From Halanaerobium saccharolyticum (lineage in GTDB: Bacteria; Bacillota; Halanaerobiia; Halanaerobiales; Halanaerobiaceae): a DNA stretch of 64,000 nt. The DNA lies in contig NZ_SNWX01000010.1 of NCBI RefSeq assembly GCF_004362045.1, positions 1 through 64,000 on the forward strand, given 5' to 3'. Both the position numbers and the translations under genes were made by a program. How positions within the stretch are numbered: position 1 is the stretch's first letter; every line of letters begins with the position of its first letter. The notes under the pieces are model-generated. The model was not told the DNA's origin. It worked only from the letters and a program-made list of their open reading frames with translations, and did not search any database. Below are positions 1-64,000 of the stretch, piece by piece.

Positions 1-74
1 CACATAGAAAGCAGACAACTTCATATGAAGGCTGCTCTCAGGAGAGAAGGCTGGAAGCTGGAAGTAATGAGAGA

Positions 75-1397
75 GTGCAGAGTGTTTCTGCGGCGTTGCC
101 GAATGTAAGAAACGGTGAAAATGCAGACTCCAGTAATCTGATGGAGAAAATTCTAGCGGCTCCTAACCTGAATAGGGCATATAAAAGAGTCGTTAAGAAC
201 AAAGGCAGTCATGGAATTGATGGGATGAGTGTGGATGAACTTCTGCCTCACCTTGAAAGAAATGGCAGTCAGCTCCTGAAAGATGTACTGGAAGGTAACT
301 ACAAACCACAGGCAGTAAGAAGAGTAGAAATACCTAAACCTGGTGGTGGAGTAAGACTACTTGGTATCCCAACAGTAACAGATAGAATGATACAGCAGGC
401 AATAACACAACAGCTGACACCAATATTTGACCCAGGATTTTCAGAATACAGTTATGGATTCAGACCTGGAAGGAATGCACACCAGGCAGTAAATAAAGCT
501 AGAGAATATATTAATGATGGTTATACATGGGTGGTCGATATTGACCTTGAAAAGTATTTTGATACTGTCCAGCATGATAAACTGATGTCTTTAGTAGCCA
601 GAAAAGTGCAGGATAAAAGGGTGCTGAAATTAATAAGAGCTTATCTTAACTCAGGAGTAATGATTGACGGTTTAATCAGTAAAGATGATAAGGGCTGTCC
701 TCAGGGCGGCCCACTAAGTCCATTGCTTAGTAACATTATGCTGGATGAACTGGACAAAGAACTGAAAAAACGCAATCACAAATTCTGTCGCTATGCTGAC
801 GACAATCAGATCTATGTAAAAAGCAGGAAAGCGGCTGAAAGAGTTATGGAAAGTGTAACTGTATTTATTGAAAAGAAACTTAAACTGAAAGTTAATGCAA
901 GGAAAAGTGCAGTTGACAGACCCTGGAGAAGAAAGTTTCTAGGGTTTTCATTTTATCGAATTAAAGGTGAAGTAAGGATTAGAGTCCACCCGAAATCAAT
1001 TAAGAAAATCAAAGCAAAGATTAAAGCAATCACATCAAGAAGTAAAGCCTGGACAATGAAATATCGTTTTAAGAAAATAAAACAGACAATCACAGGCTGG
1101 GTTAGCTATTATAAGATAGCTGATATGAAAAGCAAGATGAGGGAGCTTGATCAGTGGACAAGACGAAGAATAAGGATGTGCTACTGGAAGCGGTGGAAGA
1201 AAGTTAGAACCCGCTTTAGGATGCTCAGGAAACTGGGCATTAAAGAATCTAAAGCGTGGGAATATGCTAATACAAGAAAAGGCTACTGGAGAATATCCAA
1301 TAGCCCAATACTTGCAAGAACCTTTACCAACCAGTTATTAAAGAAACTGGGATACTTTAGTTTTACGGAAAGATATGCACAAGTAATTAATTCTTAA
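75..1397 (+). CDS. ltrA: Group II intron reverse transcriptase/maturase (class C)
   Basis: Intron-encoded protein needed for intron RNA splicing and retrohoming. The RT domain spans about residues 25-300, with the IPKPGGG block, the GFRPGRNAH block, the QGGPLSPLL block and the catalytic YADD box at residues 240-243. The maturase/X domain follows (about 310-420), ending with the ANTRKGYWR motif. No HNH endonuclease domain follows, as expected for class C. The 440-residue length is normal and the frame is open, so the protein looks intact. GTG at 75 is used because the N-terminal extension resembles those of other IIC maturases as I recall them; ATG at 141 is the alternative. It sits inside intron domain IV. 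Confidence 0.92.
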   Translation: MQSVSAALPNVRNGENADSSNLMEKILAAPNLNRAYKRVVKNKGSHGIDGMSVDELLPHLERNGSQLLKDVLEGNYKPQAVRRVEIPKPGGGVRLLGIPTVTDRMIQQAITQQLTPIFDPGFSEYSYGFRPGRNAHQAVNKAREYINDGYTWVVDIDLEKYFDTVQHDKLMSLVARKVQDKRVLKLIRAYLNSGVMIDGLISKDDKGCPQGGPLSPLLSNIMLDELDKELKKRNHKFCRYADDNQIYVKSRKAAERVMESVTVFIEKKLKLKVNARKSAVDRPWRRKFLGFSFYRIKGEVRIRVHPKSIKKIKAKIKAITSRSKAWTMKYRFKKIKQTITGWVSYYKIADMKSKMRELDQWTRRRIRMCYWKRWKKVRTRFRMLRKLGIKESKAWEYANTRKGYWRISNSPILARTFTNQLLKKLGYFSFTERYAQVINS

Positions 1398-1398
1398 T

Positions 1399-1478
1399 GA
1401 ACCGCCCAGTACCGAACGGTACGCTGTGGTGGTGTGAGAGGACGGGGAATAAACTAATTATTTCCCTCCTACTCGATT
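1399..1478 (+). ncRNA. Group II intron domains V and VI
   Basis: The 80 bases after the maturase stop form two successive hairpins: domain V (arms ACCGCC and GGTGGT around a GAAC-type tip) and domain VI (G-rich and C-rich arms, with an unpaired A expected in the CTACTC segment as branch point). Boundaries are set by eye and could be off by a few bases. Confidence 0.8.
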
Positions 1479-1560
1479 AGATGGGAAAGCAGGATAAGAA
1501 TTAAAAAACTGCTGGTGATTTTTGGAAATTATTCAATCAAAAAATAGGAGGAGTTTTATA

Positions 1561-2991
1561 ATGAAAAAGATTTTTTCGAACTTACAGAAAATAGGTAAAT
1601 CGTTGATGCTGCCCATAGCAGTTTTACCTGCTGCAGCACTGCTGCTTAGACTTGGTGCCGCTGATGTTTTTGATATTCCGTTTGTAATGGCTGCCGGTTC
1701 TGCAATCTTTGATAATCTGGCTTTATTATTTGGGATTGGGGTTGCAGTTGGGATTGCCCATGATAGTTCTGGAGCAGCCGGACTTGCAGGAGCAGTCAGT
1801 TATTTTGTGATTACAAATGCAACTAAGTCTATTAACTCTGAGATTAATATGGGAGTTTTAGCCGGTATTATTGGTGGTTTACTTGCAGGTTATTTGTATA
1901 ACCGCTATCATGATATTGAGCTGCCTGACTTTTTAGGTTTTTTTGGTGGTAAGCGCTTTGTGCCAATTATTACTGGGGCGGCAAGTGTATTATTAGCTGG
2001 TGTTTTCGGTTATATCTGGCCTCCAATCCAGAATGTTATTCAAATGACAGGCGAGTGGATTATTAATGCCGGACCAATTGGTGTTTTTGTCTATGGATTT
2101 TTAAATAGACTGCTGATTCCGGTTGGTTTGCATCATGTCTTAAATAGTTTTATCTGGTTTGTTTTTGGTGAATTTACAACTGCAGCCGGAGAAGTTGTGA
2201 CAGGTGATCTTTCCCGTTTCTTTGCCGGTGATCCATCTGCAGGATTTTTTATGTCAGGGTTTTTCCCGATGATGATGTTTGGTCTGGCGGCTGCAGCTTT
2301 AGCAATGTACCATTCCGCTAAACCAGAAAACAAAAAAGCAGTCAGCGGTATCTTTTTAAGTGTTGGTTTAACTGCATTTTTGACAGGAATTACAGAACCA
2401 ATTGAATTTTCATTTATGTTCCTGGCGCCGGTATTATATCTTATCCATGCTGGTTTAACTGGTTTATCGATGGTTGTAACTTATGTTTTAGGGATTCAGC
2501 ACGGTTTTGGTTTTTCAGCTGGTGCAATTGATTATTTTTTAAATTATGGACTGGCAACCAGGCCGCTCTGGATTATTCCAATTGGAATAGTATTTTTTAT
2601 AGTTTATTATTTATTATTCCGTTTTGCAATTGAAAAGTTTGATATTCCCACACCTGGTAGAGCTGAAGCTGAAACCAGTACAAATAGTGTAAGTGTAATG
2701 CCAGAATCACAGCAGAAATCAGATAACAATTCTGAAACTACTCAGACAGGGAATACAAAAGCCAGTCAGTATATTGATGCTTTAGGTGGAGCTGAAAATA
2801 TTAATAGTATTGATGCCTGTATTACAAGACTAAGGCTGGAAGTTAAGGATTCTTCTCAGTTGGATGAAAACAAATTAAAACAGCTGGGAGCCTCTGGTAT
2901 TTTAAAAGCTAATAAGAATAATGCTCAGGTGGTTGTAGGAACAAAGGCAGAACTGATCGCAGAAAGAATCAAGAAAGAATTAAAACAATAA
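1561..2991 (+). CDS. nagE: PTS transporter, glucose/N-acetylglucosamine family, IICB subunits
   Basis: Membrane permease that phosphorylates a sugar (GlcNAc or glucose type) as it imports it. Residues 1 to about 370 form the IIC membrane domain, with the signature ITEPIEFSFMFLAP and the LHHVLNSF block. A Ser/Gln/Asn-rich linker leads to a IIB domain (about 398-476) with phospho-accepting Cys420 in DACITRLRL. No IIA domain is present. I start at ATG 1561, preceded by AGGAGG; an upstream in-frame TTG (1522) would add 13 residues but has no good ribosome site. HPr follows 43 bp downstream, suggesting one operon. N-acetylglucosamine specificity is inferred from overall NagE likeness; glucose is possible. 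Confidence 0.85.
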   Translation: MKKIFSNLQKIGKSLMLPIAVLPAAALLLRLGAADVFDIPFVMAAGSAIFDNLALLFGIGVAVGIAHDSSGAAGLAGAVSYFVITNATKSINSEINMGVLAGIIGGLLAGYLYNRYHDIELPDFLGFFGGKRFVPIITGAASVLLAGVFGYIWPPIQNVIQMTGEWIINAGPIGVFVYGFLNRLLIPVGLHHVLNSFIWFVFGEFTTAAGEVVTGDLSRFFAGDPSAGFFMSGFFPMMMFGLAAAALAMYHSAKPENKKAVSGIFLSVGLTAFLTGITEPIEFSFMFLAPVLYLIHAGLTGLSMVVTYVLGIQHGFGFSAGAIDYFLNYGLATRPLWIIPIGIVFFIVYYLLFRFAIEKFDIPTPGRAEAETSTNSVSVMPESQQKSDNNSETTQTGNTKASQYIDALGGAENINSIDACITRLRLEVKDSSQLDENKLKQLGASGILKANKNNAQVVVGTKAELIAERIKKELKQ

Positions 2992-3034
2992 ACTTTTAAA
3001 TAATTAAGATAGGGATCTAAGGAGAGGTTTTAAA

Positions 3035-3304
3035 ATGACAGCAGAGCAAAAAGTTAAAATTAATAATGAGACGGGTTTACATGCAAGGCCGGCTTCTCAG
3101 CTTGTAAATAAAGCCGGCAAGTTCGTCTCAAAGATTGAGATTATGACAGAGGATAAAGAAGTAAATGCGAAAAGTATTATGGGAATAATGAGTTTAGGTC
3201 TCGGTAAAGGTGATGAGATTATCTTAAGAGCTGAGGGTGATGACGCTGAAGCAGCAGTAGAAAGTTTAGTAGAATTCATTGAGGTTGAATTATTAAAACA
3301 TTAG
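3035..3304 (+). CDS. ptsH: Phosphocarrier protein HPr (first copy)
   Basis: Cytoplasmic phosphocarrier that passes phosphate from enzyme I to sugar-specific EIIA. At 89 residues it has normal HPr length. The active-site histidine is His16 in TGLHARPAS, and the regulatory serine phosphorylated by HPr kinase is Ser47 in KSIMGIMSLG, so both functions look intact. It has an AAGGAGAGG ribosome site and lies directly after the PTS permease, with a terminator 10 bp downstream. A second HPr gene with both sites lies at 31258-31524; which of the two is the general HPr cannot be told from sequence. Confidence 0.95.
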   Translation: MTAEQKVKINNETGLHARPASQLVNKAGKFVSKIEIMTEDKEVNAKSIMGIMSLGLGKGDEIILRAEGDDAEAAVESLVEFIEVELLKH

Positions 3305-3314
3305 AAAACAGATA

Positions 3315-3340
3315 AGCCGCCTCTAATTAGAGGCGGCTTT
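3315..3340 (+). terminator. Rho-independent terminator after ptsH
   Basis: A perfect stem (GCCGCCTCT with AGAGGCGGC around a short AATT loop) is followed by TTT. It closes the PTS IICB-HPr operon and separates it from the convergent DeoR gene. Confidence 0.9.
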
Positions 3341-3375
3341 CTAGATGTGTATTTGTTTAAACAATTTTTAAAAAA

Positions 3376-4125
3376 TTAATATAACTTACCCAGTTCTTTT
3401 AATGATGCAACCAGATCTTCAGGAATATCATCAGTGGTTATAACTTTATTTATTTCTTCGATCGCTGCAAACTGCGAAAGCCCAACTTCATTTATCGCTG
3501 TGACCTTACCGAGGATATATATTTCTTCGGATTTTTTTACCATGTTTTGTTTAGTTTCACTTTCCAGTTCATTTACTTCGGTAGCTCCATGTTTAACCGA
3601 AACTCCTTTACAGGACAAAAATGCTTTATTAGCATTATAGTTTCTAATATTTGTGTTAGTTAAAGGACCAACAAAAGAAAGAGAATTTCTGCGTAACATA
3701 CCCCCGGTTGAAATTACAGTAATATCTTCATTTTTAGAAAGCTCGGTTACTATTGTATTAGAATTAGTAATCACAGTGACATTCTGCAGCTCAAGTATTT
3801 CCTCTGCCAGATAAAAAGCACTCGTACTTGCATCAAGGAAAACAGTATCTCCATCTTTAATTAAAGAAGCAGCTTTTTTCGCTATTTCTTTTTTTTCTTT
3901 TTTATTTTTATCTTTTCGAATATTAAAAGATAACTCCTGATGATTATCTACTGCTACAGCTCCTCCATGAGTTCTCTTTAAGACTCCCTGCTGCTCAAGC
4001 TTATCTAAATCAGATCTAATTGTTTCCGTTGTTACCTCAAGTGTTTCGCTCAATTCATTTACCTTGACTATATTATCCTGATTTATTAATTCTACAATTT
4101 TTTGTCTTCTTTCTTCGGCTAGCAT
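3376..4125 (-). CDS. DeoR-family transcriptional regulator, probable rhamnose repressor
   Basis: Cytoplasmic DNA-binding regulator of 249 residues. The N-terminal DeoR helix-turn-helix (about residues 1-57) contains the family pattern VTTETIRSDLDKLEQQG and KRTHGGAV. The C-terminal DeoRC sugar-phosphate sensor domain (about 75-235) has the expected VFLDASTSAFYLAE and VITNS strands. The gene is divergent from rhaB with 181 bp between them, so it probably controls the rhamnose genes and responds to a phosphorylated intermediate such as rhamnulose-1-phosphate; that ligand is inference. The AAGGGG ribosome site before ATG supports the start. Confidence 0.88.
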   Translation of the reverse strand: MLAEERRQKIVELINQDNIVKVNELSETLEVTTETIRSDLDKLEQQGVLKRTHGGAVAVDNHQELSFNIRKDKNKKEKKEIAKKAASLIKDGDTVFLDASTSAFYLAEEILELQNVTVITNSNTIVTELSKNEDITVISTGGMLRRNSLSFVGPLTNTNIRNYNANKAFLSCKGVSVKHGATEVNELESETKQNMVKKSEEIYILGKVTAINEVGLSQFAAIEEINKVITTDDIPEDLVASLKELGKLY

Positions 4126-4231
4126 ATTAATAACCCCTTTATTTACTTTTTTTAATTATAACATAAAAACAAAAAAAATAAAATAATTATGATTCAGTTT
4201 GAAGATAATTAGGCAATATTTTGAGAAAAGA

Positions 4232-4260
4232 TTGACATATTTCTGCTTTTATAATAAAAT
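4232..4260 (+). promoter_or_regulatory. Sigma-A promoter of the rhamnose catabolic operon
   Basis: TTGACA at 4232-4237 and TAAAAT at 4255-4260, spaced by 17 bases, about 45 bases before the rhaB start. The region lies between the divergent DeoR gene and rhaB, so the repressor operator is expected here, although I cannot assign its exact site. Confidence 0.75.
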
Positions 4261-4306
4261 AAAAATATAACAAAGTAAAAACAGATAAACCAAAGGGGTG
4301 AGTTAT

Positions 4307-5800
4307 TTGGAAAGATCTGCTTTAGCTGTCGATATAGGTGCTTCAAGCGGCAGAGTTTTACTGGGTGAACTTAAAAACAAAAAAATAGAGCTCAAAGAAA
4401 TTCATCGATTTGAAAATAAGATAATTAAGAAAGAAAATTCTAAAAATCAGCAGGAAGACTGCTGGGATCTTGAACATTTATTTAATCAGATTATTAAAGG
4501 TTTAAAAAAAGCTGCAGCAGAAAATATAGAGGCAGCCAGTATCGGGATTGACACCTGGGCAGTAGATTTTGTACTTTTAGATAAGGAAGAAAAGCGGCTG
4601 GGAAATGCTGTTTCCTATCGTTCTCACCGGACTGATGGATTAATGGATCAGGTATTTGCAGAGGTCACAAAAGAAGAAATCTATCAGCGGACAGGAATTC
4701 AATTTTTGCAGTTTAATACTATTTATCAGTTATATTATTTAGTTCAAAACGAAAAAGAACTGCTTGAGCAGGCAGAATATTTTTTGATGATTCCGGATTA
4801 TCTAAATTTTCTTTTAAGTGGGATCAAGGCAAATGAATATACTAATGCTACCAGTACTCAGCTCTTTAATATTGAGAATAAGGACTGGGATTATAAACTG
4901 CTGGAAAAGTTAAAAATACCGAAAAATATTTTTCATAAAACTGTAAAACCAGGAACTAAACTTGGGAAATTGAAAGATTCACTGGCTAAAAAAACTTCTT
5001 TTAGTGATTTAGAAGTGATTGTGCCTGCTGCTCATGATACCGCATCTGCTGTGGCAGCAGTTCCGGCAGTTGATGATAATTTTGCCTATCTAAGTTCCGG
5101 TACCTGGTCTTTGATGGGGATTGAGTCAGATCAGGCTATAGTAAATAAAAAAGCTTTAGCCTATAATTTCACTAATGAAGGTGGAGTTAATAATACCTTT
5201 AGATTTCTAAAAAATATTATGGGATTATGGTTGATTCAGGAGGTTAAACGAGAGCTTGATGACAAATACAGTCACAGTGAGTTAGTTGAGCTGGCTAAAG
5301 AAGCTGAAGTTTTTAAATTTTTAATTGATCCCAATGATAATCGATTTTTAAATCCTGAGAGTATGGTAGAAGAGATTAAGTCATTCTGTCAGGAGACAGG
5401 CCAGAACAGACCGGAGACCGTTGGGGAAATAGCCCGGACGATTTTTGAGAGCCTGGCCTTTGAATACAAGCTGGTAATTGAACAGTTAAAAGAAGTATCG
5501 GAAAAAGAAATCAATAAACTACATATTATTGGTGGTGGGGTACAGAATGAATTTTTAAATCAGATGATTGCTGATCTAACAGGCCTCGAAGTTTATGCTG
5601 GCCCGGTAGAAGCAACTGCAATTGGTAATCTGTTAATGCAGTTTAAGGCTAATAACTGGATTTCTGATCTGCAGGCAGGCAGGAAAATTGTTAAAGATTC
5701 ATTTGAAATAAAAAAATATAGGGCTCAAGATCAGGCTGTTGAAGACAATCTGGCCTGGGATAGGTTTAAAAAACTTAAAAGTAAAAATGGAGGTAATTAA
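4307..5800 (+). CDS. rhaB: Rhamnulokinase
   Basis: Phosphorylates L-rhamnulose at C1 with ATP, the second step of rhamnose breakdown. It is an FGGY-family sugar kinase: the N-terminal phosphate-binding turn ([10 protein letters not shown]) opens the protein, GIDTWAVDF carries the typical catalytic-region aspartates, and the C-terminal half has the [11 protein letters not shown] and [14 protein letters not shown]-binding blocks. Length is about 497 residues, normal for RhaB. The start is uncertain: an AAAGGGGTGA ribosome site at 4292-4301 fits TTG at 4307, while GTG at 4298 lies inside that site. It is the first gene of rhaB-rhaA-rhaD, with rhaA starting 2 bp after its stop. Confidence 0.93.
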
Positions 5801-5802
5801 TT

Positions 5803-7068
5803 ATGGTTAAAAAAAGTTCAGTCGAAAAGGCATATCAGCTTGCAAAGGAGCGGTATGCAGAACTGGGTGTTGACACAGATCAAATTATTGAAAAAATGGA
5901 CAATCTGGCAATTTCTATGCCCTGCTGGCAGGGTGATGATATTAGCGGTTTTGAAAAAAGTGAGCATGCACTCTCAGGAGGGATTGATGTAACTGGTAAT
6001 TATCCCGGTAAAGCCAGAAATATTTTGGAATTAAGAAATGATATGGAAGAGGCTTTATCACTAATCCCGGGCCAGCATAGAGTTAATCTGCATGCAATTT
6101 ATTTAGACACCGATCAGGCTGTAGATAGAGATGAGATCAAGCCTGAACATTTTGCCGGCTGGGTTGATTGGGCTAAAGAAAATGGACTGGGGCTGGATTT
6201 TAACCCAACCTGTTTTTCCCATCCGAAAAGTGATGATGGCTTTACTTTAAGTCATCCTGATCAGGAAATTAGAGATTTCTGGATTGAACACTGTCAGGCT
6301 TCCCGCAAAATTGGAGAATATTTTGGGAAAGAACTTGGTGACACAGCTGTGACAAACATCTGGATTCCTGATGGTTACAAAGATATGCCGGTTGATAGAC
6401 TAGCACCACGTCAGCGTTTAAAAGATTCACTGGATAAAATTTTCACTCAGCAGATTGACAGCAAATATAACCTTGATGCAGTCGAAAGTAAGCTTTTTGG
6501 AATTGGTTCAGAGTCTTATGTTACAGGCTCCTATGATTTTTATTTAAGTTATGCCCTGCAGAATGAAAAATTACTCTGCCTGGATACAGGTCATTTCCAC
6601 CCAACAGAGGATGTTTACGATAAGATTTCTACTTCCCTATTATATCTGGATGAGATTTTGCTGCACATAACCAGATCAGTAAGATGGGATAGTGATCATG
6701 TTGTTGCTTTTGATGATAAGTTAAATAAAGTGGTAGAAGAAATTATCCGCAGTGACTTTTTAGATAGAGTTCATGTTGGACTTGATTTCTTTGATGCCAG
6801 CATTAATAGAACTGCAGCCTGGGTAATTGGAATGCGCAATACACAGAAGGCATTTTTAAAAGCAATGCTGGAACCAGTAGCACAACTAAAAGAATTTGAA
6901 AGCAGAGGTGATTTCACTTCGCGGCTGGCTTTAATGGAAGAATATAAGACTTATCCCTTTAATGCAGTCTGGGATTATTATTGTCTTAAAAATGAGACAC
7001 CTGTTGGTAGTGACTGGCTGGCTGAAATTAAAGAATATGAGAAAAATGTACTGTTAAAAAGAGACTAA
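5803..7068 (+). CDS. rhaA: L-rhamnose isomerase
   Basis: Interconverts L-rhamnose and L-rhamnulose using a divalent metal (Mn2+). At 421 residues it matches the family length. Recognisable blocks are the N-terminal MPCWQGDD segment, the NLHAIYLDT strand, the [13 protein letters not shown] region with metal-ligand-type residues, the [11 protein letters not shown] block and [14 protein letters not shown] near the C terminus, all characteristic of the RhaA TIM-barrel. It lies between rhaB (2 bp gap) and rhaD (28 bp gap), so the three are co-transcribed. No damage is visible. Confidence 0.97.
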
Positions 7069-7096
7069 ATCAAATAATTTAGAAATAGGTGATTAA

Positions 7097-7918
7097 ATGT
7101 CAAAGGATATTTTGCAGGCGGATTTTTTGAATAAAATGCGCGAAATTGTCAATTATATGTGGGAAAAAGGCTGGGATGAACGTAATGGTGGTAATGTAAG
7201 TTACAGATTAACCGAAAAAGAAGTAGAGGAATATGTAGATACTGAAAACATTAAATCAAAATTTGAACTGGAAGAAGCGATACCTGAGCTGGCCGGAGAA
7301 TTTTTTCTGGTTACAGGTTCCGGCAAATATTTTATGAATGTAAGTAAAGAGCCCGGAAATAACCTGGGGATAATTCAGATTGATCAGGATGGGAGTGGCT
7401 ATTCCCTGCACTGGGGTTATGAAAATGGAGGTCATCCAACCAGTGAATTAGCGGCTCATCTGTTATCACATCAGGCCAGAATGCAGGTTACTGATAATGA
7501 GAATCGGGTAGTTATGCATACTCATGCAACTAACTTAATTGCTCTAACATATGTTTTAGAACTTGATTCAAAAACCTTTACCCGCAAATTATGGGAAATG
7601 AGTACTGAATGTCTGGTAGTTTTTCCAGAAGGGGTTGGAATTCTTCCCTGGCTGGTACCTGGTACAGAAAAAATTGGCGAAAAAACAGCTGAGTTAATGA
7701 AAAAGCACCCAATTGTTATCTGGCCTTTCCACGGTGTTTTTGGTACAGGTAAAAGCCTGGATGAAGCTTTTGGTTTAATTGATACAGCAGAAAAAGCAGC
7801 TGATATTTTAGTTAAAGTCAATTCTATGGGAGGTCCTCAAAAAGGAATTACAGATCAGGAGTTTAAGGATCTGGCAGCAAGATTTGGTGTTGAACCAATG
7901 GCAGGAGTTTTAGAATAG
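7097..7918 (+). CDS. rhaD: Rhamnulose-1-phosphate aldolase
   Basis: Zn2+-dependent class II aldolase that splits L-rhamnulose-1-phosphate into dihydroxyacetone phosphate and L-lactaldehyde. It has the class II aldolase/adducin fold: ERNGGNVSYR near the N terminus (phosphate binding), FLVTGSGKYF, and the zinc-ligand block VMHTHATNLIAL followed by a later His in IVIWPFHGVFGTG. The 273-residue length is normal. It is the third catabolic gene after rhaA and is followed by a hairpin at 7924-7962, which may limit read-through to the reductase gene downstream. Confidence 0.95.
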   Translation: MSKDILQADFLNKMREIVNYMWEKGWDERNGGNVSYRLTEKEVEEYVDTENIKSKFELEEAIPELAGEFFLVTGSGKYFMNVSKEPGNNLGIIQIDQDGSGYSLHWGYENGGHPTSELAAHLLSHQARMQVTDNENRVVMHTHATNLIALTYVLELDSKTFTRKLWEMSTECLVVFPEGVGILPWLVPGTEKIGEKTAELMKKHPIVIWPFHGVFGTGKSLDEAFGLIDTAEKAADILVKVNSMGGPQKGITDQEFKDLAARFGVEPMAGVLE

Positions 7919-7923
7919 CAGAT

Positions 7924-7962
7924 AACTGGCCTGCAGATTAAATTATGTAGGCCAGTTTTTAA
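7924..7962 (+). terminator. Hairpin/terminator between rhaD and the lactaldehyde reductase gene
   Basis: AACTGGCCTGC and GTAGGCCAGTT pair around an AT-rich loop and are followed by TTTTT. It may act as a partial terminator or mRNA stabiliser, because the next gene belongs to the same pathway and I see no clear promoter after it. Confidence 0.7.
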
Positions 7963-8012
7963 ATAACTTAAAAAGTGAATTAATTAACTAATATTTTAAA
8001 GGAGGAATTTTA

Positions 8013-9167
8013 ATGTTAGAAAGCAGAACTTTGTATTGGCCGTCAACAACTTTTATTGGACCTGGTGCGATTAAGGATATGGGACAGGCGCTTCAGTCAC
8101 GAGATTTTAAGAAGGCTTTAATTGTAACTGATCAGGTATTAAACGAGATTGGGATAGTTGATAAAATAACAGCTGTTTTAGCTGAAAATTCAATTGACTA
8201 TGTTGTCTTTGATCAGGTGCAGCCAAATCCAACTACTAAGAATGTCAATGATGGTTTAGCGGTTTTAAAGGAAAATGATTGTGATTTTATTCTTTCCCTG
8301 GGTGGGGGATCACCACAGGATGCAGCTAAAGGAATTGGTATCTTGGCGACAAATGGTGGAGACATTAAAGATTATGAGGGAATAGATCAGTCAGATAATA
8401 AATCATTACCAATTGTAGCAGTCAATACAACTGCCGGAACAGCAAGTGAGGTAACAATTAATTATGTAATTACAAATGAAGACACTCACATCAAAATGGT
8501 GATGGTGGACAAAAACTCTCTGGCAGAAATTGCAGTCAGTGACCCAAAATTAATGACTGCCAAGCCAGCAGATTTAACTGCAGCAACCGGAATGGATGTT
8601 TTGACTCATGCTGTAGAAGCCTATGTATCAGAAGGAGCCTTCCGTTTAAGTGATAAATTGGCTTTAGAATCAATTGAACTGGTTGGTGAAGCCCTGAGAG
8701 ATGCGGTAGAAAACGGTGATGATTTAGAAGCAAGATCTAAAATGGCATATGCATCCTACATAGCTGGAATGTCATTTAATAATGCAGGTTTAGGTTATGT
8801 ACATTCTATGGCTCACCAGCTGGGAGGAATGTATGATTTGCCACATGGAGTTTGTAATGCAGTTTTACTGCCCCATGTAGAGGAATATAATTCTAAAAAT
8901 ACCGGTGATAAACTGAGAAATGTTGCTCAGGCACTGGGTAAAGATGTAGAAGGTCTTTCTACAGCAGAGGCAAATCAGGCGGCGGTTGAAGCAATTAAAG
9001 AATTGTCCAGTGAGATTGGGATTCCTGCCGGTCTAAAAGAACTGGGAGTTAAAGAAGAAGACTTAGCAGAAATGGCCAAAAATGCACTAAATGATGTCTG
9101 TAAGGGAACTAATCCTCGCGAAGTAGATCTGGAAGCAACAATCGAGATTTATAAGAAAGCCATGTAA
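8013..9167 (+). CDS. fucO: Lactaldehyde reductase (iron-containing alcohol dehydrogenase)
   Basis: NAD(H)-dependent group III alcohol dehydrogenase, expected to reduce L-lactaldehyde from RhaD to L-1,2-propanediol. The N-terminal Rossmann half has the dinucleotide-binding LSLGGGSPQDAAKGIG. The metal site is recognisable in the C-terminal half through MDVLTHAVEAYVS, the histidines of YVHSMAHQLGGMYDLPHG, and CNAVLLPHV. Length (384 residues) is typical. An AAAGGAGGA ribosome site precedes ATG. The lactaldehyde assignment rests on FucO likeness plus position after rhaBAD; other primary alcohol substrates cannot be excluded. Confidence 0.9.
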   Translation: MLESRTLYWPSTTFIGPGAIKDMGQALQSRDFKKALIVTDQVLNEIGIVDKITAVLAENSIDYVVFDQVQPNPTTKNVNDGLAVLKENDCDFILSLGGGSPQDAAKGIGILATNGGDIKDYEGIDQSDNKSLPIVAVNTTAGTASEVTINYVITNEDTHIKMVMVDKNSLAEIAVSDPKLMTAKPADLTAATGMDVLTHAVEAYVSEGAFRLSDKLALESIELVGEALRDAVENGDDLEARSKMAYASYIAGMSFNNAGLGYVHSMAHQLGGMYDLPHGVCNAVLLPHVEEYNSKNTGDKLRNVAQALGKDVEGLSTAEANQAAVEAIKELSSEIGIPAGLKELGVKEEDLAEMAKNALNDVCKGTNPREVDLEATIEIYKKAM

Positions 9168-9179
9168 ATTTAAATTGAT

Positions 9180-9214
9180 AACTGGCTCACAATTTTTACT
9201 TTAGTGAGCCAGTT
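9180..9214 (+). repeat. Stem-loop after the lactaldehyde reductase gene
   Basis: AACTGGCTCAC and GTGAGCCAGTT form an 11-bp perfect stem, but no U-tract follows on either strand. It closely resembles the hairpin after rhaD (same GATAACTGGC opening), so it may be an mRNA-stabilising or weak terminating element. Confidence 0.6.
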
Positions 9215-9247
9215 AAACAAGAAAAACAAAAATAAATAAAGAAAAGA

Positions 9248-9276
9248 TTGAATTTTAACAAAATATAAGTTATAAT
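9248..9276 (+). promoter_or_regulatory. Promoter of the rhaM-ABC transporter operon
   Basis: TTGAAT at 9248-9253 and TATAAT at 9271-9276 with 17-base spacing. It gives a leader of roughly 100 bases before rhaM. The leader contains AAAACAAAGCAAAGC-like direct repeats at about 9297-9310; their role is unknown. Confidence 0.7.
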
Positions 9277-9388
9277 AAATACAGATTAAATAAAATAAAA
9301 CAAAGCAAAGCAGGACTAAAAATTATGAAACTATGCATTTATGATCTTAATTTTTTGAAAAATATCAATTTTAAAATGGGGTGCTAAG

Positions 9389-9715
9389 ATGCAGAGATTT
9401 GGTTTTAAATTATTTCTTAAAGATGAAAGTACAACTGAAGAATACAAAAAAAGACATGATGAAATCTGGCCTGAAATGCTGGAAGTTTTAGATAAGGCTG
9501 GTATTAAAAATTATTCCATCTGGAATTCTGGCAGAGAACTATTTGGCTATTATGAATGTCAGGATGGTGAATATGCAGATAGAATCCAGGCAGAAAGTGA
9601 AATAGTCGCTAAATGGAATCATTATATGGAAGATCTGCTGGTCAGTGAGGAAAATGAGGAAGGTAAGCTGGTTCCGGTTATTGAGCCCATGGAATTAATG
9701 TTTTATAAGAAATAG
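9389..9715 (+). CDS. rhaM: L-rhamnose mutarotase
   Basis: Interconverts alpha and beta anomers of L-rhamnose so the isomerase can use the imported sugar. At 108 residues it has the usual length of this small dimeric ferredoxin-like family. The pattern matches RhaM/RhaU: RFGFKLFLK at the start, the catalytic-type His in YKKRHDEIWPEM, the SIWNSGRELFGYYEC strand pair, and the C-terminal PMELMFYKK. It heads the ABC transporter operon, as RhaU does in rhizobial rhamnose loci. A GGGGTGC segment gives only a weak ribosome site. Confidence 0.93.
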   Translation: MQRFGFKLFLKDESTTEEYKKRHDEIWPEMLEVLDKAGIKNYSIWNSGRELFGYYECQDGEYADRIQAESEIVAKWNHYMEDLLVSEENEEGKLVPVIEPMELMFYKK

Positions 9716-9824
9716 TGAGCCTATAAATTTATCCTCATTAACTTATTAATGAGTTTAATTGAAATGATTTTCTGGGATTTATTTTTATCTGGCAAGACCC
9801 TGCCGGAAAAGGAGTGAGCTAATA

Positions 9825-11324
9825 ATGTCCGATAAATACATACTTGAATTAAAAAATATTACTAAAAAATTTCCCGGTGTAAAAGCATTAGATAATGTAA
9901 ATTTCCAGTTAAAAGCTGGAGAAATACATGCCTTAATGGGAGAGAATGGAGCTGGAAAATCAACTTTTATTAAAGTTATTACTGGTGTTCATCAGCCCAA
10001 TGAAGGTGAGATTTATCTTAATGGAGAAAAGATTGAAATCAATGATCCCAATGATTCTAAAGACCTTGGTATAGCTGCAATTTATCAGCATGCTACCAGT
10101 TACCCTCATCTAAGTGTTACCGAGAATATTTTTATGGGACATGAAAAAATTGACTCCAGAAGCAAAAGAATTATGTGGGGAGATATGCATCAAGCAGCTG
10201 CTAAACATTTAGAAGAGTTGGGAGCAGATTTTGAACCCCGGAGAAGAATGAGCACTTTAAGTGTTGCCCAACAGCAGATAGTAGAGATTGCGAAAGCTAT
10301 TTCCACAAAAGCCGAAATAATCATCATGGACGAGCCAACAGCATCACTAACCAAAACGGAAAGTGAAGATCTATACAGAATCACTGAAAAATTACAGAAA
10401 ATTGGTACATCAATAATCTTTATTTCTCATCGTTTTGAAGATATGTATCGGCTGGCTGACAGGGTTACAGTATTGAGAGATTCGAAATATATTGGGACCT
10501 GGGGAGTAAACGAAGTATCAAATAAAGATCTAATTAAGGCAATGGTAGGAAGAGAAATAAATCAGCTGTTCCCAAAAACAGAAAAAGAAATTGGTAAAGA
10601 GATAATGCGAGTCGAAAATTTGAGCCGCAAAGGATATTTTAAAGATATCTCCTTTGCTTTAAATGAAGGAGAAATTCTTGCTGTAACCGGGCTTGTGGGA
10701 GCAGGAAGGACAGAATTATGTGAATCATTATTTGGAATCAAAGAATATGATAGTGGAATAATTTACTTTGAAGATAAAGAAGTTAAGATTAAAGAAGTTG
10801 AAGATGCAATGAATCTTGGAATAGGATACTTACCTGAGGATCGGCAGGAACAGGGTTTAATTCTTGACTGGGAATTGGATAAGAATATTAGTTTATCTTC
10901 ATTAGATAAAATATCAAAGCGGGGTTGGATTGACAGGAAAAAAGAAAAAAATATGGCTAAAAGATTGGCAGAAAAGGTAAATGTCAAAGCAAGATCGATT
11001 TTTAATCTGGCCAGTCAGCTTTCTGGCGGAAATCAGCAAAAAATTGTAGTAGCTAAGCTGCTAACTTCAGATTTAAAGGTGATTATCCTGGATGAACCAA
11101 CTAAGGGAGTAGATGTTGGAGCAAAATCAGCAATTTTTGAAATAATGAGTGATCTGGCAGCCCAGGGCTATGCTATTATAATGGTTTCTTCCGAGATGCC
11201 CGAAGTTTTGGGGATGGGGGACAGAATTTTAGTGATGAGAAATGGTGAAATAACTGCTGAAATGGATGTTGAAGAGGCAGACCAGGAGAAAATATTAGAA
11301 GCTGCAATGAAAGCAGAGAAATAA
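9825..11324 (+). CDS. Sugar ABC transporter, double ATPase subunit (rhamnose importer)
   Basis: Energises carbohydrate import as a CUT2-type ATPase with two fused nucleotide-binding domains. The first has Walker A GENGAGKST, the LSVAQQQ signature and Walker B IIIMDEPTAS (about residues 1-240). The second has a degenerate P-loop GLVGAGRTE, signature LSGGNQQK and VIILDEPTKGVD (about 255-495). The asymmetry is usual for RbsA/RhaT-like proteins. It is 499 residues long and sits between rhaM and the permease genes. Rhamnose specificity is inferred from the neighbouring rhamnose genes; rhizobial RhaT would be the named counterpart. Confidence 0.93.
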   Translation: MSDKYILELKNITKKFPGVKALDNVNFQLKAGEIHALMGENGAGKSTFIKVITGVHQPNEGEIYLNGEKIEINDPNDSKDLGIAAIYQHATSYPHLSVTENIFMGHEKIDSRSKRIMWGDMHQAAAKHLEELGADFEPRRRMSTLSVAQQQIVEIAKAISTKAEIIIMDEPTASLTKTESEDLYRITEKLQKIGTSIIFISHRFEDMYRLADRVTVLRDSKYIGTWGVNEVSNKDLIKAMVGREINQLFPKTEKEIGKEIMRVENLSRKGYFKDISFALNEGEILAVTGLVGAGRTELCESLFGIKEYDSGIIYFEDKEVKIKEVEDAMNLGIGYLPEDRQEQGLILDWELDKNISLSSLDKISKRGWIDRKKEKNMAKRLAEKVNVKARSIFNLASQLSGGNQQKIVVAKLLTSDLKVIILDEPTKGVDVGAKSAIFEIMSDLAAQGYAIIMVSSEMPEVLGMGDRILVMRNGEITAEMDVEEADQEKILEAAMKAEK

Positions 11325-11352
11325 TAAATTTGAATATTTGAGGTGAATACAT

Positions 11353-12360
11353 ATGGCTGAAAAAAATTCTGGAAACGGAATGAGTTTAGAACGCATTCAA
11401 CAAATTAGAGAATTTAGCTTAATTGGGTTTATAGTTGTTCTTTCAATATTTGTTCAATTCCGCAACAGCAATTTTTTAACAATGACTAACCTAGACGATC
11501 TTTTAACAAACACGGCTATTCTATCAATTTTAGCTGTGGGAATGATGATGGTTATAATTACCAGAGGTATTGATTTGTCGATTGGAGCTACTTTGGCTTT
11601 ATCGGGTATGCTGACCTCGATGCTTGTCTCAGTCTATCCAGCCCTGCATCCTCTGGCTGCATTATTTATTGGAACTTTAATTGGGTTTATAAGTGGCTCA
11701 ATAATTGGGCTTTTAGTAGCAAGATTCAAAATTCTACCGATAATTGCTACCCTGGGTATGATGAATGTCTTCAGGGGTATTACTTTTCTAATTAGTGGAG
11801 GTAAATGGGTCAGCGCTTATCAAATGTCAGATAGTTTTAAAGCTATTTCTACAGGCAGTATTTTTGGAATCAATAATCTGATTGTGATAGCAGTTTTAAT
11901 TTATATTGTATTTTATTATTTTATAAATTATACCCGCACGGGACGCAAGATTTATGCAGTAGGAAGCAGCCCTCAATCAGCAAAAGTTAGTGGGATAAAT
12001 GTTACCAAGATAACCTGGCTGGTTTATTCGATAATGGGTTCTCTGGCTGGACTTTCCGGTGTGCTCTGGGTTTCTAAATTTGCTTCAGCACAGAGTAATA
12101 CTGCTGCTGGATATGAACTAAATGTTATTGCTGCCTGTGTTATTGGTGGGATTAGTATTGCAGGAGGAGAAGGTAAAGTTGCCGGTCTTTTATCCGGGGT
12201 TCTTCTTTATGGTATTTTAGAAAATGCTTTACCAATGATTAATATTTCTCCATTCTGGCAGAACGCAATTCAGGGTGCAGTAATTCTGATTGCGGTAGTT
12301 GTTGGTGCCTTAATAAAAAGAAAAACAGGTAGTTCTAATAAAATAAGGAGGGAGGATTAA
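11353..12360 (+). CDS. Sugar ABC transporter permease 1 (rhamnose importer)
   Basis: Inner-membrane subunit of the CUT2 importer, 335 residues, with a series of hydrophobic segments starting near residue 22 (FSLIGFIVVLSIFVQF). Family markers are the ITRGIDLSIGATLALSG segment and the C-terminal AACVIGGISIAGGEGKVAGLLSG segment typical of RbsC-like permeases. It follows the ATPase gene by 28 bp and precedes the second permease by 2 bp, so the two probably form a heterodimer. It corresponds to rhizobial RhaP or RhaQ; I do not assign which. Confidence 0.9.
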   Translation: MAEKNSGNGMSLERIQQIREFSLIGFIVVLSIFVQFRNSNFLTMTNLDDLLTNTAILSILAVGMMMVIITRGIDLSIGATLALSGMLTSMLVSVYPALHPLAALFIGTLIGFISGSIIGLLVARFKILPIIATLGMMNVFRGITFLISGGKWVSAYQMSDSFKAISTGSIFGINNLIVIAVLIYIVFYYFINYTRTGRKIYAVGSSPQSAKVSGINVTKITWLVYSIMGSLAGLSGVLWVSKFASAQSNTAAGYELNVIAACVIGGISIAGGEGKVAGLLSGVLLYGILENALPMINISPFWQNAIQGAVILIAVVVGALIKRKTGSSNKIRRED

Positions 12361-12362
12361 AT

Positions 12363-13373
12363 ATGGGAAAGAATCTTGAAAACGATTTAACATTTAATAG
12401 AGAAATTAAGGCAGAACAGGAATTTAATCTAAAAGATTTTTTCCTGCAGTGGGAATGGCTGCTGCTGTTAATATTTATTGCAATTCATATTATGAATTCC
12501 CAGCTGTCACCATATTATTTAAATACCTATACTCTCCTTGATGCAACTATGACTTTTTTAGATAAGGCTTTTATAGCTCTTTCTATGACTTTTGTTATTA
12601 TTTTTGGTGATATAGATATTTCTGTTGGTTCAACTGTTGCTTTATCCTCGGTAATCATGGCTGTTTTATATAATGCTGGTTTATCAATGCCGCTGGCTAT
12701 CACGGCCTGTCTTTTAGTAGGGATTACTGCTGGCTTTATTAACGGAATTTTAATAGTAAAATTCAAAGAGCTTTCGGCAGTTATAGTAACTTTATCAACT
12801 ATGATTTTATATAGAGGGATAGCTTATATAATTCTCGAAGATCAGGCTGCAGGCGGTTTTCCAATGTGGTTTAATTTTCTCGGCTGGGGTTATATTAAAA
12901 ATATAATACCTGTTATTTTGATAGTTTTTGCTATTGCAGCAGTTATTTTTTATCTTCTGTTACATAAAACAACTTTTGGAAGAAAGATATATGCAATCGG
13001 AAATAATGATGTAGCCAGTCTTTTTTCGGGAATTAAAGTAGATAAAATAAAATTAATTGTTTTTACTTTAAATGGATTTATGGCAGCACTTGCAGCCCTG
13101 TTTTTAACATCCAAAATGGGAAGTACCAGACCTAATATTGCTTCAGGCTATGAGCTTGATGTAATAGCAATGGTGGTTCTTGGTGGTGTTAGCACCTCCG
13201 GAGGTAAAGGGAAAATGATTGGTGTTTTACTATCTATTTTTATCATTGGCTATTTGCGCTATGGACTTGGCCTGGTAAATATCCCTTCCCAGGTGATTCT
13301 AATTATAATTGGTGCTTTATTAATACTTTCAGTTTTAGTATCCAATTTGCTTTATGGTAATAAGTCTGAATAA
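12363..13373 (+). CDS. Sugar ABC transporter permease 2 (rhamnose importer)
   Basis: Second RbsC-type permease of 336 residues with multiple membrane segments. It has the GDIDISVGSTVALSS motif and the MVVLGGVSTSGGKGKMIG segment near the C terminus, parallel to permease 1, indicating an ancient duplication. The first 25 or so residues are a charged cytoplasmic tail. Its start lies 2 bp after the stop of permease 1, with a GGAGGGAGG ribosome site inside the upstream gene, so translation is probably coupled. The pair of unequal permeases matches rhamnose importers, which use two different permease proteins. Confidence 0.9.
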   Translation: MGKNLENDLTFNREIKAEQEFNLKDFFLQWEWLLLLIFIAIHIMNSQLSPYYLNTYTLLDATMTFLDKAFIALSMTFVIIFGDIDISVGSTVALSSVIMAVLYNAGLSMPLAITACLLVGITAGFINGILIVKFKELSAVIVTLSTMILYRGIAYIILEDQAAGGFPMWFNFLGWGYIKNIIPVILIVFAIAAVIFYLLLHKTTFGRKIYAIGNNDVASLFSGIKVDKIKLIVFTLNGFMAALAALFLTSKMGSTRPNIASGYELDVIAMVVLGGVSTSGGKGKMIGVLLSIFIIGYLRYGLGLVNIPSQVILIIIGALLILSVLVSNLLYGNKSE

Positions 13374-13466
13374 TTATTAAACTAATTAGTGTAATTAACT
13401 TTAAATTAGGCTATTTAAATTCCTAATTTATTTTAATTAATAAAAATTCAAAGGAGGAGTAAGTGT

Positions 13467-14468
13467 ATGAAAAAAATTATTATTGGAATGTTGGTTTTGT
13501 TAATGCTTTTTACTGTAGTAGGTGCAGCAGCAGCCCAGAGTGGTAAATATGCTCTGGTTGTCAAGAGTGCGGGTAATCCATTTATGGAGAAAGTTAAAGA
13601 TGGATTTACTAAAGCGATTAATGAAGTTGGGGGAGAGGTTATTTACAAAGCACCGGCAGAGCCAACTGTATCAGCACAAATAATTATGATTCAGCAGTTG
13701 ATTACTCAGAGGGTAGATGCAATTGCGATATCTGCTAATGATCCTGAAGCTCTGAGACCAGCTTTACAGAAAGCAATGAACAGAGGGATCAAAGTTCTTT
13801 CCCTGGATTCATCAGTAAATCCAAACAGCAGAATGGTTCATGTCAATCAGGCAGACCCTGAGCAAATTGGTAGAGTTCAAATTCAGGGAATAGCAAAAAT
13901 GATTGGTGGAGATGGTCAGATAGCAGTTTTAAGTGCTACATCTCAGGCTACAAACCAGAACTTATGGATTGACTGGATGAAAAAAGAATTAGAAAAGCCA
14001 AAATATGATGAGATTGAATTAGTAAAGGTTGCTTATGGTGATGATTTAAGAGATAAGAGTGTTTCCGAAACAGAGGCCCTACTGAAATCATATCCAGATT
14101 TAGAAGGTATCATTGCGCCTACAACTGTAGGAATTGCAGCTGCCGGGAAAGTATTAACTGATAAAGGTTTAGTTGGAGAAGTATATCTTACAGGTTTAGG
14201 ACTTCCCAGTGAAATGGCAGAATATATTAAAAATGGTGTTTCTCCCTGGATGTATCTCTGGAATCCGATCGATTTAGGATATCTTGCAGGATATGCAGCT
14301 GAAGCATTAGTTACAGAAGAGATTACCGGTGAAGTAGGAGAGAGTTTTACAGCTGGTGACTTAGGCGAAAAAGAAGTAATTAAAGCAGGAGATGGAACTG
14401 AAATTATGTTAGGAGCTCCATTTAGATTTGATGCCGATAATATCGATCAGTGGAAAGAAGTTTATTAA
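13467..14468 (+). CDS. Sugar ABC transporter substrate-binding protein (rhamnose importer)
   Basis: Periplasmic sugar receptor of the type 1 binding-protein family (RbsB-like), 333 residues. An N-terminal signal peptide (lysines, then a hydrophobic run ending in GAAAAQ, cleavage about residue 23) is present. No lipobox cysteine is seen, which fits a soluble periplasmic protein in a diderm cell. The mature part carries the two-lobed pattern: ALVVKSAGNPFMEKVKDGF, AISANDPEAL, VLSLDSSV, and the C-terminal LGAPFRFDADN. It is the last gene of the importer operon and is followed by a strong terminator. Rhizobial RhaS is the closest named counterpart. Confidence 0.92.
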   Translation: MKKIIIGMLVLLMLFTVVGAAAAQSGKYALVVKSAGNPFMEKVKDGFTKAINEVGGEVIYKAPAEPTVSAQIIMIQQLITQRVDAIAISANDPEALRPALQKAMNRGIKVLSLDSSVNPNSRMVHVNQADPEQIGRVQIQGIAKMIGGDGQIAVLSATSQATNQNLWIDWMKKELEKPKYDEIELVKVAYGDDLRDKSVSETEALLKSYPDLEGIIAPTTVGIAAAGKVLTDKGLVGEVYLTGLGLPSEMAEYIKNGVSPWMYLWNPIDLGYLAGYAAEALVTEEITGEVGESFTAGDLGEKEVIKAGDGTEIMLGAPFRFDADNIDQWKEVY

Positions 14469-14523
14469 TAATTTCAACAAATAATTTAATAAAAGACTAA
14501 AATTTATTTTTAGCAGTTTTGAT

Positions 14524-14586
14524 AAAATCCCCTTATGACAGTCAGATGAAGCAATAAAATCTGCACTGTTAGCAAGGGGGTTTTAT
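14524..14586 (+). terminator. Terminator of the rhamnose importer operon
   Basis: A long hairpin: AAAATCCCCTT pairs with AAGGGGGTTTT, and an inner stem joins GACAGTCAGAT with ATCTGCACTGTT. The right arm ends in TTTTAT. It closes the operon about 55 bp after the binding-protein gene. Confidence 0.8.
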
Positions 14587-14642
14587 GTTTATAATACAGG
14601 AAAAAGGGAAAAGTATTGAAATATCAAAAATCTGATACTAAA

Positions 14643-14670
14643 TTGACTGGGCTATTAGAATTGATATAAT
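14643..14670 (+). promoter_or_regulatory. Promoter of the unknown gene at 14690
   Basis: TTGACT at 14643-14648 and TATAAT at 14665-14670 with 16-base spacing. It ends only 20 bases before the start codon, so the leader would be very short. Confidence 0.65.
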
Positions 14671-14689
14671 AAAGTTCGAGGTGAAGTTA

Positions 14690-15364
14690 ATGAATCTATT
14701 AAATGAAGTTAATCTATATAAAATTAATAATATTGAACCAGAAATTAAAATAAAAAGTCTACTAGGCGAAAAAAACGAAAAAATAATGTTGGAGCAACAT
14801 GAAATTGATGATTCTGCAGTTGCGGGAGATATTGTTTTACTGGTCAAAAATAGTAGAGCGGATAATTTGGAAGGAAGAAGAGTTATATCTTATCCCGTTC
14901 AAAAAATCAAAGGCCGTTTTTCTGATGTTAAAGAATATATCTATCTGAAAATGAAAGTTTTATATGATTTCAACCTCCACTATCTTGGTAAAAAAGAAAT
15001 TGAGGCAGTAAAAAAAGATCCAGCTCACATTAGATTTGAAAACTTAATGGACCAAAATCGTGCTGAAATTGAAAAATTAATAACATATAATGCTGATGAA
15101 AAAATTGAACCCTTTAATCATACTAATTACGAGGTTGCTTCTATATTAAATTCTAAAAAGATCTTTAGACAGGAGATTGGAGATGAGTTTGACTGGGGCT
15201 GGAGTCTGATGGAGATTTATCAGCTTGATCAGGAGAATTTTGTCAGCTACAAACAGAGCAGCTATTTTCGAGAAAGACAGCGGGGAGAGTTTTTTAAGAT
15301 CAGCAAAAAGGCAGTAGATTTTATGAGAACTTTTGAAGATGATAAAGATGATTTTTTAGATTAG
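14690..15364 (+). CDS. Hypothetical protein, 224 aa, not recognised
   Basis: I do not recognise this family. The protein is soluble-looking, with no signal peptide or membrane segment, and rich in Lys, Glu and Asp, as in halophile proteins. The N-terminal 75 residues look beta-rich (EIDDSAVAGDIVLLVKNS), and the C-terminal half is helical with an aromatic stretch around FDWGWSLMEIYQL. Start: ATG 14690 has a GAGGTGA ribosome site 5 bases upstream; the in-frame GTG at 14681 lies within that site. It has its own promoter and is followed 66 bp later by the SIR2 gene, which also has a promoter, so the two need not be linked. Confidence 0.7.
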   Translation: MNLLNEVNLYKINNIEPEIKIKSLLGEKNEKIMLEQHEIDDSAVAGDIVLLVKNSRADNLEGRRVISYPVQKIKGRFSDVKEYIYLKMKVLYDFNLHYLGKKEIEAVKKDPAHIRFENLMDQNRAEIEKLITYNADEKIEPFNHTNYEVASILNSKKIFRQEIGDEFDWGWSLMEIYQLDQENFVSYKQSSYFRERQRGEFFKISKKAVDFMRTFEDDKDDFLD

Positions 15365-15381
15365 AAAAATTAGAAAAGCTT

Positions 15382-15412
15382 TTGACTATTCATTAGAAAA
15401 TTATGATATAAT
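15382..15412 (+). promoter_or_regulatory. Possible promoter of the SIR2 gene
   Basis: TTGACT at 15382-15387 and TATAAT at 15407-15412, spaced 19 bases (slightly long), ending 18 bases before the chosen start codon. Confidence 0.5.
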
Positions 15413-15430
15413 AGTTTTGAGGTGAGAGAT

Positions 15431-16168
15431 ATGAATAAATACCAGCAAGCTGCTGAACTAATAAAAAACTCAAATCATACAACAGTATTTACCGGTGCCG
15501 GTGTTTCAGTAGAAAGTGGTGTACCACCTTTTAGAGGTGAAAAAGGACTCTGGAATGAATATGATCCAGTAATTTTAGAACTAAAAAACTTTTATAAAAA
15601 CCCGAAAGCAAGCTGGGTTATTATTAAAGAGATCTTTTATGATTATTTTGGCAAAGCAGAGCCAAATAAGGCCCACCAGGTTATAGCCCGCCTGGAAAAA
15701 GACGGGTATGTCCAGGCTGTAATTACTCAGAATATTGATGATCTGCATCAGCAGGCTGGCAGCAAAAATGTATTTGAATTCCACGGTAATTCCCGTCATT
15801 TAGTCTGCACCGAATGCGGTGAAAAATATTCTGTAACTGATGAACTTTTAGCAGAACTGCCGCCAAAATGCAGAGAATGTGGCGAAATTTTAAAACCAGA
15901 CTTTGTTTTTTTTGGTGAGGCAATACCCGAAAGAGCAGAAAAGCTATCTTTTGAAGAAGCAGAAAAAGCAGATTTATTTATCATCATTGGCTCAACCGGT
16001 GAAGTACAGCCGGCTTCCTTAATTCCAGTAGTGGCAAATAGTAAAGGTGCCAGGATTCTGGAGATTAATATTAAAAAATCAAATTTTACTGATGATATTA
16101 CAGATCTTTTTATTCAGGAAAAAGCAGCTGAAGCAATGGAAAAAATTGAAGCAGAAATTTATAAATAA
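15431..16168 (+). CDS. cobB: NAD-dependent protein deacylase, SIR2 family
   Basis: Removes acyl groups from lysines using NAD+, giving nicotinamide and O-acyl-ADP-ribose. The protein (245 residues from ATG) shows the NAD-binding GAGVSVESGVPPFRG, the TQNIDDLHQQAG motif, the catalytic His in FEFHGNSR, and a zinc ribbon with two CxxC pairs (CTECG and CRECG). The DFVFFGEAIPE segment and IIGSTGEVQPAS complete the Rossmann core. ATG 15431 is chosen because GAGGTGAG lies 5 bases upstream; GTG at 15422 is in the ribosome site. It is probably monocistronic and ends convergent with the HPRT-like gene. Confidence 0.93.
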   Translation: MNKYQQAAELIKNSNHTTVFTGAGVSVESGVPPFRGEKGLWNEYDPVILELKNFYKNPKASWVIIKEIFYDYFGKAEPNKAHQVIARLEKDGYVQAVITQNIDDLHQQAGSKNVFEFHGNSRHLVCTECGEKYSVTDELLAELPPKCRECGEILKPDFVFFGEAIPERAEKLSFEEAEKADLFIIIGSTGEVQPASLIPVVANSKGARILEINIKKSNFTDDITDLFIQEKAAEAMEKIEAEIYK

Positions 16169-16231
16169 ATTGTTGTTTGCAAAATTTAGCTTACAGATTA
16201 TTAAGTAAATAGTTTTGATATTACCTCAGCT

Positions 16232-16768
16232 TTACTGCTGGGGATTTTCTTCGTATAAAGCTATATAGGGTAAATTTCTATATTTTTCCTGATAGTCCAG
16301 TCCATATCCAACCACAAAATTGTCTTCAATTTCAAAACCGGTATAGTGGACAGGTAAATCCAGCAGTTTATTATCTGAGATATGCAGCAGAGTGCAGATA
16401 CTGATGCTTTTTGGGTTGCGGGCCCCCAGGTTTTTCAGCAGATAGCTGTGGGTTAAGCCGGTTCTGATAATATTTTCAATAATCAAAACGTCTCTGCCGG
16501 CTATACTAAATTCGAGATCTCTGGTTACCCTAATAACTCCTGAGTTATCTTGATCTGCATAGTGATTTAATTCTAAAAAATCAAGTTTAAGTGGAAACTT
16601 AAGTTTGCGGCTTAGATCGGTCATAAAATAAAGAGAACTTTTTAAAATACTGACCAAAATGACTTCCTGGTCCTTAAAATCTTGATTTAGCTGAGCTGCC
16701 AGTTCATCAATCCTGGCAGCAATTTCTTTTTCGGAAATAATAACTTTTCCTAAATTATCTGTTTCCAT
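16232..16768 (-). CDS. Hypoxanthine phosphoribosyltransferase-like protein with altered PRPP motif
   Basis: Type I phosphoribosyltransferase of 178 residues. Matches to hypoxanthine PRTs are the LKSSLYFMTDLSRKL loop, a DFSI-like strand before DVLIIENIIRTGLT, and the C-terminal VGYGLDYQEKYRNLPYIALY. The PRPP motif is unusual. HPRTs normally read VEDIIDTG; here it is IENIIRTG, keeping Glu98 but replacing the second acidic residue by Asn99 and the catalytic-base Asp by Arg102. The protein may therefore bind nucleotides without normal catalysis, or use another substrate. It directly abuts the upstream kinase-like gene (no gap), so the two are translated from one mRNA. Symbol withheld for that reason. 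Confidence 0.75.
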   Translation of the reverse strand: METDNLGKVIISEKEIAARIDELAAQLNQDFKDQEVILVSILKSSLYFMTDLSRKLKFPLKLDFLELNHYADQDNSGVIRVTRDLEFSIAGRDVLIIENIIRTGLTHSYLLKNLGARNPKSISICTLLHISDNKLLDLPVHYTGFEIEDNFVVGYGLDYQEKYRNLPYIALYEENPQQ

Positions 16769-17737
16769 TTATTCTTCACCTCCGTTTAACTCGAACTTTT
16801 CGGCCAGCTGTTCAAAATCTTTTTTATAAACGATTTTTACATTAATGTGGGGATATAGTTCCTGCAGGAGACGAACCTTTTTATTTTTTTCGGTGGTATA
16901 TTTTCTTTTCATAGTTGTCAGTTCGACATAGGTATCGTGTTCAGTTAAATAAAAGTCCGGTCTAAAAGCCATGATCACATTACCATCTGGATCCCATTCC
17001 AGCGGAAATTCACTTGGTTCATATTCCCACTGAATATGATGCATATCCAGGATTTTAGCAAATTCTTTTTCACTTTCATGGCCAAAGCTGCGCTGATTGT
17101 TATTTTCATTTTCTTTTGCATCGGCTTTAACTTTGAGATCATTATTTAGGGGTCCGGGATTTTCTTTTTTTAGATCAATTAAATTCATTAAAACCGAAAT
17201 GCTTTCTTCCAGGCTCAGACCATCTCTATTTAAAGTTAAATGATAGAGGGTAGCCTTCTCCCAGTCCTGCTCGTGGATTCGCCAGAGATAGCGGCGGTGT
17301 TTGCGATCAGCCAATTCAAGTTCCCGGGCAGCCTCTTTTTTATGTAGACCAAATTCTTTTTCTAACTTTTTAATTCGATATTCTTCGGAAGCAGTAATTT
17401 TAAAATGTAGAGCATAGGGATGATTGTTAAAAATAATTTGGGCTCCCAGTCCTAAAATAAGCAGATTATTATTTTCAGCTTCTTTTTTCAACTTTTGTGC
17501 AATATATTCAGCAAAAGTAATCTGCTTTTCTTTTTCTGCACCGGGATTGGCGATTTTAGTGTAGAATTTAGTGCTCTGCTCCAGCATATGCAGCTGGTGC
17601 TTGTCAGCCACTTCGGGCAGCCAATTTTTTAGTACATAGCTGCGGTCAATTAACTTTAATCCAAGACGATGGGAGAGTTTTTCTGCAATTTTTTCTCCAC
17701 CACTTGCCGTCTGTCTTGAAATTGTAATGATCTGCAT
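16769..17737 (-). CDS. Cytidylate kinase-like protein fused to a PD-(D/E)XK-like domain
   Basis: Two-part protein of about 322 residues. The N-terminal ~190 residues resemble the cytidylate-kinase-like family: IITISRQTASGGEKIAEKLSHRLG (P-loop variant ASGGEK), a LILGLGAQ strand and a DRKHRRYLWRIHEQDW lid region. An acidic/Asn-rich linker leads to a C-terminal domain with FRPDFYL (Asp at about 261), YVELTT (Glu at about 272) and a following Lys-rich segment, a layout like PD-(D/E)XK nucleases, although the usual ExK is ELT. ATG 17737 follows an AAGGTGG ribosome site; GTG at 17746 is less likely. It is the first gene of a two-gene unit with the HPRT-like protein. The function is unknown. Confidence 0.7.
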   Translation of the reverse strand: MQIITISRQTASGGEKIAEKLSHRLGLKLIDRSYVLKNWLPEVADKHQLHMLEQSTKFYTKIANPGAEKEKQITFAEYIAQKLKKEAENNNLLILGLGAQIIFNNHPYALHFKITASEEYRIKKLEKEFGLHKKEAARELELADRKHRRYLWRIHEQDWEKATLYHLTLNRDGLSLEESISVLMNLIDLKKENPGPLNNDLKVKADAKENENNNQRSFGHESEKEFAKILDMHHIQWEYEPSEFPLEWDPDGNVIMAFRPDFYLTEHDTYVELTTMKRKYTTEKNKKVRLLQELYPHINVKIVYKKDFEQLAEKFELNGGEE

Positions 17738-17953
17738 AAATTCCACCTTCTTTCTTTAACTATATTATAGCATAAATAGCAGCCTGCGGCTATATCAATT
17801 AGCAAATTAAGGAAAAAAAGGGTTGAGCAAAACAGAATAATTACTTAATTCAAAATTCTTAAAAAAATAAAGGATTTTAACAATTTTTGCCCAATATAAT
17901 AATAAGAAGAATAAAATTTTATAATTTGTTTAATAAATAGGGGGTATTATTCG

Positions 17954-19264
17954 ATGAAAACTTTAGCTTTAATTTTAGCAGGCGGTAGAGGTACCAGACT
18001 TGATATTTTATCGGCACACCGTGCTAAACCAAGTGTACCATTTGCAGGAAAGTTCAGACTTATCGATTTTGCTTTAAGTAACTGTGTTAATTCCGGCATT
18101 TATAATGTGGGAGTTTTAACTCAGTATCTACCAATGTCTTTAAATAATCACATTGGTATTGGGAAACCATGGGATTTAGATCGCAGAATGGGTGGAGTTA
18201 CAATTCTCCAGCCATATAGAGGTAAGCCTGGAACAACAGACTGGTATGAAGGAACAGCTCATGCAATTTATAAAAACATGAGTTTTATAAAAAATAAAGA
18301 TCCAGAAGAGGTAGTTATTCTTTCTGGAGACCATGTATATGAGATGGATTACAGCAAAATGGTGGAATACCATAAAGAAAAAGGAGCAGACTTGACAATC
18401 GCAGCTCAACCTGTTCCCTATGAAGATGCAGATCGTTTTGGTATTTTAGATTATGATGATGAGATGAAAATTACCGATTTTGTAGAGAAACCAGCAGATC
18501 CGCCCAGTAATCTTGCTTCAATGGGTATTTATGTTTTCAAAAAAGAAGTATTATTAGAAGTGCTGGAGAAGTACTGTTCTGAAGAAGATTCGGACTTTGG
18601 TCATCACATTATACCACCGATGATCGAAAAAGGAGGAGTATATCTCTACGAATTTGATGATTACTGGAAGGATGTAGGTACACTTGCTGCTTACTGGGAA
18701 AGCAGTCTTGAACTAACCAATCCAATCCCGAGTTTAAATTTATATAATGAAGAGTGGAAGCTGCATACCAGAAGTGAAGAAAAACCTCCTGTTAAATTTG
18801 GAAAAGAGGCCTGTGCTTCCAAGAGTCTGATCTCCAATGGTTCAATAGTTAATGGAGTGGTAGAAAATTCAATTATTAGTCCGGGAGTTTATATTGAAGA
18901 AGGGGCAGTAGTTAGAGATTCTATTATTTTCAATGACACAATAATTAGAAAGAATTCTGTGGTAGAAAAGGCGATAATTGATAAAGAAGTTGAAGTTATG
19001 GCTAATTGTAAGATTGGAGATGGAGATGACTTAACACCTAATAAAGATAAGCCTGATCTTTTAGAAAATGGTTTAAATGTAATAGCAAAAAGAGCAACAA
19101 TTCCTGAAGGTACAACTATTGGTAGAAACTGCAGGATCTTCTCTTATGTAGGAGTAGAAGATTTTGAGAGCAAAGAAATTCCAAGCGGAAGCACGATTAC
19201 TTCCGAAATTGGAGAAAAGGTTGCAGCTGGAGACGAAGATCATGTACGAGAATTAAATAGCTAA
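17954..19264 (+). CDS. glgC: Glucose-1-phosphate adenylyltransferase
   Basis: Makes ADP-glucose from glucose-1-phosphate and ATP for glycogen synthesis. The nucleotidyltransferase domain begins with LILAGGRGTRL and continues with RAKPSVPFAGKFRLIDFALSN (activator/substrate lysine region), YEGTAHAIYKN, ILSGDHVYEMDY and FVEKP. A left-handed beta-helix C-terminal domain starts around residue 290 (VNGVVENSIISPGVYIEEG and hexapeptide repeats). The 436-residue length is normal for GlgC. No glycogen synthase or branching enzyme gene lies next to it, so it is an orphan here. GGGGGT before ATG is the ribosome site. Confidence 0.93.
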   Translation: MKTLALILAGGRGTRLDILSAHRAKPSVPFAGKFRLIDFALSNCVNSGIYNVGVLTQYLPMSLNNHIGIGKPWDLDRRMGGVTILQPYRGKPGTTDWYEGTAHAIYKNMSFIKNKDPEEVVILSGDHVYEMDYSKMVEYHKEKGADLTIAAQPVPYEDADRFGILDYDDEMKITDFVEKPADPPSNLASMGIYVFKKEVLLEVLEKYCSEEDSDFGHHIIPPMIEKGGVYLYEFDDYWKDVGTLAAYWESSLELTNPIPSLNLYNEEWKLHTRSEEKPPVKFGKEACASKSLISNGSIVNGVVENSIISPGVYIEEGAVVRDSIIFNDTIIRKNSVVEKAIIDKEVEVMANCKIGDGDDLTPNKDKPDLLENGLNVIAKRATIPEGTTIGRNCRIFSYVGVEDFESKEIPSGSTITSEIGEKVAAGDEDHVRELNS

Positions 19265-19285
19265 AAATAATTAATCATATATCCA

Positions 19286-19321
19286 GGCTCCCTTCAGTTA
19301 ATTGAGGGGAGCTATTTTATT
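19286..19321 (+). terminator. Terminator after glgC
   Basis: GGCTCCCTTCA pairs with TGAGGGGAGC (with G-U pairs) around GTTAAT and is followed by TATTTTATTT. Confidence 0.75.
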
Positions 19322-19375
19322 TATTCTAGATTTTATGCTAAAATTAAGGTAGTTAGATTAATATTTTAATAGGAG

Positions 19376-19966
19376 ATGATTATTATCAAAGTTAAGTGGT
19401 TAGGAAATTCGGCTCTGTTAATTGAGGATCAAAAAAATATTGTAATTGATCCCAGCTTCAAACTGGAAACTGATTTTGAGGCAGATATTGTATTGATAAC
19501 TCATGAGCATGATGATCATATTAACTTGGAGAGTCTGGCAGCAGTAAGTAATGATCAGACTAAAGTTTATGCCCCTCAATCAGTTTATGATAAATTTGAG
19601 ATTGAAGGAGAAGTTGTAAAAGCAGGAGATATAATTGAGGAGCAGGTTAAGGTTTTAGATGTTGACTGTTATAATGCCGAAGAATCTGTAGCTTATTTTT
19701 ACAGAGGTTTATATCAGACTGCAGATGCTTCGGATTATCCTGACCCCGGGGAAAAAATTGAGCTGCTTTTTACAGCCTGTTTTAATGATCATTTTTCTGA
19801 TTATCTGGAAAAAGCTATTAAACTTAGTCCAGCGATGGCAGTACCCTATCATTATGATCCAGAGGAAAGACAGGAATTACTGCAGGCTAAAGGTTTATCC
19901 AGTAAATTTGAACAGATTGGATGCCAATCTAAAGTGATAGAAGTTGGCGAAGAATTGGAATTTTAA
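19376..19966 (+). CDS. MBL-fold metal-dependent hydrolase (UlaG-like)
   Basis: Metallo-beta-lactamase-fold protein of about 196 residues. The N-terminal WLGNSALLIE strand and VIDPS turn lead to the metal motif THEHDDH (HxHxDH); later possible ligands are the Asp in TADASDYPD and the His in VPYHYDPE. The arrangement is like UlaG-type proteins of unknown substrate. The start is uncertain: the only ATG (19376) immediately follows AGGAG, too close for a normal ribosome site, and the best spacing would place initiation at an in-frame ATT near 19382. It lies between glgC and a bidirectional terminator. Confidence 0.8.
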   Translation: MIIIKVKWLGNSALLIEDQKNIVIDPSFKLETDFEADIVLITHEHDDHINLESLAAVSNDQTKVYAPQSVYDKFEIEGEVVKAGDIIEEQVKVLDVDCYNAEESVAYFYRGLYQTADASDYPDPGEKIELLFTACFNDHFSDYLEKAIKLSPAMAVPYHYDPEERQELLQAKGLSSKFEQIGCQSKVIEVGEELEF

Positions 19967-20026
19967 AATAATAGTTTAATCTAGGCCAAAATTTAATAAG
20001 TTTTGTGCTATATTTTTAGGATAGAG

Positions 20027-20067
20027 AAAAGCTCTCGGGGAGATTAATTATCCTGAGAGCTTTTATG
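20027..20067. terminator. Bidirectional terminator between convergent genes
   Basis: AAAAGCTCTCGGG and CCTGAGAGCTTTT form a long stem with A-rich and T-rich flanks on both sides, so it can serve the MBL gene (+) and the XRE regulator (-). Confidence 0.85.
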
Positions 20068-20073
20068 TAAGAT

Positions 20074-20382
20074 TTATTCATTTTTATTTAAACTTTCCAA
20101 AAAAAGGCTCAGATGCTCTCTCTGGGTTGGGCTTAACTGTCTGGCGTTATTAAGCAGAGGTCGCAGTGAGTCAGGAACAGCATTATCTGCTTCCGAAAAG
20201 AATTCTGCAATTGTAATTCCAAGAGCTCTACAGATCCTTTCTAAGGTTGTAATTGTGGGTGACTGTTTGTTGGACTCAATGGAACTGATAAATGATTGGC
20301 TGATACCGGTGTGGTTAGATAATCTTTTTTGACTTAAACCTCTCTGATTTCGATATTTTTTTAAACGCTTTCCGATATTCAT
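20074..20382 (-). CDS. XRE-family transcriptional regulator (SinR-like)
   Basis: DNA-binding regulator of 102 residues. The N-terminal helix-turn-helix (about 6-62) reads RLKKYRNQRGLSQKRLSNHTGISQSFISSIESNKQSPTI-type XRE sequence, ending TLERICRALGITIAEFF. The C-terminal ~35 residues (LRPLLNNARQLSPTQREHLSLFLESL) are helical and may mediate dimerisation, as in SinR-like proteins. It is divergent from another XRE gene across 265 bp, and that gap contains a 13-bp sequence present in opposite orientations (20447-20459 and 20594-20606) that could be its operator. Confidence 0.88.
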   Translation of the reverse strand: MNIGKRLKKYRNQRGLSQKRLSNHTGISQSFISSIESNKQSPTITTLERICRALGITIAEFFSEADNAVPDSLRPLLNNARQLSPTQREHLSLFLESLNKNE

Positions 20383-20446
20383 AATATTAAATACCTCCCT
20401 ACAAAATATTATCTTCTAACAATTTCAGAATTTGTAATATATATTA

Positions 20447-20606
20447 TATCACTATAATGATAATTTAATACTATTATACCAGTTATTTCTGACAAAAAAT
20501 AGTAAAAAACTTAATTTTCTAAATTTAATTTTAAAAATAATAAAAATTATCTGTTAATAGACATTCTAACCATTATAATTATTGAATATAGTTCATTATA
20601 GTGATA
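20447..20606. promoter_or_regulatory. Divergent regulatory region with paired 13-bp operator-like sites
   Basis: TATCACTATAATG at 20447-20459 is the exact reverse complement of CATTATAGTGATA at 20594-20606, each oriented towards its own gene. For the + strand gene, the site falls between a TTGAAT (20582-20587) and a TAATAT (20605-20610), the classic position for a repressor. Binding by either flanking XRE protein is inference. Confidence 0.6.
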
Positions 20607-20647
20607 ATATAATATATAGTTAATATATTATTAAGGGAGGAGAGATT

Positions 20648-20845
20648 ATGTCAGCAAAATTAGCAAGAAAAATCAAAAGGTTCCGAAAAGAAAGAGAGCT
20701 AACTCAGCTAAAACTGGCGGAGAGAGCTGGGCTTGCCCAATCTTTTTTAAGTAATATTGAAAATGGACTACAGAGTCCTTCCTTAAAAAGCTTAGAAAAA
20801 ATATCTAAGGCTCTGGATGTCTCCATAAATGACCTTTTGAAATGA
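20648..20845 (+). CDS. Small XRE-family transcriptional regulator
   Basis: A 65-residue protein consisting almost wholly of one XRE helix-turn-helix: KIKRFRKERELTQLKLAERAG, recognition helix around LAQSFLSNIENG, then LKSLEKISKALDVSINDLL. It lacks the C-terminal tail of the other XRE protein. GGGAGGAGAG precedes ATG. The GGDEF/HD-GYP gene starts 22 bp after its stop, so the two are probably co-transcribed, which would tie this regulator to c-di-GMP signalling. Confidence 0.88.
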   Translation: MSAKLARKIKRFRKERELTQLKLAERAGLAQSFLSNIENGLQSPSLKSLEKISKALDVSINDLLK

Positions 20846-20867
20846 CTGAATTTATGAGGTGAAGGAT

Positions 20868-21923
20868 ATGCAAAATATAAAAACAAATCAGTATCATGAC
20901 CAACTGACAGAAATTTATAATCGCCATTATTTCGAAAAGAAAATTAAAGAATTTGATCAAAAGCAGCTATATCCGTTTAGTATTGTTCTGGTAAATTTAA
21001 ATAATCTAAAGGAAATAAATAAGAAGCAGGGTTATGAACGTGGTAATTTATTTATTAAAAAGACGGCAGAAATACTCAGTTCTTTTTGTGAAAAAAATGA
21101 CATAGCAGCAAGAAGTGGTGGAGATGAATTCGTCATTTTACTTCCGAAAAGTGATATTAAAAAAGCAGAGAAAATTTCAGAAGAAATCACAAAAAATTAC
21201 AATTATCTTAGTGGAAAATATCAAGAAATGACACTGGCACTTGGGATAGCCTCCCGATCAACTAAAGAACAGAAACTTACTGATGTTTATCAGCTTGCAA
21301 ATGATAGAATGTACAGAAATAAGATTTCTGGAGCTGGTAGTTTTAAGTTTGAAATTTTTTCTGCTTTTGAGAGAATGCTGGGAGAAAAAACAGGAGAAAC
21401 TGTAGCTCATGCTCGCAGAATGGAGCTGCTCTCTGTTAAGCTGGCAGAGAAGTTAAAAATTCCTGTTTATCAGATTGATGAATTGAAAATCGCTGCTCGT
21501 TTACATGATATAGGCAAGATAATTATTGCTGACTATATTCTAAATAAACCAGGTGCTTTGACTGAGGCCGAATTCAAAAAAGTTAAAGAACACACTAACA
21601 CAGGGTACAGAATAATTAGATCAATGCCAGCTCTGGAAAATGTAGCTAATTTAATTTTAGCACATCACGAAAGGTGGGATGGCAGAGGCTATCCCGGAGG
21701 ATTAGAAAAGGGAGAAATACCCTATCTGGCTAGAATTATCTCTATTGTGGATACATATGATGTTATAACTCATGAGAGACCATATAAAAAAGCGAGTTCA
21801 GCTGCAGCAGCATTAAAAGAAATTAAAAGATGTGCAGGGACTCAATTCGACCCTCTGCTGGCTGCGGAATTTATTGATTTAGTTAAAAACAGAAACCAAA
21901 TTGAACTCGAGTTTGTTAAATAA
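20868..21923 (+). CDS. GGDEF and HD-GYP two-domain protein
   Basis: Cytoplasmic c-di-GMP-type signalling protein of 351 residues with both a synthesis-type and a degradation-type domain. The N-terminal GGDEF domain (about 10-165) starts DQLTEIYNRHYF and keeps the intact SGGDEF active site; the residues before it (EKNDIAAR) lack the RxxD inhibitory site. The C-terminal HD-GYP domain (about 175-345) has LHDIGKI, KEHTNTGY and HHERWDGRGYPGG, so its metal ligands look complete. No membrane or sensor domain is present. Start: ATG 20868 after GAGGTGAAGG; the earlier GTG (20859) is in the ribosome site. It is probably in an operon with the small XRE gene. Confidence 0.9.
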   Translation: MQNIKTNQYHDQLTEIYNRHYFEKKIKEFDQKQLYPFSIVLVNLNNLKEINKKQGYERGNLFIKKTAEILSSFCEKNDIAARSGGDEFVILLPKSDIKKAEKISEEITKNYNYLSGKYQEMTLALGIASRSTKEQKLTDVYQLANDRMYRNKISGAGSFKFEIFSAFERMLGEKTGETVAHARRMELLSVKLAEKLKIPVYQIDELKIAARLHDIGKIIIADYILNKPGALTEAEFKKVKEHTNTGYRIIRSMPALENVANLILAHHERWDGRGYPGGLEKGEIPYLARIISIVDTYDVITHERPYKKASSAAAALKEIKRCAGTQFDPLLAAEFIDLVKNRNQIELEFVK

Positions 21924-22000
21924 TTACTTTAATTACCTCCGGAATTTGTTATGTTATAAATAGGAGAATGGATAAGTTTACAAAACAGGAGGTAATAATT

Positions 22001-23413
22001 ATGGAAGCAGAATTGAAGCAGAAGAGACTTGTTCTTGTTTCCAATGGTGAGCCATATAAACATGTATTTCAGGATCAAGAAATAAAACAAGAAAAACTTG
22101 CCGGAGGACTGACAACTGGCCTGGATCCAATGATGCAGGAAGACAAAGGACTCTGGATTGCCTGGGGTCGAGGAGAAGCAGACTTTGAGGTTGTTGATCA
22201 GGAGAATAAAGTTAAGGTGCCTGATGAGGATGGTTATACATTAAAGAGAATTAATTTGAGTGAAGAAGAAAAGAATGGGTTTTATTACGGATTCTCAAAT
22301 GAGGTGATGTGGCCGATTTGTCATACCTTTATTTCAAAAGCTAATTATAAAAAAGAATACTGGGAAAGTTATAAAGAAGTCAACAAAAAATTTGCTGCTA
22401 GTATTAAGGAAGAGCTTCAGGAAGATGACTTAGTCTGGATTCATGATTATCATCTGGCGCTATTACCTGGATTACTGGCAGACAGTAATGCTAAAACAGC
22501 ACTCTTCTGGCATATACCCTGGCCTGCCTGGGAGGCTTTTAGAACTATTCCCTGGCGGGAGGAAATTTTAGAAGGAATGCTGGCAGCTGACTTTCTGGCT
22601 TTTCATACCGATTCTTTTGTTTACAACTTTATCGACTGTGCTAAAAAGTTGGGGGCAGATGTTAACTTTTCTACCAGAGAAATTTATTATCAGGGATCAA
22701 AAACTAGAGTAGAAAGTATTCCTCTGGGTATTGATTACCAGCGTTTTCATCAGCTTGCAGAGGATCAAGAATATCTTAAAAAGGCCAGGAATATTAAAGA
22801 AGAATATTCTGCAGAAAAGCTTATTTTTGCAGTTGATAGACTCGATTATACTAAAGGAATAGAAGAAAGGCTGGAAGGTATTGATAGATTTTTCGACAAA
22901 TATCCCGAATATCAGTGCAGGGTAACTTTTGTCCAGCGGGTGGCGCCCAGCCGAACTGGAATCGAAGAATATCAGCAGATGAAAGAAAGAATAGAGAAAA
23001 AAGTTGCAGAGATTAACGGAAAATATCAAAAAGACCGCTGGCAGCCGGTTAAATATTTTTACGGTTCGGTCCCACAGGAAGAACTGCTGCCCTATTATCA
23101 GATAGCTGATTTAGCATTAATTACTGCTTCAATTGATGGAATGAATCTGGTAGCTAAAGAATATCTGGCAGTCCAGGATTCTGGAGTGCTGCTGCTGTCT
23201 GAATTTGCAGGGGCAGCGGAATATATAGACAGTGCAATTAAGGTTAATCCCTATAATGTGGAAGCAGTAGCAGATAATATTTATCAGGGGCTTGAAATGT
23301 CCGAATCAGAGAAAAAAGAACGACTAAAAAAAGCTCAGGCTGATCTTAAAGAATATGACATTAACTGGTGGCGGGATACTTTTTTAGAAAAGTGGCTTAA
23401 CTGTTATGAATAA
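22001..23413 (+). CDS. otsA: GT20 family synthase, probable trehalose-6-phosphate synthase
   Basis: Transfers glucose from an activated donor, most likely to glucose-6-phosphate, giving trehalose-6-phosphate as compatible solute precursor. The 470-residue protein has the GT20 pattern: LVLVSNGEPY, LAGGLTTGLDP, VWIHDYHLALLPGLL, FWHIPWP, PLGIDYQRFH, VDRLDYTKGIEERLEGIDRF, FYGSVPQEELLPYYQIAD and DGMNLVAKEYLA. Some blocks (GLWIAWGRGEADF, GFSNEVMWPI) differ from E. coli OtsA and recall archaeal-type enzymes, so glucosylglycerol-phosphate synthase is a possible alternative. ATG 22001 has AGGAGG at good spacing; ATG 21968 in frame is less likely. It overlaps the phosphatase gene by 8 bp. Confidence 0.82.
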   Translation: MEAELKQKRLVLVSNGEPYKHVFQDQEIKQEKLAGGLTTGLDPMMQEDKGLWIAWGRGEADFEVVDQENKVKVPDEDGYTLKRINLSEEEKNGFYYGFSNEVMWPICHTFISKANYKKEYWESYKEVNKKFAASIKEELQEDDLVWIHDYHLALLPGLLADSNAKTALFWHIPWPAWEAFRTIPWREEILEGMLAADFLAFHTDSFVYNFIDCAKKLGADVNFSTREIYYQGSKTRVESIPLGIDYQRFHQLAEDQEYLKKARNIKEEYSAEKLIFAVDRLDYTKGIEERLEGIDRFFDKYPEYQCRVTFVQRVAPSRTGIEEYQQMKERIEKKVAEINGKYQKDRWQPVKYFYGSVPQEELLPYYQIADLALITASIDGMNLVAKEYLAVQDSGVLLLSEFAGAAEYIDSAIKVNPYNVEAVADNIYQGLEMSESEKKERLKKAQADLKEYDINWWRDTFLEKWLNCYE

Positions 23414-24200
23414 AAAATATGTACTGGACGAGCCGAACTTAAATAAAATAAAAAGTAGTTTAGCCAGAGTAGAAAATATACTGCTTTTTCTCGATTATGA
23501 TGGAACCCTGGCTCCTTTTAAAGTTGATCCTCTTTCGGCTTTTGCTTTACCGGAGATTGAAATTGATTTAAAGAAACTAGAAAAAAACCAGAAATATCAT
23601 GTAACTCTTGTTTCCGGGAGACAGTTAAGTGAATTGAAAAAGATGATTGCTTTAAATCGCTGTCATTATGCGGGCAGTCATGGCCTAGAAATAGAGATGT
23701 CCTTTACAGAGGGAGTAATTTATCCTCATCAGAGTAAAGAGTTTGATGTTTTAAGCAGAAAAAACTATCAAAAGAGCAGAGAAAAATATTCAAAGTTAGA
23801 TGGTGTCCGCGTGGAAGATAAGGGTTTTGGACTGGCTCTTCATTTTGAATCCGAAAATGAGCAGTCAGCAGAAGAAAAAAAGCTCCAGGCCTTATTCGAA
23901 AATACTGCCTATCAGGTTCTTTCCGGCAGAAAATTGGTTGAAATCAGACCGGAAGGCTGGGATAAAGGAAAGGCAGTTAATTATATTAGTGATCAGATTA
24001 AAAAAAATTTAGATATAGATAATATTTTAAGGATTTATATTGGTGATGATCGGACAGATGAAGATGCTTTTGAAGTCATAAAAGATGGGATTACTATCTA
24101 TGTTCAGAATGAAGATGACTTAAATACAAAAGCAGAGTATTATCTTAGAAATCCAGAAGATACAGCTGAATTATTAAAAGTAATCGCAGGAGAGTCATAA
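23406..24200 (+). CDS. otsB: Trehalose-6-phosphate phosphatase
   Basis: HAD-superfamily phosphatase that removes phosphate from the GT20 product to release the solute (trehalose if the partner is OtsA). It has the motif I nucleophile LFLDYDGTLAPF, motif II-like VTLVSGRQLSEL, the substrate-region HYAGSHGLEIE, and motif IV YIGDDRTDEDAF with acidic metal ligands; VEIRPEGWDKGKAV is the lysine-containing block. At 264 residues it is a normal stand-alone OtsB. It starts within the last codons of the synthase gene, so translation is coupled. A terminator overlaps its 3' end. Confidence 0.92.
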   Translation: MNKKYVLDEPNLNKIKSSLARVENILLFLDYDGTLAPFKVDPLSAFALPEIEIDLKKLEKNQKYHVTLVSGRQLSELKKMIALNRCHYAGSHGLEIEMSFTEGVIYPHQSKEFDVLSRKNYQKSREKYSKLDGVRVEDKGFGLALHFESENEQSAEEKKLQALFENTAYQVLSGRKLVEIRPEGWDKGKAVNYISDQIKKNLDIDNILRIYIGDDRTDEDAFEVIKDGITIYVQNEDDLNTKAEYYLRNPEDTAELLKVIAGES

Positions 24201-24220
24201 ATATCCTGCGATTTTGGTTT
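24182..24220 (+). terminator. Terminator of the otsAB operon
   Basis: AATCGCAGGA and TCCTGCGATT pair around a loop that contains the otsB stop codon; TTTTGGTTTT follows. Confidence 0.75.
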
Positions 24221-24241
24221 TGAATATTTTTCTAACTGTCA

Positions 24242-25045
24242 TTATATTTGATGGAATTTGGGCTCCAGATTAGCAAAAGTTGTGAGCTTATTAAACCCAA
24301 TTTCTTTAAGCCTGAAAATTGTATAATTAAATTTTTGAGTTATATCTTCTGTGTTATGGCTGTCAGATCCGATAGTTAAGATTTCCCCGCCGAGCTGATA
24401 ATATAATTTTAAAATTTCAAAACTGGGGAGTGGGTTTTTTCCGTCAATGCGATAGCCGGAAGTATTAACCTCTAAACCCCGATTTCTGTTTATTATTACT
24501 TTCAATATTTGTTTTATCAAATCGAAAGCCTCTTTATTTTCCAGCAGCTCCGGTTGGGTTTCAAAATCTCCATAGCGGCGGATAATGTCCAGATGTCCGA
24601 TTACACTGTAATCATCATAATTTTGGACTACCTCAAGCACAGATTTAAGATACTGAATATAGGCTTCCCACTGACTGTAGCCTTCGAAAAAATCACCGTT
24701 ATACAAGTCAGCCTGTTCAGCGGTATGGAAAGAGCCAATTACAAAGTCAAAATCATCAGCAATATATTCCCTGCATTCCTGCAGAATATGGGGCTGCAGA
24801 CCTATTTCTACCCCTTTTTTTATTTTAATCTGATCTTTGTATTTCTGCTGAAATTTTTCTATTTCCATTAAATATTTTTCTTTATCTATTAAAAATTCAA
24901 TTGTGTCATCCTGATAATCAATGTCATGGTGGTCGGTAATTGCTATTTCGTTAAGCCCCAGATCAATTGATGCCTGACAGAGCTCATCCATTGTCATTTC
25001 AGAGTCAGCAGAAAAATGAGAGTGCAGATGATAATCAAACAACAT
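24242..25045 (-). CDS. hisJ: PHP-family histidinol-phosphatase (HisJ/HisK type)
   Basis: Predicted to hydrolyse L-histidinol phosphate to histidinol, the penultimate phase of histidine synthesis. The 267-residue protein opens with the PHP metal motif DYHLHSHFSADS, then AITDHHDIDY, VIGSFHTAE, VIGHLDIIRRYG and TIGSDSHNTEDI, which supply the His and Asp ligands of the trinuclear metal site. The IGLQPH segment is also typical of HisJ. The his operon at 40809-48648 has no phosphatase (its HisB is dehydratase only), which strengthens this assignment. Other PHP phosphoesterase substrates remain possible. Confidence 0.82.
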   Translation of the reverse strand: MLFDYHLHSHFSADSEMTMDELCQASIDLGLNEIAITDHHDIDYQDDTIEFLIDKEKYLMEIEKFQQKYKDQIKIKKGVEIGLQPHILQECREYIADDFDFVIGSFHTAEQADLYNGDFFEGYSQWEAYIQYLKSVLEVVQNYDDYSVIGHLDIIRRYGDFETQPELLENKEAFDLIKQILKVIINRNRGLEVNTSGYRIDGKNPLPSFEILKLYYQLGGEILTIGSDSHNTEDITQKFNYTIFRLKEIGFNKLTTFANLEPKFHQI

Positions 25046-25145
25046 ATTTTTCCTCCTCAGTATTGTATATAATTTAAAAAGTTTATTTTAAGCTTGAAAT
25101 AAATATATTTGTTCTTATCATAGCACAATTATCAGGAAAATTAAA

Positions 25146-27131
25146 TCAAATTTCAAAGTGTTTAATGCTCTGCAGCAGCTCTCTGGACATGGCAGCTAAG
25201 CTGCGGGTGGATTCTGTTATTTCACTGGTGGCAGAGCTTTGTTCCTGACTGCTGGCTGCAATTTCTTCAGCAGAACTGGCAGTTTTCTCACTAACTTCAG
25301 CAATATCTTTAATAGAAAGCTGTACTTCCTCACTGTTCTGACTCATATTAAGGGTGGCCTCAGAAATTTCATTGATTAATTTTTTCAATTCACCGGCTGC
25401 TCTCTCAATTTCTGCAAATGAATTTTCACTGCTCTGGATAGCCTGGACGCTATTTTCTACAGCTTCTCTGGTATCATTCATATTTTCGACTGTATGTTTA
25501 ACACCACCCTGAATATCAGTAATTAGTTTAGAAATTTCTTCTGTAGCCTGTGAGCTTTCCTCAGCTAAATCTCTTATTTCATCAGCAACTACTGAAAAAC
25601 CTCTTCCGGCCTCTCCAGCTCTGGCAGCTTCGATAGCTGCATTTAAAGCAAGCAGATTAGTCTGAGAAGAAATTCTGCTGATTAACTGGATTATATCTCC
25701 GATTTTATCTGAAGATTTTCCCAGTTCACTGACAGTGTTTTCAACCCGATGGGATTTTTCTCTAACATTTTTTATTTCTTTAATTGAATTCTTAATTGAT
25801 TTATTTCCGTTTTCAATATTATTGATCACGATTCCGGACTGTTTTTCCATATTAACACTTTTATTATCTATATTTTTTATTTCCTGACTGAGTTCTATTA
25901 TATTAGCTTTAGTTTCATCTACCTGGGCTGACTGTTCTTCCATAGCTGCTGCCATCTCATGAGTGGAAATACCAACTCCTCTGGCTGCAGTTGATATTTC
26001 TTCACTATTATCATGGAGCTCATGGCTGGCTGCTGACAATTGTTTTGAGACATGCGAAATACTGCGGACAATTTTATCAAGATTGCAAATTAAGTTTTCG
26101 ATTGAACGAGAGAGGATACCAATTTCGTCAGTTTTATTTAGATATTTTTCTTTTAAGTTTAAATTTAATTTTCCCTCTGATGTTTTTTTGATAATCTCAA
26201 CTAGATTAACAATTGGAGCTGTAATTTCTCTGCTGATTATGTAAATTACTATTAAAGCAAAAATAAAGGCTGCCAGGCCAATGTAAATAGTGTATCGTTT
26301 AAAGATTTGAAGCTCAGATAGTATAGCTGATTCTGCTGCAGTTAGTGCCAGGGACCAGTTAGTTGTATTAATTCTGGCAGCAGTAATTATGTTATTTTGA
26401 TTATTAATCTTGAAATTACCTGTATATGTATCATTTTCTCTGATTAAATCTAAAACTTCCTTAAATTCTGAGCTGGAATTTTGATAATAGTCCTGGTTTC
26501 CAATTAGTTTTTCTTCTGGATGAGCTAAAAGTTTTGCTTTCTGATTTAAAATCATGCTGTAGCCATTACCGTTTAAATTTAAATCGGTTATTAGATTTTG
26601 AATATCACTTAATTTAAGCACTCCTACTAAGAATCCCTGTAACTTATCATAGTCATCTGTAATTGGAGCTGCAACTGCAAAAACACTTTCTTCAGTAAAA
26701 AAATCAACATAAATATTTGAGAAAACACTTTTTTGGTGTTCCAGAGCCTGTTTAAAATATTCTTTTTCAGAAATATCGCCAAAACTACCGGAAGTGGCTT
26801 TGAATCTACCATTCTCTTCAACCAACATGATATCCATAAAATTTGTTTTTTCCTGAGTTCTTCGCAGGATCAGCTGGGCAGAATTCCAGTTTAATCCCTG
26901 AACACTGTTGATATTGGTCAGTGTTTCTAATAAGAGCTGTTTTTCTTTTAACCACTGATCAATATTGTCTGCATTATCTTGAGCAGATTTTTCTGCTTCT
27001 TCAATTATTATTTTTTTTAAGATGGTTTTGGAGCTGTTGTAATAAAGAAACGAGCTGGCGGAAATTATAATTAGTACTACTACGGAAACGGTAAACAATA
27101 GTTTATGCTGAATACTTTTAAATTTAATCAC
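25146..27131 (-). CDS. Methyl-accepting chemotaxis protein with extracytoplasmic sensor
   Basis: Membrane chemoreceptor of about 661 residues. The first membrane segment ([21 protein letters not shown]) is followed by a dCache-like periplasmic sensor of ~250 residues (with [21 protein letters not shown] and VAAPITDD, a common Cache pattern), a second membrane segment ([17 protein letters not shown]), a HAMP linker, and a long coiled-coil signalling domain with the tip [29 protein letters not shown]. Start: GTG 27131 has GGGAGG 7 bases upstream; longer in-frame starts lack a ribosome site. The ligand is unknown; Cache sensors often bind small organic molecules. It is transcribed alone, away from the licT operon. 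Confidence 0.92.
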
Positions 27132-27243
27132 CTTAAATCCTCCCATTTTTATATTTTGCTGGACCAATGTAATTTTAACAGGTTAATGTTTCTAAAAGAT
27201 TAAATTTGTGTTAACTATGGGCAAATTATTTGCAGTTGAATCC

Positions 27244-27272
27244 TTGACAATATTATGAAAATACTATAAAAT
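27244..27272 (+). promoter_or_regulatory. Promoter of the licT-bglP operon
   Basis: TTGACA at 27244-27249 and TAAAAT at 27267-27272, spaced 17 bases. Transcription from here would reach the RAT/terminator structure within about 50 bases. Confidence 0.75.
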
Positions 27273-27321
27273 TATAACCAGTAAATTTAAAATTAAAGCA
27301 AAAATAAATCTAATATAGTGA

Positions 27322-27394
27322 TGGCGTGTTACTGTTCGGCAGGCATAAACCAGAAAAGTAGGGTTTTCTATACCCTCTTTTCTGGTTTTTTTTA
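27322..27394 (+). promoter_or_regulatory. RAT antiterminator site overlapping a leader terminator
   Basis: The leader has GTGTTACTGTTCGGCAGGCA followed by TAAACC (about 27327-27352), the conserved ribonucleic antiterminator pattern bound by BglG/LicT proteins. It overlaps the start of a strong terminator: ACCAGAAAAG pairs with CTTTTCTGGT, inner TAGGG with CCCT, followed by eight T's (27350-27394). The antiterminator and terminator exclude each other, so the encoded LicT-like protein should allow read-through when the sugar is present. Confidence 0.9.
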
Positions 27395-27434
27395 TATATT
27401 TTTATTTTTCGCAAGATCTTTAGGAGGTAAATTT

Positions 27435-28289
27435 ATGGCTAAAAAGATTAAGTGCACTGTAGTTAAAGCATTTAATAATAATGTGATTTTAGTTAAACGA
27501 AAAGATAATAACAAGGAAGAAGTTTTAGTTGGTAAGGGAATTGCCTTCGGTAAGAAAGAGGGAGCTGAAATAAAAATAGATGCTGAAAAGATTGAAAAAT
27601 CTTTTGTAACCTATGGTGAAAAATTTAAAAAAGAATATTTTAGTTTGATTGACGAGATGGATGGAGAAATAATTAGAGTTTGTGAGGAGATTATTTCAAT
27701 AGCAGAAGAAAATCTAGGCCAGTTAAATCAACATATTCATATTGCACTTACAGACCATGTAAGTTTTGCCAGAGAAAGAATGGAATCAGATATGATAATA
27801 GAATTTCCTTTTTTAGAAGAAATAAAGATATTATATAAAGACGAATACAAAATTGCTGTTAAAGCACTGGAAATTTTAAATAATAGATTAGATACAAAAC
27901 TGCCGGAAGATGAGATAGGTTTTATTACTATGCATTTTTATGCTGCCCGGGAAAATACAAATGTCCGTAATACTTATCGAAATGTGAGTTTGATTAATGA
28001 ACTGGTTGATATTATTCAAACTGAATTAGGCGTAAGACTTGATCCAGGTGATTCAAATTATATAAGGTTAGTTAATCACCTTCATTTTAGTATTGAGAGA
28101 GTAAATAATAATATTAATGTGCAGAACCCACTGATAGAAAGTATAAAAAGTGAGTTTAATGAGGCATATTCAGTTTCAGATAAATTATCTAAAAAAATCA
28201 AATCAGAATTGAATCTAGAAATCAGCGAAGCAGAAAAGGGATATATGACAATCCATTTACAGCGTTTAAATGATGTAAATTCATTATAA
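27435..28289 (+). CDS. licT: BglG/LicT-family transcriptional antiterminator
   Basis: RNA-binding antiterminator of about 284 residues that controls its own operon through the leader site just upstream. The N-terminal CAT RNA-binding domain (about 1-58) reads KCTVVKAFNNNVILVKR with GKGIAFGKK. Two PTS regulation domains follow. PRD1 has the histidine in ALTDHVSFARER and MHFYAARENT; PRD2 has LVNHLHFSIERV and TIHLQRL. These histidines are the expected phosphorylation sites for HPr and the PTS permease. Start: ATG 27435 after TAGGAGGT; an upstream in-frame reading (27318) runs through the terminator structure and is not real. Confidence 0.93.
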   Translation: MAKKIKCTVVKAFNNNVILVKRKDNNKEEVLVGKGIAFGKKEGAEIKIDAEKIEKSFVTYGEKFKKEYFSLIDEMDGEIIRVCEEIISIAEENLGQLNQHIHIALTDHVSFARERMESDMIIEFPFLEEIKILYKDEYKIAVKALEILNNRLDTKLPEDEIGFITMHFYAARENTNVRNTYRNVSLINELVDIIQTELGVRLDPGDSNYIRLVNHLHFSIERVNNNINVQNPLIESIKSEFNEAYSVSDKLSKKIKSELNLEISEAEKGYMTIHLQRLNDVNSL

Positions 28290-28297
28290 TGGTGATT

Positions 28298-28311
28298 AGG
28301 TACCGGTACCT
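28298..28311. repeat. 14-bp perfect palindrome between licT and the PTS gene
   Basis: AGGTACCGGTACCT is self-complementary, flanked by GTGA and TCAC, so it can be read as a longer imperfect inverted repeat. It could be a protein-binding site or small RNA hairpin; no T-run follows, so it is not a terminator. Confidence 0.5.
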
Positions 28312-28357
28312 TCACATAAATGTTAAAAGTTAAGGAAATGAATAAGGAGGAATCAGT

Positions 28358-29776
28358 ATGGCATTAGATCATGCTAAACTAGCTAAAGAATTGTTGGAAA
28401 AAGTTGGCGGGGCAGAAAATGTTTCAAGTGTTACAAACTGTATGACCAGATTGCGCTTTGTGCTTAAAAATGACAGTATAGCTGATATCGAAGAAGTGGA
28501 AAGTTTAGAAGGTGTACTGAGAGTAATTAAAAAAGGCGGACAGTATCAGGTAGTTATCGGAAATGAGGTTACTAAGGTTTACCGTGAACTCTCTAAACTC
28601 GGTAACTTTTCGGAATCTGCGCCAAAAGAGAAAAACAGCAGTTCAGAGGACCAGGAAAATGTTTTATCAAGATTGTTTGGATTTATTGCAGGCTGTATGA
28701 CACCACTGCTGCCGGCTATGCTGGGTAGTGGAATGATAAAAGTTGTTTTAACCTTATTAACAACTTTTTCGCTGATCGATACCTCAGGTACGACTTATCA
28801 GATTTTAAATGTTATTGGAGACGCTTTCTTTTATTTCTTACCAGTGATGCTGGCTTATACAACTGCTAAAAAATTGGATGCCAGTGCTCCATTAGCAATG
28901 GTAATTGCTGCAGTTTTATTACATCCAAATTTAACCGCACTGCTGGGTGAGGGTAATGCTTCTTATTTTGGCTTACCAGTTACCTCAGCTACTTATAGTT
29001 CCTCAGTTTTACCAATTTTGTTAATTGTACCAATTATGAAATATATTGAAGATTTTGCAGATAGAGTTTCTCCAGATGTTGTTAAGGCATTTTTGAAACC
29101 CTTAATTGTTGTTTTTGTTACAGCACCGATTGCTCTGGTTATTGTTGGTCCAATTGGGGCAATCATGGGGCAGTATCTGGCAGCAGGTATTAACTTTTTA
29201 TACAATGAAATGGGCTGGCTAACAATTATGCTTTTATCAGCTTTAATGCCCTTTATTGTAATGACAGGTATGCATTATGCTTTGATTCCTATTGCTTTAT
29301 CAGGACTGTCCAGTTTTGGTTTTGACGCTATATTAATTATTACTATGTTCTGTTCCAATCTGGCTCAGGGTGGCGCCACAATGGCAGTAGCCTATAAAGC
29401 TAAAAAAATAAAGGTTAAGTCACAGGCGATGGCCGCTGGCATTTCAGCAATTGTAGCTGGAGTTACAGAACCGGCAATGTATGGTATTACTTTAAAATAT
29501 AAAACACCGATGATTGCTGCTGTTGCAGGTGCTGGAGCAGCTGGGTTATACGCCGGGATTACAGGTCTTGTAGCCTATACAATGGGAGGCTCACCTTCTG
29601 CTTTATCTTTGATTCAGATGATTGGAGGAGAAGGATTTGTCAATATGATAAATGGAGTTATTGCACTTGCGATTTCACTTTCTGTCTCCTTTTCTCTAAG
29701 CTATATACTATTTAAACCGGAGCAGAAAAGTGAACAGGTTAAAAAGCAGGAAGAAAAATTAGCTCAATCTGTATAA
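28358..29776 (+). CDS. bglP: PTS beta-glucoside transporter, IIBC subunits
   Basis: Membrane permease importing and phosphorylating a beta-glucoside (cellobiose, arbutin or salicin type). The N-terminal IIB domain (about 1-85) carries phospho-accepting Cys28 in VTNCMTRLRF. The IIC membrane domain (about 105-460) has the FIAGCMTPLLPAMLGSGMIK opening and the GVTEPAMYGI signature. It stops at residue 472 without the C-terminal IIA domain that many BglP/BglF proteins carry, so EIIA must come from another protein. It lies between licT and the GH1 gene in one operon regulated by antitermination. Confidence 0.92.
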   Translation: MALDHAKLAKELLEKVGGAENVSSVTNCMTRLRFVLKNDSIADIEEVESLEGVLRVIKKGGQYQVVIGNEVTKVYRELSKLGNFSESAPKEKNSSSEDQENVLSRLFGFIAGCMTPLLPAMLGSGMIKVVLTLLTTFSLIDTSGTTYQILNVIGDAFFYFLPVMLAYTTAKKLDASAPLAMVIAAVLLHPNLTALLGEGNASYFGLPVTSATYSSSVLPILLIVPIMKYIEDFADRVSPDVVKAFLKPLIVVFVTAPIALVIVGPIGAIMGQYLAAGINFLYNEMGWLTIMLLSALMPFIVMTGMHYALIPIALSGLSSFGFDAILIITMFCSNLAQGGATMAVAYKAKKIKVKSQAMAAGISAIVAGVTEPAMYGITLKYKTPMIAAVAGAGAAGLYAGITGLVAYTMGGSPSALSLIQMIGGEGFVNMINGVIALAISLSVSFSLSYILFKPEQKSEQVKKQEEKLAQSV

Positions 29777-31257
<1,481 letters not shown>

Positions 31258-31258
<1 letters not shown>

Positions 31259-31524
31259 TGAAAAAGGATCTTCTAATCACAAATGAAACAGGTCTGCATG
31301 CCAGACCTGCATCAACCTTTGTCAATGCGGCTGGGAAATATGAATCTGATGTAGAAATTATTTTTGGTGAGAAAACTGTAAACGCTAAAAGTATTATGGG
31401 TTTAATGAGTCTGGGGATTTCCCAGGATAGTAAAATTACTATCAAGACTAAGGGCGAAGATGAAGAAGAAGCCTTAAAAGGTCTGGTTTCTTTTGTAGAA
31501 GAAAATATAAATAAAGAACATTAA
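31258..31524 (+). CDS. Phosphocarrier protein HPr (second copy)
   Basis: 88-residue HPr with active-site His14 in TGLHARPAS and regulatory Ser45 in KSIMGLMSLG, so it should accept phosphate from enzyme I and from HPr kinase. It starts on the last base of the GH1 stop codon and ends the beta-glucoside operon. It has many substitutions relative to the HPr at 3035-3304 but keeps every functional motif. A dedicated, substrate-induced HPr inside a sugar operon suggests extra phosphocarrier supply or specialised signalling to the PRD domains of LicT. Confidence 0.92.
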
Positions 31525-31542
31525 GGAAAAGTGTAGAAATTG

Positions 31543-31587
31543 AGGCTTCTTTAAATACTGTTTTTAACAGGAAAGAAGAAGCCTTTT
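31543..31587 (+). terminator. Terminator of the licT-bglP-GH1-HPr operon
   Basis: AGGCTTCTTT and AAAGAAGAAGCCT pair across a loop that itself holds a small CTG/CAG hairpin; TTTTTAT follows. Confidence 0.8.
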
Positions 31588-31613
31588 TATAAAATTTATA
31601 AAGGAGACAAATA

Positions 31614-33173
31614 ATGAGGAAAAGTATTTTAAGATTATTTTTAATTTTGATAATAGTATTATTTATCTTGCAATCTTCTGTATTTGCAAAAGAGAACGAA
31701 TTAGATAAAGCCAGAACAGTAATTACAACTGATGGTGAAGTAGATGATATGAATTCAATGATTAGGTTTATGTTATATTCTAATGAGGTTGATTTAGAAG
31801 GAATAGTTCTTACAAGCTCCACTTATCATTTTGCAGGAAATGAAAAAAAGGGAATTGAGCCCTATAGATGGACTGGAACAGAGTGGATTTATGACTTTAT
31901 TGATAAATACGAGCAAGTATACAGTAATTTAAAGATTCATGCTGATGGTTATCCAGCTCCAGATTATTTACGAAACAAAACAAAGATTGGTAATATAACT
32001 AATGTTGGAGCAATGGAAAAAAAGACTGAAGGATCTAGATTTCTAAAAAAATTATTCCTGGATAATGACCCCAGAAAATTATACGTACAGACCTGGGGAG
32101 GAACTAACACTACTGCAAGAGCTTTAAAGTCAATTGAAGAAGAATATAAAAATACGGAGCGTTGGAAAGAAATACAAAAGACAATTAATCAGAAACTTGT
32201 AATATATATTATTCTTGATCAGGATGATAGTTATAAGAATTACATAGCTAAAAAATGGCCTGAAATTCAGATAATTAATGATAGAAGCAATTTTTGGCAT
32301 TTTGCTTATGCCTGGAAACTCCACAGTCCCGAGGTGAATAGATTTTTGCAGGGAGACTGGTTATATAAAAATATTAAAAATAATCATGGTCCACTTATGG
32401 AAGAATATGCTTTAATGGGAGATGGTAATTATATTGAAGGAGAATTATTTGAAGAACAGCGTGGTACTGACAAATATCTTGAAAAAAATCCTCAGTATAA
32501 TCGCTATGATTTTATTTCCGAAGGAGACTCACCTTCATTTTTATATTTAGTTAAAAATGGTTTGAGAAGTATGGAAGATCCCACCTATGGTGGCTGGGGA
32601 GGTAGATTTTCTGTGGTAAATGAAAACTTGTGGAAAAATGATGTTTTAGATTATAATCCACACAGTAAAAGGTATGAAGCAGAATATACTTTAATGCGTT
32701 GGTTTGATGATCTACAGCGTGACTTTGCAGCCAGAGCTGACTGGTCTGTGACTGATAGTTATGAGAAAGCCAATCATCATCCAGAAATCAGTGTCAAAGA
32801 AGGAATTGATTTGAAAGCTGACCCTGGCGAAACAATCACCTTACACGCTGTTGCCGAAGACCCTGATGATGATCACCTTAGTTTTAATTGGTGGCATTAT
32901 GCGGAAGCTGATAGCTATCGGGAAGCTAAAACAGAAAAAAACAAAAAGGTATATAATCGCAATTCCGGACTATTATTCAGTATAACAAGAGAGGTAAAAG
33001 AAGATGAAATTATTGATAATATAGAATTACAAAATGAAGAAACAAAGACAGTTAGTTTTACTGTTCCAAAAGGTGCAGAATCTGGTGACACTATTCATAT
33101 TATTGGAGAAGTAATTGACGATGGAGAAATCAAGTTAAAAGATTATCAAAGAGTAATTATTACAGTAAGATGA
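31614..33173 (+). CDS. Secreted DUF1593 / Sde182-type nucleoside-hydrolase-like protein
   Basis: Exported protein of 519 residues with a clear signal peptide (basic MRKS, hydrophobic core, cleavage after VFA, residue ~24). The N-terminal domain resembles the nucleoside-hydrolase-like DUF1593 family: RTVITTDGEVDDMNSMIRF keeps an aspartate cluster like the calcium site of nucleoside hydrolases, followed by VQTWGGTNTTARAL. From about residue 410 a beta-sandwich-type C-terminal domain with LKADPGETITLHAVAEDPDDD follows. In other bacteria this family accompanies polysaccharide-degrading enzymes. Its substrate is unknown. A GGAG ribosome site lies upstream, 26 bp after the PTS operon terminator. 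Confidence 0.82.
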   Translation: MRKSILRLFLILIIVLFILQSSVFAKENELDKARTVITTDGEVDDMNSMIRFMLYSNEVDLEGIVLTSSTYHFAGNEKKGIEPYRWTGTEWIYDFIDKYEQVYSNLKIHADGYPAPDYLRNKTKIGNITNVGAMEKKTEGSRFLKKLFLDNDPRKLYVQTWGGTNTTARALKSIEEEYKNTERWKEIQKTINQKLVIYIILDQDDSYKNYIAKKWPEIQIINDRSNFWHFAYAWKLHSPEVNRFLQGDWLYKNIKNNHGPLMEEYALMGDGNYIEGELFEEQRGTDKYLEKNPQYNRYDFISEGDSPSFLYLVKNGLRSMEDPTYGGWGGRFSVVNENLWKNDVLDYNPHSKRYEAEYTLMRWFDDLQRDFAARADWSVTDSYEKANHHPEISVKEGIDLKADPGETITLHAVAEDPDDDHLSFNWWHYAEADSYREAKTEKNKKVYNRNSGLLFSITREVKEDEIIDNIELQNEETKTVSFTVPKGAESGDTIHIIGEVIDDGEIKLKDYQRVIITVR

Positions 33174-33222
33174 TCTCAGAAGCTTGCTTTATGTAAATGA
33201 AAAAAATATCTATTGAAAGCAT

Positions 33223-33270
33223 AATATATCTAAGCGGATTGGTGAATTTAATTCGCTTAGGATATATTTT
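33223..33270 (+). terminator. Terminator after the DUF1593 gene
   Basis: AATATATCTAAGCG and CGCTTAGGATATATT form a 14-bp stem with one bulge and a T-rich tail (TTATTTTG). Confidence 0.75.
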
Positions 33271-33273
33271 ATT

Positions 33274-33302
33274 TTGATTATTCAAAATATTTGCTATATA
33301 AT
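33274..33302 (+). promoter_or_regulatory. Promoter of the esterase-GH3 operon
   Basis: TTGATT at 33274-33279 and TATAAT at 33297-33302 with exactly 17 bases between them, directly after the preceding terminator. Confidence 0.7.
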
Positions 33303-33476
33303 GTTAGTTAAGAAAAGGAAAATATTCCTAATATGGATAATAATAATTAATATTAATAATATATTTTGGATATTTAGAATTTTATTTAACGTTTTTAAAA
33401 ACATTAAATTTTAAAAAGGGGGGTTATGTCTGCTGTTGTCGTGGATTATAATTAAAACTCAAAGGAGGAATATTAA

Positions 33477-34826
33477 ATGAAAAAATTAATTAGTTTTTTT
33501 ATTGTACTTGTTCTAATTTTTTGGGGGATGGCAGCTGTTCAGGCGGAAAGTCACAATTATTACAATCGAGTCGATAAGGTATTTGACTGGGGAACAAGTA
33601 CAACTAAAGTAATAATTAATCTTGGAGAAACAATAAATAATGAAATGGTTGATTGGAATACTTTTGAGGTTTATGTGAGGAGATCTGATCCCAGATTGGA
33701 AGATTCATTTTTAGAAGAGGGACAGCGAAAAATTGAAGCGGCTTATGTTTCAGACTCAAAAGGAGAAAAGTTGGATTCAGGAGAATTCCTAACTTTAGAA
33801 TTAGAAGTTGGACCAGGATTAAGTCTGGATTCCGCTCTTAATTATGTTTCTGATCAGGGTGGGAATAATTGGATTGATGTTAAATACACAATTTCTCAGC
33901 TAAAAGATATTGAAACTGAAACCGGAACTTTAAGTGGAATTGAGATTACAGAGTTAAATAAGATTTTCAGACCTCAGATAGAAAAATTTGTTACAGGCTC
34001 TTCATTTTATAATGATTCAATTAATGGTGAGATTGATTTAACCTATGCAGCTTATGAACCTGAAGTTAAAGATATTACTAAAAAGTCCTTGATAGTCTGG
34101 CTTCATGGTGGAGGTGAAGGAGGAACTGACCCAACGATTCCTCTAGCAGCAAATAAATCTGTTAATTTTGCTTCCGAAGAAATACAGGATATTTATGATG
34201 GTGCTTATGTACTTGTTCCACAAACACCAACCAGATGGATGCATCCAGGAGCTAATGAAGGAGATTTTGAACATCTGCCTCCAGACTCAGGTGAAAATGG
34301 TAGGCCATATACCTCTAAGTATACTAAAGCGCTGATGAACCTAATTGATAACTATGTAAAATCAAATATGGGGATTGACAGAGATAGAATCTATGTTGGT
34401 GGTTGTTCCAATGGTGGTTTTATGACAGTAAGACTTGGTATTGATTATCCAGATTATTTTGCAGCTCTATATCCCGTATGTCATGGAATGACTTATGAAT
34501 ACTTAACTGATGAAGATATTAATAAATTAGTAGATCAAAATATTTGGTTTGTTTCAGCTGCAACTGATAGTGTCCTTCCTGCTCCCAGTTTCACTATTCC
34601 ACTCTATGACAGATTAATAAAAGAAGGGGCTCAAAATGTTCATTTATCTTATCCCAAGAGAGTAATAGATACTTCAGGAAAATATGTAACTGAGAATGGT
34701 AAACCATATGAATATAATGGTCATTGGTCCTGGATTTATGTTTATAATAATGATCTGAGTAATGAAATCAATGGAAAAAATACCTATCTTCAAAACTGGC
34801 TGTCTAACCAGGAATTAGAAGAGTAA
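33477..34826 (+). CDS. Secreted alpha/beta-hydrolase, PHB-depolymerase/esterase-like
   Basis: Exported esterase-like protein of 449 residues. A signal peptide (MKKLISFF, hydrophobic run, cleavage after VQA, residue ~24) precedes a ~160-residue N-terminal domain of beta character, of a type seen on some secreted esterases. The hydrolase domain has the oxyanion LIVWLHGGGEGG, the nucleophile elbow GGCSNGGF with Ser311, an Asp in SAATDSVLP, and the catalytic-type His in YNGHWSWIY. Together with the GH3 gene 33 bp downstream it looks like one secretion operon acting on plant-type polymers. The actual ester substrate (acetyl or feruloyl) cannot be told. Confidence 0.82.
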   Translation: MKKLISFFIVLVLIFWGMAAVQAESHNYYNRVDKVFDWGTSTTKVIINLGETINNEMVDWNTFEVYVRRSDPRLEDSFLEEGQRKIEAAYVSDSKGEKLDSGEFLTLELEVGPGLSLDSALNYVSDQGGNNWIDVKYTISQLKDIETETGTLSGIEITELNKIFRPQIEKFVTGSSFYNDSINGEIDLTYAAYEPEVKDITKKSLIVWLHGGGEGGTDPTIPLAANKSVNFASEEIQDIYDGAYVLVPQTPTRWMHPGANEGDFEHLPPDSGENGRPYTSKYTKALMNLIDNYVKSNMGIDRDRIYVGGCSNGGFMTVRLGIDYPDYFAALYPVCHGMTYEYLTDEDINKLVDQNIWFVSAATDSVLPAPSFTIPLYDRLIKEGAQNVHLSYPKRVIDTSGKYVTENGKPYEYNGHWSWIYVYNNDLSNEINGKNTYLQNWLSNQELEE

Positions 34827-34859
34827 AATCCTGAATCTTAAACAGAGGAGAGTGTCGTT

Positions 34860-37800
34860 ATGAGAACAAATAGTAAATTTATTTTGATATTCCTTATTTT
34901 AGCTGTCCTGGTTTTTGTCTGGATGAATAACTCACTGGCTCAAGACTCTGAATACAAAATAACCTTTTACACATCTGGTCTGGAAATAGATAGTAAAACT
35001 GTTCAGCGAAATCAAACAATAGAATTACCAGATCCTCCAGAAAGAGAGGGCTATATTTTTGCCGGCTGGTATACTTCCGAATCAGAAGCACAGTATAATG
35101 CTTTTGATCCGACTCAAGAAATCAATAGTGATTTAAATCTTTATGCCCAGTGGATTGCAGAAGACCATGTAAATATAATAGAAAGTACTTCAGCAGACAA
35201 GACTGTTGAATTAGGGTATTCTGATTCCTCTGGAATAGAGATTAGAAGCATGGATGATAATTCTATTGTAGAAGTAGAAGAATTAGAAGATGGTGTTTTA
35301 GACTATCCGGTTTATAAGGACCTAAATAAAAATGGAAAACTTGATCCGTATGAGGACTGGCGGTTGGATGTTGATGAAAGGACAGCTGATTTAGCTTCGC
35401 AAATGAGTTATCAGGAAATTGCAGGATTGATGTTATACAGCAGCCATCAAACTAGCTGGGAAAACTCTGCTCCTAGCCAGGCTCAAGTGGCTTTTCTGGC
35501 CAATGATGATTTACGACATGTTTTGATGGCAGGGGAAGTGCCAGCAGAAATTGCAGCTCCCTGGAATAATAATATTCAGGCTATCTCCGAAAAATTGGGA
35601 CTTGGAATTCCGGCAAATAATAGTTCTGATCCTCGTCACAGTGCTGCTGTTGGAGTTGAATATTATTCTGATAATACAGGAACAATTTCTCTCTGGCCCA
35701 ACTCTTTAGGTCTGGCAGCAACCTTTGATCCAGAATTAGTCAAAGAATTTGCTCAGATAGCATCAAAAGAGTATAGGGCACTCGGTATTTCAACTGCTTT
35801 ATCACCTCAGATTGATATAGCAACAGAACCCCGCTGGAATCGTACAAATGGAACCTTTGGTGAAGATCCAAAACTCGCTGCAGATATGACTGAAGCTTAT
35901 GTAAGTGGTTTTCAGGGTACATTTGCTGATGGCGAATTAACAGGCTGGGGATATGACAGTGTAAATGCAATGATGAAACACTGGCCTGGTGGAGGAGCTG
36001 GTGAAGGTGGACGTGATGCTCACAGTGATTTTGGTAAGTATTCTGTTTTCCCGGGCAATAATTTTGATGCCCATACCATTCCTTTTGTTGATGGAGGATT
36101 AGTCGGAGAAAATGGTGATACTACAATGGCCACTGCAGTAATGCCTTATTACACCATTTCTTATAATGTCGATCCATCCGGTAAGGACTTATCCAACGCT
36201 TATTCTGAATATATAATTAGTGATTTATTAAGGGATAAGTATAATTTTGATGGAGTAATCTGTACTGACTGGGGTGTTGATGGTGGCCGGGGTTGGGGAC
36301 CTGCGATAGAACCACTGGACACTGCCGCCAGATCAAAATTGTTGATAGAAGCAGGAGTCAATCAGTTTGGTGGTCGAAACACTTCCCGCTATATTTTAGA
36401 AGCAGTAGAATTAGCTGAAGAAGAAGGAACCGAAGAGGAATTTAGAGATCATATGGAATTTGCAGCAGTTAGACTCTTAAAAAATATCTTTAGAACAGGT
36501 TTGTTTGAAAATCCATATCTTGATGAAAAAGAATCTTCAGATTTAGTGGGTAATGAGGAATTTGTAGAAAAAGGCTATGAAGCTCAACTTAAATCAATTA
36601 TAATGCTCAAAAATAAAAATGATTTACTACCTTTAGCAGAAGACACAGCAATATATATTCCGCAACATGAAGGGGAATATATTTTTAAAGGAGCAGAAAA
36701 TGATTTTACTGTAGTTGACTCTTCTGAGGAAGCTGATCTTGCTGTAGTAACAATGAATAGTCCCCAGAGTCCAATTGAACCACCAATTGGCTGGGCAATG
36801 TTTGGCGGCGGCTGGTCACCTGGTGAGAAAGCTCCTTATGATTTTGAAGAATATCCTTATCAATCTGGATATTATCCTTTAACTTTACAGTACAGTGAAT
36901 ATACAGCTGTAGAAGCCAGAGATGTTTCAATAGCCGGAGATTATAGGAATATAACAGAAATTGAGGGAACAGCAAGCAGTAAATATTTAAATAGAAGTTA
37001 TAAAAATAGAAAAATGACAGCTACTAACTTTGGCCAGTACCAACAGCTTTTAGATACCAAAAAAGCTATGGGAGATAAACCTGTAATTACTGTAATTAAT
37101 CTGGATAATCCAATGGTATTTAAAGAAATAGATCCACTGGCTGATGCTATTTTACTCCGCTTTGCTGCCAGTGATAATGCTATATTAGATATTCTCAGCG
37201 GTAGAGAGGAACCATCCGGTTTATTACCACTGCAGATGCCAGAAGATATGGCAGCAGTTGAAAACCAGGCTGAAGATGTGCCGCGAGACATGGAAGTTTA
37301 TCAGGATTCGGAAGGCAACTATTATGACTTTGCCTTTGGACTGAACTGGGATGGAGTGATTGATGATCACCGGGTAGAAAAATATCGTGTCGATGCACTG
37401 GAAAAACCTCAATCAGTAGAAAACAGCAATACAACAGCAGACTATGTTACAGTAGAAACTAAGACTTTACCACTGGGACAGGTTGGTAGGAAGTATTCTG
37501 CTAAAATAAAAACTAAAGAGCCTGCTGATTTAGAATTGATTAGTGGTAATCTCCCGGCTGGACTTACATTTGAGAAGGGAGTGTTTGCAGGAACTCCTGT
37601 TGAGAAAACTGATAAGTATGGTGAGCAGCTCAAGCTAAGAGCTGCAGCAGCTGGTAAATTGGACAGAGTATTTAAAATAACTCTGGTAGTTAACGAAACA
37701 GGCCCTGTTAATCTGGCTGATCCAAATCAGCTTTCTATCTTAATTAATCTCGCTCAGGCAGAAAATGAAAAGAATTATACAGAGCAGGAATGGAACGAAT

Positions 37801-37907
37801 TAAATGAAGCTTTAAGAAATGCTAAAGCAGTTTATCAAAATGCAGCTGAATTAGAACAGATTGATCTTGATAGGGCGGTTGAAAGGCTGGAAAATACTAT
37901 TAAATAA
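34860..37907 (+). CDS. Secreted multidomain GH3 beta-glycosidase with InlB and FIVAR-type modules
   Basis: Exported glycosidase of 1015 residues. Order: signal peptide (1 to about 28, ending SLAQ); an InlB B-type repeat (about 33-98, REGYIFAGWYTS with DLNLYAQW); an EF-hand-like loop (154-166, DLNKNGKLDPYED); GH3 N-terminal barrel (about 175-550) with the nucleophile Asp470 in VICTDWGVDGG; GH3 C-terminal domain (about 575-850); a He_PIG-type Ig-like module (about 865-955, SGNLPAGLTF and GTPVEK); and a final helical FIVAR-like module (about 960-1015, NYTEQEWNELNEAL). A beta-glucosidase or xylosidase role is likely but not fixed by motif. It is in an operon with the esterase. Confidence 0.88.
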   Translation: MRTNSKFILIFLILAVLVFVWMNNSLAQDSEYKITFYTSGLEIDSKTVQRNQTIELPDPPEREGYIFAGWYTSESEAQYNAFDPTQEINSDLNLYAQWIAEDHVNIIESTSADKTVELGYSDSSGIEIRSMDDNSIVEVEELEDGVLDYPVYKDLNKNGKLDPYEDWRLDVDERTADLASQMSYQEIAGLMLYSSHQTSWENSAPSQAQVAFLANDDLRHVLMAGEVPAEIAAPWNNNIQAISEKLGLGIPANNSSDPRHSAAVGVEYYSDNTGTISLWPNSLGLAATFDPELVKEFAQIASKEYRALGISTALSPQIDIATEPRWNRTNGTFGEDPKLAADMTEAYVSGFQGTFADGELTGWGYDSVNAMMKHWPGGGAGEGGRDAHSDFGKYSVFPGNNFDAHTIPFVDGGLVGENGDTTMATAVMPYYTISYNVDPSGKDLSNAYSEYIISDLLRDKYNFDGVICTDWGVDGGRGWGPAIEPLDTAARSKLLIEAGVNQFGGRNTSRYILEAVELAEEEGTEEEFRDHMEFAAVRLLKNIFRTGLFENPYLDEKESSDLVGNEEFVEKGYEAQLKSIIMLKNKNDLLPLAEDTAIYIPQHEGEYIFKGAENDFTVVDSSEEADLAVVTMNSPQSPIEPPIGWAMFGGGWSPGEKAPYDFEEYPYQSGYYPLTLQYSEYTAVEARDVSIAGDYRNITEIEGTASSKYLNRSYKNRKMTATNFGQYQQLLDTKKAMGDKPVITVINLDNPMVFKEIDPLADAILLRFAASDNAILDILSGREEPSGLLPLQMPEDMAAVENQAEDVPRDMEVYQDSEGNYYDFAFGLNWDGVIDDHRVEKYRVDALEKPQSVENSNTTADYVTVETKTLPLGQVGRKYSAKIKTKEPADLELISGNLPAGLTFEKGVFAGTPVEKTDKYGEQLKLRAAAAGKLDRVFKITLVVNETGPVNLADPNQLSILINLAQAENEKNYTEQEWNELNEALRNAKAVYQNAAELEQIDLDRAVERLENTIK

Positions 37908-37925
37908 AGATTAATAAAAAAATGA

Positions 37926-37979
37926 AACATCTAAAAGCTCCAATTACTCAGTAAAAGTAGTTGGAGCTTTTAGATTTTA
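37926..37979 (+). terminator. Terminator after the GH3 gene
   Basis: ATCTAAAAGCTCCAA and TTGGAGCTTTTAGAT form a perfect 15-bp stem followed by TTTAAAA. Confidence 0.85.
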
Positions 37980-37995
37980 AAAAATAAAAAAATTA

Positions 37996-38039
37996 ATAAT
38001 ATAAATATTTTACCATTAATGGTATAATATTTATATTAT
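37996..38039. repeat. 44-bp near-perfect palindrome
   Basis: Two 22-base arms meet at ACCATT/AATGGT (37996-38017 and 38018-38039) and are complementary except for one pair (38010/38025). The sequence is AT-rich and lies just upstream of the Rpn remnant. There is no T-run after it. It could be a protein-binding site, a cruciform, or the trace of a mobile element. Confidence 0.8.
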
Positions 38040-38094
38040 CATTGAATTTGAGCGTTAAGTTATGGTAAAATATAAATAGAGAGATGGAGGAAAT

Positions 38095-38666
38095 ATGTTG
38101 GAGGTTATAAAAAAGCCACATGATTCTCTTTTTATATACCTGATCATAAGTACTTACTTTACGATTTTTCCAAATACTCTGATGCAGAGATAAGGGGTCA
38201 GATTAAGTTAAGATTATTTTTGAAATTAATATCGCATATTTTTGATGATAATTTTGATAATGGGCTGCGCGAAGTTCTGCCGTTATTAATTGAACTAAGA
38301 GAAAAAACAACTGGACCTGAATATATTGAAACTGTTGTGAAGTATATTTTAAATATAGGAGAGGAAATTTCTTTAAATGAGTTGGAGCAAAAATCAAAAA
38401 ACATTTCAGCTGAAGGGAGTGCTGTAATTATGACTATAGCAGAAAAAATTTATCATGATGGAAAAGAAGAAGGTAGAGAAGAAGGCAAAGTAGAAATTAT
38501 GCATGAGATGATTGAGTTTGCACTTGAGTTGAAATTTGGGCTGAGAAGCAAGGATATTATAGAGGATATAAAGGAGATAAATGATTATAATAAATTAGAA
38601 GAGATTAAGCAAGCCATAAGAAATTATGATTCTTTAGAAGAATTTACTGCTAGTTTGAATCTTTAA
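38095..38666 (+). pseudogene. Remnant of an Rpn-family (PD-(D/E)XK) recombination nuclease gene
   Basis: A ribosome site (GGAGG) and ATG at 38095 start a frame giving LEVIKKPHDSLF, the usual N terminus of Rpn/YhgA-like proteins. Soon after, the frame must shift to continue as IPDHKYLLYDFSKYSD, AEIRGQIKLRLF and so on, which matches the later part of the family, and then stays open to 38666 with the typical C terminus (EKIYHDGKEEGREEGKVE). The middle with the nuclease core is missing, so an internal deletion plus frameshift inactivated the gene. The intact 148-codon tail (from 38220) is part of this remnant, not a separate gene. Confidence 0.8.
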
Positions 38667-38752
38667 TTTGATAAATTTAGAATTTGCTTTTATAAAATAA
38701 AAAACAACATAGTTGGAAAATTATTCAAAACAATAATAACTTCTATTATTAA

Positions 38753-38783
38753 AGGCGGTTGCTTAATGCAGCTGCTTTTTTGA
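38753..38783 (+). terminator. Terminator-like hairpin after the Rpn remnant
   Basis: GCGGTTGC and GCAGCTGC pair (with G-U pairs) around TTAAT, followed by TTTTTTG. Confidence 0.7.
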
Positions 38784-38810
38784 TTATTAAAATTAAGTTT
38801 TAAGAATTAT

Positions 38811-38839
38811 TTGTAATCATCTTTCAGATTAAATATAAT
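38811..38839 (+). promoter_or_regulatory. Promoter of the aldo/keto reductase gene
   Basis: TTGTAA at 38811-38816 and TATAAT at 38834-38839 with 17-base spacing, 37 bases before the start codon. Confidence 0.65.
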
Positions 38840-38875
38840 AATAATAGAAAGCACACAATTCGGGAGGGATAAATA

Positions 38876-39868
38876 ATGGAATATAGAACTATTGGTAAAA
38901 CTGGGGTCCAGGTTTCTCCACTCTGTTTTGGAACGATGTCCTTTGGTGGAATTGCTGACGAAAATATGTCGCGTCAGATGTTTAAGGCAGCACGGGATCG
39001 GGGTATTAACTTTTTTGATTCTGCTGATGTATATAATGAAGGCCGCTCTGAGGAACTGCTGGGTAAGTTTATGCAGGAACATAAATGTCGGGACCAGCTG
39101 GTTATTACTTCCAAGGTTTATGGTAAAACAGCTAAAGATGTTAATGCAAAAGGGCTTTCTCGCCGCCATATTAAACTGGGAGTAGAGCAGAGTTTAAGAA
39201 GGTTAAAGACTGACTGGATTGATTTCTATTTTGTTCACAGTTTTGATTCGAAAACAGATATGCTGCAGACCTTAAGAGCGATGGATGATCTGGTCAAAGA
39301 AGGTAAGATTCTGTATCCGGCAGTCAGCAACTGGGCAGCCTGGCAGATAGAAAAGGCGCTCGGTATTTCTCGTCAGGAGAGTCTGGCTCGCTTTGAGATG
39401 ATCCAGCCGATGTATAATCTGGTTAAAAGACAGGCAGAAGTAGAAATTTTACCGATGGCTGAAGCAGAAAACATGGGTGTTATTTCTTACAGTCCCCTTG
39501 GTGGTGGCCTTTTAACCGGTAAGTATGGAAAAAATAAACGCCCGGATAAAGGCAGACTGGTAGAAAGAGAAGATTATGCAGCCCGTTATGGTTTAAAACA
39601 GTATTATCAAATAGCAGAGGATTTTAGCAATCATGCTCGAGAAAGAGGAGTTGATCCGGCATCATTAGCAGTTGCCTGGGTAGAGTCCAATCCTGCGATT
39701 ACCGCTCCAATTATCGGAGCTCGCAATATAGAACAACTTAAGGGTTCTCTGGGAGCACTGGATATCGAGATGACTGAGGAATGGAGAAAAGAAATAACTG
39801 AACTCTCAATTACTCCGCCGCCGGCAACAGATAGATTGGAAGAACAAAAAAACATAAATTATTTTTAG
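38876..39868 (+). CDS. Aldo/keto reductase
   Basis: NADPH-dependent oxidoreductase of the AKR superfamily, 330 residues. The TIM-barrel signature is intact: MSFGGIAD, NFFDSADVYNEGRSEELLG (with the catalytic-type Asp and Tyr), ITSKVYG (Lys), IDFYFVHSFD (His in the VH pair), the IQPMYNLV strand, SPLGGGLLTGKYG and the C-terminal coenzyme segment APIIGARNIEQL. The substrate cannot be predicted. GGGAGGG precedes ATG. deoC lies 47 bp downstream with its own AGGAGG site; the two may be co-transcribed. Confidence 0.92.
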   Translation: MEYRTIGKTGVQVSPLCFGTMSFGGIADENMSRQMFKAARDRGINFFDSADVYNEGRSEELLGKFMQEHKCRDQLVITSKVYGKTAKDVNAKGLSRRHIKLGVEQSLRRLKTDWIDFYFVHSFDSKTDMLQTLRAMDDLVKEGKILYPAVSNWAAWQIEKALGISRQESLARFEMIQPMYNLVKRQAEVEILPMAEAENMGVISYSPLGGGLLTGKYGKNKRPDKGRLVEREDYAARYGLKQYYQIAEDFSNHARERGVDPASLAVAWVESNPAITAPIIGARNIEQLKGSLGALDIEMTEEWRKEITELSITPPPATDRLEEQKNINYF

Positions 39869-39915
39869 TTTAGCCTTGAAAAAATTTAAATATAAAAAGC
39901 AGGAGGTTTTAATTA

Positions 39916-40587
39916 ATGAATAAAAAAGATATTGCAAAAACTATTGATCATACTCTTTTAGGAGCAGATGTGACTAAGGCTGGGGTCAAGAAAAAGTGTG
40001 CTGAAGCCAGAGATTATAATTTTGCCTCAGTCTGCACGAATCCGGATCAGGTTGCCCTGGTTAAAGAGGAATTAGCTGGCTCAGAGGTTAAGGTCTGTAC
40101 GGTAATTGGCTTTCCTCTGGGAGTTAATTTAAGCGAGACAAAGGCTGCAGAAGCTAAAGCAGCTGTCAGAGATGGTGCTGACGAACTGGATATGGTTATG
40201 AAGGTAGGTGCTCTAAAAGAAGGCGATTACAAAACTGTAAAAAAAGACATTGAAGCAGTTGTAGAAGCTGCTCAGGGTAAGCTGGTTAAAGTTATAATTG
40301 AAACCTGTTATTTAACAGATGAGCAGAAAGTTAAAGCCTGTGAAATTGCTAAAGAAGCAGGTGCTGATTTTGTAAAAACCTCGACCGGTTTTGGCAGTGG
40401 GGGAGCAGCTGTAGAAGATATTGTTTTAATGCGAAAAACGGTTGGAGATAAAATGGGAGTAAAGGCTTCCGGAGGTATTCACAGTTTAGAAGAGGCTCAG
40501 GCGATGATTGAGGCAGGAGCAACTAGAATTGGCGCCAGTTCTGGAGTTCAGATACTCGAAGGCTCAGAATTTAGTGGAGATTATTAA
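39916..40587 (+). CDS. deoC: Deoxyribose-phosphate aldolase
   Basis: Converts 2-deoxy-D-ribose-5-phosphate to glyceraldehyde-3-phosphate and acetaldehyde, in deoxynucleoside salvage. At 223 residues it has normal DeoC length. The N-terminal [14 protein letters not shown], the CTVIGFPLG block, [13 protein letters not shown], and [11 protein letters not shown] are recognisable, and the Schiff-base lysine lies in [22 protein letters not shown] and GASSG bind the phosphate. It is followed by a clear terminator, separating it from the his operon. Confidence 0.96.
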
Positions 40588-40616
40588 AAATAGAAGTAAA
40601 TAGAATTTACATTTAG

Positions 40617-40653
40617 AGGTCTGTCAGAAGCTTTTTTCTGATAGGCCTTTTCT
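40617..40653 (+). terminator. Terminator after deoC
   Basis: AGGTCTGTCAG and CTGATAGGCCT pair with minor mismatch around AAGCTTTTTT and end in TTTTCT. Confidence 0.8.
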
Positions 40654-40715
40654 AATTTTAATTTCACTGCAAATAGTGTTAAAATTAAGATAGTATAAGA
40701 AATTTCCAAAATAAC

Positions 40716-40744
40716 TTGACAGCCTTGGATTATATAACTATAAT
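40716..40744 (+). promoter_or_regulatory. Consensus promoter of the his operon
   Basis: TTGACA at 40716-40721 and TATAAT at 40739-40744 with exactly 17 bases, a perfect sigma-A consensus. The leader to hisZ is only about 60 bases and contains no T-box, His-rich leader peptide or terminator. Confidence 0.9.
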
Positions 40745-40808
40745 AGATACAACACTTTAATACTTTAACATGATAAAGGACTAAAATAATAAGGGGGAGG
40801 CAAAATAG

Positions 40809-42074
40809 ATGAATGCATTTGTAGAAGGTGTTAGAGATATTTTACCGGCTGAACTGAGGAAAAGAAGAGCTATCTATCAGACAATAAGAGAGGTTTTTGA
40901 GGCCAATGCCTATCGGGAAGTTATCACACCAACTCTTGAGTCTTTAGAATTGTATGCAGGTATAGAAGGACTGGTTGATAAAAGTGAGATGTTTAAAGTA
41001 GTTGATGACAGGGGACAAATTTTAGTTTTAAGACCGGATCTGACAATGCCGATTGCAAGGCTGGCAGCCAGCCGTTTTCAGGATAGTCCGCGACCACTTA
41101 AATTTTCCTATTTAAGTTCAGCTTTTCAATCAAAGAATTCTCAGAGTTTAAGTCTTAAAGAAAAAACTCAAGCTGGGGTTGAGCTGATCGGCTCAGACAG
41201 TTTAGAATCTGATCTGGAAATGATTCTGCTTTTAATCAAAACAATGCAGAAAGTTGGAGTGGAAGAACCGCTGGTGGATATCGGTCATGCTGATTTAATC
41301 AACGAAATCTTTGCAGACTTGAAAATTGCTGAAACTGAAAAAAAAGAACTGCGCCAGCTGCTGGCAGCTAAAAATAAGGTTGGAATCAAAAATTATATAA
41401 AAGATATTGAAGTGACCGAAGATGCAGCAGAAGTTCTGCTGAGACTGCCTTCTCTTTTTGGTGCTCCCAAAAAGGTAGTTAAAGAATTAGAAAAAATGCC
41501 TTTATCAACGGAGACTAAAGATGCCTTAAAAACTTTAGAAAAATTATTTAATAAACTGGAAGAATTTGAGGCTCTTAAATATATTACCTTTGATCCAATG
41601 CTGATTTCCCGCCACGGCTATTATACGGGCCTGATATTTAAAGGCTATGCTAAAGGCTACAGCAACCTGCTGGCAAGTGGGGGCCGCTATGATAACCTGA
41701 CAGAAAAATTTGGTGTCGAAGAGCCTGCCGTAGGCTTTGCTCTGGAAATAGAAAATCTGCTTGATTATTTAAATCGAACAGAAAATTTCAGTGAAGATCT
41801 GGAAAAAAGATTTTTAATTTCCTATCAGCAGGATAAAGACTTTAAACTTGCCTCTGAGCTGGCAGAAGATTTGAGGAATGCTGGTTTTGTTACCGAAGTA
41901 TATAATGGAGCTGACAGTAAATATTTAGATTTTCAGCAGGTGGATTTTGTGATTAATCTGGAAGCTGATAATCTGGAGTTAAAACAGTATGGTGGAGCCA
42001 GTGCAAAAATTGAAAGAAACCAGAAAGAAGCATTAGAATACCTGATTTTAAACAAAATAGAGGAGTGGGAATAA
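40809..42074 (+). CDS. hisZ: ATP phosphoribosyltransferase regulatory subunit
   Basis: Partner of the short-form HisG, needed for the first step of histidine synthesis and its feedback control. It resembles a class II aminoacyl-tRNA synthetase (HisRS) without the tRNA-binding part: EGVRDILPAELRKRR, ITPTLESLELYA, FKVVDDRGQILVLRPDLTMPIARLAA, and ASGGRYDNLTEKFG. The 421-residue length and C-terminal HisZ tail separate it from true HisRS. It is first in the his operon; its stop overlaps the hisG start by one base (TAATG). A GGGGGAGG ribosome site precedes ATG. Confidence 0.95.
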   Translation: MNAFVEGVRDILPAELRKRRAIYQTIREVFEANAYREVITPTLESLELYAGIEGLVDKSEMFKVVDDRGQILVLRPDLTMPIARLAASRFQDSPRPLKFSYLSSAFQSKNSQSLSLKEKTQAGVELIGSDSLESDLEMILLLIKTMQKVGVEEPLVDIGHADLINEIFADLKIAETEKKELRQLLAAKNKVGIKNYIKDIEVTEDAAEVLLRLPSLFGAPKKVVKELEKMPLSTETKDALKTLEKLFNKLEEFEALKYITFDPMLISRHGYYTGLIFKGYAKGYSNLLASGGRYDNLTEKFGVEEPAVGFALEIENLLDYLNRTENFSEDLEKRFLISYQQDKDFKLASELAEDLRNAGFVTEVYNGADSKYLDFQQVDFVINLEADNLELKQYGGASAKIERNQKEALEYLILNKIEEWE

Positions 42075-42715
42075 TGGATAATCTCTGTATTGCCATGGCT
42101 AAAGGAAGGCTGGCCAAAGAAGCAGTCAAGCTCTTCCGGGAGGCTGGATATGATTTACCTGAAAATATGCTCAAATCACGCAAATTGATTTTCGAAATAG
42201 AAAGCGAAAAATTTGAAATTATTTTAGTTAAACCGGCAGATGTACCGATTTATGTGGAATATGGTACAGCTGATCTGGGTATTGTGGGCAAAGATACCTT
42301 ATTAGAAGAAAATCGTGATCTCTATGAGGTTCTGGATTTAGATTATGGCGTCTGTGAGTTCGCTCTGGCCGGGCTGCCAGATCGTAAAGATACTTTACTG
42401 GAGCGTAAGGTAGCAACTAAATATCCTGATTTTACCCGCCGCTATTTCCGCAGTAAAGGGGAACCGGTTGAGATTATTAAACTTAATGGTTCAATTGAGC
42501 TGGCACCGCTGACTGGACTGGCTGATACAATCCTGGATATTGTAGAAACCGGCAGAACTTTAAAGGAAAATGGTCTGGTAGTCTATGAGAGTATTAGAGA
42601 CTTATCTGCTCGCCTGGTGGTCAACAAGGTAAGTATGAAAACCAGACAGAAGGAGATTGCTTCTATTATTGAAGCTTTAGATCAAGTAGTAAATGGAGAT
42701 GATAGTAATGCTTAA
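42074..42715 (+). CDS. hisG: ATP phosphoribosyltransferase, short form
   Basis: Catalyses the committed step of histidine synthesis, joining ATP and PRPP. At 213 residues it is the short form, which lacks the C-terminal regulatory domain and depends on HisZ. Motifs: CIAMAKGRLAKEAV, VPIYVEYGTADLGIVGKD, and the PRPP loop DTILDIVETGRTLKENGL. Start: ATG 42074 overlaps the hisZ stop and has AGGAGTGG upstream; GTG 42065 in frame lies in the ribosome site. It overlaps hisD by 8 bp. Confidence 0.97.
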   Translation: MDNLCIAMAKGRLAKEAVKLFREAGYDLPENMLKSRKLIFEIESEKFEIILVKPADVPIYVEYGTADLGIVGKDTLLEENRDLYEVLDLDYGVCEFALAGLPDRKDTLLERKVATKYPDFTRRYFRSKGEPVEIIKLNGSIELAPLTGLADTILDIVETGRTLKENGLVVYESIRDLSARLVVNKVSMKTRQKEIASIIEALDQVVNGDDSNA

Positions 42716-44009
42716 TATAAAAAGGATTAAAGACGGGCGAAAAAATGTGGATCAGGTTAAGGAGCTGCTGGACAGCCGTTCCGGTGATAATCTGGCTCAG
42801 TATCGAGAAATAGCGGCCGGGATTTTAAAAAATGTTCAAAAAAATGGTGACCCCGCAGTTTTAGAATACACTGCCCGTTTTGATGGGGTTGAATTTGAAG
42901 CTTCAGAGCTGGAAGTAAGAGAAGAAGAAATTGAAGCTGCACTTAAAGAAGTAGATGCTAATTTTATTCAGGCTCTAAAAAATGCAGCTGCCAATATAGA
43001 AGATTTTCATGCCGAGCAAAAGGATAGATCCTGGCAGAAGCAGAAAAAACCGGGAATTATTACCGGTCAGGTCTGCAGGCCGCTAAAAAGAGCTGGAGTT
43101 TATGTACCTGGAGGTAGAGCAGCCTACCCTTCTTCAGTTTTAATGACAGTTATCCCGGCAAAAGTGGCGGGGGTTGAAGAAATCATAATGCTGACTCCAC
43201 CTGATAATGAGGGCAAGGTAAGCCCCGTTATCCTGGCAGCAGCTGAAATTGCGGGTGTTGATCGCATCTTTAAGATTGGTGGAGCTCAGGCAGTAGCTGC
43301 AGCAGCTTATGGAACTGAAACTGTACCTGGAGTTGATATTATTGTTGGCCCGGGGAATATTTATGTTTCAATGGCTAAAGAGCTGGTCTTTGGACAGGTA
43401 AAAATTGATATGATTGCCGGTCCCAGCGAAATTATGATTATGGCAGAAAAAGAATCCAATCCAGCTTATATAGCAGCTGATCTGATGAGCCAGGCTGAAC
43501 ATGATCCTCTGGCCTCTTCGATTCTGGTTACAGATGCACCGGAGCTGATTGAAAAAGTGGAAAAAGAATTAGAAAAACAGATCCAAAAGATGAGTAAAAA
43601 AGAAATTATTAAAGAATCACTGGAGAATTTTGGCTTGATGATTGAAGTTGAAGACCAGGAAGCAGCAGTGGAAATGATCAATCTGGTTGCCCCCGAACAC
43701 CTGGAGCTGGCAGTCAAAAACCCATTTGAACTGCTGCCGGCAGTAGAAAATGCAGGTTCCATCTTTTTAGGAGAATATACTCCGGAGCCAATTGGAGATT
43801 ATTATGCAGGCCCAAACCATGTGCTGCCTACAAATTCAACTTCTAGATTCTTTTCTCCCTTATCTGTACGAGATTTTGTTAAGTATTCCGGTTTTATCCA
43901 CTACAGTAAAGAGGCACTTAAAGAAGCAAGTGATGATGTGATCTGTCTGGCAGAAGGTGAGGGGCTTGACGCCCATGCTAACTCAGTTAGAATTAGAAAA
44001 GAAAAATAA
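42708..44009 (+). CDS. hisD: Histidinol dehydrogenase
   Basis: Zinc enzyme that oxidises L-histidinol to L-histidine in two NAD+-dependent steps, the end of the pathway. Family blocks: GVYVPGGRAAYPSSVLM, KIGGAQAVAAAAYGTE, DIIVGPGNIYV, IDMIAGPSEIMI, and the zinc/catalytic region DLMSQAEHDPLA and VAPEHLEL. Length about 433. Start: ATG 42708 with GGAG 9 bases upstream; an in-frame ATG at 42693 would add 5 residues. It overlaps the end of hisG by 8 bp (ATGCTTAA), the same arrangement as hisA/hisF. Confidence 0.96.
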   Translation: MLNIKRIKDGRKNVDQVKELLDSRSGDNLAQYREIAAGILKNVQKNGDPAVLEYTARFDGVEFEASELEVREEEIEAALKEVDANFIQALKNAAANIEDFHAEQKDRSWQKQKKPGIITGQVCRPLKRAGVYVPGGRAAYPSSVLMTVIPAKVAGVEEIIMLTPPDNEGKVSPVILAAAEIAGVDRIFKIGGAQAVAAAAYGTETVPGVDIIVGPGNIYVSMAKELVFGQVKIDMIAGPSEIMIMAEKESNPAYIAADLMSQAEHDPLASSILVTDAPELIEKVEKELEKQIQKMSKKEIIKESLENFGLMIEVEDQEAAVEMINLVAPEHLELAVKNPFELLPAVENAGSIFLGEYTPEPIGDYYAGPNHVLPTNSTSRFFSPLSVRDFVKYSGFIHYSKEALKEASDDVICLAEGEGLDAHANSVRIRKEK

Positions 44010-44061
44010 ATTAGTTTAAATCTAAATTTAGATTTAGCATTTTAAGCTGAAGGAGGAAAAA

Positions 44062-45168
44062 ATGAGCAGTAATAATTTAAATAACAAAGAGCAAATCTTA
44101 AAAGAACAGCTGCGGCCTGAAGTTAGAGCGATTTCTCCCTATCACGGCGAAGAAGATGACTTTGAGGTGAAAATTAACCTTTCCGGAAATGAATCACCTT
44201 TTGATCTGCCGCAGGAGATTAAGGATAAGTTTAAAAAGGAATTTGATCAGCATGATATCAATCGCTATCCGGAAATTTATTCGGAACGCCTACATCAAAC
44301 TCTGGCTGATTATTTAACCAGAGAGCTGGATAAAGAGGTTAGTACTGAAGAAGTATTGGTCGGCAACGGCTCAGATGAAATACTGGATATTTTAATTAGA
44401 TGTTTTGTCGAACCGGGAGAGATTGTACTCTCCCAGGCGCCTACTTTTTCGATGTATAAATATTTTACTGAGCTAAGCGGTGGTCGTTACGAAGAGCTGC
44501 CGCTGGCTGAAGACTTTGATTATCAGAATATCAAGAATAAAATTGACGAATTAAATCCCAAGCTTATCTTTTTCTGTTCCCCCAACAACCCAACCGGTGA
44601 GGTGCTGGAGAGAGAAATGATCTTAAAAGTGGCTGAATATTTTACTGGCCCGGTACTGGTTGATGAGGCTTATGCAGATTTTAATGAGATTGATCTAATG
44701 CCAGATGTCAGTGACTATCCTAATCTTGCAGTCACCCGGACTTTCTCCAAGGCTTTCGGCCTGGCAGGAATTCGTTTTGGTTATCTGTATGGAAATAAAG
44801 TTTTAGTAGAAGAACTGAAAAAAGTCTTAAAACCATATAATTTAAACTCTCTGACAGACATCCTGGCTTGTTTAATTCTGGATAATGATGATATTATAAA
44901 AGAAAGAATCGAATTTATTAAAAAAGAACGTCAGAAGCTTTATCAGAAACTGAATCAGTATCAGAAGTGGCAGCTTTATCCTTCGATGGCCAATTTTCTT
45001 TACATAGAAGGCAAAAAAACTGTGGAGTTTAAAAATATTTTAAATCAGCAGGGAATTAAGATCAGATCTTTTAGTGGTCAGCCGCCGGCGATTAGAATTA
45101 CTATCGGCAGTAGAGAAGAAAATGAGGCTGTGTTAAGGGCTTTTGCAGAATTTAAAGAGCAAAATTAG
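44062..45168 (+). CDS. hisC: Histidinol-phosphate aminotransferase
   Basis: PLP-dependent transaminase converting imidazole-acetol phosphate to histidinol phosphate. It is a fold-type I enzyme of 368 residues with the N-terminal INLSGNESPFDLP, EVLVGNGSDEILDI, FFCSPNNPTGEV, the DEAYADF strand, and the PLP lysine in TRTFSKAFGLAGIRFGY. Its start has AAGGAGGA. There is a 52-bp gap after hisD and 12 bp before hisB. HisC enzymes can also use aromatic substrates; the context supports histidine synthesis. Confidence 0.95.
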   Translation: MSSNNLNNKEQILKEQLRPEVRAISPYHGEEDDFEVKINLSGNESPFDLPQEIKDKFKKEFDQHDINRYPEIYSERLHQTLADYLTRELDKEVSTEEVLVGNGSDEILDILIRCFVEPGEIVLSQAPTFSMYKYFTELSGGRYEELPLAEDFDYQNIKNKIDELNPKLIFFCSPNNPTGEVLEREMILKVAEYFTGPVLVDEAYADFNEIDLMPDVSDYPNLAVTRTFSKAFGLAGIRFGYLYGNKVLVEELKKVLKPYNLNSLTDILACLILDNDDIIKERIEFIKKERQKLYQKLNQYQKWQLYPSMANFLYIEGKKTVEFKNILNQQGIKIRSFSGQPPAIRITIGSREENEAVLRAFAEFKEQN

Positions 45169-45180
45169 GAGTGATTTATA

Positions 45181-45768
45181 ATGAGTAAAGATCGGGTAGC
45201 AGTAGAGCAGCGAAAAACCAAGGAGACTGAAATTATTGCCAGTGTAAATCTGGATGGAAAAGGCAGAAGCGAGATTACAACAGGGATTGGGTTTTTTAAT
45301 CATATGCTGGATCAAATTGCACGCCACGGGAGCATTGATCTTGAGCTTTCTGTTAAGGGGGATCTCCACATTGATCAGCACCATACAGTAGAAGATACCG
45401 GAATTGCACTGGGTAAAGCTTTTGCCAGAGCGCTAGGAGACAAAAAGGGAATCAGCCGCTTTAGCAGTGCCTTAGTTCCTCTGGATGAAACTTTAGTCAG
45501 AGCAGTTGTTGACATCAGTGGTCGTTCCTATCTCTATACTGACTTACCATTTACAAGAGAAATGGTTGGAGATTTTCCTGCGGAAATGGTAGTTGAATTT
45601 ATGCGAGCTTTTGCCTTTAATGCCGGGATTACCCTTCATTTAGAAATACTACATGGTGATAATTGTCACCACCAGATTGAGGCAGTCTTTAAAGCTCTGG
45701 CCCGGGCGCTGAAAGAAGCAGTAAAAATTGAGTCAGATGAAATTCCTTCCACAAAGGGTGTGCTGTAA
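45181..45768 (+). CDS. hisB: Imidazoleglycerol-phosphate dehydratase
   Basis: Dehydrates imidazoleglycerol phosphate to imidazole-acetol phosphate using Mn2+. At 195 residues it is the single-function form, lacking the N-terminal phosphatase of E. coli HisB. Metal-binding motifs: GFFNHMLDQIARHG, DLHIDQHHTVEDTGIALGKA and GDNCHHQIEAVFKALARALK. It follows hisC by 12 bp and its stop directly abuts the GTG start of hisH. Confidence 0.97.
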   Translation: MSKDRVAVEQRKTKETEIIASVNLDGKGRSEITTGIGFFNHMLDQIARHGSIDLELSVKGDLHIDQHHTVEDTGIALGKAFARALGDKKGISRFSSALVPLDETLVRAVVDISGRSYLYTDLPFTREMVGDFPAEMVVEFMRAFAFNAGITLHLEILHGDNCHHQIEAVFKALARALKEAVKIESDEIPSTKGVL

Positions 45769-46374
45769 GTGATTGCAATAATAGATTATGGAGCCGGAAA
45801 TTTAAACAGTATTCAAAAGGCACTGGAGTTTGTAGGGGAAGAGACAGTTATTTTAGAAGAGGGTGAGCAAGAAGATATAGATAAATACTCAGGTCTGGTC
45901 TTACCGGGAGTAGGTGCTTTTCCGGGAGCAATGAAAAGACTGCAGGAAGATAATTTTATAGAGTTTATTGAAAAATTTGTAGCTGCAGGCAAACCTTTTT
46001 TAGGAGTCTGTCTGGGAATGCAGCTTTTATTTGAATGGGGATTTGAGGATCAAAAAACTGCAGGACTTGGACTGCTCAAGGGAAATATTACTAAAATGGA
46101 AACCGAATACAAGATTCCTCATATGGGCTGGAACCAGCTGCAGATAATTAAAAATGACCCTTTATTTAAAGGGCTGCCGGAAAATCCTCATTTTTACTTT
46201 GTCCATTCCTATCAGCTGACAGAGGTTACAGACCAGGTTCTGGCCACAGTTGGCTATGGGTCTACAGTACCAGCAGTTGTCAGGCAGGATAATGTAATTG
46301 GATTTCAGTTTCACCCCGAAAAAAGTGGAGATAATGGGATTAAACTTTTAGAGAATTTTAGGGAGCTGTTATAG
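45769..46374 (+). CDS. hisH: Imidazole glycerol phosphate synthase, glutaminase subunit
   Basis: Class I glutamine amidotransferase that supplies ammonia to HisF. The triad is visible: Cys in GVCLGMQLLFE, and His and Glu in FQFHPEKSG. IDYGAGNLNSIQKAL opens the protein and YFVHSY is typical of HisH. 201 residues. It starts with GTG directly after the hisB stop, and its stop abuts the ATG of hisA (TAGATG), so translation of hisB, hisH and hisA is tightly coupled. Confidence 0.96.
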   Translation: MIAIIDYGAGNLNSIQKALEFVGEETVILEEGEQEDIDKYSGLVLPGVGAFPGAMKRLQEDNFIEFIEKFVAAGKPFLGVCLGMQLLFEWGFEDQKTAGLGLLKGNITKMETEYKIPHMGWNQLQIIKNDPLFKGLPENPHFYFVHSYQLTEVTDQVLATVGYGSTVPAVVRQDNVIGFQFHPEKSGDNGIKLLENFRELL

Positions 46375-47103
46375 ATGATAGTATTACCGGCAATTGATTT
46401 AAAAGCAGGTGAGGTGGTCCGGCTGAAGCAGGGAGATTTTGAGCGCAAGACTGTTTACAGCCAGAATCCTTTAGAGATTGCAGAAAGTTTTGCTGCTAAA
46501 GGAGCAGAATGGCTGCACTTAGTTGATTTAGATGGTGCTTCTGCAGGTGAAAACAAAAATTTTAATGTAATCAAAAAAATTGCAGCCGAGACTGAGCTTA
46601 AAATCCAGACCGGAGGCGGAATCCGCAAAAAAGAGGATGTAAAACGTCTGCTGGATCTGGGAGTTAAACGGGCAATTATCGGAACTCTGGCAGTTAAAGA
46701 TCCGGAAACTCTATCCGAAATACTCGCAGAATTCGGAGCCGAAAGCATTTTAGTCAGTATTGATGCTCGCGATGGTAAAGTTGCGACTTCGGGCTGGCTG
46801 GAAGCAAGCGAAAGAAATATGTTTGATTTTGCTAAAGAAATGGAAGCTCTGGGGGTTAAATATATTTTATATACAGATATTGGACGGGATGGAATGCTCA
46901 GTGGGCCTGATTTTTCAGGATTAAAAAAATTAAAAGAAGAGACCAATCTAAATATTATTGCTTCTGGTGGAATCAGCTCCAATCAGGATTTATATGATCT
47001 GGCAGCAGAAGATTTTTACGGAGCAATTACCGGTCAGGCAATTTATCAGGGTAAAGTAGATTTAGAAAAAGCACTAATAAAGCTGGGTGAAAATAATGCT
47101 TAA
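46375..47103 (+). CDS. hisA: ProFAR isomerase
   Basis: Isomerises ProFAR (the aminoimidazole carboxamide ribotide) in the middle of histidine synthesis. The (beta-alpha)8 barrel of 242 residues begins [20 protein letters not shown] (catalytic Asp in AIDL), with [22 protein letters not shown], and the second catalytic Asp in [19 protein letters not shown] binds phosphate. It overlaps hisF by 8 bp. Confidence 0.97.
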
Positions 47104-47869
47104 AAAAAGAATTATTCCCTGCCTGGATATCAAAGATGGCAGAGTAGTTAAAGGTGTAAATTTTGTTGAATTAAGAGATGCTGGTGACCCGGTGGAATCA
47201 GCTAAAGAATATAATGATCTGGGAGCAGATGAACTTGTCTTTTTAGATATAACTGCCACCAAAGAAAAACGTAAAACTTTAGCTGAGCTTGTAGAAAAAG
47301 TGGCTGCTCAGGTTTTTATACCACTGACAGTTGGTGGTGGAATCAGGACAGTAGAGGATATGCAGTTTATTTTAAGAGCAGGAGCAGATAAGGTTTCTGT
47401 AAACTCTGCTGCGGTCAAAAATCCGGAGCTGGTACGTAAAGGAGCGCTTAAGTTTGGTTCCCAGTGTATTGTCGGAGCTGTTGATGCAGCAAAAAGAGAA
47501 TCAGGAGCAGGCTGGGAGATTTTCATTCATGGAGGCAGTAAAGAGACTGGAATTGACCTGATTGAATGGGTCAAAGAACTGGAAGAACTGGGAGCAGGAG
47601 AGATTCTTTTGACCAGCATCAATTCTGATGGTACCAAAGATGGCTTTGATCTGGAGATGCTAAAAGCTGTGACAGCCGCAGTTAATATACCGGTTATTGC
47701 CTCCGGTGGTGCCGGCAGTATCCAGCACTTTGTGGATGTTTTTAAAGAAACCGGAGCCGATGCTGCACTGGCGGCCTCAATTTTTCACTTTGGAGAAATT
47801 GCAATTAGAGATGTAAAAACTGAACTGGAAGCAGAGAAGATTCCAGTCCGAATCGAAGAAAGAAAATAG
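47096..47869 (+). CDS. hisF: Imidazole glycerol phosphate synthase, cyclase subunit
   Basis: Uses ammonia from HisH to make imidazoleglycerol phosphate and AICAR. The barrel resembles His[20 protein letters not shown] (catalytic Asp), [57 protein letters not shown] (second catalytic Asp) and VIASGGAGS. 257 residues from ATG 47096, which has a GGGTGA ribosome site; the in-frame GTG 47087 lies in that site. It overlaps hisA by 8 bp. Confidence 0.97.
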
Positions 47870-47955
47870 AGTTTTGGATTTTTCAAAAGCTTATATTAAT
47901 AAAATAAATTTTAATAGGTTTTAAGAATTGTAGACCAGAGAGGACAGGTGGTTGA

Positions 47956-48648
47956 GTGTTAGAAGTAATAGATAAATTAGATGAGATTAATTTTAAATAT
48001 AATAAGCAGGGATTAATGCCTGCTATTGTTCAGGATTATCAGACTAAAGATGTACTAATGGTGGCCTATGTTAATGAGGAATCACTCAAATTGAGTTTAG
48101 AAAAGGGAGAAACAGTCTTTTACAGCCGCTCCCGCCAGGAATTATGGCATAAGGGAGAAACTTCTGGTAATACCCAGGAGATTAAAGAAATTTATTATGA
48201 CTGTGATCAGGATACAATATTATTTACGGTTGACCCCGCAGGACCAGCCTGTCATACAGGTGAAAACTCCTGCTTTTTTCGTAAAATTGCAGAGGATACA
48301 GATTTAAAAGCCAAAAAGATGATGAAAATGGAGCAGCAGGCCCAGAATATAGAAGCTGAATTTGAAACAGAAAAAGTTGTGGATTTTCTTTATGATTTAA
48401 TTTTGAGTCGGAAAGAAGAAATGCCCGAAGGCTCCTATACCACCTATCTGTTTGAAGAGGGTATAGATAAAATTTTAAAAAAGGTTGGCGAAGAATCAGC
48501 GGAAGTAATAATTGCCTCCAAAAATGAGCCAGACGAAGAATTAGTTTACGAAACAGCAGATCTGGTTTATCATATGCTGGTTTTACTGGCCGAAAGAGGA
48601 ATTAATCCCGACCAGATAAGAGAAGAACTAAAGAAACGACATAAGTAG
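47956..48648 (+). CDS. hisIE: Bifunctional phosphoribosyl-AMP cyclohydrolase / phosphoribosyl-ATP diphosphatase
   Basis: Carries out the second and third steps of histidine synthesis. The HisI part (about 1-115) has [31 protein letters not shown] and the metal-binding [10 protein letters not shown]. The HisE part (about 135-230) has [19 protein letters not shown] and [14 protein letters not shown] with a Glu-rich metal site. GTG 47956 is the start, with AGGTGG upstream. It is separated from hisF by 86 bp, and a terminator after it ends the operon. Confidence 0.96.
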
Positions 48649-48681
48649 AATATATAGGTACCTAAATGTAACTAAATATCA

Positions 48682-48716
48682 AAGGCAGTTCTGTATTCTA
48701 GAGCTGTCTTTTTTCT
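48682..48716 (+). terminator. Terminator of the his operon
   Basis: AGGCAGTTCT and AGAGCTGTCT pair (with G-U pairs) around GTATTCT and are followed by TTTTTTCT. Confidence 0.8.
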
Positions 48717-48777
48717 ATTATTATGGTATAATATAGTAAATAGTCATTATTATTTTAATAAGCATTTTTTACAGAAA

Positions 48778-49932
48778 GTGGGTAAAATCATCATAAATAA
48801 AATTAAATTGACCACAAACATTTTAAGAGATTTTGATATATTTTTGGACAGGATTCTAGAGGATAAAGTACGGATTAGCAAAACTCAGGAGTTTATTAAT
48901 GGTGGTAAGCTGGTTGAATTAAATGAGTTTATGAAGACAGATCGACTTGATAGTTGTCATAATAGAACACCGCAGTATAAATATCTACTTTTACATTTAT
49001 TTTATAATATAGCGATTGCAGGTAAAATTTTAAAAATCGATTACAGCCGAAGCACAAAATATTTAATAAAAGATAAAAACTTTGAGTCTTATAAAAAATT
49101 GTCTGAGTCAGAAAAATATTTATTTTTACTAGAAACATTCTGGCTGGACTGTGACTTGGAAAAGATGCAATCACCTAAAACAAATACAAATATTGAGTTT
49201 AACTTAGAAAATTATTTAGATAAACTAATGGATCGGAAACAGCTTATATTCAATGATCAGCTTAAATATCATCTGGGTGCATTTTTAAAATATCTAAATT
49301 ATTTGGGACTGTGGAAGGTAGATTTTTTAAAATTAAAATTAACAGAGATTGGAGAGTTAATTGCCCCGGTTCTGCTTAACAAATGGCCTTTTAATGATTG
49401 TAATCTACCGTTATTAAGAAAACTTGGCCATGATTTTGGTATTTATGGAGCCAGAATGGCTTTTCAAGATCCTTTCTGGTTTGACTTTGTTGATATTTTT
49501 CCAGAGATTAATGGTACAATCCCAAGAGTTGTAGTTAAAAAATTAACTGGTAATTATATTTTCAAAATTAAACTGGGTAAAATCTGGCGTAAAGTAAAAA
49601 TTGCAGCTTCAGCCACACTTGCCGATCTACATTTAATGATTCAGGATGCTTTTGATTTTGATGATGATCATCTTTATTCCTTTTTCCTGTCAAATAAGCC
49701 CTGGGATGGATCCGGTTATGGTCGACCAGAAGAAGGAATGGGCTTTAATGCTGCAGAGAAAAGACTTTTTGAACTGGGAATGGAAGTAGGTCAGGAGTTT
49801 CTTTATATTTTTGATTATGGAACCGAATGGAGATTTAAAATTAAAACTGAAGCATATATAGATGAGGAAGAAATTAAAGAGCCTGAAATTATTGATATTA
49901 GGGGAGAAAGTCCGGATCAGTATGGTTTTTAG
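48778..49932 (+). CDS. Protein with C-terminal plasmid pRiA4b ORF-3-like domain
   Basis: 384-residue cytoplasmic protein. The C-terminal ~140 residues match the pRiA4b ORF-3 family: YIFKIKLGKIWRKVKIAASATLADLHLMIQDAFDF, the DDHLYSFFLS strand, and YIFDYGTEWRFKI. The N-terminal ~240 residues are helix-rich with no recognised domain. The biochemical role of the family is unknown; it occurs on plasmids and near mobile DNA but also in chromosomes. The start is uncertain: GTG 48778 lies inside a weak AGAAAGTGGG ribosome-like sequence. A GGDEF gene starts 15 bp after its stop, so they are probably an operon. Confidence 0.78.
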   Translation: MGKIIINKIKLTTNILRDFDIFLDRILEDKVRISKTQEFINGGKLVELNEFMKTDRLDSCHNRTPQYKYLLLHLFYNIAIAGKILKIDYSRSTKYLIKDKNFESYKKLSESEKYLFLLETFWLDCDLEKMQSPKTNTNIEFNLENYLDKLMDRKQLIFNDQLKYHLGAFLKYLNYLGLWKVDFLKLKLTEIGELIAPVLLNKWPFNDCNLPLLRKLGHDFGIYGARMAFQDPFWFDFVDIFPEINGTIPRVVVKKLTGNYIFKIKLGKIWRKVKIAASATLADLHLMIQDAFDFDDDHLYSFFLSNKPWDGSGYGRPEEGMGFNAAEKRLFELGMEVGQEFLYIFDYGTEWRFKIKTEAYIDEEEIKEPEIIDIRGESPDQYGF

Positions 49933-49946
49933 GAAGGGGCAGTCGG

Positions 49947-51446
49947 ATGGAAAAACTATTTAATAAATTTAAATACATAATAATTATTTTATTGGCTTTG
50001 ATAATGATTTATATTTTTTCAGGACAATATACAAATGTCAAAGAAGTGGTGGAAGACAAATATAACAGTCGCCAGCAGTTAGTAGAGAAAAATATTCTGC
50101 AGACTGTAAATTATATTGATAATGCCTACAAAATTGTAGAGCAGCAGTTAAATCAGGAGATGAGAGAATATTCAGAGCAGATGGTTGCAAAGTACAGAGA
50201 AAATCCAGATGTGATGGAATGGGATTTATTAGAACTTAAGCAGCAGTTTCCTAGTTATGACATTTATATAATAGATCAGAGTTTAAAAATAATCAAAACT
50301 ACATACAAAGAAGATCTGGGACTTGATTTTTCTAAATTTAGCAGTTTTGCTTCTGTTTTAAGAAATCGAATGCAGGGAAATGAATTTGAAGTTGATCGAA
50401 TTGATCTGTCAACTCAGGCCGGAGAAATAAAAAAATACAGTTATATGCCCAGCCCTGATCACCAATATTTATTTGAATTAAGTGTCAGTATTGAAGATCA
50501 ATATCCATCTTTTCAGAGTTTAAATCTGTTTAAAGATGCAACTGCTTTAACTTCGGAATATGAGATGGTAGAAGATATTTCTTTTTACAGTGTGGAGCCT
50601 TTAAATTATGAGGTTGCCAAGATTAGAAATAGCAAAAAGCCGTATATAAATCCGGATGTACCAGAATTCGAAGAAGAACTTGCCCGGCAGACGGTTATCA
50701 GTAATTCCAGACAGGAGGCTGCAGCCAAGATAGATGGTGTGAAGTATCACTATCGATTTTTTCCTGCTTTAGTAAGTGAAGGAGAAGGGGAACAGGGATG
50801 GAACTCCTATGTAGTTGGAATTGTTTATAATAAGCAGATAATGCAGAATGAGATTAGCAGTCACCGCCGCTTATTTGCCGTTAATATTGTTTTACTGGCA
50901 GCTCTGTTTGCCAGCTTTATTGCAGTAGTGGTTTATTTATTAAGAAAGTTTGAACACCAGGCCTATCATGATAAATTAACCGGTCTGGCAAATAGAAAGT
51001 ATTTTGTAGAAAAGTTTCAGAAATTAAAAGAAAAAGCTGATTTTTCCGGTAAGAATATTGGCCTTGTTTTTATAGATATTGATAGATTTAAGGAAATTAA
51101 TGATAATTATGGACATGACATAGGAGACAGGGTTTTAGAAAATATTGCCTCCCGCATGGAAAATAATTTGAAAGAAACAGATATTACGGCCAGAATGGGT
51201 GGAGATGAATTTGTGGTTGCCCTCTCCGATTTAGATTCTAAAACCAAAATCATCAAAGTAGCAAAAAGATTAATTAAAGAACTTAAAAACCCACTTATTA
51301 TTGATGAGAAAGAGATTGCGATTAGTGTAAGTGCAGGTGTCAGTTTTTATCCTGATGACAGTCAGGAGTTAGAAAAACTTATTAAAAACGCGGATGCAGC
51401 AATGTATAAGGCAAAAAGAAAAGATAGTGATATAGAAAGTAATTAA
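49947..51446 (+). CDS. Membrane-bound GGDEF protein (probable diguanylate cyclase)
   Basis: Predicted to make c-di-GMP in response to an extracytoplasmic signal. An N-terminal membrane segment (about 9-27, YIIIILLALIMIYIFSG) is followed by a ~270-residue sensor region outside the cytoplasm, a second membrane segment (about 312-332) and a GGDEF domain (about 340-495) starting YHDKLTGLANRKYF, with DIDRFKEINDNYGH and intact MGGDEF. The RxxD inhibitory site appears as KETD, so product inhibition may be weak. The sensor resembles no family I can name with confidence. It lies 15 bp after the pRiA4b-like gene; a terminator follows. Confidence 0.88.
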   Translation: MEKLFNKFKYIIIILLALIMIYIFSGQYTNVKEVVEDKYNSRQQLVEKNILQTVNYIDNAYKIVEQQLNQEMREYSEQMVAKYRENPDVMEWDLLELKQQFPSYDIYIIDQSLKIIKTTYKEDLGLDFSKFSSFASVLRNRMQGNEFEVDRIDLSTQAGEIKKYSYMPSPDHQYLFELSVSIEDQYPSFQSLNLFKDATALTSEYEMVEDISFYSVEPLNYEVAKIRNSKKPYINPDVPEFEEELARQTVISNSRQEAAAKIDGVKYHYRFFPALVSEGEGEQGWNSYVVGIVYNKQIMQNEISSHRRLFAVNIVLLAALFASFIAVVVYLLRKFEHQAYHDKLTGLANRKYFVEKFQKLKEKADFSGKNIGLVFIDIDRFKEINDNYGHDIGDRVLENIASRMENNLKETDITARMGGDEFVVALSDLDSKTKIIKVAKRLIKELKNPLIIDEKEIAISVSAGVSFYPDDSQELEKLIKNADAAMYKAKRKDSDIESN

Positions 51447-51470
51447 AATTAATTATTGAAATTATATGGT

Positions 51471-51514
51471 GCAGGGAGTATAAAATATTCTATACTCTCT
51501 GCCCATATTTTTTT
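51471..51514 (+). terminator. Terminator after the GGDEF gene
   Basis: GCAGGGAGTATA and TATACTCTCTGC form a 12-bp stem with an AATATTC-type loop, followed by CCATATTTTTTT. Confidence 0.85.
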
Positions 51515-51596
51515 GCCTTTTAATTTAAGTATGTTAAAATTTAAATAAGTAAGCTCTAAATCAAAAATTAATCAAGCAAAAATGGGAGGAAAGGAA

Positions 51597-52082
51597 ATGA
51601 AGATAACATACGAATCAATAGGAGAAATAAGGTCACCATTTATGGCTCCTGAGGGAACTCCTATCCAACCAACGGCTGCAGGAGCTGCTGCAGGAAGAAT
51701 CGAATTACTACCTGAATATCAGGAAGGACTAAAGGATCTGGCAGGTTTTTCTCATTTAATATTATTATATCACTGTCATCAGGCTGGAAAAGCTTCTTTG
51801 ACAGTCAAACCATTTATGGAGAATAAAGAGCATGGGATTTTTTCAATTAGAGCTCCCAGCCGCCCCAATTCAATTGGTCTTTCGATTGTTCAACTGGAAA
51901 AAATCGAAGCTAATATTTTATATATTAAAGATGTTGATATACTGGATAAAACCCCTCTGCTGGATATTAAGCCCTATGTACCGGAATTTGATAGAAGAGA
52001 TGAGGTTAAAATCGGCTGGATGGAAGCAAATATCAATAAACTTTCTTCTGTTAAAGATGATGGCAGATTTGCTGATAACTAA
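51597..52082 (+). CDS. trmO: tRNA (N6-threonylcarbamoyladenosine-37) methyltransferase family protein
   Basis: TrmO/TsaA (YaeB) family enzyme predicted to methylate t6A37 in tRNA with S-adenosylmethionine. 161 residues from ATG 51597. The family pattern is present: IGEIRSPFMAPEGTPIQP, RIELLPEYQEGLKDLAGFSHLILLYHCHQA, the RAPSRPNSIGLS motif, and DVDILDKTPLLDIKPYVPEFD. It is the short form without the C-terminal extension of E. coli TrmO. ATG 51597 is chosen because GGGAGG sits 8 bases upstream; ATG 51582 lies before that site. Probably monocistronic. Confidence 0.9.
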   Translation: MKITYESIGEIRSPFMAPEGTPIQPTAAGAAAGRIELLPEYQEGLKDLAGFSHLILLYHCHQAGKASLTVKPFMENKEHGIFSIRAPSRPNSIGLSIVQLEKIEANILYIKDVDILDKTPLLDIKPYVPEFDRRDEVKIGWMEANINKLSSVKDDGRFADN

Positions 52083-52179
52083 AATTTGATTTTATCCAGA
52101 TATTTCTGTAGCTTAGAGTAAGGAAGAAGTAGATGGAGCAAAAATTAAATGATTATATTTTGTTAGGAGTTTAAAAGAT

Positions 52180-53412
52180 ATGAATAAATATTTTAATGTC
52201 ATGGCATTTCCAGCTGGACCAATCTGCAATTTAGACTGTGATTACTGCTATTATCTAAATAAAACAGAACTATATCCAGAAGAGAATAACTTTCAGATGA
52301 CCGAAGAAATATTAGAGAAATATATTAAACAATATATAGAATCTCAGCCGGGTCCAATGGTGAATTTTGGCTGGCAGGGAGGAGAGCCTACCTTGAGAGG
52401 ACTCGATTTCTTCAAAAAAGCAGTAAAACTACAGAAAAAGCATGCGCCTGAGGGCTGGAAGATAGAAAATTCAATCCAGACCAATGCAGTTTTAATTGAT
52501 GATCAGTGGGCAAAATTTTTAAAAAAGAATAATTTTTTGGTAGGAGTAAGTCTAGATGGGCCAGCAGAGCTGCATAATAAATATAGAAAAGATAAAAATG
52601 GAGAAACAACTCATCAAAAAGTTATGGCTGGGCTGGAAAAACTAAAAAAATATAAGGTGGAATATAATATTCTGGCAGTAGTAAATGAAGCTAATGCTAA
52701 AAAACCGGAAGAGGTTTATCAATTTTTCAAAAGAATTGAAGCTGATTTTATGCAGTTTATCCCTATTGTTGAGCAGGATAATGAAGGAGATATAATATCT
52801 CGATCGGTGGATTCAAAAGAGTACGGCAAATTTTTAATTGGGGTATTTAACCAGTGGCTCAATGATCTGGGAGATATTTATGTCCAGATTTTTGAAGAAG
52901 CTTTATCAGCCTGGGCAGGGTTTGGAGCAAATCTCTGTGTGTTCAGTAAGGAATGTGGTAAGGCTTCAGTAATGGAGTATAATGGAGATTTGTATTCCTG
53001 TGATCATTATGTTGAATCGGAGCACAGACTGGGTAATGTTAATGAAATTGATATTTTAGAGATGATGGACTCTAAACAGCAGCAGAAATTTGGTAGAGCA
53101 AAGCGAGAGCAGTTAAACCCAAAATGTTTAGAATGTAGATATTTATTTTTCTGTCATGGCGGCTGCCCTAAAAACAGAATTATAAATACAGGAGATGAGT
53201 ACAAACTGAATTATCTCTGTGAGGGATATAAGCTGTTTTTTGATTATATTGAGCCCTTTATGAGAAAGTTAGCTCAGATGGTCCAGCAGAGGAAGTCTCC
53301 AATTTTAATGCGAAAAGAAATGCAGAAGCTTTACAGAGAAAAATGGGATGTCTGCAGGAATGATAGCTGTCCCTGTGGAAGTGGTAAGAAATATAAAAAG
53401 TGCTGTTTATAA
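52180..53412 (+). CDS. Radical SAM/SPASM protein, anaerobic sulfatase-maturase type, with SEC-C tail
   Basis: Radical SAM enzyme of 410 residues. The AdoMet 4Fe-4S motif is CNLDCDYC (Cys16, Cys20, Cys23), followed by FGWQGGEPTL and the SIQTNAVLID and VGVSLDGPAELHNKYRKD strands, which are typical of anSMEs. The SPASM region has a Cys-rich pattern (CVFSKECG, YSCDHYVE, CLECRYLFFCHGGCPKNR) for two auxiliary clusters. A C-terminal SEC-C zinc motif (CRNDSCPCGSGKKYKKCC) is fused. anSMEs oxidise Cys or Ser of sulfatases to formylglycine; no sulfatase gene is in the window. A 30-codon ORF lies 124 bp downstream. Confidence 0.85.
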   Translation: MNKYFNVMAFPAGPICNLDCDYCYYLNKTELYPEENNFQMTEEILEKYIKQYIESQPGPMVNFGWQGGEPTLRGLDFFKKAVKLQKKHAPEGWKIENSIQTNAVLIDDQWAKFLKKNNFLVGVSLDGPAELHNKYRKDKNGETTHQKVMAGLEKLKKYKVEYNILAVVNEANAKKPEEVYQFFKRIEADFMQFIPIVEQDNEGDIISRSVDSKEYGKFLIGVFNQWLNDLGDIYVQIFEEALSAWAGFGANLCVFSKECGKASVMEYNGDLYSCDHYVESEHRLGNVNEIDILEMMDSKQQQKFGRAKREQLNPKCLECRYLFFCHGGCPKNRIINTGDEYKLNYLCEGYKLFFDYIEPFMRKLAQMVQQRKSPILMRKEMQKLYREKWDVCRNDSCPCGSGKKYKKCCL

Positions 53413-53475
53413 AATTAGTTCAAAGATTTAGCTTAGGATTGTAGTTTGTTTACTTTCTTTATTAATTTAATCCTA

Positions 53476-53481
53476 TATAAT
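53476..53481 (+). promoter_or_regulatory. Possible -10 element for the 30-codon ORF
   Basis: TATAAT at 53476-53481, 55 bases before the small ORF. No convincing -35 is seen at the right distance (TTTACT at 53449 is 21 bases away), so the promoter is tentative. Confidence 0.35.
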
Positions 53482-53535
53482 GTAGCTACAAATACATCTA
53501 ATAACTTTATAAGACAATAAGAAAGGATGATATTT

Positions 53536-53628
53536 ATGAAGAAAGTAGTTAAAAAAGCAGCCGGAGCTGGTGCAGTAGTGGGAACTGCTGTAGCCTATGG
53601 CTCACTGTTAGTTAACACCTGGTCCTAA
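53536..53628 (+). CDS. Small ORF, 30 aa, possible peptide
   Basis: ATG at 53536 has an AAAGGATG ribosome site 8-10 bases upstream; the frame ends at TAA 53626-53628. The predicted 30-residue peptide starts with basic MKKVVKK, continues with a Gly/Ala/Val-rich hydrophobic stretch (AAGAGAVVGTAVAYGSLLV) and ends NTWS. It looks like a small membrane-active or secreted peptide. A strong terminator follows 31 bases later, so it can be transcribed on its own. It lies between the SPASM protein gene and larE (opposite strand). Whether it is translated is unknown; a chance ORF cannot be excluded, but the ribosome site and terminator favour a real gene. Confidence 0.5.
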   Translation: MKKVVKKAAGAGAVVGTAVAYGSLLVNTWS

Positions 53629-53659
53629 AAGTTAATTAATGTAATTAAAAGTCATTATG

Positions 53660-53713
53660 CCCCTCAAAATAATTTTAGTCTTATTAAAAAATTATTAAGA
53701 GGGGAATTTTTTT
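53660..53713 (+). terminator. Terminator after the small ORF
   Basis: CCCCTC pairs with GAGGGG, an inner AATAATTTT pairs with AAAAATTATT, and seven T's follow the right arm. It also lies at the 3' side of the convergent larE gene. Confidence 0.85.
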
Positions 53714-53742
53714 GTGAAGAAACACTTTGCAAATGGTGAAAA

Positions 53743-54558
53743 TTATTTATCTAAAACTTCATTCATGCTTCCACTGCGATAGCCCTCTAAATCAAGAGTT
53801 ATATATGTATAACCAATATCTTTTAATTTATTAACTATTTTATCTTTCTTTTTTAACATTAAGGGAAGGTCCTCGGGCAGTACCTCAATTCTTGCAGTGT
53901 TTTGATCATGATGCCTGACTCTAAATTGACTAATTTCCTGATTACGCATAAATCTTTCTGCCTGATCTACCATTTCGAGTTTTTCCACAGTAATTTGATC
54001 ACCATAGGGAAAACGAGAGGAAAGACAGGCAAAAGCCGGCTTATTCCAGGTTGGTAAATTGTATTCTTTAGATAAAGCCCTGATGTCATCTTTTGTCATT
54101 TCTGCTTCTTTGAGAGGACTTTTTACTTCCATTTCTCTGGCCGCCTGCATACCCGGTCGATAATCATGAAGATGATCATCATAATTTGAGCCGTCCAAAA
54201 CATAATTATATCCTTTTTGTTCAGCCACTTTTATAACTTCTGAAAAAAGCTCTTTTTTGCAGTAATAACACCTTTTTTGATCATTTTTTACAAAGTTTTC
54301 ATTATCCAATTCTGTGGTGTGAATTAAATGATGTTCAGCTCCGATCTTAAGAGCAAGTTTTTTTGCTTCTTTTTCCTCTTCCGACGGATAGGTTTCTGCA
54401 CAGGATGTTACAGCAAGTACATTTTCCTTTCCCAGGACTTCTACAGCTGTCTTTAATAAAAAAGTGCTATCTACTCCTCCAGAGAAGGCAACAGCAGCTG
54501 ATTCCAGTTCTCTTAGTATTTTTTTTAGTTTCAAAAATTTATCTTCTAAATTCTCCAA
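53743..54558 (-). CDS. larE: ATP-dependent sacrificial sulfur transferase LarE
   Basis: PP-loop protein that adenylates and sulfurates the pyridinium carboxylate precursor of the nickel-pincer nucleotide cofactor used by lactate racemase-like enzymes. The 271-residue protein has the ATP-binding SGGVDST (26-32), the SCAETYPS strand, RCYYCKKELF, and Cys178 in FACLSSRFPYG, the position of the sacrificial-sulfur cysteine. The CYYC pair could bind a cluster as in cluster-containing LarE proteins; this is inference. No larB, larC or larA is in the window, so partners must be elsewhere. Confidence 0.9.
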   Translation of the reverse strand: MENLEDKFLKLKKILRELESAAVAFSGGVDSTFLLKTAVEVLGKENVLAVTSCAETYPSEEEKEAKKLALKIGAEHHLIHTTELDNENFVKNDQKRCYYCKKELFSEVIKVAEQKGYNYVLDGSNYDDHLHDYRPGMQAAREMEVKSPLKEAEMTKDDIRALSKEYNLPTWNKPAFACLSSRFPYGDQITVEKLEMVDQAERFMRNQEISQFRVRHHDQNTARIEVLPEDLPLMLKKKDKIVNKLKDIGYTYITLDLEGYRSGSMNEVLDK

Positions 54559-54811
54559 ATTTAATAACCTCCCGCAAAATACTTTCTTTTAATTTTTTCA
54601 GTCATCTTTTAGGCAAAACCGAATAAATCGATAGAGATTAAAGTAAAGATATCATATTTAAACTGATTTTGTCAAAAAAATGATCGATTTAACTAGATAA
54701 AATGAGTCCATTCCTCAGCAATTCTGCAGAAACTTCTCAAAAAGCAGGGGAATTAATTTTTATCTTTAATTATGAATTAACAGCTTAAAAATAGAGGAAG
54801 GGGTAAAACTT

Positions 54812-55771
54812 ATGAAAACTGTAATTATTGGTGGAAGTGGTCATATTGGTTCCTATTTGGTGCCAGAGTTAGTTAAAGCCGGACACCAAGTTGTAAATGT
54901 TTCTCGTGGTCAGAGTCAGCCTTATGTTAATGATAAAGCCTGGAATAAGGTTGAACAGGTAAAGATGGATCGGGATCAAAAAGCTGACTTTGCAGAAAAG
55001 ATTGCAGCGATGAATGCCGATATTGTTGTTGACTTAATTAATTTTAAGCTCAAAGATACTAAAAAAATGGTAGATGTTTTAAAGGATACAAAGTTATCAC
55101 ATTATTTATTTTGTTCTTCTATCTGGGCCCATGGCAGAACTGAGTTATTAGCAGCTGATCCAAATACAATCAAAAAAGAAGCCCTGGATGATTATGGATT
55201 AAATAAATTTCAGAGTGAACAGTATTTAAAAGAAGAGTATCGTAGAAATGATTTCCCAGCAACAATTATTATGCCCGGACAAATTTCAGGGCCAGGCTGG
55301 TTAATTATCAGTCCTTTTGGCAATATAGATCCTGAAGTATTTGAAAAGATCGGACAGGGAGAAAAGATATACCTGCCCAACTTTGGCATGGAAACCCTGC
55401 ATCATGTCCATGCTGCTGATGTTGCCCAGATGTTTTTTAAAGCTATTGAGCACCGAAATCAGGCATTAGGTGAAAGTTTCCATGCAGTTGCTGAGGATTC
55501 CTTTACTTTATATGGTTATGCAAAGGCAATGTATGAATTCTTTGATCAGGATCCAGATATTGAATTTTTAGACTGGAAAAAATGGTGTGATTATATAGAT
55601 GATCAAGAACAGACTGAACAGAGTTATTATCATCTTGCCAGAAGTGGGTTTTTCTCAATTGAAAATGCTAAAAAACTGATCAACTATCAGCCTCAGTATT
55701 CCACCCGGGAAACCGTTGAAATAAGTATTAAAAGCTATCTTGAAAGAGATGTTATAAAAATCGAGAAATAA
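54812..55771 (+). CDS. NAD-dependent epimerase/dehydratase family protein
   Basis: Extended short-chain dehydrogenase-type protein of 319 residues. The N-terminal nucleotide-binding motif is VIIGGSGHIGSYLVPEL and the core has the YxxxK pair as YGLNK. The HVHAADVAQMFFKAIE segment is typical of nucleotide-sugar epimerases. The substrate is unknown and no sugar-nucleotide genes are beside it, so it may be a simple sugar or NAD-linked oxidoreductase. GGAAGGGG precedes ATG. Upstream 250 bp (54559-54811) hold the start regions of larE and this gene with no clear extra feature. Confidence 0.85.
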   Translation: MKTVIIGGSGHIGSYLVPELVKAGHQVVNVSRGQSQPYVNDKAWNKVEQVKMDRDQKADFAEKIAAMNADIVVDLINFKLKDTKKMVDVLKDTKLSHYLFCSSIWAHGRTELLAADPNTIKKEALDDYGLNKFQSEQYLKEEYRRNDFPATIIMPGQISGPGWLIISPFGNIDPEVFEKIGQGEKIYLPNFGMETLHHVHAADVAQMFFKAIEHRNQALGESFHAVAEDSFTLYGYAKAMYEFFDQDPDIEFLDWKKWCDYIDDQEQTEQSYYHLARSGFFSIENAKKLINYQPQYSTRETVEISIKSYLERDVIKIEK

Positions 55772-55958
55772 AGGTTAAAGATGAGCTGGCTGACCTGATT
55801 CGTTATTTTATTTTTATCAGATTGAGACGCTGGTTCTGGAAGTTAAGCAGCCTTCTTTATTTTAAAATGATGATTAATGATTATTTTTTAAACTTTCATT
55901 TAAGTTATTGATAATATATAATATAGTTAAGCATTAAAGAAAAAGGAGGCTGCTTACA

Positions 55959-57653
55959 ATGGCCAGAATTCCATATGGCGTCAGTAGTTTTTCGCGTCTA
56001 CAAAAAGAAAACTATATCTATATTGATAAAACAAAACATATTGAAACCCTGGAAAGTTATGGTGAACCATATATATTCTTTTTAAGACCGAGGAGATTTG
56101 GTAAGACACTTTTCCTATCAACCTTAGAGAACTATTATGATATTCAGGAAAAAGAAAACTTTGATCAGCTTTTTGGAGATTTATATATTGGCCAGAATAA
56201 GACCGAGCTTGCCAACAACTATTATATACTTAAATTTGATTTTTCTGGTGTTGAAACTTCAGAGCCAGAAAAGATATATGATAATTTTAACCATTTAATT
56301 TTGGAAGCTATCAATACTTTTATTAATAAATATCAAATTGAAGTTGATTATCGAGAAGCACCGGGGAGTGCAATAGCTACTCTATCAAGTTTTTTAGAAG
56401 CAGTACAATATGAAATTGATAATAAAATATATCTTTTAATAGATGAGTACGATCACTTTGCCAATGAAATTTTAAGTTTTACCTCAATAGATAAATTTGA
56501 AGATACAGTTAGCAAACAGGGATTTTTGCGTAAATTTTTTGAAGTTATAAAAAAGAAAACAGGTTCAATAATTGATCGCCTTTTCGTTACGGGTGTCAGC
56601 CCGATTACCTTAGACAGTATGACCAGTGGTTTTAACATAGCTAAAAATAAGACTATGGACAGTAATTTAAATACAATGATGGGCTTTACTGAAAAAGAAG
56701 CTCGCTATTTAATCGAAAAATCTCTACCTGATTATGATCTTGATTCAATGCTGCAGAGGTTAAAAGAATATTATGATGGCTATTTATTTACACCTCGAGC
56801 TAATGAACGAGTTTTTAATACAGATATGCTATTATATTATGTCAGTGAATATTTAATTGACAATACTGAGCCTTCAGAGCTGATTGACAGCAATATATCC
56901 AGTGATTACTCAAAACTGCAGAATCTTTTCAGTCTCAAAGATAGAAAACAAAATTATGAAATCTTAGAAGATATTCTGGCCGGGAATGATCAGAGGGGTA
57001 AGGTAACAGTAGAATTTAATCTGCAGCGGAGATTTACCAAAAAGGATTTTTTATCTTTATTGTTTTACCTGGGATTTTTAACCATTGACCGGGAAGAGGA
57101 TGGCTTTATCTATTTTAGAGTTCCCAATTATGCGGTTAAGGAAATCTATTTTGATTATTTTAATTCCATAATTAGCGAAGAAACTTCATTTGATTCCCTC
57201 GAAATTGAGGCGTCAGTTGTAGAAATTCTAAAAAATGGAGATATCAATCCGTTTATTGAGAAAGTCGAAGCCACTCTGGCTGCTCTCTCCAATCGAGATT
57301 ATATTAAATTTGATGAAAAATATATTAAGATTTTAATTTTTTCCTATCTAAATCTAACCCAACTTTCGATAGTCAAAAGTGAGTATGAGGTAGCAGAAGG
57401 ATATCTGGATTTAGCTTTGCTGAGAAGAAATAAGGGAAAAGGTAATTATGATGCTCTAATCGAGCTTAAATATATTAAAGCTGCGGATTATAAAGAAAAA
57501 GGAGAAGCTTTAGTTGAGCAAAAATTAAACGAGGCTTCGGAACAGCTGGCGCGTTACAGCAGAGCAGTAGAGTTTAAAGATAGAAAAGATCTAAAAAAAT
57601 GGGCCCTGATCTTTGCCGGTACGGATGCAGCTGCCGTAGAAGAAATTGAATAA
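55959..57653 (+). CDS. AAA-ATPase-like / PD-(D/E)XK nuclease superfamily protein
   Basis: 564-residue cytoplasmic protein of the family with an N-terminal AAA-ATPase-like domain and a C-terminal PD-(D/E)XK-like domain. The N terminus reads IPYGVSSFSRLQKENYIYIDKT, with a P-loop variant RPRRFGKTLFLSTL at about 46-59, Walker-B-like ILLIDEYD-type sequence near 160 and FVTGVSPITLDS as sensor region. Near the C terminus, VAEGYLDLALLRR with DALIELKYIK supplies the D and ExK of the nuclease motif, and the tail (KDLKKWALIFAG) is typical. These genes occur in multiple copies in Clostridia and Bacteroidetes; the function is unproven. AAGGAGG precedes ATG. Confidence 0.85.
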   Translation: MARIPYGVSSFSRLQKENYIYIDKTKHIETLESYGEPYIFFLRPRRFGKTLFLSTLENYYDIQEKENFDQLFGDLYIGQNKTELANNYYILKFDFSGVETSEPEKIYDNFNHLILEAINTFINKYQIEVDYREAPGSAIATLSSFLEAVQYEIDNKIYLLIDEYDHFANEILSFTSIDKFEDTVSKQGFLRKFFEVIKKKTGSIIDRLFVTGVSPITLDSMTSGFNIAKNKTMDSNLNTMMGFTEKEARYLIEKSLPDYDLDSMLQRLKEYYDGYLFTPRANERVFNTDMLLYYVSEYLIDNTEPSELIDSNISSDYSKLQNLFSLKDRKQNYEILEDILAGNDQRGKVTVEFNLQRRFTKKDFLSLLFYLGFLTIDREEDGFIYFRVPNYAVKEIYFDYFNSIISEETSFDSLEIEASVVEILKNGDINPFIEKVEATLAALSNRDYIKFDEKYIKILIFSYLNLTQLSIVKSEYEVAEGYLDLALLRRNKGKGNYDALIELKYIKAADYKEKGEALVEQKLNEASEQLARYSRAVEFKDRKDLKKWALIFAGTDAAAVEEIE

Positions 57654-57658
57654 AAAAT

Positions 57659-57713
57659 TTAGCCTTCTTTTTAGTTATGTTTCAAATCATAACTTCCAAG
57701 AAGGCTTTTTAGA
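57659..57713. terminator. Bidirectional terminator between convergent genes
   Basis: AGCCTTCTT pairs with AAGAAGGCT and an inner GTTATG pairs with CATAAC; T-rich sequence follows on both strands (TTTTT on +, AATTTTTTATT on -). Confidence 0.85.
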
Positions 57714-57715
57714 TA

Positions 57716-58849
57716 TTAAAGCACATTCCCCGCGAAATATTCAACTGCCTGAATCACGGCCATTTTCTTAACTTTATTATCATTAATTTTTTCTGATTTA
57801 TAAAGTCCCAGGGCACAGTAGAGACCGGTATAATAATGTGGATTCCAGCCCGGGTTATAATATTCGGCAAAAAGTCGGTAAAGGTAGCTGGTAGTATCCT
57901 TAAAGTTATTTTCTAAATTGTAAAAGAGAAAAGTCAAATTCTCTTGATAACTTTCCAGAGAAAAATCATCTTTAAACTGCTGATAAGTTTCTGCAATTTT
58001 AGTTTCTTCTTTATTAGCTTCAGCAATCTCCAGTCTTTTTTGTTCAATTGATTTACTGCCAAAATAATCTTCTAAAATGCTGTAGGGAGGAAGCTCCTGA
58101 TAAAATGAGCTATCTTCCAGCATAAAAAAGGTGTAATAAGTTATCATGTGGTGCAGGTTAACTATGCCGCTGCCGGAAGCTGCTCTTAAACCCAGTTCTT
58201 CGAGCTTCTCTGAAGCTGGTTTTTGGCGTTTTACTTGATCAGAATTATATTTACCCCGGTAGCTGTAGCGGCAGAGATACATAACATAACTTAAAACTCC
58301 TGTTGCTGCCACATCTTTGTGATGATTAACCAGATCTCTTATAACCGGGAAGAAACAGCTTACACTGTGTCCCAGGCTGTCTGGAATCCTTTCCAGACCG
58401 AGATTAAGTAGATATTTTTTTAACTGTTCCGGCTGCTTTTCCAGAATTCCAAGAGCATAATAAAATGCATTATGGCTATTCCCATTATTTATTTCTTCGC
58501 CCAGTTTATTATAGGTTTTTTGATTTATTTCACCTTCTTTATAACCGCTGCCGTCCGCTTCAAGATTAATAAAATGTCTTTCCGATAAGCCGAGCAGGAC
58601 AACCCTGGCAATCTCCAGTTCGGATTCTCTGGAAAAATAATTTTTCTGAGAAAGTTCCCTCAAAAAAAGACTCATTTTGACAAAATGAAAAGATCCATAG
58701 CGCAGGCTGCATTCCATCAGCATTAATGGTAGTAAATCTTCAATTAATGAGGTCAGCGAAAAACTGTTGTTAGTTTCTAATTCTTTGAGGTATTTTTTAA
58801 CCTCCTGCTGGTTGTGATTAATTATCGCTTTTTTGAGTTGGGAATCCAT
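57716..58849 (-). CDS. Hypothetical protein, 377 aa, not recognised
   Basis: I do not recognise this protein. It is soluble, almost entirely helical by composition, with no signal peptide or membrane segment. It contains conserved-looking His/Cys patches such as SLGHSVSCFFPVIRDLVNHH and LHHMITYYTFF, and a tail PGWNPHYYTGLYCALGLYKS. It could be a heme- or metal-binding helical protein, but nothing in the sequence proves this. ATG 58849 follows an AAGGAG site. It ends opposite the AAA-ATPase-like gene at a shared terminator, and the upstream neighbour is the secreted sugar-dehydrogenase-like gene on the same strand 135 bp away. Confidence 0.7.
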   Translation of the reverse strand: MDSQLKKAIINHNQQEVKKYLKELETNNSFSLTSLIEDLLPLMLMECSLRYGSFHFVKMSLFLRELSQKNYFSRESELEIARVVLLGLSERHFINLEADGSGYKEGEINQKTYNKLGEEINNGNSHNAFYYALGILEKQPEQLKKYLLNLGLERIPDSLGHSVSCFFPVIRDLVNHHKDVAATGVLSYVMYLCRYSYRGKYNSDQVKRQKPASEKLEELGLRAASGSGIVNLHHMITYYTFFMLEDSSFYQELPPYSILEDYFGSKSIEQKRLEIAEANKEETKIAETYQQFKDDFSLESYQENLTFLFYNLENNFKDTTSYLYRLFAEYYNPGWNPHYYTGLYCALGLYKSEKINDNKVKKMAVIQAVEYFAGNVL

Positions 58850-58984
58850 TGTTTTCTCACTCCTTATGATAATTAGTTTTTAATTTCCTATTCATATTCT
58901 ATCATATCTAAACCAGAGATAAAATGCCCAACTCTTTAAGCATTAGAATTGTTTACTGTCATTAAAATTTACATTAGATTGGAA

Positions 58985-60136
58985 TTATTTCTCTAATTTA
59001 AATCTCAAAATCTGATCATCATTCTCACGCGGTCTACCCCGGCCATCAAGATTATTGGTTAAAAAGTAAAGATATCCATCCGGACCAACTACAGCTGTTC
59101 TGATCCGACCATAAATTGAATTTCCCCTACCATTATTAAATAAATGTTCAATACTTTCCACATTATATTGATCACTGTTTCTATTAAGTCCAATTCTGAC
59201 CAGCGATTCGCTGCGCAGGGTTCCCACATATAATTTACCCTGATAAAAAGTGATTCCAGAAGGAGGAACAGAATTTTTCCACATGATTAGAGGATTTGCA
59301 TATTCGCCATCTTCAAAATAACCAATTTTGTCCGGCCAGCCGAAATTGCTTCCTGCCTCAACAACTTTAATTCGATCTTTTGCCCTTAAGCCATCTTCTC
59401 CAGAAGGACCGTGATCAGAGATAAAGAGATCTCCTGTTTCTGGATGCCAGGCAATTCCCTGAGGATTACGGTGGCCCAGACTGTAAACTGGAGAGTTTCC
59501 AAATGGATTATCAGCAGGAATTGTACCTTCTGGAGTCAGACGCAGAATTTTGCCTCCCAGGTTATTTAAATCCTGAGCAATTTCTCGATTAAAGGTATCT
59601 CCAGTTGTAATATAGAGCATTCCATCTGGACCAAAGGCAATTCGTCCTCCATTATGATTGTTTCCGGCGGGAATCTGATCAATGATAATTTCTTCTTCAA
59701 CTGCCTGGTTACCCTGATCAGTAAACCTGGAAACTCTATTGTATAGCTCTCCATTACTGCTGGTATAGGTATACATCAAATAAATATAGGGTTTTTCTGG
59801 AAAATCAGGGTGGTGGGTCATTCCCATTAAACCCCCTTCACCGTGAGATTCAATATTTAGTTCCAGATAGGCTTCATTCTTTAGTTTTCCATCTACAACC
59901 TGCAGCACTGTGCCATCTCTTTCGGTAATTAAAGCTCGCTTACTTTCCGGCAGAAAAACTAATTCCCAGGGGACATTAAGATTCTGCTGCCAGGCTTCAA
60001 CTTCAATACTATCTGGATTCAGTATATATTCATCTTCTACCTTCTGAGGAAACTGACCGACTCTAATCTGTGCCTGAACTGAAAGTGATAAAGTGAGAAT
60101 TAACGTTAAGATTATAAAAAACGCTTTCCTTTTCAT
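58985..60136 (-). CDS. Secreted sugar dehydrogenase-like beta-propeller protein (GSDH/PQQ family)
   Basis: 383-residue exported protein. The signal peptide (MKRKAFFIILT, hydrophobic, cleavage after VQA) is followed by a six-bladed propeller of the glucose/sorbosone dehydrogenase family: PWELVFLPESKRALITERDG, GEGGLMGMTHHPDFPEKPYIYLMYT, NNHNGGRIAFGPDGMLYITTGD, YSLGHRNPQGIAWHPETGDLFISDHGPSGEDGL, and a C-terminal VVGPDGYLYFLTNN. Key PQQ-site type residues (GHRNPQG, HGP) are present. No PQQ synthesis genes are in the window, and strict anaerobes rarely make PQQ, so the cofactor and reaction are uncertain. It has GGAGGG before ATG. Confidence 0.85.
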   Translation of the reverse strand: MKRKAFFIILTLILTLSLSVQAQIRVGQFPQKVEDEYILNPDSIEVEAWQQNLNVPWELVFLPESKRALITERDGTVLQVVDGKLKNEAYLELNIESHGEGGLMGMTHHPDFPEKPYIYLMYTYTSSNGELYNRVSRFTDQGNQAVEEEIIIDQIPAGNNHNGGRIAFGPDGMLYITTGDTFNREIAQDLNNLGGKILRLTPEGTIPADNPFGNSPVYSLGHRNPQGIAWHPETGDLFISDHGPSGEDGLRAKDRIKVVEAGSNFGWPDKIGYFEDGEYANPLIMWKNSVPPSGITFYQGKLYVGTLRSESLVRIGLNRNSDQYNVESIEHLFNNGRGNSIYGRIRTAVVGPDGYLYFLTNNLDGRGRPRENDDQILRFKLEK

Positions 60137-60345
60137 ATTTACTCCCTCCAGATTTTTGTAATTAAATATTCGAAGTTTCTTTCATCTTTATTTCTAATTA
60201 TATTACTTACAGGTGCTGATTTCTAAAAAGCGTTTAACATTTTCAGAAAATTATTTACAGGCTGTTAATTTACAATTTACAATGCTGTAATAATCGGGTG
60301 ATATGATTGAGTAGAGGAACAATTTAGGAAGGGGGGAAGTAAACT

Positions 60346-61260
60346 ATGAATAAAATTGGAGATATTTGTAGAGAAAATAGAGGAGTGACAGTACCAATTT
60401 CTGCCAGGACCAAAAATCTGGTAGACATTTTTAACCTTAATAATATCCAGAGTATTGTTGTACTTAAAGAAGAGCGGGCAGCTGGATTGGTTATGAGAGA
60501 TAAGCTTTTTTATCGTCTGGGCAGTAGATTTGGCTATAATCTATATATGCAGAAAAATGTAAACGTAGTTATGGATAGTAAGCCGCTGATTATAGATTTT
60601 GATGAGCCGGTTCTTAAAGTTTCTCAAATAGCAATGAGGCGTCCACAGGAAAAAATTTATGATTCAATAATAATTACTAAAAATAATAAATACTACGGTA
60701 TTTTGTCGATTAAAGACCTATTAATAGAAGTTTCAGAATTAAAGATAAAAACTGCCAGAAACGCTAACCCCTTAACTGGTCTGCCCGGGAACTTAACTAT
60801 AGAGTCTGAAATAAAAGAAAAAATAAAAAGCGGAGAAAAGTTTTCTGTTCTTTATCTGGATCTTGATAATTTTAAAGCATATAATGACAGTTATGGTTAT
60901 CGTAAAGGTGATGAGGTTATTAATTACACTGCAGAAGTACTTAATAACTGTGCTCAAAAAATTATGGGGGAGACTTTTCTCGGGCATATTGGAGGAGATG
61001 ATTTTGTAATAATCACTGAGGCTGAAGATGATGAATACCTGGCAGAATTAATCATTGAAAAATTTGATGTAGGGATTTGTAGATTTTTTAAAAGCAAAGA
61101 CGTATTGAGAGGATATATTGTTTGTCCTGATCGTCAGCATAAAATTGTTAATATTCCTCTGACTTCAATTTCAATTGCGATAGTTTTGAATAGTGATAGA
61201 AAGTTAAAAAATCATCTAGAAATTAGTGATCGAGCTGCAGAATTTGATGCTGCTGGCTGA
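60346..61260 (+). CDS. CBS-pair/GGDEF protein, C-terminally disrupted
   Basis: 304-residue open frame. The N-terminal ~125 residues resemble a CBS pair (SIVVLKEERAAGLVMRDKLF and YYGILSIKDLLIEVSEL). A GGDEF domain follows from NPLTGLPGNLTIE (~140) through LDLDNFKAYNDSYGYRKGDEV to the GGDDF active-site loop (IGGDDFVII, GGDEF variant), with IVLNSDRKLKNHLEISDRAAE at the end. The frame then stops after a few foreign residues. A HD-GYP domain continues in the +1 frame from about 61226. The whole is probably the remains of a CBS-GGDEF-HD-GYP protein that suffered a deletion and frameshift; the GGDEF part may still be made. GGAAGGGGGG precedes ATG. Confidence 0.75.
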   Translation: MNKIGDICRENRGVTVPISARTKNLVDIFNLNNIQSIVVLKEERAAGLVMRDKLFYRLGSRFGYNLYMQKNVNVVMDSKPLIIDFDEPVLKVSQIAMRRPQEKIYDSIIITKNNKYYGILSIKDLLIEVSELKIKTARNANPLTGLPGNLTIESEIKEKIKSGEKFSVLYLDLDNFKAYNDSYGYRKGDEVINYTAEVLNNCAQKIMGETFLGHIGGDDFVIITEAEDDEYLAELIIEKFDVGICRFFKSKDVLRGYIVCPDRQHKIVNIPLTSISIAIVLNSDRKLKNHLEISDRAAEFDAAG

Positions 61261-61654
61261 GCTTCATGACCTGGGAAAAATAGTTATTTCGAATGATATT
61301 TTATTTAATGATGGTCCTTTAAATGAAAGTGAGTGGCAGCAGATCAAAGAACATCCGGTGACAGGTTTTCAAATTGCCTATACTTCTTTAGATATGGTCG
61401 ATGTAGCGGAAGGAATATTAACTCATCATGAGTGGTGGGATGGAAGTGGTTATCCTCTGGCTTTAAAAGGAGAAGATATACCTCTGGCAGCCAGGATAAT
61501 TGCCTTAGTTGATGCCTATGATGTAATGAAATATGGACGAAATTACAAAAAGGCAATGAGTGACCAGGAAATCATCGAAGAGTTAACGATAAGCTCCGGG
61601 ATTCAGTTTGATCCACTTTTAGTAAAGATGTTTATTGATTTAAATTTCAAGTAA
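61226..61654 (+). pseudogene. HD-GYP domain fragment in shifted frame
   Basis: The frame from about 61226 gives IELQNLMLLAELHDLGKI, KEHPVTGFQIAY and HHEWWDGSGYPL, the HD-GYP phosphodiesterase motifs, and ends like the family (SGIQFDPLLVKMFIDL). It lacks the ~35-residue N-terminal helix of the domain, with its conserved His, and has no ribosome site before GTG 61226. It overlaps the end of the GGDEF frame by 35 bases. I treat it as the shifted remainder of one original gene; programmed frameshifting is less likely because the HD-GYP N terminus is also missing. Confidence 0.65.
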
Positions 61655-61686
61655 GTCACTTAAAACTAAATAGGTTGTAATCTTAA

Positions 61687-61720
61687 GACAGTTTCTATTT
61701 TTAGATGAAACTGTTTTTTA
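61687..61720 (+). terminator. Terminator after the GGDEF/HD-GYP locus
   Basis: ACAGTTTC and GAAACTGT pair around an AT-rich loop, followed by TTTTTTA. Confidence 0.8.
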
Positions 61721-61723
61721 TTA

Positions 61724-61752
61724 TTGACAAACTAACAATCGTTAGTTATAAT
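61724..61752 (+). promoter_or_regulatory. Consensus promoter with embedded TetR operator
   Basis: TTGACA at 61724-61729 and TATAAT at 61747-61752 with 17-base spacing, a perfect consensus. The spacer is filled by the inverted repeat AACTAAC-AATC-GTTAGTT (61730-61747), the expected position of an operator for the TetR protein encoded just downstream. Confidence 0.9.
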
Positions 61753-61817
61753 TAAAAGATAATAGATGATTGAAGTAAATTAATTATTAGATAAGATTTT
61801 AAACTGGAGGTGAAAAG

Positions 61818-62408
61818 ATGGCTTCTACTAGAGAAAAAATTTTAAATGAGTCATTAGATTTATTTGCAGAAAATGGATACCATGGAACTTCAATGCGAGA
61901 GATAGCTAAAGCAGTTGGAATTAAGGGCAGTTCAATTTATAATCACTTCAGCGGTAAAGAGGAGATTTTTTCAGAACTCTTTAATTATCTGGCACCTCTA
62001 AATTTGAAGTCCGGAAAATTTAGGACCAAACTTCAGGCAGCAGAAGTTGATCCATTTGAAACTCTTAATTATTTTGGCGATATTGTAATTAAGGAGATGC
62101 AGAATCAAAAGAAAGTCAAACTTCTAAAAATGATGCTTAAGGAGAATAATAATCCGGTTGTTAAAAAACAACTTCAGGGTAGAATGGAAAATAACATAGA
62201 AAGAGTTACTATTTTCTTTACTGGACTACAGCAGGAGGGGAAAATTAGAAGTGATTTAGATCCAGAATTTACAGCAAATGAATTTGTCGGTGATCTGATA
62301 TATTACAGAATGCGGTATTTACTTTTTGAACTCGACAGTTTTGAAGAATTGAAAACAGCTACCAAAAAGCATATTAGTTTTTTCTGGGAGAATATCAGAG
62401 ACAATTAA
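61818..62408 (+). CDS. TetR-family transcriptional regulator
   Basis: 196-residue regulator. The N-terminal TetR helix-turn-helix (about 5-50) reads TREKILNESLDLFAENGYHGTSMREIAKAVGIKGSSIYNHFSGKEE-type sequence. The C-terminal ligand/dimer domain (60-196) has the FTANEFVGDLIYYRMRYLLFEL pattern common in this family. It starts the operon with LolA-like and outer-membrane genes and probably represses it through the inverted repeat in the promoter. An inducer cannot be named. AGGTG precedes ATG. Confidence 0.93.
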   Translation: MASTREKILNESLDLFAENGYHGTSMREIAKAVGIKGSSIYNHFSGKEEIFSELFNYLAPLNLKSGKFRTKLQAAEVDPFETLNYFGDIVIKEMQNQKKVKLLKMMLKENNNPVVKKQLQGRMENNIERVTIFFTGLQQEGKIRSDLDPEFTANEFVGDLIYYRMRYLLFELDSFEELKTATKKHISFFWENIRDN

Positions 62409-62421
62409 GGAGGAGGAAAAA

Positions 62422-63192
62422 ATGCTTAAAAAAATTACGATTTTCTTTTTAATATTATTCTTTTTTATATCTCAGCTCAGTCTGGCTCAAAAATTAGATG
62501 GAAATCAGGTCTTAGAAAAGGTAGAATCTTCGCGGCAGGCGAAAAGCCATAAGATGAAAATGGAAATGGAATTATACAGCAGTTCTGGTGATATGAGAAG
62601 CAGAGAACTTAATAATTATCGACTGGAAGGGGAAGTTGAGCGGTCTCTAATGCAGTTTGCTGAACCTGCTGATATCAGCGGCACCGCCTTTTTGCTGTTA
62701 GATGATCAGGCTAATAATCAGGAAGATATGTATTTATATTTACCAGCTCTGGGTTCGGTTAGGAAAATATCGGGCAGCCAGAAAAACGGTAATTTTGTTG
62801 GCTCAGATTTGACCTATAATGATCTCAGTATTTTTAGTGGAGCTAATTTTAGAGATAATTATCAGGCAGAAATGATATCGGAAGATAATGGGATAATTGA
62901 GCTGCAACTGGAAATTACTGATCCTGATATTGACTACAGCTATGGCAAAATGTGGGTCAGAAAAGACCTCTGGCTGGCAGAAAAAATAGAGTATTATGAT
63001 CAGCAGGAGGAGTTGTTAAAGGTTATCACTTTAAGTAACTTTGACGAAATTGATGGTAACCGACTGGCCCGCAGAATAGAGGTAGAAAATATTCAAAAAG
63101 AAAGCAGAACAATTTTAAAGCTGGTGGAAGTAGATTTTGATCCAGAACTTGACCCCGGTATCTTTACAACCCGCTATCTGCAGCGTCAATAA
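62422..63192 (+). CDS. LolA-like outer-membrane lipoprotein-sorting family protein
   Basis: Exported protein of 256 residues, signal peptide at 1 to about 22 (hydrophobic core, cleavage after SLA). The mature part matches the LolA_like fold family: AKSHKMKMEMELYSSSGDMRSRELNNY, LMQFAEPADISGTAFLLLDD, YLYLPALGSVRKISGSQKNGNFVGSDLTYNDLSI and the C-terminal FDEIDGNRLARRIEVENIQK. In Proteobacteria such proteins accompany RND exporters and DUF1302-like barrels. It follows the TetR gene by 13 bp, with AGGAGGAG. It supports the presence of an outer membrane. Confidence 0.88.
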   Translation: MLKKITIFFLILFFFISQLSLAQKLDGNQVLEKVESSRQAKSHKMKMEMELYSSSGDMRSRELNNYRLEGEVERSLMQFAEPADISGTAFLLLDDQANNQEDMYLYLPALGSVRKISGSQKNGNFVGSDLTYNDLSIFSGANFRDNYQAEMISEDNGIIELQLEITDPDIDYSYGKMWVRKDLWLAEKIEYYDQQEELLKVITLSNFDEIDGNRLARRIEVENIQKESRTILKLVEVDFDPELDPGIFTTRYLQRQ

Positions 63193-63238
63193 GTCAATAA
63201 GTTAATTAGTCTGCAGAATTTTGAGGAGGTAAGCAATA

Positions 63239-64000
63239 ATGAAAAATATCAGCCCAAAAATCAAACTAAATGATTTATTTTCTATTTTAGTTTTGACTTT
63301 AATTTTAAGCCTTGTTCTTACATTTAACCTGAGTGCAGCTTCTTACAGCGGAGAAATGAGTACTTCTCTTATCTATGAACAGGAAGCTGAGCGCTGGCAG
63401 GATCAAAGTTGGCTGGAACTGGATTTTCAGCAGGATCTGGGAGCAGATTTAAACTATTATTTAAAAGGGAGCTTAAGTTTAGATAGCTATTATCAGCAGA
63501 ATCAAAAAGAAAGAGAAGTTGATTTTGAGCTTAAAGAAGCCTATCTAAATTATTATACATCTAAGATTGACTGGAGGCTGGGTAGACAAAATTTTAGCTG
63601 GGGCAGTTCCTATAATATTAATCCTCTCAATTATTTTAATCCAATTGATCAGGGTGCAATTGATCCTTTTCAGAGTCGGGAGGCAGTTGATGGAATCAGA
63701 GCAGCCTATTATCCTAATTTTAATTGGAAGCTGACAGGGGTTTTAACTCAACATGCAGAAATTGATGAACTGCAGACTGCAGTCCAGGTAATCCGCAGGC
63801 GCTGGCGGGGTTATGATCTTGCTGCCTCTGTTTTTAGTGGCAATAGCCTGCAGTCGGTTCCCGGGGCGAGCGATTTTTATCCTGAAGTTAACAAAATTGG
63901 ATTTGATTTTAAGGGAGATTTCAGCAGCAAGAATATAGGTCTTTTTTCCGAAGTTGTCTACAGTGATTATCAGGATTCCAGGCTGGAAAGTACCAATGAG
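63239..64000 (+). CDS. Predicted outer-membrane beta-barrel protein (partial, runs off the end)
   Basis: An open frame from ATG 63239 (TGAGGAGG ribosome site) to the window end, 254 codons without stop. The first ~35 residues are a signal peptide (hydrophobic LFSILVLTLILSLVLTF, cleavage after SAA). The mature sequence alternates aromatic and polar residues with many Tyr, Asp and Asn, for example DLNYYLKGSLSLDSYYQQN, DWRLGRQNFSWGSSYNINPLNYF, which fits a beta-barrel of the DUF1302/porin type. It follows the LolA-like gene by 46 bp in the TetR operon. An RND-type exporter may follow outside the window. Confidence 0.8.
   Translation, partial: MKNISPKIKLNDLFSILVLTLILSLVLTFNLSAASYSGEMSTSLIYEQEAERWQDQSWLELDFQQDLGADLNYYLKGSLSLDSYYQQNQKEREVDFELKEAYLNYYTSKIDWRLGRQNFSWGSSYNINPLNYFNPIDQGAIDPFQSREAVDGIRAAYYPNFNWKLTGVLTQHAEIDELQTAVQVIRRRWRGYDLAASVFSGNSLQSVPGASDFYPEVNKIGFDFKGDFSSKNIGLFSEVVYSDYQDSRLESTNE

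Follow-up and report, generated by a model that had tools for sequence, protein, structure and literature searches.

Two adjacent genes of the window (the whole stretch of 64,000 nt that was analysed), encoding a kinase-like/nuclease-like fusion protein and an HPRT-like protein, constitute a real and widespread pair and not a chance arrangement. As judged from their alignment, loss of the purine-contacting lysine is the family-wide signature of the paired HPRT-like proteins. In the best reading, to which we assign a probability of roughly 40%, a phosphoribosyltransferase turned sensor of PRPP or a nucleotide would control a domain that binds or cleaves nucleic acid.

Both genes are situated on the minus strand (Table 1), and the stop codon TAA (16771-16769) of the fusion gene is immediately followed by the start codon ATG (16768) of the HPRT-like gene, leaving a gap of 0 nt, as a sequence-only reading of this DNA had described. 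The same reading took both genes for one transcription unit, which is probably correct in view of the gene spacing and its conservation. GGAGGTG (16783-16777) has the appearance of a good ribosome-binding site for the HPRT-like gene, and a GTG at position 17746, upstream of the ATG at 17737, represents a possible alternative start of the fusion gene. Promoter-like matches at the locus did not exceed chance level, terminator-like matches were few and unconvincing, and an Rfam scan of the window returned nothing. Among public sequences, the fusion protein is closest to one from Halanaerobium saccharolyticum (90% identity), and full-length homologues in related genomes are 51-89% identical. The canonical HPRT of the window's genome (motif EDIIDTG) is encoded on another contig between TilS and FtsH.

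Table 1. Features of the gene pair in the window (domain numbering of the C-terminal domain where indicated)
Feature	Position	Strand	Details and evidence
Kinase-like/nuclease-like fusion gene	16769..17737	(-)	322 aa from ATG 17737; stop TAA 16771-16769
Cytidylate-kinase-like domain PF13189 (Cytidylate_kin2), P-loop variant without Lys (SRQTASGGEKIA)	17225..17731	(-)	Pfam, Foldseek
C-terminal domain, predicted PD-(D/E)XK fold, T7-endonuclease-I-like	16772..17107	(-)	Profile versus PDB, E 1e-5; model pLDDT 82.8
Invariant Glu in helix 1 of the C-terminal domain (E13)	17069..17071	(-)	37-domain alignment; aligned with endonuclease I
Invariant Pro-Asp, PD half-motif (P50-D51 of the domain)	16955..16960	(-)	37-domain alignment; endonuclease I profile
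Invariant E-x-T-T replacing E-x-K (E62-x-T64-T65 of the domain)	16913..16924	(-)	37/37; aligns with E-x-K of endonuclease I
Invariant Lys pair K74/K77 (domain numbering) in the helix that follows the E strand	16877..16888	(-)	37-domain alignment and model
Putative ribosome-binding site GGAGGTG of the HPRT-like gene	16777..16783	(-)	Within the end of the fusion gene; read from sequence
HPRT-like gene	16232..16768	(-)	178 aa; TIGR01203 178.7 bits; PDB 1r3u E 1.1e-45
Loop I Ser44, canonical Gly (L-K/R-G)	16637..16639	(-)	49 paired HPRTs aligned with 30 canonical ones
PRPP/5'-phosphate loop ENIIRTGLT	16451..16477	(-)	Asn99 and Arg102 substituted; T103-G104 kept
Ile130 at the purine-contacting Lys position (human Lys165)	16379..16381	(-)	Lys absent from 49/49 paired HPRTs
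Asp158 (human Asp193) to Arg164 (human Arg199), retained	16277..16297	(-)	49/49 paired, 30/30 canonical

With the 102-aa C-terminal domain alone as query, 38 out of 398 searched genomes of the window's phylum gave a match; 37 of these contain the true family and one (G244) a different protein. In every complete locus of these 37 genomes the nuclease-like domain is located C-terminal to the kinase-like region and is followed by an HPRT-like gene on the same strand; incomplete loci lie at contig ends, where L093 has no readable kinase region and the locus of G207 is cut. The full-length fusion was observed in 17 out of 61 related genomes (the window's own counted), each time with an HPRT-like gene after it. 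Considering both searches together, the pair spans 18 family-level groups of the phylum, and the search for conserved gene pairing suggested by the sequence-only reading thus recovered the pair wherever the locus is complete. The fusion and HPRT-like frames overlap or lie at most 10 nt apart in 39 of 52 loci, and at most 38 nt apart in 49 of them, single values being approximate due to the choice of start codons by script. Since the genome neighbourhoods of 34 paired loci revealed no further gene family recurring beside the pair at most loci, the pair looks self-contained. For two genomes (G091 and G286), more than one place with a nuclease-like domain and an HPRT-like gene was observed, which represent recent duplicates or split or mixed assemblies. 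Matches in L026 (G030), L025 (G056), G000 C4, and G244 concern a similar nuclease domain in other proteins without HPRT pairing and were not counted. The protein of G244 (434 aa, L095:4690-5991) has a related nuclease domain, the E-x-K of which is normal (YVELKG), and unusual neighbours, none of them an HPRT gene.

Occurrence of the pair is tightly linked to an extra HPRT. Two or more HPRTs were found in 34 out of 37 pair-bearing genomes versus 12 out of 361 genomes without the pair (Fisher p about 1e-35, a value that overstates independence, the sampled species being related). Exactly one HPRT in the absence and two or more in the presence of the pair were counted for 42 of 44 genomes checked; only G287 and G333, with a completeness of 75% and 61%, respectively, deviate. 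In the window, the pair sits between the Sir2 gene and glgC. Another genome of the window's genus, G007, which consists of a single contig, has these two genes directly adjoining with approximately 107 nt between them (L135:4980-7129), and this clean absence indicates that the pair is dispensable. Both genes are under strong purifying selection and hence functional, with dN/dS values within the genus of 0.03-0.06 in the case of the HPRT-like gene and 0.06-0.09 in that of the fusion gene (0.03-0.09 overall), some of the synonymous distances being near saturation.

The HPRT-like protein of the window passes the cut-off of TIGR01203, the NCBIfam HGPRTase equivalog, with 178.7 versus 150 bits, and this model was matched at E <= 1e-10 by all 37 aligned rows. 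Relative to the HPRTs of this family (1r3u, 2geb, and 6d9q), homology extends over the whole length, and the positions of human Asp193 and Arg199, the T-G of the phosphate loop, which is invariant, and the stacking aromatic residue, which is Phe or Tyr in all paired HPRTs, are shared. Unlike those HPRTs, the paired copies lack the purine-contacting Lys, the copy in the window additionally lacks the base Asp and D134 and has Ser for the loop I Gly, and in complete genomes the paired copy occurs in addition to a canonical HPRT. When 49 paired HPRTs were aligned with 30 canonical ones, the equivalent of human Lys165, which contacts O6 of the purine (PMC2228302), was Lys in every canonical protein (30 out of 30) but in no paired one (0 out of 49); the paired proteins instead carry Asn (23), Ile (9), Val (7), Cys (4), Arg (3), Leu (1), Ala (1), or Ser (1). 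On a quick tree, for which no root was inferred, this loss corresponds to one change.

The sequence-only reading had emphasised the change of EDIIDTG to ENIIRTG, with Arg102 in place of the base Asp. This holds true for the window, where both the base Asp and D134 are substituted, but it is not a signature of the family, given that the base Asp (human Asp137) is retained in 21 of the 49 paired HPRTs and replaced by Arg in 14, Gly in 11, Asn in 2, and Lys in 1. Regarding the conservation of Asn99/Arg102 that this reading had asked about, Arg at the base position is therefore confined to 14 out of 49 proteins, and Arg102 is a clade-specific feature of the Halanaerobiales. The Glu133 position is kept in 48 of the 49 paired HPRTs. 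Loop I reads KSS instead of K-G in the window's protein; its Gly is present in 30 out of 30 canonical HPRTs, and Ser occurs at this position in 12 out of 49 paired ones. The assumption of an HPRT-like protein with altered catalysis is thus well founded as far as the loss of residues for normal HPRT chemistry suggests. Judging from the residue pattern, the pocket of the paired HPRT keeps its phosphoribosyl end, whereas the part that reads the purine is lost and, in many lineages, the catalytic part too.

Second HPRTs of a different type were encountered in five genomes of one family (f65, L129-L133), where they adjoin other housekeeping genes. These proteins are unpaired, keep the Lys in five out of five cases, and contain the motif EDIIDSG, and were rejected as members of the system. 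Due to the retention of Lys and a normal motif in these five duplicates, mere duplication does not explain the Lys loss.

The C-terminal domain of the fusion protein probably adopts a PD-(D/E)XK fold and is nearest in sequence to T7 endonuclease I. A profile built from the domain matched the solved T7 endonuclease I structures (3cae, 2pfj, 1m0d, and 1fzr; best 3cae, E 1e-5), with the PD and E motifs aligned, and 26 out of 37 domain members matched PF05367 weakly, the window's domain scoring 18.2-20.2 bits and hence below the curated cut-off of 29.1 bits. VIA-align of the predicted domain gave Z values of 8.4 for Bax1, 8.0 for I-Bth0305I, 7.4 for VRR-NUC, 6.5 for Vsr, 6.1 for TnsA, and 5.8 for Hjc. 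PD-(D/E)XK nucleases predominate among the top structural matches; due to the moderate Z values, and with no Foldseek E-value below 0.001, the fold assignment rests on sequence profile and predicted structure together. The resemblance to a nuclease that the sequence-only reading had noted is borne out at the level of the fold by both. In contrast to T7 endonuclease I, the domain remains under the Pfam cut-off, carries E-L/I-T for E-x-K, is fused to a kinase-like domain, and is paired with an HPRT.

All 37 aligned domains, which are 49-94% identical to that of the window, keep the Glu and have the catalytic Lys of E-x-K replaced by Thr (E-L/I-T). Endonuclease I has D55 as a catalytic residue (PMC9547003). 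Because of the replaced Lys, the term nuclease denotes a fold here and not a demonstrated activity, and cleavage may be absent. For the PD-EXX-K nucleases of COG4636, a Lys on the adjacent helix was proposed as migrated catalytic Lys (PMC551604). The domain described here is comparable in motif in that the Lys of the E strand is absent and a Lys of the adjacent helix is a candidate replacement, and by analogy K74 or K77 might stand in for the lost residue. We treat this as a possibility, since endonuclease I, with its normal Lys, also has Lys residues in the same helix.

The N-terminal part of the fusion protein matched PF13189 with E-values of 2.7e-32 and 1.2e-32 in two scans, far above the curated cut-off (112.8 versus 28 bits), and all 36 aligned fusions matched this family at E <= 0.01. 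Foldseek placed 3hdt and 3fdi, solved members with the same fold, as best matches of the kinase-like domain, followed by CMP kinases. Of the proposed cytidylate-kinase-like domain with a P-loop variant, the domain stood up and its P-loop has no Lys, but this variant is nothing special, as 3fdi (GSGG) is likewise devoid of the P-loop Lys. The linker to the C-terminal domain (residues about 200-214) was modelled with low confidence. What sets the window's protein apart from PF13189 as such is its fusion to a PD-(D/E)XK domain and its pairing with an HPRT. A degenerate or weak kinase domain was noted for L044, L045, and L048; in case of L045 and L048 (family f102), the N-terminal region has diverged so far that it does not match the kinase domain of the window, whereas the nuclease-like domain and the HPRT are well kept. 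In view of these two loci, the kinase-like part may be the least essential one and may not be essential to the mechanism.

A natural fusion was detected outside the phylum. The one good match in a plasmid collection is located on the megaplasmid of Thermomicrobium roseum DSM 5159 (NC_011961.1, L060:3944-4945), where the domain is fused to an HPRT in a 333-aa protein annotated as hpt; the nuclease-like domain is N-terminal and is not mentioned in the annotation. A second match in this collection was only a weak match to DnaE and was discarded. The HPRT part of the T. roseum protein reads EDIVNTG (base Asp replaced by Asn), keeps the purine-contacting Lys, and has a shortened loop II; mutM, on the other strand, overlaps the end of the gene. 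Due to the lack of a kinase domain in this protein, the minimal shared unit consists of the nuclease-like and the HPRT-like domain, and the fusion points to a physical association of both.

Complex formation, the ligand, the regulation, and the nuclease activity are what we infer in the following proposal. The products of both genes would form one complex, in which the HPRT-like subunit, a duplicated and repurposed HPRT, would serve as ligand-binding sensor. This sensor would still bind PRPP or a nucleotide by its 5'-phosphate and ribose end and no longer read the 6-oxopurine; in several lineages it would also be devoid of the residue usually taken as catalytic base. The NMP-kinase-like domain of the partner would provide a second nucleotide-binding part, and its T7-endonuclease-I-like domain would bind and possibly cleave nucleic acid depending on whether the HPRT-like sites, and the kinase-like ones, are occupied by ligand, so that nucleotide or PRPP status would be coupled to DNA or RNA handling. 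The proposal is supported by the pairing with close or overlapping frames, the T. roseum fusion, the link to an extra HPRT, the residue pattern, the purifying selection, and the invariance of Glu, Asp, and Glu of the nuclease-like domain down to 49% identity. The T. roseum fusion, which retains the Lys, counts against it, as do the replaced Lys of E-x-K, the degenerate kinase of L045 and L048, and the 21 out of 49 paired HPRTs with base Asp, which may still be enzymes acting on another base.

A comparable principle is given by PurR of Bacillus, a Firmicute regulator whose repurposed phosphoribosyltransferase-like pocket binds PRPP and (p)ppGpp for regulation only (PMC8789054). PurR differs in its N-terminal winged helix and in acting on transcription, whereas the window's HPRT-like protein is devoid of a fused DNA-binding domain and has a kinase-nuclease fusion as partner; the Pfam scan of both window proteins yielded no match to the PurR winged-helix domain. 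In HPRT, (p)ppGpp contacts the same Lys that is lost in the paired copies (PMC6783271), and thus (p)ppGpp or a guanine-type effector is less likely than PRPP.

The strongest rival to a sensor-controlled complex, rather unlikely in our estimate, is the salvage of an unusual base, in which a phosphoribosyltransferase with changed specificity (not for 6-oxopurines) delivers its product to the kinase-like domain for phosphorylation, with the PD-(D/E)XK domain as scaffold or anchor. It fits the 21 out of 49 copies that keep the base Asp, an NMP released by the phosphoribosyltransferase is a natural substrate of an NMP kinase, and loss of the O6-contacting Lys, with D193, R199, and the phosphate loop kept, would shift the base choice. 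However, this explanation has to accommodate the loss of the base Asp in 28 and of the loop I Gly in 12 out of 49 copies, a kinase P-loop without Lys (in the solved relative, too), the degenerate or weak kinase domains of L044, L045, and L048, a T. roseum fusion without any kinase, and the invariant acidic residues of the PD-(D/E)XK domain.

A nuclease-like domain with sensor-like partners also recalls an anti-phage or stress-triggered nuclease that is released by depletion or change of nucleotides, and the patchy presence of the pair, which is cleanly missing from the syntenic site of one congeneric genome, is in agreement with this. We consider it improbable, since the inheritance is clade-wise without recurring neighbours, and the pair matched no protein of a described defence system in PADLOC (no match for the HPRT-like protein, and one weak, generic PD-DEXK match with E 0.001 for its partner). 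Searches of phage records and viral contigs gave no confirmed relative, and the plasmid collection contributed a single replicon. A factor of DNA repair or recombination, in which a domain that binds junctions or damage is linked to enzymes of the nucleotide pool, would explain that the nearest sequence relatives are Holliday-junction resolvases of the endonuclease I type, that Bax1, Vsr, VRR-NUC, and Hjc are structural neighbours, and that mutM overlaps the T. roseum gene on the opposite strand; but mutM was seen once, repair genes do not recur beside the 34 loci, and the catalytic Lys is replaced, so that we give this explanation little credit. Mitoribosomal proteins (9g6k, 9i05, and 6z1p) among the structural matches would suit an RNA-binding module for RNA or tRNA handling. 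This is the least probable explanation, because these matches are no better than those to DNA nucleases and invariant acidic residues of a metal site exceed the needs of RNA binding.

Each part of the pair belongs to a known family, and the combination and its distribution appear to be new. No paper on the pair or on the domain combination was found in the open-access literature, and an undescribed system, which the sequence-only reading had considered possible, agrees with this. In its most specific form, the sensor reading amounts to an undescribed, widespread regulatory complex, with a pseudo-phosphoribosyltransferase as sensor of PRPP or a non-purine nucleotide and an endonuclease-I-like domain under its control, which would directly couple nucleotide metabolism to the cutting or remodelling of nucleic acid; in this form it is tentative and rather doubtful. 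If true, a sensor-nuclease complex would be the first such link known to us from the level of PRPP or nucleotides to a protein acting on nucleic acid. NCBIfam scores the paired proteins as ordinary HPRT and would place them in purine salvage, and for the sampled genomes of the window's phylum the lost purine-contacting Lys provides a simple residue test to separate them from true HPRT. Across the tree, catalytic residues are lost step by step, which offers a natural series for studying the change from an enzyme to a regulator.
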